Assembly: GCF_022682495.2 (NCBI RefSeq)
Contig: NC_071387.1
Span: forward strand, 195,402,143 to 195,466,142
Length of the DNA: 64,000 nt
Reading direction: 5' to 3'
Source: Desmodus rotundus
Taxonomy: Eukaryota > Chordata > Mammalia > Chiroptera > Phyllostomidae
Part shown: positions 1-64,000 of the stretch, piece by piece
Position numbering within the stretch: the first letter of the stretch is position 1
How the letters are laid out: every line of letters begins with the position of its first letter
Translations under genes and position numbers: made by a program
The notes under the pieces: generated by a model
Told to the model about the DNA's origin: nothing
What the model saw: the letters and a program-made list of their open reading frames with translations, nothing else
The model's database searches: none

Positions 1-329
1 CTGCAGAGAGAGGGGTCTATCTCCAATGTTCAGCTGGGTGCTGGTCACCACATGTGTGTGAGGAAACTGCTGGATGCTGGAAGAATGACCACCCTAAAGA
101 ATAAGATGGGACCATGCTTCATTCTGGCACAGGCCAAGAAATAGGGTCTGTTCTCACCTGTGAAACTGGAAAATCATAAGATTCTTGGGGCAGTAGATAC
201 AGCTCATTGAAGTCTGTTGTCTCAAAAGTGGTGAAAAATTAGTCCTATAATGAACATTGTCCTTGTCTCTCCTGACAAACCTTAAAACAACTGAAAACAA
301 ACTCAAGAAAAAGAAAATAAAGCACTCCA

Positions 330-545
330 GTTGAGAAGAATTAAAAAGTATACATTGGTAGTTACAGAACAGCCATGGAGCTGAAAATACAGTATAGAAA
401 ATGGAGTAGCCAGAGAACTCATAGAATGACCCATGGACATGAACGATGGTGTGGGGATTGCCTGAGGGAGTGGGGTGCTGGGTGGAGGGGGCTAAGGGGG
501 AAGCCTGGAACAACTGTAAAACCATATTCAATAAAATATAAAGAA
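330..545 (+). mobile_element. L1 3'UTR fragment (old)
   Basis: This is a 3' untranslated piece of a LINE-1 on the plus strand. It has the G-rich run typical of mammalian L1 3'UTRs (about 450-505), then the tip ggaacaactgtaaaacc and an A-rich end with AATAAA. The tip resembles those of the long L1 at 7583 and the half-L1 at 22311 (read on their sense strand). No ORF2 sequence precedes it, so it is 5'-truncated. The open frame across it is a chance frame. Confidence 0.6.
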
Positions 546-864
546 GAGATAATATTATCAAGAATATTAGGAATACACAAATATCCAGACAATTTACAAG
601 GTAAAATTAAATTGCTTGGGTTTCAATTTTATAAAATTACCAGGTATGCTGTAAGCAGGCAAATATGATTGATGATGAAAAGAAAAAAATAATCAAAATC
701 ACTCTGGTCATGTAAAAAAATGAACAAAGAAGGTAAACAAGTATACAAGGAAGGTAAACAAGGTACAAGGAAAATTATACCAGAGGTAATTATGCATTTA
801 TACAAAGAAACAGAGAAAATTGGAAACTATAAATACATTGGTAATTATGTGACATATATATCTT

Positions 865-1066
865 TTTTAAAAGATTTTATTTATTTGTTTTTATAGAGGG
901 GAATGTCAGGAGAGGGAAACATCAATGTGTGGTTACCTCTCTTGCGCCCTCCTACTGGAGACATGTCCCGCAGCAACTCAGGCATGTGCCCTAGCCTGGG
1001 AATCTGGAGACCCTTTGGTTCGCAGACTGGCACTCAATCCATGGAGTGACAGCAGCAAGGGCCCTG
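865..1066 (-). mobile_element. VES SINE (tRNA-derived), minus strand
   Basis: This is a bat VES-type SINE in reverse orientation. Its T-rich stretch (reverse of the A-rich tail) lies near 865-895, followed by the body with aacatcaatgtgtggtt, and the tRNA-like head with ccctttggttcgcag near 1010-1026. The pol III B box is degenerate because of extra bases. Both sides carry atatatatctt (854-864 and 1075-1085), a possible target-site duplication, but the right copy sits in an AT dinucleotide run, so it is weak evidence. The SINE interrupts old L1-like sequence. Confidence 0.85.
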
Positions 1067-1088
1067 TGAGATATATATATATCTTAAA

Positions 1089-1900
1089 GCAATGATATTA
1101 TTCATAAGGGATAGTATTTCACAGCTAGTCGGTTTTATTTCAAGAATGCAAGTTTGGAATTATATTAAAAAATTTATCGATACAATTTGGCATATTTGGC
1201 ATATTAAAAAAAGAAAAACAACATACAATCATCTCAAACAGACACAAAAAAGACACTTGATGGGTTCCAACATACATTTGTGATTAAAATGCTGAGCAGA
1301 CTAGGAATTGAAAGAAACTTTTTTTAATTGTTTAATGTCCTAAGTGACTTGTATGAAAAGCCTATACCTAACTTTACTCAATTTGTTAAAAGACTGAATA
1401 TTTTTCCCTAAGATATGGATCAAAAAAATGATGTCACTTCTATTTAACGTTGAACTACAGGCATTTCTACCAGTGCAAATGGGCAAAGAAAAGAAGATAT
1501 ACAGATAGGAAAATGAGAAATAATATCTTTATTTGTACAAGAAATGTTTGTCTATGTAGAATATATAATGGAAATAAAGAATGAGCAGAACAAATCAGTT
1601 TAACACATCTTTCAAGATATGAGTAATGTAAAAATGAATTTTATAACTAATAGAAATTGATAATCAGAAAATGAAAATTATAAAACAATATGAATTAAAA
1701 TAGCATAAAAACATGAAATAATTTGGCATATATCTGACAAAGCTGTGAAAGTTCTGCATGCTGCAAATAACAAATGACCCCTGGAAAAAATTAAGATAAC
1801 ATAAATAAACTGGGAGTTATGCTGTACTTATGGATCAGATGCTCAATATCACTAAAGTATCAGTTCTCCCCAAACTAATCTATAAATTCAAAATATATCA
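1089..1900 (+). mobile_element. Old L1 ORF2 fragment (reverse transcriptase region)
   Basis: A decayed LINE-1 ORF2 piece on the plus strand. The stretch aaaatgctgagcagactagg with the following gaattgaaagaaact matches the L1 region just before the reverse-transcriptase catalytic motif. The part at 1780-1880 matches later RT sequence ('agttctccccaaactaatct...'). Many stops and indels make it non-coding. The remaining short frames have no integrity. The VES at 865 lies immediately upstream and may have split a longer copy. Confidence 0.6.
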
Positions 1901-2429
1901 TTCATTAAGTTTTATTTTAATGAATAACTCATTTTGATGAAACTTTATCACCTTCCTAGGCATCTGAATAAGCCCATTTCAGTAAGAAATAAGAATTTCA
2001 ATATTGTGGTATTTTATAACCAGTATAAAAATTCCAATTATTGTCATGCCAATCTCATAACTCTATTTGGCACAATTTATTTGCCATAAATATTATTTTA
2101 AATATGTCTTGCATCCATAATTTAACAATAAAAACTGAGTTATTGCCCACTTACAGACATCAAATACAAGTTATTTTGGAGGGAAAAAAATCACAACAAA
2201 TTTCAGTGTATAATCTTCAGTTTCATACAAAATATCCAACCATTTTAAAGTATCCTTACTCTGAATTTTTGTTAATAAATTGAAAAATTATTCTGTCAGT
2301 TATTATGAGGAATTGTACATTTATTATGTGAATAAATGTTCAGCAAATACCGGGATGTGTTGTCACTTGATTTGTAAGGCGGCTGCCATTCAATGGCTCT
2401 GGGAGATTGTCACCAAAGCTTCACTAACT

Positions 2430-3230
2430 TGTTCGATAACCACCTCTGAAAGCTTTGTATGTGTTGCACACAGGTTTCATCTCTTGTGGATAAATAGCTC
2501 AGAGGAAAAGTTCTTGGCTGCACAGTAGGTGGATGTTTAGTTTACGAGACACTGCCAAACAGCATTGCAAAGGGGTTGGGCTGGGCAATGCCTATGTGCA
2601 GAGTAGCCAATGAGCACCCACTTGCCTCTCTCTCCTCTGGCTCTCCCTCTGTACGTGTGTTGCGCAATTCATTTTATTTAGTTTTGATATTTATAACACC
2701 TAGATCTCCTTCTAAAATTTATTAGCCCACTCTGTTCATTTTTCATAGAACTACAATAGTTTTAACAGTGTTTAATTTTTCAGGGCAACAGAGAGCTTTT
2801 GTGAAATGATTTTCCATTTTATTCATCCATCTGGAGGGTTTTTGAGGATATTCACTTATCCTGGTAGAAAATTTATCATCAGTTTCATGAGAGAAGACAT
2901 TATTTCATTCCTCTTCTGTTTTATAAAAGAGCATGTGTAGGGGTTGTAACATTTCTTGTCAAATGTCTTATAGAATTCACCAGGATAGCCACCTGTGCCA
3001 TGGATTTACTTTATGTGAAACTCTCAAATTATGAATTCATTTTCCTAATGTTTATAGGGTATTCAAATTTCCCATTTCTTAGTTTAGCATTGTTTTGAAA
3101 TTGTTTGTTATAGATATTTATTGTCTCTTTAATACATAGAGCATCTCTAAAACCATATTTGATTCCAGTATTAGTGATTTTAAGGAGTTGGGCTTATTTT
3201 CTTTCTTTAAAAAAGAAAGAACAAAGAAAA
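2430..3230 (-). mobile_element. Old L1 ORF2 fragments, minus strand
   Basis: Two decayed antisense L1 blocks. The block at about 2480-2580 matches the ORF2 C-terminal region (acactgccaaacagcattgc). The block at about 2940-3110 matches the RT N-terminal region (gtcttatagaattcaccagg). Their order fits a minus-strand element, but they are only about 0.5 kb apart, much closer than in a full L1, so the copy is internally deleted or is two separate insertions. Everything is heavily mutated. Confidence 0.55.
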
Positions 3231-6200
3231 ATCATGAAAACCATTGCATTTTTCTCAATCTTTGTCACCACCAGCTTCTGGAAGGCTAAGAAATAAGTAT
3301 TATGTTTAAGGGAATGAAAATAACTGTATATTTATGTTACCAGTTTCAATCTCTTGCTTATGTTCTATAGAGAAATCAAGACAATTACTATTTAACTTAT
3401 GCTTCATTATGTAACCAGTAGAAATCCAAATAATTTGCCTATAAGAATGTTTTTAAAATAAATATATCATTGTACACTAATTATTGACTCTTTTCACACA
3501 TAATTTACATAATTGAATTGATAACCAGTGAATATATCCATATAATGGTGGGTTCAAAAGTTGAAATAATAAAATCACTAGCAAATCTTTTAAGCTTTAT
3601 GGAGTGCTCCCTCAATGAAGTAGAAGAACATTAGTAGGTTATTCTTAGAAGCTAGCACCAACATTATTCTTACCTCAGTCAACTTGTGAATATAAGGTGC
3701 TGCTTTACTGCCTTCAACATAATGTAAATATAATTTATATCACACATAATTCATAAAACAATGCTTGTGTTACTTATTTTTGTCATTATTTACAAAAGCT
3801 ACAATAGGACCTCATGAATTTGGGACCTGCTGAGAGAATTTGTCATAAATGTAATATTATATTTTATATATTTAAAATATACATGATGCTCAAAAATGAC
3901 ATAACACATTTTTGTCTTATAAATCTGAAGCATCCTAACTCACTTTGTATCACCCAAAGTAGACATAAGTTATTTCCTCATTATAAATCTATTTTCTGTG
4001 TTAAACTATTCATCTAAAAGCCTTCAGAAAATTAAATAAATGAATTACAGTTATACTGAAAGTAGTGTATATTGCAATAAATGAGTCACTTATTGTGATT
4101 TGTATGAATGTTACAAGCAAACAACCTCATATGAAACACTATATTTTAATACATGGAACATGGTAGAATTCACAAATAATAGTTTGTTAGAGAGCTCTCC
4201 CATTTTATATGGTAAAACATTAATAATTCAATTTCTATTGGATTCTATAAATGTATCTGAATTACTGTATTTAATATTTACAACATTACAAACTATGATA
4301 AAATTTGTCATAAAATATTTATAGCAACCCTAAAATCTAGGATTATCAGACAGCCATGGCAGAACTCTGATTTTATTCACCCTTCTCCTGATGGCCCTTT
4401 GCCAATTTTAGCTTTTTATCCTACTCTAGTTACACAGTATTATTCTAAATCATTTATTCTAGGGTTGTTCTCTTCACTAATTAACATTGGACATGATTAT
4501 TATAGAGAATTTTTTAAATTCAATATAAAGGGAAGTTTTCTGGGATTCTTCTAAGAAGTTCTTTGTTATTCTTCTGAAAGAAGACCAAATAGCATTATTC
4601 TATTTTATCTACTGGAAGCATTTCAAACTGATGGATACGATTATCAGCATATGATGCCTATAACTACTGTAGTCACTCTTGGAATCTTAAGGTCAAAAAC
4701 AGGTGTGTCACAGAAAACCTGATCTGTACATGACATTCAGAACCACAGAATTAACTACCATGTATGTAACACCACTGCCTCTGCCCTCCTTGTTTCAGAG
4801 TATTTAATGACTTTTCTGTTACCCACTGGCCGTTAATTATGTACATGTTAACCTGTGATATTAATAGAAGCATGGTGATAATTTTCTATTAATAACATAC
4901 ATTTCTAGCAATAATAGAATCAGCAACTAGGTAGTATTTATTTATTACTTGGCATAATATAAACCATTAAAGGTTGCATTTAAATTTTTTAATGTCCTAG
5001 ATAATGCTTTGTGAGAAAGCACACAAATAGCAGACTAGGGAAGATGTATTATGCCCTATGTGTATGATTATAGAGTTTCAGATTTTCTATATGTCTGTCT
5101 CTGTCTCTCTCTGTTTTCCTTATATGATAATTTTTCTTCACTTAATATGCATTTAATATAATCTTAAAAACAGAACTTTAGATAAATTAACTTTTTTCTA
5201 AGTCAAATCCATAATTGAAAACATTAAGGGACAGCCCCATTGTCTGAATTTAACTGAATTGATTAAAATGTTCACAAAAAAAGTACATCTGGCATAAAAG
5301 CTCAATTTAAGTAAACTCTGTATTTTAAAATTACTTACATTAACTGTGAAATACAATGGTACACGTTGGGAAAAGTTCAATTTCATAATTATTTGATATT
5401 AAACAATAAATACAATACTAAAATATTATTTGTCAGTTGCAATTTCTTATATATAATACAGAAAAGTGACTTCAAATATTCAATATTTTTTTCTGTACTT
5501 TAAAATTCACATGCAATTTAAGGGAAAAAGGTATTTAAAAATGAATTCAGAGCACATCAAGTATTTTCTCACCAAACAACATGAAGTTCCGATGATCTCC
5601 TAGGTAGAATGTGAAATGTAATATTTTGGTTGGATGTGTACACTGTATTCTAATTAGTTTCCTGTTAAAAATAGTACAGCATTACATATATTTAAGTTTA
5701 GTCTAACTTAAATGATAAGCAGTGTTGCCTTTAATGCAATCCATTAATTATAACAATAAAAACCACCTTGACTCTACTGATTGTGTCAGAACAGAATTTA
5801 GGATACTTTGTAAGGTCTTTTCTGTTATTATTTTCATTAATTTCACTATGCTCAGCAGTATTGGTGCTGATTTGCATTCCAAAAGATAGTTTCAAATGGT
5901 ATCATGAATTTAACTTAAAACATAAAAGCCAAGGAATTCAAAGTTAAGCTCATGTTAGAATTTGTTATAATCCCTATTAAAACTGGGCAACTTTTAAATT
6001 TTGCATATTTTTCATTTATAATGCTCTCTAATAGTGTTGGCCTTACTGCTCAAAGACACAGAATAAATGTTTAAGACTCAAGGTTTAATGGACTTTGTAG
6101 AACCTTTGTCCATCTATGATTTTCTTTACCTAGCTGATTTTAAATTATTTGCTGTGAAATAACTATGCTTCTTTTATTCAGAAATAGTTAATATGTATCT

Positions 6201-7570
6201 ATGATATGCGACATTTGGCATTTTGCTGAGAATTCACAGGTAAAAATCATGATATCTTGACCTAAAAATGCTCACAATGTGATGAGGAAGATGAAATTGA
6301 CCAAAAATTAAATTTTTAGAAATAAATACTTTGAAAAAGATGCTGCTAGATTGTTAACTCTAAATCAAATTGGAGAATAGTGAAGGGAGTATTTTGAAGG
6401 TTTCTTAAAGGAAAAACTGACCCACAAAGGAGAAGAAGTGGAGAAAAAGGATGTCAAGGCCCAGGATTCTAGCCTGTCACTGGATCCACTTCCTTCCCGT
6501 CTTCTTTCTACACAGGCAGCATAGAAATGAAGCTGCTGAACAGACTATGGTTCCTCTTTCCTATATTAACCAAGATGGTCATTTTAGATCACCCTGGACA
6601 TTGACCTCCCTTTTTTAGAACATTTATTAACAAAATATTTTATTGTAAATTCTTTGTCCACCTCTCTGAAGTATAAATCTTCTCCCACGGCTGGACAATT
6701 TTATAGCCCACTAGGTCTGTCTCAAGGACCTGGGAGCCATACCTTTGAAATATAGTCAAGGAAGCTCGTGTCCCTGTGCCATAGTATCTGTGGAAGTTAG
6801 GAGCCCAACTTTCCATAACCACTCATTAGCAAACACGGAGGGCTAAGTCACATTGGCCTGTCTCTCTCCTAAAGTCCTGCGGTGTTAGTGCACTAGCTCT
6901 CCCAACACTGAAAAGCACTCTTTTCTTTTTCTTTAAGTGGAGTTGGGTTCAACCTCTCTTCCCTATTGGAATAGTCATGAAAAAGTCTTCCTTGCTTGTG
7001 TATCTCCACCTGGTAAATTTTTTCTTTGACAGTTTCAAGGCATAATTTCCTCATAAACTAATTGTGAAGTGACTTTAAGGAGTCAGTTCTAATCAGAGAA
7101 AAATAGTAATTTTACAAAATGAAATTTTCAGTTTTTAGTTTGTTGATCCAAAAGGTAATGAATATCTTTGTCATGGAAAACCCAAAGTGAAATATAAAAT
7201 ATGTATTAAGAGTAAAAATTATTTAATTACTTTTCATCCTAATGACATTCAAGACTGGTTGGTATGTCAGAAGGTTTACTAAAAGCACTGTGGGTTTATT
7301 ATTATTTTTTTTGCTATGACAAAGCAGAAGTAGAGGTAAAATTTGATCGATGTGGTAATGACTGTAGATTTATGAGGCTCCTTGATGATAAGAAAAGAGG
7401 GAAAATATCTTTTATCAGAAAAGTAAAGGTAAAAGAAGACAAGTATTCTTCTGTGTGTATGTGTATTTTGTGCCTGCATCGGTGTGTTTGTATATATTGC
7501 GCAATGTAAGGAAATTACCATTGACAGACCATTAACAAGGGCAAATTTCTACAGAGATGACTATGCCATT
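3231..7570. other. No gene; unclassified AT-rich DNA
   Basis: I see no gene here. The DNA is AT-rich with no tandem array. Two stretches, 6230-6440 and 6600-7000, are less AT-rich and have the look of very old interspersed repeats, but I could not name a family. Confidence 0.5.
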
Positions 7571-7859
7571 TACTTCAGTTTTTAAAAACAAAATCATTAC
7601 TATTCTATTACAGTTGTCCCAATTTTTCCCCTTTTGCCCTCAATCACCCAGCCTACCCCTCGCTCCCACAGTCAATCTCACAGTCAATCCCTGCTACCAG
7701 TCCATATCCATGGGGCATTTCTACATGTTCTTTGACTAATCCTTCTCCTTCTTTATACCATTATCCCTCTCTCCCTCCCCTCTGGTCACTGTCAGTCTGT
7801 TCCATGTCTCCATGCCTCTGTTTCTATTTTGCTCATTCATTCATTTTGTTCACTAGATT

Positions 7860-10800
7860 ATTCTTATAGGTGAGATCATATGGTATTTGCCTTTCACTGC
7901 CTGACTTATTTCACTTAACATAAGCACACTAGGTCCATCCATGCTGCTACAAAGGGTAGGAGCTCCTTCTTTCTTTTGCTGTGTAGTATTCTATTTTGTA
8001 AATGTACCACAGTTTTTTTTTTGATCCACTCATTTGCTGCTGGGCATCTAGATTGCTTCCAGCACTTGGCTATTGTAAGTTACTCTGCTATAAACATTGG
8101 GGTGCTTAGGTTCTTTGGAATTGGTGTTTCAGGATTCTGAGGGGATAATCCCAGCAGGGGAATCACTGGATCAAAAGGTAGTTCCATTTTGGGGGTTTTT
8201 GAAGAAATTACATACTATTCTCCACAGTGACTGCATCAGTCTGCATTCCCACAAGAGTGCACTAGGGTTCCCTTTTCTCCACATCCTCAACAGCACTTGT
8301 AATTTGTTTATTTATTAATGATGGCCATTATAACAGGTGTGAGGCAATATCTGATTGTGGTTTTAATTTGCATCTCTCTAATGACTAGAGATGTTGAGCA
8401 TCTTTTCATATGTCTCTGGGCCCTCTGTATGTCCTTCCAGGAGAAGTGTCTGTTCAGGTCCTTTGCCCATTTTTTAATTGGATTGTTTGTCTTCCTGGTA
8501 TTGAGTTATATGAGTTTTTTATATATTTTGGAGGTTCAACCCTTGTCCAATGTATCATTGGCAAATATGATCTCCCATATGGTCAGTTCCCTTTCATTTT
8601 GATGATGATTTATTTAGCTGAGCAGAAGCTTTTTAATTAGATGTAGTCTCATTTGTTTATTTTTTCCTTTATTTGTCTTGCCCTAGGAGATACATAGGCA
8701 AAAATGTTGTTACATGGGATATCTGAAATTTTACTGCCTGTGTTTTCCTCTAGGACTTTCATGGTGTTGCTGCTTATGTTTAAATCTTTTATCCATTTTG
8801 AGTTTATTCTGGTGTATGGTGTAAGTGTATAGTCTAGTTGAATTTTTTTGCAACTACCAGTCAAGTTCTCCCAATACCATTTATTGAAGAGGCTATTTTT
8901 ACTCCATTGTATGTTCATGCCCTCTTTGGCAAATATTAATTGACCATAGAGACATGGGTTTATTTCTGGGCTCTCCATTCTGTTCCATTGATCTAAGCAT
9001 CTATTGTTATGCCAGTACCAGAGTGTTTTGATTACAGTGGTCTTGTAGTATAGTTTGATATGAGGTATTGTGTTCCCTCCTACTTTCTTCTTCTTTCTCA
9101 AGATTGCTGAGGGTATTCGGCTTTCTTTGGTTGCATATAAATTTTTGAAATATTTGTTCTTGGTCTGTGACATATGTCACTGATATTTTAATAGGAATTC
9201 TGTTGAATCTATAGATAGCTTTGGGAAGTATGGACACTTTAATGATGTTACTTCTTCCAATCCATAAACATGGTACATGTTCCCATTTATTTGTATCTTT
9301 TTCAATTTCTTTCTCCAGTGTTCTATAGTTTTCTAAGAAATGTTTTATCTCCTTGGTTCAACTTATTCATAGGTACTTTATTTTTTTTCCTATACTAAAT
9401 AGGATTTTACCCCCAATTTCTCTTTCTGATGGTTCATTCTTGATGTACAAAAATGCCATTGATTTCTGAATATTGATTGTATATCCCACTATTTTTTCAA
9501 ATTTACTTATTAGGTCAAGTAGTTTTTTGGTGGTTCTATGGGGTTTTCTATGTACTTTATCATGTCATCTGTGCACAATGTTGGTTTAACTTCTTGTTTT
9601 CCAATTTGGATGCCTTTTATTTATTTTCTTCTCTGATCACTGTGGCTAAGACTTCCAGTACTATGTTGAATATGGGTGAAAATGGGCACCCTTGTCTTGT
9701 TCCTGATCTTAAGGGTAAAACTTTTAGTTTTTGAGTATGATGTTAGCAGTAGGTTTCTCATACATGGCCTTTATTACATTGAAGTATGCTCCCTATATTC
9801 CCACATTGCTGTGTTTTTATCATAAATGGATACTGTAATTTATCAAATGCTTTTTCAGCATCTACTGATATGATGATGTGATTTTTGTCTTTTGTTTTGT
9901 TTATGTGGTATATTAGGTTTATTAATTTACAAATATTACATCAATTTTCCATCACTGGGATGAATCCTACTTGATCAGGTTGTATGACATTTTTAATGTA
10001 TTGGTGGATCTGGATTGCCAATATTTTGTTGAGGATTTTAGCATCTATGTTTATCAGAGATATTGGTATCCTGTTTTCTTTCTTTGCTGTGTCCTTACCT
10101 GGTTTTTATAATGTTGGCCTTATAAAAAGAGTTTGGGAGTGTTCCCTCTTCTTGAATTTTTTGGAATAGTTTAAGAAGAATGGGAGTTTGTTCTTCTTTG
10201 AATGTTTGATAAAAGTGCTTGGGAAGCAATCCAGCCCAGGGTTTTTGTGTGCTGGATTTTTTTTTTAATTACTACTTTAATTTCACTAGTTGTTACCTGT
10301 TTATTCAGGTTTTCTGCTTCTTCTTTATTCAGTTTTGGAAGATTGCATGTTTCTATAAATTTATTCATTTTGCCCAGGTTGTCCAATTTCTTGGCATATA
10401 GTTTTTCATAGTAATTTATTACAATCTTTTGTATTTCTCTGGTATCGTTTGTAACTTCTCTTTTATTTCTGATTTTATTTGGGGGGTCTTCTTTCATTTT
10501 TTTCTTTATGAACTGGTTAAAGGTTTGCTATATTTGTTTATCTCTTCAAATTACCAGATCCTGGATTCACTTATCCTTTGATTTTTTTCTTTTTTGTTTA
10601 GTCTATATGTCATTTAATTCCACTCTGATCTTGATTATTTCCTTCCTTCTACTTTCTCTGGGCTTTGTTTGTTGTTGTTCCTCTAGTTCTTGTAGATGTA
10701 AGATTAGGTTGTTTACTTGAGATTTTTCTATCTTCTTTAGCTAGCCCTATATTGCCCTCTCGGGACTGTCCTCACTATGTCCCATAGGTTTTGTGTTGTT

Positions 10801-11378
10801 GTATGTTCATTTTGTTTCTAGATACATATTTTTTATTTCTCCCTTCATCTCATTGTTAACTCATTTGTTATCTAATAACATGTTATTTAGTCTCTATGTA
10901 TTTGAATGTTTTTGAGTTTTTTTCCTTGAGGTTGGTTTCTAGTTTTAAGCCATTGTTATCCAAGAAGATGCTTGATATGATTTCAATTTTATTGAATTTG
11001 TTGAGGCTCGTTTTGTGTCCTACATGTGCTATAATTTTGAAAATGATCCCTGTGCCCTTGAAGAGAGTGTGTATTTTGCTTCTTTGGGGTGAAATTTCTG
11101 TAAATAATCATTAAGTCCATTTGATTAAGAGTCCATTTGATTCAATACCACAGTATCCTTGTTGAATCTTTAAAAGTTTTATCTATTGCTGACAATGTGA
11201 TGTTAAAATTTTCTGTGATGACTGTATTGCTGTCTATCTCTTACTTGAAATCCTTCAATATTTTCCTTAATACTTAGGTGCTCCTATGTTGGGTGCCTAT
11301 ATGTTTACAAGGTTTATATCCTCTTGTTGAACTATTCCCTTGAGTATTATGTAGTGACCTTATTTGTCTCTTGTTATA
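7860..11378 (-). pseudogene. L1 ORF2 pseudogene (endonuclease tail, RT, C-terminus)
   Basis: Remnant of the L1 ORF2 protein, which in intact elements nicks DNA and reverse-transcribes L1 RNA at the nick. Surviving minus-strand blocks are: endonuclease sequence at about 11110-11378; a pre-RT block at 10171-10497 with EIQKIVINYYEKLYAKKLDN and FIETCNLPKLNKEE; and a C-terminal block at 8649-9237 with [20 protein letters not shown] and [13 protein letters not shown], both hallmark L1 ORF2 segments. C-terminal sequence continues to about 7860 in pieces. Several stops and frameshifts separate the blocks. The N-terminal part of the endonuclease is missing, not just mutated. No function is expected. 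Confidence 0.85.
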
Positions 11379-11382
11379 GCAA

Positions 11383-12340
<958 letters not shown>

Positions 12341-12394
12341 TGTGCAGGAGAACAATAATGCACATAATAAAGAAGATTGAGGTGGAATTCATCT

Positions 12395-13937
12395 CAGCAG
12401 AGTCTAATGTTTGCCACTGTCTTCTCTTCCTGGGTCCACCCTGGTAATGCCAAACAATGTCCCAGTCTAGCGTGAGGCAGCATGTTTGAGACTACAGGCA
12501 ATCCACAGTCTGTAACTGGCTCCTTCAGGCTTAGTGATCCCCACTGTTCTGCCCTGCCAGCTTTCCGTCAGCACAAGGCTCAGGAATAGTTCATTTAATG
12601 TCATAGAGCACTGCCCTTACCTACTCCACCTGTCTCCAGGGGGAGCCTCTGGTGCAATCAGGAGGGTGGAATCATTGGGTCACCCCAGTTCAGCCTTCAG
12701 GGAAGATTATGGGAGTATTTCCCTGCCCCACCTCAGTCCTTGGTCTGTCCCAGATTATTTCCAATAGTGCATAATTTCTGATGAATTAGCTATCCATTTC
12801 CTATGAGGGGCTAATCTGTGTAAAAGGGTCAGTTCTTTCCTCCATGATGCTGATGGCAGCTGTGTATAAGAGCCAAGGCTGGAGGTTACCCTAAATACCC
12901 ATTGCTATTCCTGTCTCTAATATCTGTGCTCTTCTGGTTTCAGTGAATCAGGGCCTGAGGAGCCAGCATAGCTGGTAGCGTCCAATAGAAGTTCAGAAAG
13001 AGCCCTTTTAGAGCTTCTTGTTCTTTCCCCTGTGGACATACACCAAGCAGGGGACTCCTGAGCCTGTTCTCACTGATCTGCGAAGTCTGCAATCCTGTAG
13101 GTAGCATAGGCATGCTGCCTGTGAGGGGACCTGTCTGGCTGCAACAGATGTCAGGAGTTCAGCTCCTGGCCTGGAAGTCTCACTCTTGCAGGAGACCCAT
13201 ACCTAAGTCTCTGCTCTGTGCAGCCCCCTGCTCACCAGCTTTGCTGGGTCATGTCCCGTAATCCCTTCCCCATGCCACTTTCTATTCTTCTTGTGTAGGT
13301 GGGCTCAGTGGGACCGAACTGCACTTTCACTCTGGTTTCGTTGTTGGCAGAGCCCTTATGCACAAGAGCACAAGGTCCCCGCCCAGCCACAACTCAGCTC
13401 TCCTTTCACAAAAATCTGTGTGGCACCTACATTGCAGCCCCAGCCATGGTTCAGCACCCCTGTGACCCACCTCCCCAAAAAGCAAAAAGTCTCTCTCAAT
13501 CAAGGCTGACCACAGTCAATCAGTGCCGCCAGCAGTTTGAGGAGATAGAGTTTCTCTCTGGAGCTCTCCCAGTCGGTGCTGAGGCTATGGCCATGGTGCT
13601 CACTGTGTGTGTGAAGTCTAGGTCTCCTGGACTCTGTATATCCTTCCAAGTCTCTCCCTGTGTGGGACCAGGGACTCCACTCCAGGATGGGAGCAAACCA
13701 CCAAGCTGTATTTTCTGTCATTTTCTCCTCTGCTGCAGGCTCCTCTCACAGGACATTTCCCTCTCAACTTATAAACTCTCTTACTGGATGGTGCAAAGCT
13801 TTCTCTGTATTCCTTGTCTTCAAAAATCCCATCAGTTGATATTCTATTGATTGTTCAGGTCACTTGTCGGAAGATCAGCTGAAAATCCAAGCAGGTGGGC
13901 TCAGCTTCCACTCAGCCACCATCTTTCCTGTCTCATG
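12395..13937 (-). promoter_or_regulatory. L1 5'UTR (promoter-bearing region)
   Basis: About 1.5 kb of relatively GC-rich sequence at the 5' end of the long minus-strand L1. In L1 elements this region carries the internal pol II promoter. It ends at the 5' start motif gatggtggctgagtgg (minus strand) right beside the flanking duplication, so the 5' end appears complete. Several open frames run across it in both directions, including one of about 180 codons, but they match no protein I recognise and are best seen as chance frames. Confidence 0.6.
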
Positions 13938-13952
13938 TATTTCAGTTTTAAA

Positions 13953-15822
13953 CTAGAACTGCACAAGGCAAACTCTGTGTAAACGGACTTCCTTTTCAGA
14001 GGCTCTACTTCATAAATCAAGAACATTGCAGGTTAGAAAAAAGCTTGCCTTTAACATTCATGGCTTTTATGTATTTCTGAGCCATTTTAAATGGTGAGAA
14101 AGCTGTCTCAACCAATTCATAACTAATACGTTACCCTTGCTTGCATGGTTTTGACTTGAAAAGAGATTCTCCTTGAATTTGGTCAGGAAACTAAGAGAGA
14201 AATATGGGACCAAGCAAATTTCCACTCCGAAAATGTAGACTAAAAAACGTTTTGCCCCACCCCACCTTGGTTTTCATTTCTGTCCTTGATTGTTTACATA
14301 AAATCATTAAGCAGATAAAGGTTGTTTATACTAATTTAAAGCTTTGAATTGTAGGAATGTCTGTTATAGCTTTCCAACCTGGGAAAATATGCATTAGATA
14401 TTTTATCACCTACAAATTTTAAAATAGCAATATATGTGTTTAGGTAAAGAAAAAAATAACATTTTTATTTAAAGAATATCACATTCATTTGGACATCACT
14501 TTTGATTGCATTTTATCCAAAATGTGGTGGAAATGGGTTTTCTTATTAAAATATCTAGTGGTATGTATAAATAATACAGATTATCTAGTTACTACAGCAA
14601 AATAACAATTGAGGGTGAGTAAAGGAAATTATGGTTATCTTGTCATTTTTTAATAAAACATTATATAGAAGGTTTAACAACTCAGAGAGTAATCCTGTAG
14701 GTAAGCAAAATATAACTGATTAATTGAAGGCAAATTTCATTTTCTAAATTCTGATTTTCAATATACTAAATTTTATTTCTTTAAGAGATAACAATTATTT
14801 AAGTGATTTGTGTCCATGTTAACATATAATAAGTTAACTCACAACTTTGTTGCTCATATTAAGTTTTATGTAATAAATAGAATAATTCATTTCTATTATT
14901 TGTGAACATAATTCTTCTCATAACAATCTGAGATAGGCAGAGTGATCGTTAATTTGTCTAGCGAAGTAATGGTATTGCACATGACTCCACATTGCCAAAA
15001 TATATAGGCTATAACACTGGATAAAAGATGTGTAAAATGCATAAATCTACCTGAAAAAATTATGTTAAAATATTCAATATTAACTTTAAGTTCCTTAGGA
15101 GAATGGAAAAACAGCGTTAAATTTGATTTATCAGTAACATACACAGTTTAATATTACCTAGCCCTCTGTGCTACCATTCTTTCTGTAAATGGCTATTTAT
15201 GAAATATATTGAAATATATCCACTTCCAAATAGGTCCCCACTGGAAAGAGATACAGTTTTAAGTGCTTACTCAGCACATTTATGAGCAAATTCCTATTAT
15301 ATTATTAAAATTATGGTGTGACATTCATGTTTATTATATTTTTGGCTTATATTTTTATTTTTCTTTCCTACATAACAGATTTTTTCAAAGGTTACTGTGC
15401 ATTATTAAACTTGCTGGATTCTTGTTTAAAATAAACACTTCTAATTTTTATACACAGATTTTGTGATTTAGTAGGTTTGATTAGCAGCCAAAGAATCTTC
15501 ATTTTTAACAAGCATGCCAGGTAATTACTATGGATATAATTCCTGGACCACATTTTTAGAAATACTATTCATCTTAACTACTCAGGACCATCCTTGTTGG
15601 TATTTAACTTAATTTTAGACCTCTTATCTACCTCTCTCCGTGTACCTATTTGCTTTTCTCTCTCTCTTTTCTTCTCCCTCTTCCTCACTCATATACTAAA
15701 TTTATGAGGTTTGGGACAAAAAAAGTAGAGTGTTGAAGTGATTTTACATATAAAATAAGTATTGAAAACCCTTTCCCTTCTAGCTTACCTTCAATATATA
15801 GCCAGAAGAAAACTTGAAAAAA
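13953..15822. other. No gene; unclassified AT-rich DNA
   Basis: Nothing recognised. AT-rich single-copy-looking sequence with short A and T runs only. Confidence 0.5.
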
Positions 15823-15838
15823 AAAAGTCCCTATTTTT

Positions 15839-16104
15839 TTAATTTTAATTTTTTATTGTTATTCAATTACAGTTGTGTGCCTTTTCTCCCCATCCCTCCA
15901 CCCCACCCCAGCCAAACTCCCCTCCCTCCCCCACCTCCACCCCCCCTGATTTTGTCCATGTGTACTTTATAGTAGTTCCTATAATCCCCTCTCCTCACTA
16001 TCCCCTCCCCACTGCCCCCTGTCCATTGTTAGATTGTTCTTAACTTCAGTGTCTCTGGTTATATTTTGTTTCCTTTTTTTTTTTTATATTTATTATGTTC
16101 CAGT
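15839..16104 (-). mobile_element. 5'-truncated L1 3' end with 16-bp TSD
   Basis: A minus-strand L1 3' end. Its tip reads ttcaattacagttgtg on the plus strand, followed by a C-rich stretch (reverse of the G-rich 3'UTR). Perfect direct repeats aaaagtccctattttt flank it at 15823-15838 and 16105-16120, so the limits are well defined. It contains no ORF2 coding sequence. Confidence 0.92.
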
Positions 16105-16120
16105 AAAAGTCCCTATTTTT

Positions 16121-17590
16121 ATGCTTTGCAACGACAGCAGGAACTCAATAAATGACATTTTAAGCACTGCAAAAATAATTTCAGTCTTCCTGACCTTTTT
16201 GTTATAGTTCTAATTTAAAATGTATTAATTCCAACTCTTTCATTTTACTGATCTGGGTCAATATTTTGAAAAATTGCATTTTTTGTAATTGTATTTCCTA
16301 TTTGTAAAATGATATTTAATTTGGCATAAAACCATTACTGAAGTCCATCAAATAGATGATGACATTCGTTTTGTGTATAATTAAGATGGAAGCGAATATT
16401 ACCAGTTAAATTATAATTCAATGTGTTTTACTTATTGCGTATGATTTTCAGGTATATGCAAATTGAAAAGACTCCCCTTATAATCATGCAAATACGATAA
16501 TGTTGAAAATAAAACTGTGACTGTTTATTAAGACAATTATATTCTGTAACTTGCAAGCACAGCCAGTAAGCATTTCATCACCAGAGTCATGGGTACTCGG
16601 AGTATGTGCAATGCTCTTGGAATTTTTCTTCCAAAGTTTCTAAGATGTGCTTACATTCACCAAAACTCATCTTGGCTTCCTATTCTATAGTCAATCTCCA
16701 GTAAATTATAGCTTGTTTTAGCAACTTGACAGCAGTAAATGAAGATCATTTCATTCCAGATACTTATGACTGCAAATGATAGAGCATTTGAAAGAGACTG
16801 GGCTAGGCATCCATCATCATTTAGTTCCATTTTTTTTTCTTTCCCACTTAACTAGGTGTGCAACTGAATATCTGTAAAGCTCTATTGTTTTAACAGTAAT
16901 TCATGCAAAATTATTTGCATAGTATGGCTTTACAATTGCTTTAAATAGCTCGTGCTGTCTTTTTAAACCAGTATATATGTGCACAAGATACATAATTTTA
17001 GAACAATGTTTTTCAATACAGGTTGAATCAGAATCACCAGCTAATCAATTGCAACCACTACACACATTCCAATGTCTTTCCCAAGTACACTTATGTGAGT
17101 AGTCCAGAACGGAAGGGTGGGATGCTTACTTTCAGATATTTTTTAATCCTCTATGTGTATGCAGTCCTAGAAGCCAGAGAAGCATCACCACCTATCCTTT
17201 TATCTGTCTTTCTTTAATTTGATACATATTTATGAGTTGAATTTTATGTGTTGAGCACCATGACATTCACTGGAAACAGAGCAGTGAGAGGGAAGGAAAT
17301 GGACCCTAACCCCATGGGAGTTTCGCATTAAGGGTGCAGTGGACAATCCTGACAGAGAAGTGCAGGACTCCACCGGAAACCTTCCCCAGGAACTTGCAAG
17401 TATCAGCTCATGAGCACAGGTTGTGAACAATTTGGAAGGAATCGTTCATGTTTTTGGAATTTTGCTGACCAGTTGATCCCATGTTACTTGAAATAAGCCA
17501 TAATGGACATATTTAAAGCATGGAGATCAACAAATGTTAACACAAAAATGTTTTTTCTTGTATTTTTCTATTTCATCCCCTGAGAGTTAG
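16121..17590. other. No gene; unclassified
   Basis: No coding signal. The piece at 17000-17350 loosely resembles old interspersed repeats (cagaatcacc near 17029, then gttgagcaccatgacattc near 17251) but too weakly to name. Confidence 0.45.
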
Positions 17591-17594
17591 GATA

Positions 17595-17776
17595 ATGGGG
17601 TAGTGGGGAGGGTGAAGGGTTTTCAGGAACAAAGGACACATGGACAAAACCAAGGGAGGGTGGAATCAGGGGAGGAAGGTCGGGATGGTTGGGGTCGGGA
17701 GGGGGAGGTGAGGGGAAAAGGCAGACAACTGTACTTGAACAACAACAATATTTTTTAAAAATGGAAAAAATAAAAA
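17595..17776 (+). mobile_element. 5'-truncated L1 3' end
   Basis: Plus-strand L1 3'UTR: ggacacatggacaaaacc, a G-rich run, and the tip acaactgtacttgaacaaca followed by an A-rich tail. It is close to the L1 ends at 39438 and 42285. I found no convincing flanking duplication. Confidence 0.85.
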
Positions 17777-17779
17777 ACA

Positions 17780-18720
17780 GATATTTCAGTAACTATATAT
17801 CATAATCTTCCTATAATAAATAGTTATTTCAGTAAAAAATAAGGACAATCTACATCATTAGAAGTCGGAGGAATTATCATTCTTCTCTTGCATGATGTGT
17901 TGCTCAAACTGAGGAGTTTGAAAGAGAAGTTAAAAGTTAAAGAGAAGATGGACTTTCTTTGTAGGTGAAACAACATAAACTAACAAACAAAAAATCCCCA
18001 CAAAGATACATAGGAAAGGGTATGATACTTTAAATGTAATGGAAAAAGAAGTCTGCCGTGGCTTAAATTAGAAAATAAAGAGAATGACAGAAATTTAAGA
18101 ATTGAACATGAAATGCACATGGAAAAATTCTCCTGATGAACTTTCCAATGATATAAATATATATATTTTTTATTCAAAGGGAATAGGAATGTAATGCAAT
18201 ACAAATGAATCATATCTGCCTTTAAAACGTTAATTGAGCTAGGGTGCGAAGAACGAGTTGAAGGGAAAACAAGAGGTCTCTGGAAGTTGGGGAAATTCTT
18301 TTCTGTATTCAGAGAACAATGATTTTGGCTTTGGCTTGGCTGGCAGTGGCAATAGAAGTGAAGGGAATTGGTTATAAAACAGATCCATTTTACGAAAAAT
18401 TGACAGGATTTTGTCATTTTGATTTGTGAAGCAACGGAAATAAGTGGAAAAAGTTATAACTTGCAGCTTCCTTGTTTGGCCTATCTGCTCTTTCAGCGAG
18501 TTTCATTTCTTAGGAGAGGAGACACAGGGACAGCAGCAGAGGCTAAGGGACATTTAGCAATGCACGTTTGCTATGTTGAGTTCCGAGTCCCTGTTGAAAA
18601 GGGCGTTAGAAATGAGGGTCTGCAGCGTGAAACAGAAGTAGAGTCTGATGATACCCGTTGGGAGTGATGGAAGAGGATAGAACCATACAATACGACAACA
18701 TAAAACACACTTTAGGAAAC
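17780..18720. other. No gene; unclassified
   Basis: Nothing recognised. A 145-codon minus frame (17980-18417) has no domain, no splice context and Ser/Phe/His-rich composition typical of reading AT-rich DNA. Confidence 0.45.
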
Positions 18721-18724
18721 TTGT

Positions 18725-19180
18725 ATCATCTCTCTATTTCTGTGTAATAGACAACCCTAGAACTAAGTTGCTTAAAAACATTAACAACCACTTTTTGTTC
18801 TTTCAACTGTGTCAGCAATTTGGAACAATTTCAGCCTGGTTCATTTTTGAGCTACTTTCAACTGAGCTTACACAACACTTTGTCTGGGTCTGCCTGCTTT
18901 AAACTAGCCTTACTCTTTTTACTGGCAAGTGCTGCTGGCTGATTCTCAGTCTACAACTTTTGATCAAATTTTCATCACATTGGGGATTGGCTTCTAATAC
19001 AGTAAAAGAGAAGACACTCCTCAGTGATCATCATGTCTCAAGCATCTACTTGCATGATGTTTGCGAGTATCTCAGCGGCCAAAGAACGCCTCATGGCCAA
19101 TCACAGACCACGTGGGGAAACTGCCTGACTGTGGACACAGGACGCAGTGAGGGCTGCATCTAACAGTAGATCCAAACCTC
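18725..19180. repeat. Ancient LTR-like mammalian repeat
   Basis: The run from gtgtaatagacaaccctaga through cttgcatgatgtttgcgagt to tgactgtggacacaggacgc follows, piece by piece, a common mammalian interspersed repeat that I associate with old LTRs. I do not assert a subfamily. It is heavily diverged and non-coding. Confidence 0.45.
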
Positions 19181-19384
19181 CAAGACCGACTAGGAGATAA
19201 ACTAGCAAATAAATGGAGAAGGGACACTTAGCACGCTGGTAAGAAAAAAATAACAAAAAGAGCATTGCGAACAACACAGGAAAATGGTAAGAATGACAAG
19301 GTATTGATAAAAGAGAAAATGCAACACTTTGCATGGTTTGCCTTGAACCTTTATTATTTCCTTCATTTACCAATTTTGTATCAG

Positions 19385-19780
19385 TTAGGATTGCATTCAG
19401 CTGGATGTATTAAAAAGAAACACAGTGGCTGAATCTCAGGCATACATACTTTACCGTTGTGAAACGAGGTCCAGACGTAGGGGGGTCAGGAGGCCCTGGT
19501 GGTGTGGCTCAGTAAGGGCTGACACTCTCTGAGGACTCCCACTTGTTGCTGCACGTTTGTTGCAAAATGGGTGCTACTCTCCAGCCATGTGGAAGGGAGA
19601 AAGGTAAAAGTGAAGGGAAAGCTTTCTTTTAATGAGGCTCTTGGGAGAACTGCTTCCAAAACTTCCCATTATCAGAGTTAGATCTAATTCCACACACATG
19701 GGAGCATTGGAGTATAGCAAGCTGGGCACAGAGTCCCCGTGAACAGAGGTTTCTGACACAGTGAGGGATTATTTTTATAT
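19385..19780. repeat. Possible ancient interspersed repeat
   Basis: Starts with gtatcagttaggattgcatt, which is the opening of a widespread old mammalian repeat. The similarity fades after about 200 bp. Overlapping short minus-strand frames are chance frames. Confidence 0.3.
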
Positions 19781-19798
19781 CGGGCAGAGATAAAAAGC

Positions 19799-19975
19799 TA
19801 ACATTTATTGAGCATTTAATTCCTACCCAGGCTTGTTTTAAGTATTCATACATATTATCGTAATTAAATTCCACAACCCCTTACATTAAGTATTGATAGT
19901 TTTATTAAATTTAAAGACACCAAATTGATCCGAGAAAAATTAACTTACTCAAATTCACATAATTAGTAGGCTCTT
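19799..19975 (-). mobile_element. MIR SINE, antisense
   Basis: Begins taacatttattgagcattta and continues through the diverged antisense MIR core, ending near the region that matches 'cacatagctagtaag' in the consensus. MIR is an ancient tRNA-derived SINE shared by mammals. Divergence is high, as expected. Confidence 0.65.
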
Positions 19976-21880
19976 GAATTTTCTGACACAAAAAGACAAG
20001 TTTTATGCTGCTACATTGTATAATACCACCCACCAGTGTGATTAAAATGTATGACAAAGACAGCCTTCTGTCTAGTATTATTGTAACCCAACATAGGATT
20101 TATAAACAAGTAATTTTTCCAGTAAAGAATTAATTTATGATATGAAAGATTTAATTATCATCCTTTTATTTTCAAAATATGGTTTCTTCTTGTAGTTTTC
20201 ACTTCAATCATATTCACTACATCAACATAGTCCATACGTCAATGTGTATGTATTAATTCAATATGAATGGATTTGGTGATTATATTAATTATAAGGAAAA
20301 GTTTGCTTTCATAATATCCCAGTCATTTTTATTATTATGCCAACTAAATGATTTGGCATTAGATTTAATATCTAATGGGATATAAAATTATGCTGTATAA
20401 AAAAGTCTTAAAACTTTTAGGGTATGTTTTAACATAATGGCTTTTAAAATGCTTAGACCTATTAAAATCTCAAATAAATTGATTTTATACAAAATAATGT
20501 GAAGGTTTAATGTTTGAAGCAATAGAAGCTATTGAACGCATGACTATCTGTCAATAGCTAAAAGTGTATTGAAACACATCTATATCACATCTACAAATGA
20601 GAAGAAGTAATACTATCTTTTTATCGTCTTCCTTTCAAAAGTATACTGTAACAAAGATCCTGAGAAAGTCTTTCATAATAGGAAGTGTACATATAATGAA
20701 AGAGTCAACTCAGGCAAGTATTCTACATTTATTCAAACTATGAAATTGCTAGTGTATAGAGAACTGGTGCTGAATCAACTTTATTTAAATGGAATATTGC
20801 AGCATATTCACAATAGAAGCCCATACATTTTCCTCTGCATGATAATGTAAGGCTTGTGTTGTTCGGAAGATTTCTCAGAACATGAAAGAAAGTAGAAATT
20901 CTTATTATTCCAGAAGTTGGATAGAAGAAATGTGATGACTCCAAATTCAATAAGAGGCAGGTTTTATTCCAAACAGTGGATTCATTTTTATTAGGTATTC
21001 TACATTTTTATAGTAATTACCAGTACAGTTTGTGCAGGGAACCTGAACTATGGGTTAATATAAGTTTCATTATTTTCTATAGACGAGAAGGTAAGGCAAG
21101 TCTATCTTTAAGACTGATATTCTGTTTTTATTTTAATTTAATTTTCTCATAATATCCAATAGATAGTCTTGAGTTGAATGATTCAGGAAAATTTAAAGTG
21201 TAATGAGTTTGCCACATTAACTTCATTTGTGTGGCCTTTAAAAGTTCTTATCTTCTGAAAATCTTTTTAAATGTTATTTTATGCTGTTTCTAACTTCTGG
21301 GTTAAGTATTTTGTATGTAAATGTCTGCTACCTCCAGATGGCTTTCTTTAAAAGTTCTATTCCATTGAGTAAGTTGTATTCCCTTGAGTCAACTTGACTG
21401 AAAAGATAAAATGACATTTGATACCCCTGCTGCTGATTAGCTCATTGTTTAATTAATCAATCTTTCAAATATAGGTATCAATGGTTATATCACTATTTTA
21501 TTCCATAACTGTATTTGTGTCTGTTTGTAACAACTAAGTTGAAACAAAATAATAGAAATGTATTTCCCATTTCAAAGCTATGTGACTGATATTGCCACAG
21601 ATGAGCATAAGGAGAGAGGGAGATGTGCTGAGAGATGAGGGTAGCAAATGGCTGGGTCATAACTTATAATTCATAATACAGATCTTGTGTTTAATCTAAG
21701 CTCAATGAGATGAATTAGAGGGTTTAAAGAAAGGCAATAACATGCTTTAAATTATTACGCATCTTAATCATTTAAAAGGAAGGAATGGAAAATTAGAACA
21801 TATTATAAACACTCCAGATGGGAAATATAAAGGAGAAGCAATACAAAAATATAATATTCCATAAATAGGGGGAAACATGG
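19976..21880. other. No gene; unclassified AT-rich DNA
   Basis: Nothing recognised. Weak L1-like words appear near the right end and may belong to the old plus-strand L1 that follows. Confidence 0.45.
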
Positions 21881-21889
21881 ATCCTCAGA

Positions 21890-22297
21890 CTAAGAAAGTA
21901 TAGTTGGTTTGGGGCAAGACAAATAAATATAAATATATTACCCTGTCGATTATGTAATAACAGTACAAAAAACCTGACAAATACATAATTACAATGGGAG
22001 ATTTAAAAACCTCTCTCACAATAATAGATCAACTAGAAAAAATATTTGATAAGGATTTAGACAAATAGAACAACACAATTAATAACAATGATTGAAGATA
22101 CATATGGTAACCACTACATGCAACATGCAGAAACATGGATGCTTTTCAATTACATGGGAAACATACTTTAACATGAGCTAAGCTACAAAGAAAATCTCAA
22201 CAATCTTCAAAAATGGCAAGAGTGTTACAGTATAATACAAAAGTCATTTATGCATCTTAATCCTTCCATTGTATAATATTTGAGAATTAAGAAAATA
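21890..22297 (+). mobile_element. Old L1 ORF2 fragment (endonuclease region), left part
   Basis: Decayed plus-strand L1 endonuclease-coding sequence. The words acaatgggagatttaaaaac and gacaaatagaacaacacaat match the L1 'GDFN' region and what follows. It stops at the 22298 target-site duplication, where the half-L1 inserted, and similar sequence resumes after 24268. Confidence 0.55.
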
Positions 22298-22707
22298 GGG
22301 ACCAAAGTATTTTTTTAATATATTTATTGATTATGCTATTACAGTTGTCCCATTTCCCCCCTTCACTCCACTCCAATCTGCCCACCCCCTCCCTCCCACA
22401 TTCCCCCCCTATAGTTCATGTCCATAGGTCATACTTATAAGTTCCTTGGCTTCTACATGTCCTATACTATTCTTACCCTCCCCCTATTTTCTACCTACCA
22501 TTTATGCTACTTGTTCTCTGTACGTTTCCCCCCTCTCTCTCTCTCCCACTCCCCTATTGATAACCCTTCATGTGATCTCCATTTTTGTGGTTCTGTTCCT
22601 GTTCTAGTTGTTTGCTTAGTTTGCTTTTGTTTTTGTTTTAGGTGTGGTTGTTAATAACTGTGAGTTTGCTGTCATTTTTACTGTTCATATGTTTTATCTT
22701 CTTTTCC

Positions 22708-23691
22708 TTAGGTAACTCCCTTTGACATTTCATATAATAAGGTCTTGGTGATGATGAACTCCTTGAACTTGACCTTATCTGAGAAGCGCTTTATCTGCCC
22801 TTCCATTCTAAATCATAGCTTTGCTGGATACAGTAATCTTGGATGTAGGTCCTTGCCTTTCATGACTTGGAATACTTCTTGCCAGCCCCTTCTTGCCTGT
22901 AAGGTCTCTTTTGACAAGTCAGCTGACATTCTTATGGGAACTCCTTTGTAGGTAACTGTGTCCTTATCACTTGCTGCTTCTAAGATTCTCTCCCTCTGTG
23001 TAATCTTGGGTAATGTAATTATGATGTGCGTTGGTGTGTTCCTCCTTGGGTCCAGCTTCTTTGGGACTCTCTGAGCTTCCTGGACTTCCTGGAAGTCTAT
23101 TTCCTTTGCCAGACTGGGGAAGTTCTCCTTCATTATTTGTTCAAATAAGTTTTCAATTTTTTGTTCTTCCTCTTCTCCTTCTGGCACCCCTATAATTTGG
23201 ATGTTGAAACATTTCAAGATGCCCTGGAGGTTCCTAAGCCTCTCCTCATTTTTTTGAATTTTTGTTGCTTCATTCTCTTCTGGTTGAATGTTTCTTTCTT
23301 CCTTCTGGTCCACACCATTGATTTGAGTCCCAGTTTCATTCACATCACTATTTGTTCCCTGTACATTTTCCTTTGTTTCTCTTAGTGTAGCCTTCATTTT
23401 TTCATCTAATTTGTGACCAAATTCAACCAATTCTGTGAGCTTCCTGATTAACAGTGTTTTGAACTGTGCGTCTGATAGGTTGGCTATCTGTTTGCTGCTT
23501 AGTTGAATTATTTCTGGAGCTTTGAAGTGTTCTTTCACTTGGGCCTTTTTTTTTTGTCTCGGTAAGCCTGTTACATAAAGGGGTGGAGCCTTAGGTGTTC
23601 CCTGGGGCAGGGTGACACTGGTCGCTGCGCTGTGATGTTGTATGTGGGTGAGGGGCCAAGGGGGAGCAATGGCGCTTGCTCCACTTTCCAC
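22708..23691 (-). pseudogene. HAL1/L1 ORF1p-like gene with one premature stop
   Basis: ORF1p of L1-type elements is an RNA-binding trimeric chaperone. This frame runs 327 codons to its natural TAA at 22708-22710, with a single in-frame TGA at 22813-22815 (codon 293). Sequence resumes in the same frame after it (RMEGQIKRFSDKVKFKEF). Residues 60-155 form a charged, heptad-like segment (KLTELVEFGHKLDEKMKATL) fitting the coiled coil. Residues 160-250 fit the RRM (NIQIIGVPEGEEEEQKIENL, QEVQEAQRVPKKLDPRRNTP). From 255 comes the C-terminal domain (SADLSKETLQARRGWQEVF). The first Met is used here, but Leu43 in GLPRQKKK probably replaced the family's true start Met. No frameshift is seen, so decay is recent relative to the surrounding L1 pieces. 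Confidence 0.88.
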
Positions 23692-24255
23692 CGGATTTTA
23701 GTCACTCCCTCTACTACCCACAATCAAATTGGGCCCCTCTAGTGCTGATTCCCTAGTGGGTGGGCCTGTGCACGCTCTAGGCCCCTGTGGGTCTCTCCAA
23801 TGACCTCTCCTGTGAGCCTGGGAGTTTCTCCTGCTGCCTCAGCCCCCACAGGTGTTTTCAATCAGAGGTTTGAGGCTTCATTTCCCCGCACTGGGTCCCT
23901 GGGTTGCACAGTCTGTTTTGCTCCCCCACTGTTCCTCCGGGTTTATCTGTGCGCAAATGTGCAGCCATGGGGTCTGCTAGCTGTCACACTGCCTGCCCCG
24001 TTCCACCCACACTCTGCCACATCTCCAGGTCTGGCGACAGCAACAGGAGTCCTCCGCCCTGGCTGCCTGTCTTTGACCCTCCTACTGGTCTGGGTGAGTG
24101 TTTCTTCTTTATCTCCTTGGTTGTCAGACTTCCCTGTGGTTCAATTTTCTGTCAGTTCTGGTTGGTTTTTGTTTTTAAATTGTTGTTGTCCTTGCTTTTG
24201 GTTGTGCGAGGAGGCACAGTGTGTCTACCTAGGCCTCCATCTTGGTTTTCCCTTG
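23692..24255 (-). promoter_or_regulatory. 5'UTR of the half-L1
   Basis: About 560 bp, C/T- and G/C-rich relative to the surroundings, from the 5' start at 24255 to the ORF1 frame. L1-type 5'UTRs hold an internal promoter. Open plus-strand frames across it (up to 162 codons) are chance frames on the opposite strand. Its sequence differs from the 5'UTR of the long L1 at 12395-13937. Confidence 0.55.
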
Positions 24256-24268
24256 GGGACCAAAGTGT

Positions 24269-24490
24269 TATGTGCATTTCATGAGTAACTGAGGAAGTAC
24301 AAGATACTTAGATTTATTTCAGGAATGTTTAATATTAGTGAATCTATATATGTATTGAATCAAATTGATCACTCAAGGAAAAACTGTATTGATAAATGTC
24401 AAGATATAACTTTTAATATTCATAGTTGTTATTTTATAATGTTTTTCAATTAAACCACAGAAAGTTAATATTTTAATAGATGATGAAATT
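24269..24490 (+). mobile_element. Old L1 ORF2 fragment, right part
   Basis: Diverged plus-strand L1 RT-region sequence (atttcaggaatgtttaatat, then gataaatgtcaagatataac). It seems to belong to the same old L1 as 21890-22297, which the half-L1 split. Sequence is AT-rich, so the right limit is uncertain. Confidence 0.4.
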
Positions 24491-25137
24491 TAAACATTTT
24501 ATAGGAAGAATTAATAACATTTTATTACATACTCCTCAAATAAAAAATTGAAAATATAAGAAACATTCCATTACTTTAATGATAATTAAATAATATATAA
24601 ATAATTTGTATTACTAGATTGAAAACATCTAAATGGAACATTAGCATCATGCAAAGAAGTCAAAAATAGACAATTTATATGATGATTGGGAGTTCATAGG
24701 TACTGACTTTTAAGGCAATATTATTTGGTACATAGAGAGCTTGGAAAGTATATATATCCTATGATGCATAAACTATTAAAGGTTTATATATAAGATATGT
24801 TTGGATAAATCATGTTATTAACGAAAGTTGTTTACAAATAACATGTAATTGTTGCATAATAGATTTGTTGGTGATATTTATTACTCTTGTTTGTTATTTA
24901 ATGCTTCATTTACTTTTCAATGCACATGTGTAGCTCAAATCAAGGTATGTAAGTAAAAGCATTTCTAAGTTGTTTTAAAATCTATTATTTATAAAGAGAT
25001 TTACTCCTGTTTCTCAAGAGACTTGTCTCACATATAAGTTGTAATAGTCACTACTTGACAGATAATATGAACCAGAGATTTATACAAGTCATGGGGCATG
25101 TAAGAAATACCACGCATAAAAGAAATGTGGTGACCAT
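24491..25137. other. No gene; AT-rich, unclassified
   Basis: Very AT-rich. It may include more diverged L1, but I cannot show it. Confidence 0.4.
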
Positions 25138-25562
25138 CTTAAAGTCCATTAGCAACAAAAATGTATTGTCTCACAGTTTTGGAAACTAGAAGTCCAATAT
25201 TCAAGTATCCACAGGGTTGCTTTTCTCTGAGAGTGGTGAGGACGATTCTGGTCCTTGCCTTGCCCCTAGCTTTGGATGGTTTGCTGGCGATCTGTGGCAT
25301 TTCTTGGCATGTAGAGGCACCACTGATTTTTGCATTCATGTCGCCATGACGTTATACCTGGATGCAAGTCTTCCGTTCTTCGCACAGTCTTCTTTTTATA
25401 AAGACAACACTTATAATGGAATATGGGGCCATTGTATTCTACTATGACCTCATCTGAACTAATTATAAAACAACCCAAGTTGAAATGAACTCACATTCCA
25501 AGGTACTGGAGATTAGGGCAGCAACATAGGAATTTGGGGTGGTGCAATTCAACCCATAACAG
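25138..25562 (-). mobile_element. MaLR (MLT1/MST-like) solo LTR, antisense
   Basis: Antisense match to old mammalian MaLR LTRs along its length: attgtctcacagttttggaa and actagaagtccaat near the left, tatgacctcatctgaactaa in the middle, aggtactggagattagg and caattcaacccataac at the right. No internal retroviral genes flank it. Several overlapping short frames on both strands are chance frames. Confidence 0.7.
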
Positions 25563-27095
25563 ACCCTAAGTTTTCATTGAAAAAGAAATATATAGCAGTT
25601 TACATTCAATGATTTGTGGTTATTTTAATGATTCTAGATACAGTTTTTAAAGTTTTTTAAATTACCTTTCACTTTTATGTGTTTTTATTGAAAATGTGTC
25701 ATATTGTTATTAGAAAAATGTACATTTAAAATATTAAAATAAGTAAACATATTGAAATATATCACACTTCAATAGAAAATTCTTTTCTAAGAAGAGTTCT
25801 GTGAGTAGGGCTGTTTAACCTTATTTTTACTTTCTAGAATAAAACTCTTGACAATAATGTTATGATACATTCTGTCAAGCCAGGGTTTTAGCTTAATTTT
25901 TTTTCAACACTTGAAGGAGTATCTGTGAAAAAAATTCTGAACCAATGTACCAGAGTGAAAGCAGCATTAATCACTGAGATTAGGAAAAGGTTAACTGACT
26001 GATATGATGATAATAATATAAAGAATGCAGGGAAGGACAGAGACATTTGGAGAGTGAAATACAAAAGAAAAAACTGACTTAAAATTGTTGAACCCTCATC
26101 AAAAATCTCTGCTCTTTTAATGTGCAAAGACTCAGAAGTGCTATAAAGTGGCTTCTGTTAGGGTTCGGATGGTTGAAAGAAAATGGAGGTTTTATTTCTA
26201 TATTTAGATGTGTTAGGGAGGATTAAAGGCATGAATTTTATCTCGTTCTTATCTCTTTCCCCTCCTCCCCTTAAAGAAAAAGAAATCTAAGAAAAATAAC
26301 CAAATGATGGATTTGAGTAGTTATTCTTTCCATAGAGTTTCCTTCTTCTTAGAAACCCCCATGCTCCATGCACTCTAATTCAAAGCTTTTCAGGCAAAAC
26401 TGAGTCAGATAATACAATTTAGGGAACATAGTTCTAAATGAATAATTTAAACCTCTGATGCCTGAATTTCTTTGCTCAGGCACAGAAATCATACCTGACT
26501 TTACTTACTCAGTTTCAAACACCAAAGAGCAAGCTAGACCTGATGGACACCTATAATTGAAATAGGAAAGCAGTAAATAATGATTAATCAGCTTTTGATG
26601 CTCACCTTTTTTACCCCAAATTAATATTTGAGGATGTTATTAATTTTGTTGTAAAATAAGCAGGTGTCAATTTTACTTAGTGTACTTGATACCATGTTCA
26701 ATAAACAACTCTTCGCTCGTCTCTTGAAGATATTCTATTCACTCTGCTTGCTTTCATATGTATGTCTGCAATACACCAGAAAGTTTTGTGTATGTTGGGA
26801 GGCAAGAATTACTCAAAGCAAAAATCACTAGTGACTTTAAAATAAGGAGGGAATTCTCTTGTTTATAAGATACCCATAACAATTTCAGGGTGAATTTTAC
26901 TATAATAACAACATGTAAACTATACAGTAGCAAAAACAAACAAATAAACCTAATACAAAAAAAAAACTTACCTAATAAACAAAAAATAGCAAAAGAAATA
27001 TGTCACAAACATGGAAGTGGCACTGACAATAATGAAATATTTTAGGATGCATCTCCTGCTGTCCAGTTAAGAAACATACTAAACCTGGGGACCAT
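25563..27095. other. No gene; unclassified
   Basis: Nothing recognised in this AT-rich stretch. Confidence 0.45.
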
Positions 27096-27112
27096 AAGAA
27101 ATGTGTTTTATC

Positions 27113-27332
27113 TGCCTTGGCTGGTGTGGCTCAGTAGATTGAGCACCGGCCTGTGAAACAAAGGGTCACTGGTTCGATTCCCAGTCAGGCCACATGCCTG
27201 AGTTGTAGGCCAGGTCCCCACTGGGGGGGGGGGGTACATGACAGGCAACCACATATTGATGTTTCTCTCCCTCTCTTTCTAGGTCCTTTCCTCTCTGTCT
27301 AAAAACAAATAAACAAATAAAATCCTAAAAGA
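27113..27332 (+). mobile_element. VES SINE with 17-bp TSD
   Basis: The best-preserved VES copy in the window. It has pol III promoter boxes: A box tggctcagtag at 27127-27137 and a consensus B box ggttcgattcc at 27171-27181. It then has a G run, a pyrimidine-rich 3' part and an A-rich tail (aaaaacaaataaacaaataa). Perfect 17-bp direct repeats aagaaatgtgttttatc flank it at 27096-27112 and 27333-27349, the mark of L1-mediated insertion. Confidence 0.96.
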
Positions 27333-27349
27333 AAGAAATGTGTTTTATC

Positions 27350-28855
27350 CCCTTTCTGATTTTATGCTTATCTAATGTGTTACAAAGGTGGTTTTAAGTT
27401 TTTTTCAGTAAAATTATAATAATAAAAAATCAAATAAATACATTGATATTGAGCTAACAAGAGTAAAGCAAGACTGATGGAAGAGAATTAGCAAGCGTGT
27501 GGGATTTCATGGGCATTTTCAGTCCAAGCAGCAGGAACCAGACCTGTACCTGGTAGGAACACTAGGCTTCCTATGCCATTACTCATGTCCCCATGGGTTT
27601 AATGTGCCACCATTTGATCACTCCCTTTAGAATCATTAACAAGTAGAAATCAGATGGTGGCTCTCTTTATCCATCCAAGCTATTTTAGATATCTACAGTG
27701 AGAGGCAGTGGTAAGAGGCAGGCATCAGGTATTATCAATTTTCTTATATTATATAAAATAGATAACTGCCACAAAAGGGTATTTAGATAATCATTTTAAA
27801 ATAGGAAATAGGAAATAGAGCAACTGTTGTGAATGGATAATAAAAATAAATATTCTGCTATACCAAGGAAACCCTTGATAAGTAACCCAACTTCTCAAAT
27901 CTGTCATTCCATGAGAATTTTCAGGTAGGTTTTTGTATTCCAGTAACTGAAAATAAATATACATTTTCTATTAATAAGCAGACATCTAGTTTAGTCAACA
28001 TTCACATCTAAAAATAATCAGTGTAGCTCAATAGTTAACATTTCTCTGGTTAATAAAAAAATTCAGTTTCTCTACTTAGATGGACAATTTGACTGCTAGA
28101 TAGTTAGTTATGAAGAAACTTATTCCAAGTGAAATCCAGGGATGTGGGCTACAGAAAGTCATGATGATGTATATTTAGTCTTAGGTCTTTATACACTTAA
28201 TAAGGTACAGAAAATTGGTCTGAAAAATGAACTTCTATTGAGTTAATTATTGTTGTTTTCTGTCTGGATGTATTCTCCAAAAAACAATTTTCCTCCACTC
28301 TAAAAATGCAAACCCCCAAAACCAAAATACAATGTAAAACTACATGTTTAAAAGCAAAAAATAATAACACTGAAAACATAGATAAACCTAGGCAATAGAT
28401 TGAAGTTTAAGCATTCTCTTAGCTAATAGTTCTATCACAGCATTAGCCTTCGTATTACATACAAAATCTGTCTTCAGTACTCTGTGCAAACCCATCACCC
28501 CTGGGGACATCAGTCTGATCTTCCTGACGCTCCTTAAATGGGCTCTACTCTCCAAGGTGCACTGACTAATGTGGATGTTCTGAACCTGTATTACTGTATG
28601 CTGGTCGTCTTCACAGAGGTCAGGCTTCAGATCATCAGCATTCTGCTTTTCAAATTTACTGCACACAGACAAACTATGTCTTCCCCCTCTCTAGGGATAT
28701 TGTATTCATTGAACTTTGAACTTGTAGCCTGAACCTAGAATCCATGCAATCAAAGCAGATGTCAATTGCCTCGCCTACCCTAAGAGAAAGAATATTCACC
28801 ACGAGAGTTAGAGCACTCTCATAAATGTCATTTGTCAAGGCAGACCCTGCAGTCT
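27350..28855. other. No gene; unclassified
   Basis: No coding signal. 28390-28850 is less AT-rich than its surroundings and has short open frames on both strands (94 and 101 codons on minus), but they show no domain and no start or splice context. Confidence 0.4.
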
Positions 28856-28859
28856 CGAA

Positions 28860-29060
28860 AACTGAGATTTTTATTAAATTAATTGTGTGACATTGGTTCA
28901 TAGGGTCACATAGGTCAGATGTACATTTCTTTGGTACAGGATCTGTGTATTGCACTGTGTGCCCACCACCCAAAGGCAAATCTTATTCCATCAACATATA
29001 ATCGGCCCTCTTTACCTTTCACTGTGGTCCCACCCCCTTCCTTCTAGCCACCACCATGCC
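28860..29060 (-). mobile_element. Old L1 3'UTR fragment, antisense (probable)
   Basis: Words ggtacaggatctgtgtattg, cactgtgtgcccaccaccca and ttccatcaacatataat match the antisense L1 3'UTR of older mammalian L1 families. Strand and limits are approximate. Confidence 0.5.
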
Positions 29061-29429
29061 TGAGCAGGCTAATGCAGCAGGTGTCACATGAACAAATGAG
29101 CAAGCGATTTGTAAGTGGGGAATTTACGACTGTAGAAAGTTCTATGAGTTTAAGATTTCAGGGAAAATGACATTTCAGAAAAAGCCAAATTATAAAGAAT
29201 GGTTATGGGAAATAGTGGCTACTCATAAGGCAATAAAGTTCACTCAATCTGAATAGGAAAAAATGTGGGAGATCATAACAGGGTGGGTGAAACAGAGGAA
29301 TATAAATATAAGAGAAAGGAAGAGGATTTATATTCTTAATCAATAATCAAGAACAATGGCCATATAATAAATGTGTATTTCTCTATCCAAATGTTGCCAA
29401 GAAAATTTGTGTTAATTTTCCTCCCTCTA

Positions 29430-29570
29430 ATAAAACAAAATAAACATGTAATTTCACTCATATATGGGATATAAAGCTGACATTCCTAGTCACAGGAAAC
29501 AGCATGGTGGTTACCAGAGGGAACAAGATCAGAGGATAATAAAGGATAAAGGGGGTCAACACACCCTTTA
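29430..29570 (+). mobile_element. Old L1 3' end fragment
   Basis: Matches the end of L1 ORF2 and start of the 3'UTR on the plus strand: aatttcactcatatatggga, then catggtggttaccagaggga. Short and diverged. Confidence 0.55.
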
Positions 29571-30770
29571 AATACATAGTATAGATTGTTGAAAACACTC
29601 AAAGATGCTCTATTTATTAGTGTTGCTTAAAACCATTCATGTCCAATGGTGAACGTGACCTTTTATGTCCCCTCTAAATGCTACTTGTAAAAACACATCA
29701 TCTACTCCTTTGCCCTAAAATCCACTTTAAAAATTTTAATATTATACTTTTGTTTGAAATTAGATACCTACCCTAATTGTTTTAAAACCTGATTTATAAT
29801 GGAGGCTTCCATGGTTTAAGCATTAGCTCCCAAGAATTGTCCCTGGTTAAAAGCATGCCGTGCCCCAGGCACTTTTACACTGTGACCTTTGATTTTCATT
29901 AAACGCACTAGGTATAGTCTCTGCCTTACTCCTAGCCTTCAGTGATGGATAAAATCAAGACATGAACATACTTTAAAACACAATCATTTCACTTCAGATT
30001 GACATAGCACATTTCTCCCATGCCCTTGCGCCCGGGCGACCCACGCAAACCGCCACCGTAAACAACACCGTACAGACAGGGATCCCGAGAGCTCATCATA
30101 CCCTGTGAAACCACACGAATGCAGCATTTATCACCCTTTTAACAGGGCATGTCAAAGTAAGGAGGCCTAATTCTACACGTTAGAAGAAGAGACATGTACA
30201 GTCACTGATAGCTGAAGAGAGAAAGCTCAGGTGAAATTAGTGTGAGGAGGGTGAACATTTTTCCAATTACCACGCTGTGTACTCTGGGGAAATATGATAA
30301 ACAGGAGAACAAATAGCCCTTGCTTCACTCTTTTCTAGACAGATGAGGATTATTAATATGCAATGGTCACTGATGTGCCACACAAAAACGCGGTGAAGAA
30401 TGACCTAAGTTCACGGAATGTAGCAAGTTGTTTCCCAAACAAAAAGGGAATATAGACCTTAAAATAGTAAGTATGATAATGGCACAGCTGGTAGTCATGA
30501 TGCAATTTTCTTATTTCATTTCAATTTAATTAGATAAATTTGTTAAGTTTTGTGTACTGCAATTAGAAGGAAAATACATTAAAATAAAAAACTTGTTATA
30601 AAATAAGAACAACATGAGAAAATTTTGGGGAAAAATAACCTTGGACTATGTAAATAAAAATAAATAAAGTTACCATTTTAAAAAGAAGCTTTAGACAAAT
30701 GTATTATCCTAAATGTTCACATTTACATGTACAGACTCACAAATACATGCAATTAAAATAAATCCATTTA
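29571..30770. other. No gene; unclassified
   Basis: Nothing firm. 30001-30170 is the most GC-rich patch here with several CpGs, but it is short and has no gene attached. Confidence 0.4.
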
Positions 30771-30774
30771 ACAT

Positions 30775-31650
30775 TGAAATGGAAAACCCGTGTTCTATGA
30801 AGATACTGGTAAGAGAAGGAAAAGAAAAACTAGATATAGAGACAAAATATTTGTAATCACATACCTGTCAGTGGGACTTTTGCAGGAACTGAGACCATCA
30901 AAACTCAACATTTAAAAAAAAAAAGCATAATAGAATAAAAATGGCCAAAAGAGTAGACACTCAGACAAAATAATAGTATCTGCAAGTTGCAAATAGGTAC
31001 GTGGAAGGAAATAAATCTGTTCAGCATCATTAGCTTTTAGGGAAATGCAACTTAAAACCACAAAATATCAGTAGTACCATACCCCTCTTAAATGGAAACA
31101 AAACAAAACAACAAAACTTACAATACCAAATGTTAAGTATACAGACAAACTGGAACTCTCTCGTACATTATATGTGGGAATGAAAAATGGCACAGTAACT
31201 CTGGAAGATAATTTAGTGTTTTCTAATAAAGCTACATGTGAACTTACTGTATGCGGCAGAAGTTCTGCTCTTAGGAATATAAATAATTCAGAATTATGTC
31301 CACACCAAAACCTATACACATATGTTTATAGCAGCTACGTTCATAGCAACACTGAACTGGAAACAACCCAATGGCCCACAAAGGTGATGGGATAAACAAG
31401 TTGTGACACACACGCAGAAATAGAATGCCGGTCTCCAATATAAAGGAGCAAACTCCATGAATGCAACAGCTTGGATGAATATCGAAAGAATTATTTTGAG
31501 TAAAAAAAATGCAGCATCAAAGCTTTTATGCTTATGTTTATTTTTAGGTGGCATTTTTGAAAAGAAAAGACTTTGGTTTGGGAAGAATTCAGTAGTCAGC
31601 AGGACCTGGTGATAGAGGTAAGCCCCGATGACTGCAGCCACGGCACGTGG
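30775..31650 (+). mobile_element. Old L1 ORF2 C-terminal region
   Basis: Plus-strand decayed L1: gagacaaaatatttgtaatc, aaaatggccaaaagagtaga, tcagcatcattagctttta, ttatagcagctacgttcata and aacccaatggcccacaaa follow the L1 ORF2 3' part in correct order over about 800 bp. Stops are frequent and no frame is long. The limit on the right is unclear. Confidence 0.7.
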
Positions 31651-32800
31651 GTGCCTATTTTAGACTGAGGGAACTGTGGCGAGTCCGTGAGTATACACAT
31701 GTGGTAAACTTTGGATACTTGTACGGAAAACACTCAACCTTACTGTAGGCTACTAAAAACATGAGAAAAGATATAAAATGCACTCACTTATGATTTATGC
31801 ATTTTAATTTAGCACAGGTGTGTCAATATTTTGATTTAGTGCCAAGACTTTCCTTTGAACATGGATATGATGTTCAGAGTTCTGTGTTTTCTATTTGTAA
31901 AAGCATACTCATAATGATTCATATACTACTTCTAATCCCTTTTCTGTAAAGTAAAATAATATATTTCAGACACTTGTGAATAAATCTGAGGATAAAAATA
32001 CACCCCAAAAGTGGTAGAGTGAGTAATTAAAAGAATGAAGGGGAAATTACTACATCATTGCAAGTTCCCACAGCCATGAAAGCTTAACTCCCTATTAGAT
32101 AAAAGTTGGCATTGAAACTCAAGAAAAAAATTGTACTTCTATTTCTATAGCATGTGTGGGAACTTAAGTGCCTACAACTTTCTGGGATGGATTTCACATT
32201 ATGTAATAATTATTTTTCTAATGAGACTGAAGAGAGTTAGGAAATTAGTAGTGTTTTATCAAGTATCCAAATGTTTTATCCATTTATGTCCTTTAAATCA
32301 CAATTTTATGAATTTCCATTACCTTGAATTCTCACATGTGGAAATTAAAGATCACATAGTTTAGATGTGTTCCCCAATGTCAGATAGCTGATAAAAAATC
32401 AGATGGAATAGAAAGTAGGTAGTGTACTCTTTATTGTATTAATAAGTGTTACTTGCGTTTCAATTGCACCTAAGTTGGCCAAACAGAGAATGATGAAAAG
32501 CATGATGGCTTTCTAGTCTATATTCTTGAGAAGCGCAAATGTTCTTCCTTTGTGACATTAGTGAGGCAAATTGTTACATGATTCCAAATCCTGTTTTCAT
32601 TTATTTTTTTTCTCTTGAGACTTTTGATTGGGTCAACGACCATATAACCAAAAACTGCATTTCTCGATTGATTACAAGTATCCATGGAATTTTGGTCTTG
32701 CCAGTAGGATGTGAGCAATAGGAATTTCTACTTCATTATTGCATAGAATGATATTGCTAGTTTTCCTTTTCTGCTTTTCTGTCCTTCCTATGTTCTGGGA
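31651..32800. other. No gene; unclassified
   Basis: Nothing recognised. Confidence 0.4.
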
Positions 32801-32804
32801 CGAC

Positions 32805-33050
32805 CCATTTTTTGCAATGTATCACCTAGCTCCCGCCACACACACTGGGACCATACCCTAAGGTGTGATGGAGGAAACCTGGACTCTGAATGACACGTGG
32901 AGCTGAACTGCAGAGTCCAGCTTGTCACTAGAGTGACAGATGAGTAAGAAAAACAAAACAGCAAACCCTTCTGTAATTTATGTGGCTGTATTTTTGTTAA
33001 CTTTGTTACAACAGTTTGTCTATACTCTGCTGGATATAGTCAGTAATCTT
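32805..33050 (+). mobile_element. LTR-like (MaLR-type) 3' part, probable
   Basis: gactctgaatgacacgtgga, gatgagtaagaaaaacaaaa and ctttgttacaacagtttgt line up with the 3' part of a common old mammalian LTR-like repeat. Diverged, no coding content. Confidence 0.4.
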
Positions 33051-36000
33051 GTTATTTGAATAGAAGTGTCATGTAAACTTTTTATAAGACAGATGAAAAT
33101 AATAAATGTAATTAGGTGTATTGGAGGAAGTAGCCATGTCTTCTTGTATAGTTTTGGATAATCCTCTTAAATGTACTGTGACTGATTTTACTGTAATAAT
33201 GATTTTCTCAAAACTGATGTTTTATTTAAAGGAAATATAATAGTCTATCAATCATTAATAGGTCTTTAACGTCTTACATGATATGATCTGACATCTGATC
33301 AGATAGACTCTAAAGCAATTCACTATATATGTTACTATTATTCATTGAATTTCAGTTTATCATATTGCACCTAATAATTTAGAAGTCTAGACTAATAATT
33401 TAGACTATGTTGGTATTGAATGAACATAGAACAGTCTGCCATAGAAATAGCCTTTATTTAAAATTAAAAAAGGAGAAAAACTTTTTAAAAAAGGTTAAAA
33501 AGCAAATTAAATATTATCTATAGTAATAAGTACCTATACCTTGGATTGTATTCAGAAATAAATAATATGAATAAGATAATAAATTCTCCAGGCCCACAGG
33601 ATAAAATAAAGATTAAGAAGAAAATTAGAAGGAAATGGAAATTAGAAATATTTTATTAAAAGAAAATTAGACTATTTTATTGGAAGATATTTATACTTCA
33701 AGAACAAGTGTGTTATGTTCCAGAAGTATGATTCAGTGTAGGCTTTAAAACACAAATCCTTTCCTATCATTTTTTCCAAGGGATTAGTTCCCCAAGCTAC
33801 ACCTACAAACTCTTCTTATCTGTAAGTTACCTAACAGTGTAAGTCACATATTTTCATCTGCCCTCTTAATTTTAGATTCCCCAGTCACTCTGCTTCATTA
33901 CAAAAATTGACCTTTTACAATCTGTCTCTCCTCCACAATACCACAGCCATGCGACATGATTAATCTAGGTTCCTAACCTTTTACCTCATCAACTTGCCTA
34001 GGATACACTCTAGCCACCCAAACTATGGCAGCATCATAGGTTTATTTGCCTTCTCCAGAACCATTTAACCGCTGGGGATGGGTGGACAAAAGACCTCCAA
34101 GCACATCTGAATCATCCTAAATACTTCACACCCACTTACTTGGTTATTTTCACAATACCTACACTTGTCCCTTAGGGAAACCTGCTTCCTCTGACTGTCA
34201 GCTCTCATTTTAACCATTATTCTTAACTTCCATGTTTTTCCTCTTTCTTATTCTACTTTCATCCCAGGGGTATTAATTTCTACTTTAAAAAAGAAACCCT
34301 ACATTGTGGTCACCGTATATTCATTATCAATTTTATTTAGTCTTTACTGATGTTGTGCTAACCATATTTGCCAAGCTTATGTTTTTTCTTATTCTCCATA
34401 GGGGAATTTTGTTTCACATAAATATGTAACTTCCCTTGTGTTATTACTATACATGTCCTTTGCATTTCCAAATGAAAGTGCTTCCAATTTCAAACACTGT
34501 GATTATTAAAGTGTTTGCACCCACTTTTCTTCTTTATTAATCAGAGTTGAGGCAAGAAGGCACAAATTGTTCCAAACTGTTTTTCAACTCAAAGGGAATA
34601 TATATGTGTGTGTATATATATCAAATTAGATATTGGTAAATTTATGGAAAAGCTAGTAAAGAGAAAGACAGAAATATGTTTCTGACTTCCAGAAAATGAA
34701 GAAGCTCCCACCAATGAACTCAGTCACTAATAGCACTAACACGGATAATTTTCAAGAGAATTCCCAGAATTAGAGCAAACTTTCATTTCTTCTTCTCATG
34801 ATATTCCTAACCTGCTGGAAGACAATGATAGCTTTCAATTTCAATTTCTATGTATTATGCAAGTACCTCTTGATGGTGGAATCCAACCTGGCATTATATT
34901 TTGAAGAATTATGAGAAAAACTGTTCTCAGGTTTCCAGTCCATATGAGTCCAGGGAGAGCTGCAAAAGTTTACAGTGCTAAAGCTTAATTGACAATGAAA
35001 AGTACGGCTCCAATCCCTCTGCTTTTTCCCATAAATGTAGTGGAAGAGATGTCTTTCTCAGGGCTAAAAATATATCTACATGTGTTCACTGAATTCCATT
35101 TATTTCTGTGCTTCCTACAGACATTTTTTCTATTAATTATTTATTCTATTAAGAATGTCTTCAAAATATCCCTCTTTGCTGGATACTATCAGCACTTTAA
35201 TTCATTTTTTCATGTTTCAAGAAAAAAAACATAAATAAAATTTCACAGAACACATATTCTCATTCTTACTCACTTTAGTTTTTCTTCTGTAAAAGCAAAT
35301 ATGTTAATTTAAATAATGTTCTCTTGATATGTTTCTAAAAGTAATCCCTGTTCTTTATACTTATAAATTATTTTTAGCATTTATGAATGCCAATGATATT
35401 AATGTAAAACAATTTGGATGTTTAAGCATATATACAATAATTAACTAATTTCATAAACATAGTTTTAAATTATGGCCTGAGAAGGTGTTATGGATCGAAA
35501 GTTCTTTACCAATAAAAGCCAAGCTAATCAAGCAAGTTTTACTTAAAGAGTGTCGAAGAAAATTATTTCAGTTACAATAAAGCCTAGGAAAAGCATCTAC
35601 GTGTTTGTTTGCGGAAGGAATTTATCCTGTTGTCTTTATAATGCAAACCGCTGTGGACGGCTGTGTGTGAGGAAGGCAGTCAGATTTTGTGGAAAGGCAG
35701 AAATCTCCCCTATGCCAGAGTCTTATGCAGAATTGGATTATAATCTGGAGACTTGGAAAAGTTTTTTCACTTTTGTCATGGCATCTAAGATTAAGCATGC
35801 ACCTCATTTGTTAATAAACCAATTTCCATTCATCATTAAGTCTTTCTAAGCTAACAGAGCTGAATTCAAGCATATTCCAAAATTTAAGTCTGTGAAAACA
35901 AAAATGTTTAGTTTCTTAGAAGCCTTCATGAAACATGTTGAGGAGGTCTTAGGCCAACTCTAAAGGTTATTTGTTTCTGTGCTCTCTAGGTAGCTAATAA

Positions 36001-36325
36001 TACAAAATGTTATATAATTTTATATAAATAAAATTGTTTATAGACTTACCCTTATTCACATATTGATGATGTTAATGGCAATATCTTACTGTGTTAAGAA
36101 AGATTGAATATGAAATAATAAGAAAATAAAAGATGAAAGTTGTTACCACTGGCTAATGGTATTAAGAAATTACATTAAAAATATTATAACAATAACAAGG
36201 TATTGATATGAGAATTATTCATTCAGCAAAAATTCATTTACTAGGCAATAGCTAAAGACCTGAGGAAAAAAATTGAAGTTTATTAAGGAAAAACATCTGT
36301 ATCCTGTGTAAGAGAGACATTCATA
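33051..36325. other. No gene; unclassified AT-rich DNA
   Basis: About 3.3 kb with no recognisable repeat or gene. A 99-codon plus frame at 35550-35849 has no domain I can recognise. A short (AT/GT) run lies at 34600-34622. Confidence 0.4.
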
Positions 36326-36329
36326 GTAT

Positions 36330-36830
36330 ATTAGCTAGGGCTCTTCACAGAAAAAGAACCAACAGAATATATTTAAGGAATTGGTTCATCTGATTATAGA
36401 GGCTGACAATCCCCCAGATCTGCAGGGTGATTCAGCCAGCTGGAGACCCAGGAGAGCCGACAGTATGGCTCCCGTCCAAGTCTGTGGGTCTGAGAGCCAG
36501 GAGACCTCATGGTGTAGTTCCAGTCCAGAGGCCAGCAAGCTTGAGACCAGGAAGAGCCCATGCTCCAGTTCAAGTCTGACGTCAGGATAAATCTCTCTTA
36601 CTTGAGAGAGGGTCCGTCAACCTCATTATTCTATTCAAGTCTTCAGTCAATTGGGTGAAGCTCATCCCTGATAGGGAAGGCAACCTGCTTTACTCAGTTT
36701 ACTGATTCCAGTGTTAATCTCCCCAGAAACACTCTCACAGGCATACCCACAACAGTATTTGTCTGCACATTGGGGCATTTCTTGACCCAAGTCAAGTTTA
36801 CAAATAAATTGAACTATCACAGACAATTAG
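36330..36830. repeat. Ancient LTR-like mammalian repeat
   Basis: Contains ggctcttcacagaaaaagaa, gattatagaggctgacaatc, gctggagacccaggagagcc, ctgctttactcagtttactg and aaacactctcacaggcatac in the order of a widespread mammalian repeat ending near tcaagtttacaaataaattg. It also holds a repeated gagacc/gagccaggaga pattern. I recognise the repeat but do not assert its family or strand. Confidence 0.55.
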
Positions 36831-39046
36831 AGTCCTAAACTGGTAATTACAATTGCTCTTCATTTATTTAAATTACTGTTTTTGACTTCAATTCTGCATA
36901 TAAGAGAATTAAAGTACAATTTATTAACCAACATTAAACTTGACAATATCAATACTAGAGACCAAATAGGTATCTTGTTGCCTCTTTTTAAGCTTTTATT
37001 CCTAACTTATCCTTTTTTCTAGTCAGACACAGGTAACATCCTCTATATCTATACATTAAGATTAAACCCTACAGTGGAATCTTTGCTTAACAAAACCCAA
37101 CAATGAAGGATCTACTGCAAAAGAATTGCCCAGTTCTTGTCTATGCAATTCAATCACTTCTACATTCAAGTTCAAATTATATATTAGCTTAAGTTCTCCA
37201 CTTGCTACTTGAGTATAATAAAACAAGTCAGATTATGATAATATCCAATTTAATCTAGAGATATGGGAGATATTTGGTAACAAACTTAAAAATTCTGATT
37301 GTAATATTAGCAGAAGGAACAGGTGAAGTACAATTAAAATTCTGGAATGAAAAAGAAATGTAACATACACTATGTGACTGCTGTATCTATTTTTTCTTCT
37401 CCTTTACAGTGTAAACATGGCAAACCTTTATTTATTCAAATAGGCTTTAATGCATGTATATTTGAAAGTTTTAATAGATGTGATTTTTTTCCTTAGAATA
37501 GAGTATAAAAATATTCACATTAACCACATATTATCCTTTTGAAGGCTTTTCTGAGTTTTAAAAGAGAGACTTGCAATGTATTCTGATCTATATTAAATTG
37601 TTTATTTTGTAACGACAAGCCTTATGACATTATGTCTTACAATATTATGTGTACTGATCTCCTGAGGCCTCTTGTTTAATAAATTGTCATCCAACTGGGA
37701 GGTGATTTTTCTTCTTGACATTAAAAAATTCCACTCCAAAGTAAAGTGCTGTCATAATGTGAACCTTAATTTAAATTAACTAAAGTTGAAAAGTCAGAGA
37801 TTTCTAAAAGCAAAACAGAATTCCAACAACTTTAGTCATGTGAGCATTCTATAAAATTTAGTTATTTTCATTTTTGTTAAAGTTTGTGTAACAAGAAATT
37901 AATATAAATATTGTTGGTGTTATTTTATACACAAGATATTCATATTGCTAGCTCAAATAGAAATGAAAGCCCTTCTAAGCCATTTTAAACATTTAAATAG
38001 CATATATTAGTCCAAGTGAGAAATCTGAGAGTGACATTTCCAAGTAATGGTGTGATTCATTAACAACAATAACCTAAACGAAATGAACAACAGTTAAAAG
38101 ACCCCAGAGTGGTTGAAAGAATGTTTCCATAAACTCGACGTGCTTTGCTGACTGAATCAAGCCACAGGTGGACGTCTGTGCCCAGAAAGCCCTGCTCAAT
38201 GTCTGCGAAGTGACTAGTTAAGAAAATGTGAATATTTCTGTCTTAGATGCTTTCTTGCTAAGGTGTTTACTACTTAGCAGGTGGATATATGCATTAAACT
38301 ATTGCATGTTAATTATTTATTTTAAATTATAGCCACTATTGCTATATGTCTTTTATTTATTCACAAACCAGCATGTTTTATTGCAGCATACTTTGTTAAT
38401 CTTAAACTATATATGTAGTTAATATATATATTTAACCCTCATTTTTTTCTTGACCTACATTGCCAGTCACTTCTCAGTGTAACATTACATCCACAGAAAC
38501 ATAGTTTTTACAAACTGAGTGAACTATCGTCCTCTGAATTCGTTTGTTTTCTCATATTTAATATTTTAGTCATCAATTCATTTTTATAATTCATTAGCTT
38601 TTGAAGATATATGCAGTTTTTATTTTTTATTTAAATCTTATTGAATTAGCTCTTCAACAAAGGGAATGAATCATTCTTTTTTAAATGACGCACTCCCTTT
38701 GACTCTCACAGCTAGTATTTGGAATGTTTAGTTAGCAATTAATCAACTGTTATCTTCTATTAGTCTTTCAGTTGTAGCTCTTGATATATATATATATATA
38801 TAAAGTTTAATCCCAAACAACATGCAGTAAATTTGAGATAACAGAAGACTCCAAATTATACTTGTAAGCCCCATAATATTTAGTTGGACATTTTAAAATT
38901 TATTTCAATCTATGGGAAAACTATCTCTAGAAAATATTTCAGGAATATTTTCCAAATCACTTACTTTTAGCATTGCAGAAAGGGTTTCTCCCAGCCACTC
39001 AAAAAACAAAATTTAAGTAATTATAGTTAATGAGTGGCAAACGTTA
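36831..39046. other. No gene; unclassified, with (TA)n at 38784-38802
   Basis: AT-rich with one dinucleotide run. Nothing else recognised. Confidence 0.4.
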
Positions 39047-39366
39047 TTATTATGATTTGAATTGTGTCACAAGAAATATTTAAAAGTTGTGAATTTGACC
39101 TTATTTGGAAATAAAATCTTTGAAGATGGCCCAGTTAAGGTGGGATTCTTATGGTAGATTCTAATCCAATATGACTGCTGACCTTGTAAAAAGGGCAACA
39201 CCATCCACAAACCATAGGGAGGCTATTAGGAGCCAGGAGAGAGGCACACATCTCCACTGTGTCCCCAGAAGGAAGAGGTTCTGCTGAAACTTTGATGTGG
39301 GACTTACTGTTTAAGCCAACCAGAGTGTATTGCTTTGCTACAGCAGCCTTAGCAAACTAATGCAGT
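39047..39366 (+). mobile_element. MaLR (MLT1/MST-like) solo LTR
   Basis: Sense match to an old MaLR LTR: gatttgaattgtgtcacaag, tgaccttatttggaaataaa, ctaatccaatatgactgctg, aggagccaggagagaggc, and the 3' end ctacagcagccttagcaaac. The order is intact over about 320 bp; no viral genes adjoin it. Confidence 0.75.
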
Positions 39367-39437
39367 TACTTAGCATATATATATTCAATAAACCTCACTT
39401 AAATCAATAGGTTTCAAAGTACTATTTTATAAATTCA

Positions 39438-39851
39438 TTCTTTCTCTCTGCTGCACAGAATTCCATTGTGTAAAGAAAGAAGGAGCTTATATACTTTATG
39501 ACAACATGGATGGAACTGGAGAGCATTATACTAAGTGAAATAAACCAGGCAGTGAGGAACAATGCCATATGATCTCACCTTTAACTGGAACATAATCAAC
39601 AAAAGAAAAAAGCAAACAAAATATAACCAGGGTCATTGAAATTAAGAACAATCTAACAATAGCCAGAGGGGAGTGGGGAGGGGGCAATAAGGAGAAGGGT
39701 TTTCAGAAAGTACTGTAAAGGACACATGGACAAAACCAAGGGGGAGGGTGGAGGCTGGGGAGGGAGGTGTGTTTGGATGGGGTGGGGGGGAGGGGTGGGG
39801 AGAAAATGCAGACAACTATAATTGAACAACAATAAAATAATTTTTAAAAAA
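39438..39851 (+). mobile_element. L1 3' end with 5' inversion (twin priming) and 18-bp TSD
   Basis: A plus-strand L1 end: about 120 bp of ORF2 C-terminus (atggatggaactggagagca), the G-rich 3'UTR and the tip ataattgaacaacaataaaa. Perfect 18-bp repeats tactattttataaattca flank it (39420-39437 and 39852-39869). Its first 37 bp (39438-39474) are inverted: their reverse complement reads tttacacaatggaattctgt then gcagcagagagaaagaa, which is the L1 sequence normally just upstream. The inversion joins at an aaagaa overlap. Confidence 0.93.
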
Positions 39852-39869
39852 TACTATTTTATAAATTCA

Positions 39870-40956
39870 GAGTGGAAAACTAATTTATGTGTTTGTGCTT
39901 TAAATTATAGTGATGGAATCAAACTGAAAACATTATCGTGGATGTTGACAGCAATTTAGAACATGGCTAAAATGTAACAATATAGATGTACTTTTGACAT
40001 TACTTGTTTATTTTGAGTGCATGCCGCATTGATCCTGAGACGGTTCATATAGTTTCAGTTCAACTCTTCCTGTCCTTGGGTTATTGAAAAATAAAAACAA
40101 AACAAAAAGCACAGGTGAACTGAAAATTTAAGTGAATTAACACAGTTGTCATTGACCTACATAACTGTCTGTATTATGTGCGATTAATCCTAGATAACAA
40201 ACAACAAAAAGACTAATGATTATGACAAAGGACACACTGCAACAATCTATTTGTTGTCTTTAATCCACTCTATCACATTGATTAACTCATTTCTGACCTA
40301 GTGTTCTTCAAGAGATAAGATAGATATTATTCTGAAACTTTCCTCACTGTTCTGCACCATGCGCTTCCCTGCTTTTGCTATTATATGCCGTCTTTTCTTT
40401 GATGCTAGGAGCTTCAGAGCATTTTATGCATCTAGGCATAACAAGTATAAAAGCTTTTAATCACACTAATTCCTCTAAGAGTTCCTAATCTATATCTAAG
40501 TCTTTCATCTGTTCTTATTCTGACACAGCTGCTGCACCACAAGAAAAAAGAAAACAAGACTCTTGAATTCTATTTCCACTGAACTGAACTTGGAACTTAA
40601 ATACCATAAGCATTGCCTTTTCCTTTTAATGGAAATACTCTGAGCATAGTGGGTTTTAACACATCTGTGATGAGGGGTGGATAGTAGATTCTCACTGCAC
40701 AGTAGCTCTTTACAGGCAAGTACAGATTTCAGGGAAATTACATTAAAAACTAAACAAATTTGTATGTTGCATAGGTGAAGTGTCCCCAAAAGAAACATAA
40801 TTGGTAGTTAAGAGTTAAGTGTTGATGTTTGGGGGCTTTAGATGTGTGGGGCAAATTAAAATAATAAATCAGATTATTTATAGAGGGGCTAATGGTCATG
40901 TGGAAGAGTAGGTTAAACAGTTCTTTCTCTGCGACATTATAGAAAAACATGCCAGA
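39870..40956. other. No gene; unclassified
   Basis: Nothing recognised. Confidence 0.4.
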
Positions 40957-40966
40957 TGCATTACAC

Positions 40967-41001
<35 letters not shown>

Positions 41002-41012
41002 TGTGTAATGCA
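40957..41012. repeat. 56-bp near-perfect AT palindrome
   Basis: Arms tgcattacacatat... and ...atatgtgtaatgca meet at 40984/40985. Each arm is 28 bp and 27 of 28 positions pair; the one mismatch is at position 27, next to the centre. The core is (TA)n, but the outer 10 bp on each side are not simple repeat. Confidence 0.95.
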
Positions 41013-42284
41013 GAATGACAATTTTAAATGTACTTAAATGATTTAAAATGCATGCACATTCATTAATTGATTCAGCATATTAACATTATTTTGTAGCTAT
41101 AGTGTCTATAAATAAGTCAAGTAATTACACAGAAAAATGTTTTGTCTTTAAATATTTGCAGGCAAAATATATAAATATTCTAGAATGCTTTTGATCGAGA
41201 GATGTTTACATTGATACTCCAATTATCAATTTGAAGATTTTGATAATTTTAAGAGAGATAGATGTTAATAATTTAATATTAATTTGTATGTGACATTTAT
41301 TTGTTTAAAATTATTTTCCCTCATAGATTATTCTAAATGTGAGTCTTTAGATTAACAAACCCTTGTAAAATTTTATGTACCTATTTGAGATTATGAAAAA
41401 AAGTAACTATGTTCCAGAAAAAATACACTTTGCTGATGATACTCATGACTACATTGAAAATGTTAATAGAAGAGACATTATTTATTAAATGCTTAAATAA
41501 AACTATACTTTCTGTATAAATGTATCTACATATTTATCTACATATACATTTGTACATTACTATATAAATATCAATATATTACTATATAAATATATATATA
41601 CATATGAAGAATATATAACTTATTTTATGGAATCTCTCTAAGATTAAAAATTTAATCAGAAAAAGAATTAATGGAGATCAAATAATTTACAGTTAATAGT
41701 CCAGTAATTTTAAGTAGTAAAGTCTTTATGTTTTGAAGAGCACCCCTATTTAACTTTAAACCCTAGATTTTATTAGCAATTGAAATGCAATTTTTTCTTA
41801 CTTTCTTTTTTACTAATTTCATTTAGCCTTGCAACAACTATTGCTTACTTTGGCTTGAACAGGTAATAGTATTTCTTTGGTGTCAAGATTATTGGGAAAG
41901 AGGAGGCAAGAGAAAATCTTCATGATAATCTGTGAAATGAAACTAACTTGGCTGTGTCCCCAGGGCTTCAGTTCTCACAATAGCCCAGGGGATCATAGGA
42001 GAGCCTCATTAAAAATGAGTAAGTGGGTTTAAATAAGTAACTGGTCTGAGATCACATGACTTGTACATGACAGACTGGAAATTCAAATACATAGTATATT
42101 CACTCCAGAGATTACATTATAAAACTCTGTGGTTGGTCTCTTTTAAGAGTACTTCCATTTTAAAGAACAACTTGATTAATCAGAACAGAATTAGTCTAAA
42201 ACCATCATTAAACTAGATTTGTTTTAAGCACACAACAGAGCTAACAGGAAATTACAATAAAAGGGTTGATTTAAAAAGTGTGTA
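41013..42284. other. No gene; unclassified AT-rich DNA
   Basis: AT-rich with short TA runs at 41560-41605. Nothing else recognised. Confidence 0.4.
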
Positions 42285-43309
42285 TGACTGAAGAGAACAT
42301 CAACAAAGTGAAAAGGGAGCTAACCATATGGGAAAACACATTTGCCAATGATACTTTGGACAAGGGTTTGATTTCCTAAATACATAAATATCTCACACAA
42401 CTCCACAACAGGAAGACAAGCAATCCAATTAAAAAATGGGCAAAGGACCTGAACAGACACTTCTCCAAGGAAGATGTACAAAGGGCCCATAGACACATGA
42501 AAAAATGCTCATCACTAACCATCAGAGAGATGCAAATTAAAACCACAGTGAGATACCACTTCACACTGGTCAGAATGGCCATCATAAATAAATCAACAAA
42601 CAAGTACTGGCGAGGTTGTGGAGAAAAGGGAACCCTAGTGCACTGTTGGTGGGAATGCAGACTGGTGCAGCAACTGTGGAAAACAGTATAGAATTTCCTC
42701 AAAAAAACTAATGATGGAAGTGCCTTTCGATCCAATGATCCCACTCCTGGGACTATACCCTAAGAATCCTGAACCACCTATTCAAAAGGAATGTATGCAC
42801 CCCAAAGTTCACAGCAGCATTATTTACAATAACCAACTGCTAGAAACAGCCTGAGCGTTCATCAGTAAGAATGGATCAAAAAACTACGGTGCATTTACAC
42901 AATGGAATACTACACAGCAGAAAGAAAGAAGGAGTTCCTACCCTTCCCAACAGCATGGATGGAACTGGAGAGCATTATGCTAAGTGAAATTAGCCAGGAG
43001 GTGAAAGAAAAATGCCATATGATCTCACCTATAAGAGGAACATAATCAACAAAACAAATGAGCAAAATAGAACCAGAGACTTGGAAATAAAAAACAAAGT
43101 GATACTAACCAGAGGGGAGGGGGAAGGGAGTAATGGAGGAAGAAGAGGAAGGGACAAACCAAGGAACACGAACAGAGGACTCATGGACACGGAAAATGGG
43201 GGGATTGGCTGTGGGAGTGGAGGGGGATTGGGTAAGGGTGATCAATGGAGAAAAAGGCAGGGCAACTGTAACTGAACAACAATAAATGAAAAAATAAAAA
43301 TAAAAGGTA
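42285..43309 (+). mobile_element. 5'-truncated L1, ~1 kb
   Basis: A well-preserved plus-strand L1 end: ORF2 C-terminal sequence (acatcaacaaagtgaaaagg; ccaattaaaaaatgggcaaa; aatggaatactacacagcag), then the 3'UTR from about 43080, tip caactgtaactgaacaacaa and an A-rich tail. Coding frame is broken. Short frames on both strands within it, including the 122-codon minus one at 42376-42744, are shadows. I found no clear target-site duplication. Confidence 0.92.
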
Positions 43310-43516
43310 GGTACAAAACATCTCTTTCTTTGGAGTAATCATTTTTTTTTTATTTTAAGTATGTTTTCTGTGTCTCTGAACCATAGCTGTGACACCATGA
43401 ATTATGTATCAATAAATTTAATTAAAAACTTAGTGACTTTATAACTATGTTAGGAAACTTGTAAGGTTAGAGTTAACTCTTGCATTTTGAAATCTCAAAT
43501 AAGATATAGGATTAAG

Positions 43517-43570
43517 GGAGGATTCAGAAGAAAAGTACATTATGGAGGATTCAGAAGAAAAATACATTAT
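43517..43570 (+). repeat. 27-bp tandem duplication
   Basis: Two head-to-tail copies of a 27-bp unit beginning ggaggattcagaagaaaa and ending acattat (43517-43543, 43544-43570), with one mismatch. Confidence 0.95.
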
Positions 43571-43729
43571 GTAGGAAAAGAAGACATAATAAGGTTATAG
43601 AGAAATAAGTCTAACAGAGTTTCATGAAAAGAAGAGAGACTGACAGAAAGTGAGAAACTACAGAAATTGAGACAAATTTAGGTGGATACAAAAAGAAATG
43701 TGCAATGCTTAGTGTTTTTTAAAGACTAC

Positions 43730-43795
43730 AATGTTGGGAAGGAAGGGATGCAAGATGGAGACAATTGTACTTGAACAACAATAAAAAAAAAAAGG
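43730..43795 (+). mobile_element. Short L1 3' tip
   Basis: Ends gacaattgtacttgaacaac then aataaaaaaaaaaag. Only the last ~60 bp of an L1 3'UTR are present. No flanking duplication was found. Confidence 0.8.
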
Positions 43796-44699
43796 AAAAA
43801 ACACAGATACTTTACTCAAGTTTGGAGCAAAACTTAAACTGAAGCAATACCCTACAAAGGAAAAAATACAAGTGTGGAAGGAGTTAATGAAAGTTTATAC
43901 CACAAAGAATGAGGATTATATATATATATATATATATATATCTCCACATTTTTAAATATTTTTTTAAAGTTTGTCTTGAGTCGTCGGGCTTGAGAGACCT
44001 GTGGTAACTGACAAGCCATTGCTTCTTCCATCAACTCTGGTCACAGTCAGGTGGACGATAGACCACGGCCCTGTGCTTCTCTGTTCCCTCAGCCAACCTG
44101 GTCAGCAGCTCAGCTGCAGAGAAGCCCAGGGTCTTCTGTGAAATGTTCAGAGCCTTCTCTCCTAGTTCTAAATGCAAGCTAATCTGAGATCAATGCGGTC
44201 TGGTTTCCTATTGCTTGAATTTCTCTCCCTGTTTTTAACATTTTCTGGATTGTTAAAATCAATCCAAATGTATAGAAGACTCATCGTGAATTTAATTTAA
44301 TGAAACAAAAAGAAAAATAATCAAGATTCTTTAATTTATTATGTTTAAGTGATTTCATTATATCTTCCCCTCTGCCCCTTTTTAATTTTTTTCTACTAAA
44401 ATTTGATATTTTTGATAAAATACTTTATAGATGACAAGAAATATTTATTTCAAATGCCAAGGTTGCAAGCAGTATTCCCACCAAATAACTATTATGTAGA
44501 ATCATTATATATTTCTCATTTTTAAAAACAACAACAAATCATCTTAAACTAATTTGTGTATGGTTTCCTTGGAAATTTAATGTTATGTATCTTAAATGTG
44601 TACAGGAATATGTTTGGACTTAATGATGTATCAGATCAATAGATATTTTTCTCTGAAGGAAAACATATAGCTATTGTTAGATATTTTTAAAAAGTATTG
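43796..44699. other. No gene; unclassified, with (TA)n at 43917-43941
   Basis: A pure TA run of 25 bp. 43970-44180 is less AT-rich but unrecognised. Confidence 0.45.
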
Positions 44700-44891
44700 G
44701 ATCTGGCCGGTGTGGTTAGTGGATTGAGCACCATACTGGGAAGCAAAGGGCAATAGGTTCGATTCCCAGTCTGGACACATGCCTGGGTTGCAGGCCAGGT
44801 CCCCACTGGGGGGGGTGTGAGAGGCAACCACACACTGATGTTTCTCTTTCTCCCTCCCTTTCCCCCTCTCTAAAAATAAATAAATAAAGTC
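44700..44891 (+). mobile_element. VES SINE
   Basis: Plus-strand VES with a consensus B box ggttcgattcc at 44756-44766. The A box is one base short (tggttagtgg near 44713). It has the G run and pyrimidine-rich 3' part, then the tail taaaaataaataaataaa. Imperfect flanks (tttaaaaagtattg before, tttaaaatgcatattg after) may be a diverged target-site duplication. Confidence 0.95.
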
Positions 44892-44960
44892 TTTAAAATG
44901 CATATTGTAAAACATCAATTTATGCCCTGAGTATCATGGGACAAAAATCAACTGGATAAA

Positions 44961-45014
44961 ATATGTATGTGTGTGTGTGTGTGTAAATATATACATATAT
45001 ATATGTATCTATAT
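44961..45014 (+). repeat. (TG)n/(TA)n microsatellite
   Basis: A TG run of about 18 bp followed by interrupted TA repeats. Confidence 0.95.
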
Positions 45015-48000
45015 TTTTACATAAGATTTTTGTAATTATTAGACTTTTAGACTTTTAAAAATAATTGCAGTAACACCGTCATCTAGAAAAGAGTTTCCAG
45101 GCCCCGGATCTGACAATAGGCGAAGCTGATCAGTCACATGGCAATGGTTGTTAGGGGAGCTCACATATTGGCTAGTGAGTTGAAGTATATGATCCCCACT
45201 ACTAATGTTCAGTCCTTTGACATCAGGTTGATACAAGTTTCATGAAAATACAACATCAGACTTAGTGGTAGATAAACATAATGGTTTGGTATATATTTTT
45301 ATTGCAAATTCCTAATATTAAATATGTGAAAAAATAACTTGAAAAGACTTAATATATGGTTTTATTTTTAAAAAGTTATCCTTAACAACTTCTGAGTGCT
45401 CCGTGCTCCACTTTCAACAGAAAAGAGTCTACAATCGTTATAGTGGACAATCCATATGGAAATGTGTAATGGTCACTTCGTGATCCCATCATTTCACATT
45501 ATTAAAGAAATGAAAATATAACTGTATGCAACTGAGAAAAAATAATAGGGGTTGTAAATACTTGATTAGAAATAGTCTTCAATTATTGTGCTTACCTTAT
45601 AATCTTAAACATATTTTCCTGTCACTTTAATTCTTTAAACAAATATAGTTGGCCCTAATGATTAATATTAATAGGGAACTTACAAGTTTTAATGGACTTA
45701 AAATGCAAAACAAATTAGTTAGGTGTTAACCTTTTAAAATATAATTAAAACATAATTAACAAGTAGTTAATATGATGAGCTTCCAAAACATGAAATTAAT
45801 TTTACTCTCAAAATGTAGTGGCAATGACAAACATTCTTCCCGAAGAAAAGCAAGTACAGCTGGGTAGTGTCTGTGACTAGGCCACATAAGAACAAATTAT
45901 TTGAGGTACATTGGAATTATTCTCTTGGAAATACTTATTAAACAAAATTGTTTCCAGTGTAAGATATATTTGATTTATAACAATCGACATTTGAATTCAT
46001 AATTTTATACTTTTCTGCTCCAAGGAAAAAGAAAGAGTTATTTTAAGTGCAGAGAACAGGGAGGAATATTCCAAAAACCATGGTGTGGTGGTGTGACAAG
46101 CAACCATCGATGGAAGTGTCTTGTCTGGAACCAGGTGGTTAATTCTGGAGCATGTGATAGCTGGAAGTCAGTCATCTAATGCAGTTTTGCCTGAGTGATT
46201 GTTGCTCTACCACTTGCTCAATGGCGAGTTGAATGTAACATAAGTTCTGTGTACATGCATGATTAGACTTCCATGTATGAATGGTGGATGATAAATCCTT
46301 TTAAATAGGAAAATGTCAGAGAATGTTACATTGAATAGTTTAAAAAGTCCAGAAAAACATCAAAGACAAAATAGCTTAAAAAGGCCATGTAAATGTCTCC
46401 CCAGTAATGACTCAGAAATGATTTACTTATAAAAGAAACCGTTTACTCTTTTGACAATTAACCAAACCTCATAGGCAGCTCCTAACTGGCTAGTACATTT
46501 CTTCCTCAAAGATGACCTCATGGGCTAGTTCTGGTTCCTAAGTTAATCCATTTTATTCATAAAGTGAACTTTGAAAGTTATGTTTCTAGTAAAAAATAAC
46601 ATGAGTGCATGTATATTTTTGTGTATTTCAGAAAATAAAATGACAAAGTAAAGGCCTTAGTGTTTCAGATGTATAGTCCCGGGCAGGGTAGTACGAGGGA
46701 GGCGATTTGTGGAGGGAAGATTCCGATGGCTTCGACCTTCAGAGTTTGTGATTTCCATAGATATGATTGCTACACACTGGAAACATGACCTGTTTGTAAA
46801 TGTGTTATCTCACTGTTTATTACTCCTTTCAAATTGAGGAGTCATGCAAAATTATCCCTGGCAAATGTTTAGTGCTGAGAACAAAAGCTTATAATTTCTT
46901 ATTGCTGATTTTCCACTAAATAAAGAAAAAACAAACTCAACGTAAATTTACAGAGAATTGTTGTTTAATTTCATCATTTTATTTCCCATGTTGTGTTCCT
47001 CTTCACCTTGTAATATTTATGTGTATTATTTCCAGTTTTGTGAGTTTTAGCATTATGTTCATTTTTCTTACATTTTAATTCATGCTAAGTTTTCTTCTTG
47101 TTTTTTCTCCTGAGCCGTCTTTCAATTTTACATAATCAGAGTGAAGAAAATTACCAGCTACAACAGAATCTTTGGGAAGCTTAATTTCATTTTTAAAAGT
47201 CAACCCCTTTGAAATGACTTTTTGTCATTTTTTGTCAGTTATAAAAACAGCAAAAATATAAACAAAAGCCATCTCTAAGAATATTTACTGATGTAACAGA
47301 ATGATAGTGGAGATGGAGAAAAGTAAATCTGAACATAAAATAAATATATCTTTTCAATGGACATTTAATGAAGTTGTTTAGTGTAAGTCAGTCATCGGGT
47401 CAACAAGATGACCAGGGAATTTATGACAATGGCTTCGTACGTATTTGAGGCTCAGTAAGTGGGAGGCAATAGAAGCCAATTGTCTACTGACCTCATCCAG
47501 TTAAGTTTACCATTGTTTAAAAAATAACACTTTCAAAGGTTTAGAATAACATAACATGAGTTTATAATTAATCAATACTCATTTGTCTAAAATCATTTGC
47601 TATGCTCATCTGTGTGGCTGAGAGAGGTCATCATTCCAGATGGAAAACCAACACTACTTCCTTCCTTCAGTGCAGTGACAGAGAGAAAGACATGCTGAAT
47701 GCAAGCTTTAGGCTGTTACACTTATACTGTTGTCAACTATTAGTCCAGTGAATTGGAGCACCAGCAGTTCAGCCGGGTCTGCATTGTTCCCAGGTTTCCC
47801 ACACCAGGGCTTTATTGAGAGTTGACCTGCGGTGGCCAGGATGGCCCCAATGCCCCAGAGGGTTGTCAAATTTAGATAACTCGCCACATTAAAATATCAT
47901 AAAAATGCTAGATTGGAGCTACAATATTATACAATATCAAAGCTCAATTGATTTAATATAATTTATGAACTACATTTTTATCACTGGAAATAATCATATT

Positions 48001-51000
48001 GAAACAACTTTTATTTGTGTGTAAATTCTAAAACTCATTATCACTTATATTAAATGGGCATTTCAACTAATTCAATATCTTAAAATTCTTCAGGGCTTGT
48101 TACCAGGATGTGTTCACAGTCTACATTCTTCCTCTGGGTTATAGTATTGTATTTATAGTATAGATTCTATATTCCATAAATCACCATTTTTACACATTCA
48201 GAGAAAACATGTCCCATAAGTTCAAGCTTATATATTATACTACATATTTATTATTATCTATTTGATAACTCTGTCATGTAAATAAAACATGTAAAATGAT
48301 AACATTTTTGAAGCTTGCCTTATACCTTCTATACCTGTTATCTTTATATTCTCTACAATCTGAATAGTTACCAAAGCCAGAAATAGAAGATTTTTTTTTC
48401 TTCTCTTTCATTTTCTGTCTTTCTTTCTTTCTACCATTGAATCTAATTTATCAAAAATTCTCCTGGTCCTCACTTCAAATATAAATATTCACATTTTATA
48501 TGTATGTTCTTCTCATTCTCTTCCTCCTCTTACTCTTCTCAGGCTTTCCACATGCAAGTCCATGATATATTTACATTTTAGGAAGCATCTGTGATGACCT
48601 CCTCCTTGTGAAGGTCACTCTGTATACTCAGGTCTTCTGAATAACTCTAGAAAATTGCATGATGCTTATATTAGGTCTTTCCATCTGTGAAATAACTGTT
48701 TTAGGAGGACAAATGGTTCATCACTTTGCATATCCTTTAAAGGGAATACATATCCCCTGAATTCTGTGCTTTCAAAACAAAAGTGATATCTCAGATTATC
48801 TTTTTCAAAGGAATTATGATTTTTAATAAAAAGTAAAAATGCTCTTCAGCAATAATAGCAAAAAAGGAATAATAGCATGGACTGGGAAATGGACATAACT
48901 CTTTCTCCTGTGAAGGGATCCTACAAAATTATGCAGTATGCAGGTTGTTAAAACATAGGGAAGCTCAAGAGAAATATAGGTATTTAGATGATGAATCTCT
49001 GCATGCATTTAAGCCCCTGATGCAGTGGTTTAATCTCGATTTCTAAAAAATATAAGAAGTTCTATCATGCCTCACACAGGTTATCACAGGTGCTCGGCCT
49101 TTACATTGTGCAAAAGGGCAAGCACACTGAGTGCATAACCCTCATAGAACTCAAATCCTGTTCAGAACACAGAGAATGTATTTTCCCTTTACAAAGGTGC
49201 ATTGTTGTTCTACAAGTTCAAAGGTAAGCAACATGATTTTGCTCTATAGTTACTTTCACAAAAACAAGAAGTTTGGATAGGCAATAAAACAGATTCTTAA
49301 CTTCAATTTATTTGGTAGATAAGGTTAATGTCTTCAGTATCTCTAAAGGGCATGATTTTGAAAAACCAATTTAATGCAGGAAAAATCATTAATCTCAGAG
49401 TTAATATTACACATACTAAGAGCGTCCCATGGATTGTAGGTACAAGTTATCCCTGGTTGTCAAGACAACTGTAGTTTTATTTTCTCTACTAAACAAGCTT
49501 CTCCATTCCCCAGGGTTGTACCTGGGATGTTAAGTGGCCCGCCATGTCCTCCTGCAAAGAATTTTAGGATGCTGTTCTCCTGAGAGCTAATCAATACATG
49601 AGATCTCCCATGATGGTAAGTCAGACAGACACACCATGACCTAATTTTCTTTTCATCTATCCAGTAAATCAACTGTGAAAATCAAAACTGACCTATGTAC
49701 TTGGGGGTTAAAAGTAATCACAGCTCACCTAATCAAGATTAAGAAGTCATCTACATTAAAAAAGAAGAAAAGAAAAAAGTACCAAACCAGGAAGAAGTTA
49801 ATGATACTTTAATGAACCCTACTTAAATTTTGTATTCACTTGTTATAGGTGAATATAGCTTGTAGAGGTGAGAGGTATATAGGCTAATTGTTTGCAGAAA
49901 TCTTGAGCAAGATAGAATTAAGATATAAAGGCAATGATAATATAAATTTAATAGACTGTATCAAAGCTTAAAAGTCTAATACTTTATCATATTCTCATTT
50001 TTGCTCAAAACAATTTCTGACACCTTTTCTTTTGATATCCTTAAAAATAATACAAATTATTTTCATTTTCTGTATATTCTAAAACACTCTACTATTTGTA
50101 TGCACTTTACACAATCCTTGAGCAGTCAGAAGAGTTTAAAGTTAAGAAGGTTATATGAGCTGCAAAAAATTACTAAGAAAAAAGAGCATGACAAAAAGCA
50201 TTATACTACAGTGCTCAGTATTTGAAGTTTCCCTTCAAAGGGAGATTGATAATATCCATATTTCAGAGTAAGCATAGGAATTAATAGTAAAAACAGTGCA
50301 ACATTTTACTCAGTAAATAATAGCCACTTTCCCTTTTTTTTCTTATAGTATTTTAGTAATTCAAGTGAAATGATTTCATTGGAAGGTGATGGTCAAAGAT
50401 GTTTTATGGAAAGTGAATCTGGATTGACACTTTTTCAAAGCTTTAGACTTTGGATAATTTGAACACCTGCTGTTATGGTGATCAATATAGAGAAAGTAGA
50501 TATGGATAAGCTTAAGTTAATTGATTAGAATGAAAAACAGCATAGGGTATCTTGAAAGGGAATGGATTAACTCACCACTGATTTTGTGGAGTAGCAACCA
50601 GGCATAGGGAGATGTAAAAATGTATAGTCTTTCCATATGAAGTTTAAACTTCTGAGTAAAAGTGAAGCTGCCTTGCTGGCATGTAGTGATTTTGAATTTT
50701 ATATCTATGAATTCAAAATTTCAATTTTGAAATAATACATTTGTATCTCCATACATAAGGTACAAGAAAAATGTAAAACCATTGTCTAGAAGATAGTGTT
50801 GACCAAAAAATCCAAACGCTTTCAAGGGCACTTAAATAATTTATGAAATGTTCCTCATGAACAGCCCAAGATGGTGGAACATAACTCTACTCCAAGTCCT
50901 TCGATTCTTTGAAGGAATTAAAAATAGCATAGGTGTTGAAATATAAATACATAAGCCATTGATTGTGAAAAAAGGAAAGCAGTATTACTGAAGCTAGGTC

Positions 51001-51550
51001 ACATGTAAGAGGACATCTTCCCAGAAGCAAGTTAATGGCAGAAAAAGAAAGTGTCCCTAATAACAGAAATAGGTAGTTGTTCCTTAAGGAGCATTTTATA
51101 TTCATGAGAATGTTCCTTTAGGTGAGAGAATGGTGCTGCCAGAGACGCTTTTTCTGTGATGATGGAGCGTCTTTACATTATTGACTCATCCCTGCTTCTA
51201 TTGAAATGAAGGATTGCATGAACGGATTTAAATTCACGAATGTGCTACTTAAATCTAAATATTTCAAAAAGTGTGTGTTGTGTACATATTTCAATGATGT
51301 CTTTCTTACAGATACCACACTATAAGTCAGACCTCACTAGAGCTGTGGTAAAAACAAGGATCAGGTAAGAGAACCCTCCCATTTTGAGGGAGAATAGTTG
51401 AAGCTGAAAGTACCACAGATACTCATCTCGAGATTTAAAATAAAAAAGTTTTTAAACTGAGAAATAAAGATGCATTTCAGAAGAAAAGCAAAGACGGAAC
51501 AGAGAGTCCCTGTGCGTGCTTCACTCAGCTTTCTTTAATGTTAAAATCTC
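45015..51550. other. No gene; long unclassified AT-rich stretch
   Basis: About 6.5 kb without a gene. I recognised no repeat family with confidence. Less AT-rich islands lie at 46660-46760, 47600-47880 and 49430-49640. They have no long frame with a domain and no CpG island. Confidence 0.4.
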
Positions 51551-51554
51551 ACAA

Positions 51555-52255
51555 TGTGTCCTGGCAGTTTCTTTGGAACTACCTTGTTTGTTTCCTTCAA
51601 CTTTCTGATTTTTATAGACTCATACACTTTTTCCACTACCAAATAACTAACTTTTGTATAAATACAATAGTAGATGAATTATAGACTATATTTATTCCCC
51701 TAATTTTTCTACTACTGTCTTTTTTTTTTTCACTCCAGGCTACAATCCAGTGTATTAATTTGCATTTAGATATCAGGTTACCTTAGCTTGCTTTAATCTG
51801 TGACAGTTTCTTTCCTTTTGTTTTATGATCTTGATACTTGTGAGGGATACCAACCAAATAACCCAAAACCACTATCCTACCTGGATATGTCTGAACACCA
51901 CAGAGGGGGTGTCCTCATCCTATCGTATCAGGAGAAACATAATATCCACATGACTCATTCCCAGGCATAACCTTGATCACTTGGTTAATATGGCTTTGTC
52001 AGGTTTCTCTATCTAAAAACAGTAACGTTATTGCTTTTCCTTGTCCAAACTGTATTTTGTAGAAGCTAGTCACTAAGATCAGCCCACACCCCAGAGGAAG
52101 GAAATCAACCTTCACTTCTGGGTATATATGAAAATCACCCTAGTAATTAAATATTTTCAGGAAGATACTTTGAAGCTGTGCAAATATTCTGCACTTCCTA
52201 AAGATTTGACCACACATTCTAACATTCATTAGTCCGCAAGCACGACTGTGGAGCT
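51555..52255. mobile_element. Ancient L1 (L1ME-like) 3' region
   Basis: Follows an old mammalian L1-type repeat in order over about 700 bp: cactccaggctacaatccag, ctttaatctgtgacagtttc, gaccaggcataaccttgatc-like sequence at 51960-51980, atcacttggttaatatggct, aggaagatactttgaagctg and ctaacattcattagtc. Family level is inferred from memory of such repeats; orientation is not asserted. Confidence 0.5.
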
Positions 52256-52289
52256 CTGATGTGGAATTTCTACTTACTGTTAAAAATAT

Positions 52290-52720
52290 TCATGGCACTC
52301 ATTGAAGATGATAAGGAAGACTTTATTCAAAAGGGACTATTTCTGTAAGGTGGAGAGTTTAGGCTCAACTCCAAATACAACAAGGGAAAGTGAGGATTTA
52401 TAGCCAAGGAATAAGGTGGGGGGGGGCGCTGGGAGAAGGGTCAATGGATATAAATGACAAAGAGAAAACAGGAGGGGTAAGAGCTGATTCTGACTAAACT
52501 AACACGACAGGACTCGCCATAGGTAAGCCAGCGTGATTGGGTGTCACGTGGAAGACTGTAGGGGATGATAATCTGACCAGATATCAAGGGTTCTCGCTAA
52601 ATTGACTTAGTAAGATTCTTGACCTTGAGCATGAGGCCTGAGGATGTGGCCTCATCAGAAAATGGCTTAGAGGAGCCTGGCTAAAGTTTGGCTAATGAGA
52701 CCTCTTGTCATTACTGAATT
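52290..52720 (-). repeat. LTR-like repeat, antisense (probable)
   Basis: Begins aaggaagactttattcaaaa (reverse of a poly(A)-signal-like stretch) and runs through gagtttaggctcaactccaa, ggatttatagccaaggaata, gagctgattctgactaaact and gcatgaggcctgaggatgtg. The layout fits an old LTR read from its 3' side. No viral coding sequence is present. A poly-G run lies at 52418-52427. Confidence 0.4.
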
Positions 52721-52829
52721 TCTTTTATACTTTAAAGTCAGAAAATTTCTTTAAAGATTTGAATCTTCTCTTCAATTTATTAATTCAATCCTTTGTATTA
52801 ATTTGATTTTGTGGATATTTGTTTTAGGG

Positions 52830-53420
52830 TAGGTTGCGCTGGCAGAACTTTTTCAGTTTAAATTTTGTGAGGTTTTCTTGAATGCCACTTCATTCCTGAA
52901 GGAACTTTTCTTTTCTGGATTTAAGATTCTGGAAGTTGCATTCTCTTAGCACTTGAAAAATAATGTGGTATTTACTTCTCACTTTATGGTTTCTGATACC
53001 AAATCTGCTCTCATTTCAATCGGTTTCTGCCCTATAGGTAAGGTATCATTTCTACTGGTTTCAAGATTTTTCTCGTTTATCTTTATTTTTCAACAGTTTG
53101 ATTATGAAGATCCTTGGCATGCACTTAGTTGGATTTATCCTGTCTAGTGTTCACTTAGCTATTTTTTTTGCAGGTTTACATACTTTCATCAAATTTCAGA
53201 AAATATAGCTTATTACTTTTTCATATACTTTTTCTTTAGTCCACTCTCTTTCTCCTCTTCTTTTATAACTCCAGTGATATGTTAGGTTCATTACTGTCCT
53301 CCAGGTTTCTGAGGTTTTGTTCATTGTTTTCAGCCTATTTTCTCTCTGTAGTTTGGGCAGTTTCTAAAATTCTACTTTTTATTCACTAATTCTTTCTTCT
53401 ATTGTCTCAATTCTGCTCTT
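52830..53420 (-). mobile_element. Old L1/HAL1 ORF1-region fragment, antisense
   Basis: The words ctttatggtttctgatacca, ctataggtaaggtatcattt, tttgattatgaagatccttg, cagcctattttctctctgta and cactaattctttcttctatt match, in order, the antisense ORF1 region of old L1/HAL1 elements. No frame survives. It is much more diverged than the half-L1 at 22311. Confidence 0.55.
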
Positions 53421-53633
53421 TAGTCAGTATTTACTTCTTTCACTCCCACCCCCACCACTCATTCCTAGTCAGGGCTAGAGTTTTTCCCCCTATTTCTCTC
53501 CTCCTCTTTTTGCTGTGGTGCATTTCCACCAATGCCCGCAGATTACATTTTTTCTTATCCATGTATATTAAGAGGTATCTATATAAATGTATATACTCTA
53601 CTAAACTATAGTATAATGTGGTATAATAATATA

Positions 53634-54144
53634 CAGTAGTTGCCTCTTATCGGTGGTTTTGCTTCCCCTGGTTTCAGTTATGCACTGCCAACTGTGGTCT
53701 AAAAATATTAAATAGAACATTGTAGAAATAAACAATGTTTAAGTTTAAATTGCACATTGTTCTGAGCAGGGTGCTGGAATCTCAGAGGGTCCCACCCCAT
53801 TCCATCCAGGACATGAATCTTCCCTTTGTCCAGTGTATCCATGCTATGTACACTACCCACCCCTAGATCTCCTTTTAGCTGTCTCAGTTATCACATGGCT
53901 TTCAGAGAGAAAGCAAGAGGAGAGGCCACATTCCCATAACATTTACTACAGTGTATTATTGTAATTTTATTTAATTATTATTTAGTTGTCATTCATTTCT
54001 TACTGTGCTTAATTTATAAATTAAAATGTATCCAGTTGAATATGTATAGGGAAAAAGAGTGTATATGTTTTGATACTCTCCTTGGTTTTAGTTGTCCAGT
54101 GGAGGTCTTGGAATGTATCCCCTATGGATAAAGAGTGACTAATT
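53634..54144 (+). mobile_element. Tigger-like (TcMar) non-autonomous DNA transposon
   Basis: Starts cagtagttgcctcttatcgg right after a TA (53632-53633) and ends ggataaagagtgactaattt before a TA (54145-54146). The ends form diverged inverted repeats (tagt..c.ctctt.atc). The left part follows a known Tigger-type sequence (tggttttgcttcccctggtt, ccctttgtccagtgtatcca). No transposase frame is present, so this is a deleted copy. TA target duplication is typical of Tc1/mariner elements. Confidence 0.6.
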
Positions 54145-54245
54145 TATAAAGAATTATTAAATCAACCTGCATGGATTTGCAAAGCACCTTTTGCCCCCCA
54201 ACAAGTAAATATCACATGGGAAAACTTTCTAAGTATTTTTCTGAT

Positions 54246-54298
54246 TTTTTTTTTAATTTTTATTGTTATTCAATTACAGTTGTATGCCTTTTCTCTGG
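54246..54298 (-). mobile_element. Ultra-short L1 3'-tip insertion (53 bp) with TSD
   Basis: Only a T run (reverse A-tail) and the L1 tip attcaattacagttgtatgc are present. Perfect 13-bp direct repeats gtatttttctgat flank it at 54233-54245 and 54299-54311, so it is a complete, extremely truncated insertion. Confidence 0.92.
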
Positions 54299-54311
54299 GT
54301 ATTTTTCTGAT

Positions 54312-55850
54312 CTTCCAAATGAGCACTTGATGGAGTTCCAGGAGAAATAGCCTGCATGCAAATTTCCCTTTGTTTCTGGTCTGCTAGAACTTTACACCTT
54401 CATGCTACCCCATATTCAGTCTTTAGCAACTTACGTAAATTTTCTAGTTGAATATACTCATCAGATAATATGACCAGGTATCTGTCCCAGATAAGAAAGT
54501 GCCTACATTTCATTTATACCTCCAGGTATCTAGATTTGTTTAAATTTCAGGTACGTTTTTGATCTTCAGTTCTCCAATATTTTTAAGAAACATCATTAAC
54601 CTGCACTTGGTGTAACTTTTCATTTTGTTCCAAGGGTGTGAGAAGCATTCTTTCCAGCTCCGTCAAACCTGATTGAGAGCAGAAATGTGGTGCTGCTTTG
54701 ACGTCAGTGCCTGAAAAAGCTGGAAAGAGGGTTGTTGCTGCCCTTAGAACTACACAGACTGCAGCAGAGCAATTACGGAGTGGAAACATGGAAACCAGAA
54801 ATCTATCTGTTATCACTTCGAGAAGACATCTTACTAGTACTTTATAAATTAAATATATTAATCAAAGAGTCAAATTTTGTTTTACATAAAATCCTGAAAT
54901 ATGAATGACCATGTTAAGGAGAATTTGTGAGGAAACCCTATCTAATTAGTTTAAGTAAAATGATACAGTACAGAATTCTTTATTTTTTTCTAGCTACAAC
55001 AAAGCATTTGAATAGATGGATAAAAATAATAGGATTATAACTGATATTCCTTTTCTGCAGATGGAGAAAATAGTAAAATGCATGTCAAGGTAATTGAGTA
55101 ATTCTGTCTATAGGTAATGCTATTACATACATTGAAAAGTTAGCAGTACACTTCTTTACACTCAATTGGATAAATCAGAATTAATATAATCATATTTTAT
55201 TTGATTATAATTTAGTATTTCAGCATGTTTTATAACATAATGTTCTATGAATCTGATGAAATACACAGTAGTATATGAAACACTGATCTGCTTAACTTCA
55301 CTAATGCTATCTTCCTGAACAACTGTCGAATTGTTTTATCAAACACAGTTTTCCTCAAATACAATGTTGCAATTACAAGCCATGCATAAAAATGTCTGCG
55401 CATTGTACTAGTGCCAATGAGCAATCTCCTGTTCAGGACTATAAACAGTTCAGTTCAGCTGTTCAGTGTATGCTTCTATATGCTCATATCATCCCACTCA
55501 ACAAAGTTTCTAAAAGAGCACATCTCAATGAAAAATTGAAGAAGGAGTGATGAGTGGAAAATAAGTCTATTCTTTACAAGCTATAATCAAATCATTGTAT
55601 GACGTTCTATTCTTTATTCTGCATTTGGTATCATAGTCCTTCAGGCAAAAGAAAAAGAATAGGGGGAAAAGTTGACAACTAATCTTACAATTCTAATTGA
55701 AGTTCTATGTGTCTTAAGAAATAGATGCTGAATTATGAAAAAGGAAGATTGTTAACTTTATTTTTCAAATGGCTCTGTAAGAAATTTTGTTTCCATGTAC
55801 AGGTTACATATGGAATATTGCCGTTCAATTTAAGTTAGATGACAAACATT
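54312..55850. other. No gene; unclassified
   Basis: Nothing recognised. 54590-54810 is less AT-rich and unrecognised. Confidence 0.4.
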
Positions 55851-55860
55851 GAAAATAACA

Positions 55861-55904
55861 CAACTGTAATTGAATAACAATACAAAATTAAAATTAAAAA
55901 AAAA
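55861..55904 (+). mobile_element. Ultra-short L1 3'-tip insertion (44 bp) with TSD
   Basis: The tip caactgtaattgaataacaa followed by an A-rich tail, 44 bp in total. Perfect 10-bp direct repeats gaaaataaca flank it at 55851-55860 and 55905-55914. The upstream junction, tt/gaaaat, fits the L1 endonuclease preference. Confidence 0.88.
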
Positions 55905-55914
55905 GAAAATAACA

Positions 55915-57055
55915 GAATTTTATTTAGGAGCTTAGACATTGCCAAGATTTCTAAACCCAATATTCAAGAACCAAAAAAGTTGGGTTGAATGTTAAGAGAA
56001 AACAGTGTGAAATAAAAATATAGTCAACTTCCTAAAACTCACTGATTTTGATGAATGTTTGAGCCCTTTGTTCCCCTGAATTATGGTTTTGTACATTTAC
56101 AGAAAATGGGTGATCAGAGGTAAACTGCCTGCTTTACTTGTAGTGAAATAGTTTATTGCAGTGCAAAGCAGCAAGCTTTCATTAATTTCTACAGCTGATG
56201 GGAGATTGAAATGATCTGAACTCTGCACCCAACCCGCAGATGGACAGAGGTATGGTGGGCAAAAGCAGGTGTCTAAGTTCATTTGTGAGCTTCAGCGCTC
56301 AGCTTAGTGGAAATTAAATCAATCTAAATCAAGTCTAACCCTGCTTCCTGGAGTTTTTATGAGACAATGGTTTTAAATATTTTGATTTTATATCTAATCA
56401 TTTAAAGACATGTGAACATTTAACCCAAATACATGTGCTGTTAGTAATTAATAATAGGATACATAAGACAATTGTAATATATTTTCTGTTATAAAATATG
56501 CAGATAAAAATAAATTTAAATATATAATATAAAGATAAATCTTATTGAGTTGATATTTGTTACAAGTAAACTATTGTTAAAACTATTGATAATTTAATGA
56601 GCACAATGTGATTGTACATGTTTTTAAAATTTAATTGAATAGAATACCTGGTTTTAACTTTGATTTATTTTAATACGTCATGACTAAATAGTTGTCACAA
56701 CTAAATGGTTGTCACAACTAAATAGTTGTCACGACTAAAAAAATACCTCACAAAGATATATAATATATATTTATCCATGGCTGCCCATACTAAACTATGA
56801 TACTTACTTTTAAATAGAACCATTATTTAAACAAATGTTCATATTTGGATAATCTATACATGAATATATGTGTATATTCTATGTGTATCATGGTTTTAAA
56901 AGATGGCTGTAAGTTCTTGACACTTTTGTCATCAGAAGATGGAAAATTGTATTTTTTCTCTTTTGTTTAAAAAGCTTTTGACTACTTTATTCAAAGGAGT
57001 ATGGTGGAAATTATGTTCTGTGTCTTCTGAAGCTAAATTATAAAAAGCAATCCAT
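55915..57055. other. No gene; AT-rich, unclassified
   Basis: Contains the minisatellite at 56683. Nothing else recognised. Confidence 0.4.
56683..56740 (+). repeat. 17-bp minisatellite, ~3.4 copies
   Basis: Three head-to-tail copies of actaaatagttgtcaca (56683-56699, 56700-56716, 56717-56733) plus a partial fourth. Copies 2 and 3 each differ from copy 1 by one base. Confidence 0.95.
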
Positions 57056-57059
57056 CTTT

Positions 57060-57465
57060 CTTTTCATGGTCACTGAACCTCTCAGTATTAGAACCTTGAA
57101 ATGAAAAGCAAGAAGCCCAGTTGTCCCTCAGCTGCCCTGCTGTGAGGAAGGGAGCCCTGCCCATTAGCTGAGGCTACCTGGTGTTGCCTCTGAACAGCCA
57201 TCCTATTCTTCAAGTCATGCCAGCCAAATGTGAAAAATGCGAGTGATACAAGCCTTCAAACGATTCGAGGACGCAGCTATGAGGGGACTCCAAGTTTTCA
57301 AGTCTTCCCAGTTGGGGCTCTAGAAAACACATAACAGGGGCAAGATGTCCCTTCTTTTTTTTTTTTACCAGAATTTCTGAATCACAAACTTTGTAAACAT
57401 AGTAAGATGGTGTTTCAAGATGCAAAATTGTGCAGTGATTTGTTATGATTAATGACAAATGGAAT
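57060..57465 (+). mobile_element. MaLR (MLT1-like) LTR, sense
   Basis: ctgctgtgaggaagggagcc, tcatgccagccaaatgtgaa, caagccttcaaacgattcga, tttcaagtcttcccagttgg and agaatttctgaatcacaaac follow an old MaLR LTR in order. A T run at 57355-57367 interrupts it. The minus-strand 97-codon frame across it is a shadow. Confidence 0.55.
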
Positions 57466-58682
57466 GGTGTGTGATGAATCATGTTAAGTCTCATTATACA
57501 CAAAGAAATGCAATGCCTGTCCTTGACAGAAGCATAACTACTCTTGTTTCCTAAATTACTTGGTCATTGAAACCTCATTAGTCTTTCCTCTGGTAGCTAA
57601 TAAACTGGTTGAAAATAATGCATATTTAAAATAATCAATAGAACATAGAAAAAATTCAGTGTGCATTATTATTTTTATTATGGAAGAAATATTGATGAAA
57701 GAATCAAGTTTCAATAGATAGATACTTGAGTGGACTTCTCTTACATTTCAAATGTTTCAAAGCACCATTTTTATAATACATTTGAAAAAAATTGCTTACA
57801 CTATTATAGTAACAATTAAGATTTTGCCATTCTTTGTGGAGAAATGAACACATTTATGTAAACTATTACTGTTTATAAGCTCTTCATATTTATAATTCAA
57901 ATAATATAACTGTAAAGTAGTTATTATCAGTGTTTTTAAAAATGAAGAAAAGAACCATATAGTTGCACAAATCACACAAACAGAAGGTGCACACCTGGCT
58001 GGAACTTAAGCATAGATATGTCCAATCTATATCAAACTCTTATTGTTGGGGAGGATATTTGATTATACAAACAATAAAAGATTATTCTGCACTTTGCTTC
58101 AAATTATCTTGTTCTATGCACTGTGGATTGCTAAATTCATTTCTGCCATATTCACATTTGGAAGATTAAATGTTTCACTTGTTTCCATGCTGTAAAAATA
58201 TGTGCTAAGACATTACTATCTAGCAGCAGAATAAGATGACACTGACAACGTTAATGGAATTCTGTTGTGATGGAGGAGTTCTTGACCATGTATTGTTTAT
58301 TTTATAAACATACCATGTTTTGCTCTGCTCTCTTCAGAACTGTTATTTTGCCTATTGTAACATTAATCTAAATCAATTCCCCTTATACAAGAGAATGATA
58401 AATTATTTTAATGTCTTCTCTTTCAATAAATATCAGCAATGGAGATACTATATTAACCAAATCTGACTACTAAAATACATATACATTCGTGTCTTTGAAC
58501 AAGAAATAATTGCTTCTTTTTTTAAAAAAGTTATCATCTGATTGTTGTAATAACTCAAATAGTTCTTTACATTATTCCTTATTAAATTTAAAATAGTTAA
58601 TTCAGCCATTCTAGAAAAAAAGAGTCCATGAGGATTTCTTTTAGTAGACTCAACACTTTTAACTATTGTCCTGATTCATATA
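57466..58682. other. No gene; unclassified AT-rich DNA
   Basis: Nothing recognised. Confidence 0.4.
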
Positions 58683-59020
58683 TGAGGAGGGGTCCCCCCA
58701 AAACCCAGGATTTATTTATTGAAAAAATAGCTATTTATTCATACTTGTTTCAACTTCAGTCAACTTCAAATACTCTCCATTTGAAGCAAGACCCCTATTG
58801 ACATGTTTTTTTGAAATGATAGATTTTTTATGCCTTTTAGTGCTTCTGCTGTTTTTTTGTTTCACCTCTTCCACATCAGCAAAATATTTCCCTTTGAGGA
58901 TGATTTTTTTTCATCCAGGGAAATAAAAAAATGTCACTAAGGGCAAGATTGGGTGAGTAGGGGAGTGAAGCAGGGGGGCCAAAAACTGCTGAACACTCAG
59001 TGCAGTGTGGTCAGGTACAG
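58683..59020 (-). pseudogene. Mariner transposase remnant (C-terminal third) with 3' terminal repeat
   Basis: On the minus strand, starting near 59020, the frame reads pieces of a mariner (DD34D) transposase: TALSVQQFLA after the usual second-Asp region, then YSPNLALSDIFLFPWMKK, which holds the third catalytic Asp position, then ADVEEVKQK and TAEALKGIKNLSFQ, and the end NGEYLKLTEVETSMNK before a stop. At least two frameshifts separate these blocks. After the stop comes about 40 bp to the terminal repeat, ending gggacccctcctca next to a TA (58681-58682), the mariner target. The N-terminal two thirds and the other terminal repeat were not found. It is inactive. Confidence 0.85.
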
Positions 59021-59150
59021 TCCTAAATTACCCAAGACTCTTCACAAAAATAATTCACCAAAGCCAAATGCAACTTCTCACAACATCACCAGTCAGCACA
59101 CTGATACACATCAGTTCCTAAAACACTCACCTAATGGGGGAAACCTATAA

Positions 59151-59206
59151 TACAAGGGGCCCACCCTCCAGAAGATAATTTCATCTTCTGGGGGTCTGCC
59201 CTTGTA
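59151..59206. repeat. 56-bp imperfect inverted repeat
   Basis: Arms tacaaggg...cagaagat and atcttctg...cccttgta pair perfectly at their outer 8 bp and inner 8 bp around a 6-bp loop (59177-59182). The middle of the arms is mismatched (10 against 8 bp). It lies just beyond the mariner remnant; whether it is part of that element is unknown. Confidence 0.8.
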
Positions 59207-59239
59207 CATTGATCCGATTAAAAATAGTATTATAAAAAT

Positions 59240-59333
59240 ATATTCATGGACAGCAGTGTGGTGATTGCTGGAAGGAGGGTGGTATAAGGGGAATACAAGG
59301 TAATGTGTAAAAAACAATAAAGATGAAATAAAA
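59240..59333 (+). mobile_element. L1 3'UTR end fragment (old)
   Basis: Sequence catggacagcagtgtggtga, a G-rich stretch and an A-rich end with AATAAA resemble the ends at 330-545 and 62255-62615. Short. Confidence 0.5.
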
Positions 59334-59339
59334 AGTATA

Positions 59340-60402
59340 TTCTTCCAAGTTGAGATATTTAAAATTCAAAATTAAAGCATGTATGATATTTCAGCTCTTT
59401 TTACTTAATATTTCAGGTCCTCTCTTGCTTTTATAGAAATAACTGTAAATATTTTCCTGTTTGAAATACTTGTTTTTAATAACTGCAACTCACTAGAAGC
59501 TTCAAATGCTTTGTTTGCTAACTGTTTTAATTGTGAAATATTTCACTAAATATTCCCAAATGATATTAAGCTAACTATATATATCCACTACCATTATAGC
59601 ATATAGACTGATTTACAACATAGTTCTTCGAGACTTCAAAGATTTTTTAAATCTAAGTGGTAATGGGACATAAAAAGAAAAGAGGAAATTATATTTGAAA
59701 CAAGTTTAAAGAGAAATCTAGATTTCTGCTTAAGGAGGCAACCCACTGTCTCCTATCATACCGTCTCGCATATGTACAAAGAAAGCTTGCAACAGGATAT
59801 GAGTGAGGTCAACTATAGAACAATAGTCATTTGATCTAAAACAAAAAGTGAGGCTTCAAAAAGCAATATGCACAGACATTTAATACAGACATCTGTGATA
59901 ATTCCTTTTACTAGGAGATAGTCTTAAAATAACTAAGTTATCATTTCCTCCACAATTTTGTTTTGTAGAAATTTCATACGAGCAGGGTCATCCTACAGCT
60001 TCCATAACGGAAATAATTGTCAACATGTCATTCAGGTTACAAATCTCTTCAGATATTTAAGTAAAATATTTAAGTTTCATTGAAAGTCTACTTTTTTCCT
60101 TAGAAGAGATGTGTCTATAGTGTTTCATCTGGGAAGGTTTGAGGATAGAAAGAATGTCTTGATATTTGTGTATCCTAAGTATCCTTTTTTAGTTCATCAA
60201 AAGCAGAATAATAGAGCCCTGTTCCATTTTGGTAATAACTGTAGACATAAAATAGAGTTTAAAATACATTTTTTCCAGTTGTGATAATGCCAAACATTAG
60301 ACAAATTTCAAAATGAAGAGGAAATGAAAGTGTAGATTGAGTTTAAGGGAACTCCTTGGGGCATCCCTGAACATCTTTTTATATTTAAAGGTTTATTACT
60401 TA
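59340..60402. other. No gene; unclassified
   Basis: Nothing recognised. Confidence 0.4.
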
Positions 60403-60413
60403 TATTCATTTCT

Positions 60414-60626
60414 CTTTTTAAAAATATGTTATTTATTTATTTTTAAGGAGGGGGAAGGGAGGGAGAAAGAGAGAGAGAGAAACATCAATGTGTGGTTGCC
60501 TCGTGCACATCCCCTACCAGGAACCTGGCCTGCAACCCAGACATATGCCCCTACTAGGAATCAAACCAGTGACCCTTTGGTTCGCAGGCCTGTGCTCAAT
60601 CCACTGAGCTACAACAACCAGGGTCC
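60414..60626 (-). mobile_element. VES SINE, minus strand, with 11-bp TSD
   Basis: Reverse-oriented VES: T-rich start, GA-rich segment, aacatcaatgtgtggttgcc, and tRNA-like head. The B box on the minus strand is ggtttgattcc (60557-60567), one base from consensus. Perfect 11-bp repeats tattcatttct flank it at 60403-60413 and 60627-60637. A plus-strand 115-codon frame spans it and is a shadow. Confidence 0.95.
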
Positions 60627-60637
60627 TATTCATTTCT

Positions 60638-62250
60638 GTACCTCAGATATTTTGCAAACACAGAGAAACAGTCCTACTTTTTAAACTCATTTTTATAAAA
60701 CTATCTAAAAACAAGGGTTTAAAGTTGTAAGGTTACAGGTGTTCATATGAAAACAATGATTACTTTAATTGATTGTAATGCCTCCTCTTTTAGATTTTAA
60801 AAACATTAGAAGTTAAAATGTACAGAATTAATAAGAACAATCTCACCTGGAGCCTGACAAGCTGTCACACATACATTTAAAAAAAACATTATGCAAACAT
60901 GGTGTAGACCTCGTCTCCATGGTCAGTTATTTGAGGAGTATCATGGTATAAACCTCCACAGAGCACCAGGAGAGTATGAAATGCTAAACATTTGACAGGC
61001 AGCCAAACTATCCTAATCAATTTATACCCTCCCCCCAAAATAGCTTTTTAACTAAGAAGTTTAAGATGCTTTTGGTACATTGCAGAAAAAATTAAAATAA
61101 AAAATATTTTTAATACTTTAACAGAAAAAATTAATATTACTTTTCATAATTATTTTGTGATATTGTTAAAACTTTAGTTATTCTGGACATGAAATATTGA
61201 CTGTAAAATGTCAAAATGCCATGATATATAGGTAAAAAATATTACCTGAGTAATGTTTCATTCCAAGATATAAATATTTATTGAATAATGATAATAAATA
61301 TTGAATAGTGATAAATAGGCTAAAGTTATACAAATTATAACAGTGTAAGTTAAAGGTAATTTACTATTGACTCTCCTCCTTATGCCCCCCCACACTTCAC
61401 TTTACATGTCCATCTTTTACAATAAGGTCATTTTCGCTGGTACAAAGAGACATAATCCTATCCTCTCTCTGCAATAGCAACTTTACTTGTTGCTCTGGCC
61501 TCCTACTTTCCTGATGACATTTGCCAAGGCTTACCATGGAGCTTTTTCTATTTGTAGATCTGCCCTTCACAGAAAATAAACCATGTGTGGCAACCTCAGA
61601 TCAAAAGCCTCCGACTGGAGGTAGAAACATTTGCTCATTGTAATTGAACTTCTTTCTTCCCAGGCACTGCACAACCCCCGCCCTTAGTCAGGAAGAACTT
61701 TAAATTTCAAAGTTAATTAGATAAATTTCAAAGTTAAGGTAGGAGTTTCTCACATATTTCAGCATGCCCCCAAATCTGTCAACTTTGCTATTTTTGTCTT
61801 TAAGTTTTATGCATATAGTCTTTACTATTCTTTTAGTTTGACTGAAACCTTCATATTTTTTCCATGATGAGACTGACTTTTAATATATTTTCCAGTCACA
61901 TGGGCATTTTTCTTAATGATTGACTTTCCATGAAAACTTCATAATTCTTTTATTTTCTTCCTGTTCATTTCTCCTTTTTTTCCTACACTGAAATACACAC
62001 ATACACTATACTTAGAAGAAATGTTATTTATTTCCTTTTACTGAACTATTTATCAATAATTCTTTTACTGCATTCATTTTTATTTGTGTGTACCCTACTT
62101 TGCATTTCACATAATTAAAATGCAGCAAACTTCAAAGGCTAATATCAAACCACGAAAACACCACCAAAACCAACAGCTTATAAATTGGTAAAATTATACC
62201 CACTCATATTTTTATGAACATTAAAATGATAAACTCACAACTATCAACCA
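60638..62250. other. No gene; unclassified
   Basis: No gene. A short direct duplication aaatttcaaagttaa occurs twice at about 61702-61738. 61420-61690 is less AT-rich and unrecognised. Confidence 0.4.
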
Positions 62251-62254
62251 CTGA

Positions 62255-62615
62255 ATCTAAAAAACAAAAACAAAAGGAAACTAAGCAAACAACCTGAATA
62301 GAAACAGAATCATAGATATAGAGATCATTTTGGAGGGTTATCAACACAGAGGGAGAAGGGGGAGACTGGGGATAAAGGAACAGGGATTAAGAAGCATAAC
62401 TGGTAGGTGCAAAATAGACCGGGGTGGGAGGGGTGTTAAGAATAGTATAGGAAATGGAGAAGCCAAAGAACTTACATGCACAACCCCTGGACATGAACTA
62501 AGGAGGGAGATTGCTGGAAGGGAGGGTGGTACCAGGCTGAGGGGGGTAAAGAGGGGAATATTGGAACAAATATAAGATCATAATTAGAAATATATACTTA
62601 AAAATAAAATAAATA
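62255..62615 (+). mobile_element. L1 3' end, old
   Basis: Plus-strand L1: the ORF2 end region (gaatctaaaaaacaaaaaca, agaaacagaatcatagatat), then the 3'UTR (ggaaatggagaagccaaaga, catgaactaaggagggagat) and an A-rich end. The 81-codon frame here is a chance frame in the G-rich 3'UTR. Confidence 0.6.
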
Positions 62616-63146
62616 TAAAATTGCAAGTAAAGTTGAAATATCCTAGGGGATCTACCCAGAGAAAGAGAGACAAATAATATAAAACATTATTTGAATAAGG
62701 TAATAACTTTATATGTATTGTGATAAGCAGTAAAATGCCACTCAAAGATATTCATGCAGATATGTTATGTTACCTGGCCAAGTAGAATTAAGAGTGCAGA
62801 TGGAAATACATTTATAAATTATTTGATCATCTTAGAATGGGGAGATTATATTTGGATTACCTTAGTGGGCTCGATGTAATCACAAATGTCATTTAAGCAG
62901 GTAAGTGAGGGTAGAAGAAGTGAAGAATCAGAGACAGAGAAGAAGATGCTCTGTGGCTAGTTTTAAAGATACAGGACAAACCGCAAACCAGGAAAACAGG
63001 GAGGCTTTAAAAGCTTGAAAAAGTAAATAAATGCATTCTCTCCTAAAATCTTTTGAAAAAGAATGCTACTCTTTCAAAACCTTGATTTTAGGGTAATGAA
63101 ACTTTGTGGTAATTTCTTATAACAACACTAGAAAATTAAAGCTAAT
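62616..63146. other. No gene; unclassified
   Basis: Nothing recognised. Confidence 0.4.
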
Positions 63147-63154
63147 ACATATGC

Positions 63155-63368
63155 CAAGGGTATCAAACTCATTTTTACCGGGGGCCACATCAGCCTCGCG
63201 GTCACCTTCAAAGGGGCAAATGCAGTTTTAGGACTGTATAAATGTAACTACTCCTTAACAGTTAAGTGAGAGCTCGGTGTTGCCGCTGGGTAGAAACAAG
63301 GTGCCAGGCAGGATAAAACAAGGTGGAGGGCGGGATTCGGCCTGTGGACCTTGTATTTGCCACCTGCG
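63155..63368 (+). mobile_element. hAT-type MITE, 214 bp
   Basis: Ends are diverged inverted repeats: caagggtatcaaactcattt at the left, and on the opposite strand cgcaggtggcaaatacaagg at the right, both near the hAT-like form caggggtgtcaaac. The interior has ccgggggccacatcagcctc and ggcgggattcggcctgtgga. Flanking 8-mers acatatgc (63147-63154) and acgtatac (63369-63376) match at 6 of 8, fitting the 8-bp duplication of hAT elements. There is no transposase. Being only about 210 bp, it needed enzyme from elsewhere. Confidence 0.7.
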
Positions 63369-63376
63369 ACGTATAC

Positions 63377-64000
63377 ACTGTGAATCTATGTATTCAAAAG
63401 TCAACAATGGCATTGCTTTGTATATAAATATATTTTCAGTCCCTTTGTCCTTGCCTACAGATTACACTCTTTGACTGTTCCTTAACCCCCGCTGCCTTTA
63501 GTTATTTTCATGAGACTGACTGTGTCCAGTAAGATGTCATTTATACCACCTCAAGGCAAAGCCTATTAAGCCTAATGAACATCACAGAAAATCCTCTACA
63601 CTCTTCTCTACTATTAGCTGGCTGAATACAGAGAAACAGGAGACCCCAAAAGCTGTAGAATCCTATGATCTAAGGAATTGTGACCAGTGAGTGACTGTGT
63701 AGAACCAAGATCCACCCTTCCTACTGCTGACATATATGCAACTGTAAAGGACCTAAAACCCACTATGATGTAGCACTGATAATTAGGGTTCTTTAACTTG
63801 TTACTCTTGTCTCTTACCGTCTTAAAGACAACTTCCTAATCAACATAGCTTCAAAAGTATCAGATTTAATTTTAACTAACTTTTGAAATATTTTCCAGAC
63901 AGCACTGTATTTGTGACCTATTGATTAGAATACACAAAATTCAATCAGTTATTTCAATTAATAAAGAGTTTTTATCATTAGACTAAATCATATTTGTTCA
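63377..64000. other. No gene; possible LTR-like piece at 63600-63830
   Basis: gtgagtgactgtgtagaacc and attagggttctttaacttgt faintly recall the 3' part of the LTR-like repeat seen at 32805, but the match is too weak to call. Confidence 0.3.

Follow-up and report, generated by a model that had tools for sequence, protein, structure and literature searches.

The element on the minus strand at positions 22298-24268 of the window, by which we mean the whole 64,000-nucleotide stretch of Desmodus rotundus DNA analysed here, raises a simple question: is it a full-length member of a family of retrotransposons that carry ORF1 only, or is it an L1 that has lost its ORF2? HAL1 elements are a known kind of retrotransposon, described in passages of PMC5753468 and PMC5322556 as having ORF1 only, several origins and a dependence on L1. 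The window copy consists of a target-site duplication, a 5'UTR, ORF1, a 3'UTR and a second duplication, with the following features:

24268-24256, minus strand: 5' target-site duplication ACACTTTGGTCCC, by direct reading
~24255-22312, minus strand: body of the half-L1 element
23548..24255, minus strand: 5'UTR of the half-L1
22708..23547, minus strand: ORF1, for which homology gives 276-279 codons and a stop
23212..23373, minus strand: segment found where the L1 coiled coil has its C-terminal heptads, lacking both RhxxhE motifs
22918..23205, minus strand: RRM-like domain (PF02994) in ORF1p, spanning residues 163-258 of a translation of 292 aa
22720..22908, minus strand: C-terminal domain (CTD; PF17490, Pfam), interrupted by a TGA, its end set from homologues
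22312..22707, minus strand: HAL1 3'UTR and A-rich end
22310-22298, minus strand: 3' target-site duplication ATACTTTGGTCCC, by direct reading

The coordinates, both element ends and the 13-bp duplication had been proposed in a sequence-only reading and were confirmed; the two duplications are identical at 12/13 bases. The ORF1 of the window copy matched the Pfam families PF02994 (3.3e-23) and PF17490 (3.7e-8) as well as five solved chains named LINE-1 ORF1P or ORF1 protein, of which the best was 2ykp (5.8e-38). Near the start of the 5'UTR lies CCAAGATGG (24245-24237), which we take to be the YY1-type start of L1/HAL1 5'UTRs. No relatives were found in viral contigs, phages or plasmids, in a search from which records of the window's own genome were possibly left out.

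The window copy of HAL1 is dead, because its start codon is lost and its frame is broken. The usual ATG (23538-23536) is a GTG in this copy, compared to ATG in the other 17 of the 18 aligned ORF1 rows, and an in-frame TGA at 22815-22813, after YPAKL, interrupts ORF1 ahead of its stop at 22708. The frame had been described as open apart from one stop, which does not hold, since the usual start is gone as well. An optional upstream ATG (23547-23545) is found in 10/18 aligned rows and reads AAG in the window copy and 7 others. No L1 ORF2 was recognisable between the ORF1 stop and the 3' tip of the window copy. The earlier claim of no ORF2 at all is correct as far as recognisable coding sequence goes, although the stretch past the ORF1 stop could still hold what is left of an ORF2 start. 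An ATG located ~33 bases past the stop resembles such a remnant by eye; alignment scores of the putative remnant against young and old L1 were no better than those of shuffles (p 0.145 and 0.972, respectively), and a search of the host genome with a primate-type ORF2 start gave 0 matches.

The host assembly (2,119,635,868 bases) was searched with a 41-mer spanning the junction between ORF1 and the 3'UTR. With up to 3 mismatches, this junction was present at 12,986 places (6321+6665), compared to 0 for the backwards control. A comparison 41-mer over the ORF1-ORF2 junction of a young L1, which covers one L1 subfamily only, was present at 3961 places (1963+1998; control 0). When the whole element was used as the probe, 40 of 20,879 first-look candidates were scored, and all 40, the window copy included, spanned the junction; the other 39 were 87-91% identical to the window copy. 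Together with 30 loci chosen via Pfam score, the window copy and the 39 whole-element matches made up the 70 ORF1 loci that were fetched. The HAL1 junction was detected in 69/70 (64 exact, 5 within 3 bases), where the 40 element-matched loci are biased toward the junction and the 30 Pfam-chosen loci are not; among the Pfam-chosen loci alone it was detected in 29/30. The exception among the 70 was L062, an older ORF1 without a HAL1 3'UTR. These results strongly support the proposal of an ORF1-only HAL1 family rather than a broken L1, and the genome search that had been suggested as a check on it recovered a family, not a junction unique to this locus. The absence of ORF2 is a family trait of these HAL1 copies, and the common junction most likely reflects descent from one ORF2-less element. 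That an ordinary L1 lost its ORF2 through an internal deletion at the window locus alone would suit the L1-like ends and ORF1, but was rejected as having a negligible probability, since the junction recurs with differing duplications in 69/70 loci and at 12,986 places.

Target-site duplications of the HAL1 copies were scored as length minus 4 per mismatch, and flanks of different copies were paired as the control. A score of at least 10 was reached by 23/40 copies compared to 5.3% of mismatched flanks, and a looser cut-off (length at least 10, up to 2 mismatches) gave 25/40 copies compared to 11.9% in the control. A chance origin of the duplications was rejected on these comparisons. Many HAL1 copies have A-rich tails together with target-site duplications, and these are the features of insertion by L1-type target-primed reverse transcription. 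The 5' end is also conserved among HAL1 copies. Comparison of L031-L047 with L001 and L009-L025 revealed three 5'UTR architectures: form A is colinear, form B is without positions 71-104, and form C is diverged over 105-335 and then has a second start at 253-266, like a partial duplication of a 5'UTR monomer. At L029:2435-2820, a second HAL1 3'UTR (80%) lies directly behind a full-length HAL1, where either the 3' part was duplicated or another copy inserted in tandem into the tail.

Two L1s of the host genome, L082 and L083, resemble HAL1 in having an ORF1p with RRM and CTD and in their 3' ends, and differ from it in having an ORF2 (1273 aa) and a 310-aa ORF1p with a long coil. The last ~135-145 nt of the HAL1 3' end were 69-71% identical to L082 and L083 (E on the order of 1.7e-12 and 8.2e-14). 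At the 5' end, 64 bases from element position 24 were 78% identical to L082, ~500 bases upstream of its ORF1 (E 3.4e-8), and the same stretch had no match in L083, these being the two L1s compared. ORF1 DNA was 67-70% identical between HAL1 and L1. In a tree of the RRM and CTD, 12 HAL1-type and 13 L1-type proteins separated at 100/100, and no exchange of ORF1 between HAL1 and the sampled L1-type proteins was seen among these 25. SINEs such as Alu or Ves rely on L1 enzymes in trans, in which HAL1 would be like them; the difference is that HAL1 encodes a protein with signs of selection. The similarity of the ends is consistent with mobilisation of HAL1 in trans by L1 ORF2p, and we infer from these ends, and from the known behaviour of HAL1 and SINEs, that L1 ORF2p would be its engine.

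The sequence-only reading had also stated that the element keeps the chaperone. According to passages of PMC5940361, the RRM of mammalian L1 ORF1 proteins is preceded by seven heptads, among which lie two conserved RhxxhE trimerisation motifs; trimers need no more than the C-terminal heptads, and no tested deletion was tolerated in a cell assay. Parts of PMC9410894 report that the ORF1 of all vertebrate L1s has a coil and that, with a mutated coil, the tightly compacted complex with nucleic acid does not form. Both RhxxhE motifs are present in the young bat L1 (SRLDEAEDRISELED). In contrast, HAL1 has SDGKETGTQINGVDQ or near variants at the matching columns, with no RhxxhE, and ~24-27 coil residues further upstream are missing from its ORF1p. 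In proteins that had a sufficiently long stretch ahead of the RRM, RhxxhE was found in 1/105 HAL1-type compared to 58/71 L1-type proteins, taken from 120 listed of 3709 matches and 120 listed of 1894, respectively, where the type of each protein (P0001-P0240) was set by sequence and not by DNA context. Coil scores exceeded 0.5 over a median of 0 residues in HAL1-type proteins (range 0-56; any in 33/79) and of 107 residues in L1-type proteins (range 55-127; any in 47/47) with a scoring window of 28. With a scoring window of 21, the medians were 24 (any in 58/79) and 105, so that a short coil stub adjoining the RRM persists. At E <= 1, the L1 ORF1 matched 32 Pfam families, compared to 3-6 for each of six HAL1-type proteins; the 25 families listed for the L1 ORF1 included many coiled-coil models at residues ~40-148, none above its own cut-off. 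AlphaFold predicted a helix at 31-140 of the L1-type protein P0123; the comparison with HAL1 was set aside, as the counterpart, HAL1-type P0009 (41 rows), gave no usable structure (pLDDT 36). Collectively, these sequence comparisons indicate that HAL1 ORF1p retains the RRM and CTD but has lost most of the trimer-forming coil, so that the statement on the chaperone holds with this qualification.

The altered segment is a family feature and not damage to single copies. Over codons 59-112 of 63 genomic copies, the commonest residue exceeded 90% at 48/54 codons, an agreement that is expected anyway among copies so alike. Conservation of the altered N-terminal segment likewise extends, for the most part, over 41 HAL1-type proteins, and proteins labelled as coming from Phyllostomus discolor (P0035) and Artibeus jamaicensis (P0075, P0080) have it.

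Selection on ORF1 was assessed using the non-CpG variants of 63 core copies, with six older HAL1s and L062 left out of the 70. Singleton variants comprised 106 synonymous and 368 nonsynonymous changes, an omega-like ratio of 1.05, compared to 37 and 78 (0.81) for variants in 2-3 copies and to the small counts of 29 and 45 (~0.50) for variants in at least 4 copies (Fisher versus singletons, p 0.0034). Variants in at least 2 copies, taken together (66/123), also differed from singletons (Fisher, p 0.0012), with shared variants counted as independent events. The 40 DNA-chosen copies alone gave similarly ordered ratios of 1.11 for singletons, 0.74 for 2-3 copies and 0.51 for at least 4. The regional ratios are weak, being based on small counts and a rough neutral expectation: codons 1-108 gave 1.42 for singletons, a value above 1 that marks the neutral model as rough, 1.29 in 2-3 copies (10/38) and 0.35 in at least 4 (13/15), and the RRM and CTD gave 0.89, 0.62 and 0.63 (16/30), respectively. 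Private variants are thus about neutral, as expected for dead copies. Since the core copies have one deletion junction, the shared variants most likely post-date the loss of ORF2, and ORF1 was probably under selection after that loss. The fewer amino-acid changes among shared variants suggest that HAL1 depended on its ORF1p in order to spread. HAL1 RNA might instead have been moved as a long SINE would be, by L1 ORF2p and possibly L1 ORF1p, while its own ORF1p stayed idle. Alu is mobile although it encodes no ORF1p, HAL1 ORF1p is without most of the coil that L1 needs, and variants in 2-3 copies are closer to neutral (0.81), all of which would fit an idle protein; we nevertheless consider this improbable, as the ratio is ~0.5 in variants shared by at least 4 copies and ~1 in private ones, and as a stop-free stretch of at least 287 codons was present in 24/70 ORF1 copies, although 30 of the 70 had been chosen by Pfam score.

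If ORF1p was selected, it is possible, though we put the chance below even, that bat HAL1 long ran on a trimer-less ORF1p and that selection kept the RRM-CTD together with a new conserved N-terminal segment. The short coil might instead have been present already in an extinct L1 lineage that still had ORF2, in which case it would be uninformative on HAL1 itself. The HAL1-type ORF1 forms a separate group whose L1 parent is unsampled, and the motifs are already absent in those older HAL1 copies with a readable segment, from which the upstream coil piece is also missing. However, these older copies have intermediate letters (QINDLE in L049 compared to the QINGVD of the core copies), which looks like a change still under way inside HAL1, and no L1 with a HAL1-type coil was encountered in searches that were not aimed at one; we put the chance of an inherited short coil below even as well. 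If bat HAL1 did run on a trimer-less ORF1p, the trimer that is essential to L1 would be unnecessary for the help that ORF1p gives to an ORF1-only element, HAL1 ORF1p would work as a monomer or mixed with L1 ORF1p, and bat HAL1s would amount to a naturally occurring separation-of-function mutant of the L1 chaperone. A coil-poor yet apparently selected ORF1p, in a family with ~13,000 junction places, offers a way to test which functions of ORF1p must be supplied to an RNA in cis and which can be borrowed.

Together, these results make it very probable that the window element is a dead full-length copy of a bat HAL1 family that was presumably mobilised by L1 ORF2p and whose ORF1p was probably selected with its coil mostly gone. 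In the mechanism that we propose, a 2-kb HAL1 RNA would be transcribed from a promoter in its own 5'UTR, translated into ORF1p and then packed mainly with that protein. In place of the usual stable trimer, HAL1 ORF1p may bind this RNA singly, in loose oligomers or in mixtures with L1 ORF1p. L1 ORF2p would then copy the RNA in trans via target-primed reverse transcription, using the shared 3' end.

The bat copy had been thought comparatively young, which is only partly the case. Non-CpG K2P distances over element positions 430-1940 of the 40 DNA-matched copies had a mean of 0.066 and a minimum of 0.037, and those over the ORF1 of the 63 core copies a mean of 0.065 and a minimum of 0.027; the six older HAL1s had average distances of 0.11-0.31 over ORF1. 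When the low-divergence copy L041 was used as a second probe, its best relative was 94% identical (40 scored of 13,310 candidates). In comparison, six L1 pieces picked by RVT_1 score were 93.7-99.2% alike pairwise, with the closest pairs at 98.7 and 99.2%, and the L1 pair with both ORFs open (L082 and L083) was 98.7% identical over 5.3 kb. Open frames of 371-1293 codons, many of exactly 1275, were found for the 150 RVT_1 matches listed. The ranking of ORF1s by Pfam score is uninformative on age, as 29/30 of those fetched were HAL1 and the young L082 ORF1 was absent among the 150 ORF1s listed. The divergence comparison with L1 that had been suggested as a check therefore shows the closest L1 pairs to be more alike than HAL1 copies. 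From the best HAL1 relative of 94%, established with two probes, against 98.7-99.2% for the closest L1 pairs, the spread of HAL1 seems to have stopped in this host and that of L1 to have continued. If a rate of 2.2-2.7e-9 per site and year is assumed, a divergence of 0.033 per copy would correspond to ~12-15 million years. Bat HAL1 is thus a case of an ORF1-only element spreading widely and then apparently stopping while L1 continued.

By the features compared, namely an L1-type ORF1, no ORF2, duplications and an A-rich tail, the window element is a HAL1. Bat HAL1 entries presumably exist in Repbase, and the main paper on mammalian HAL1 (half-L1) retrotransposons is reportedly Bao and Jurka 2010. 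Mammalian HAL1s (HAL1/HAL1b in human, HAL1-1H_Cpo and others in guinea pig, HAL1-1C_Cja in marmoset) likewise have ORF1 only, and share with the bat family the lack of ORF2, the A-rich tail, the target-site duplications and the dependence on L1 enzymes, as far as passages of PMC5322556 and PMC5753468 describe them. Human HAL1 has nearly 2,100 copies in a passage of PMC5322556, where they were counted otherwise, compared to 12,986 junction places in the bat. Human HAL1b ORF1p is labelled with a coiled coil in a figure legend of PMC7586669, unlike bat ORF1p, which is without both RhxxhE motifs; the N-terminus of HAL1b ORF1p is predicted to be mostly disordered in a passage of the same paper. Parts of PMC3183009 report young HAL1 families in marmoset and guinea pig and none among the Myotis families below 1%, and part of a review (PMC8535693) reports active HAL1 in rat. 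L1TD1 is also derived from ORF1 and has no ORF2, according to part of PMC4161310, but it is a domesticated host gene, in contrast to HAL1, which forms a repeat family of thousands of copies with duplications. The excerpts of the literature on HAL1, coiled coil and LINE-1 described no ORF1p that lacks the trimer motifs, and a selected HAL1 ORF1p with so little coil may therefore be the new part, in a comparison that left Bao and Jurka 2010 outside.

Several other repeats were observed in the window. An older 5'-truncated HAL1 on the plus strand at 62213-62604 begins just past the ORF1 stop, and its 3'UTR is 73.8% identical to that of the window copy; a further old HAL1-like 3' end (75% identical) lies at 391-545 on the plus strand. 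Old L1 3' halves with ORF2 remnants by eye are located at 7601-10527 (minus strand) and 42298-43310 (plus strand); within them, 42298-43193 and 7701-8607 are 79% identical, and their 3' ends resemble that of HAL1. Four related ~200-bp repeats, which we assume to be Ves-type bat SINEs, are found at 858-1062, 27114-27339, 44704-44898 and 60413-60627 and would point to a yangochiropteran host. A long GAAA/TTTC simple repeat at 11522-11849 appears as KERK frames.
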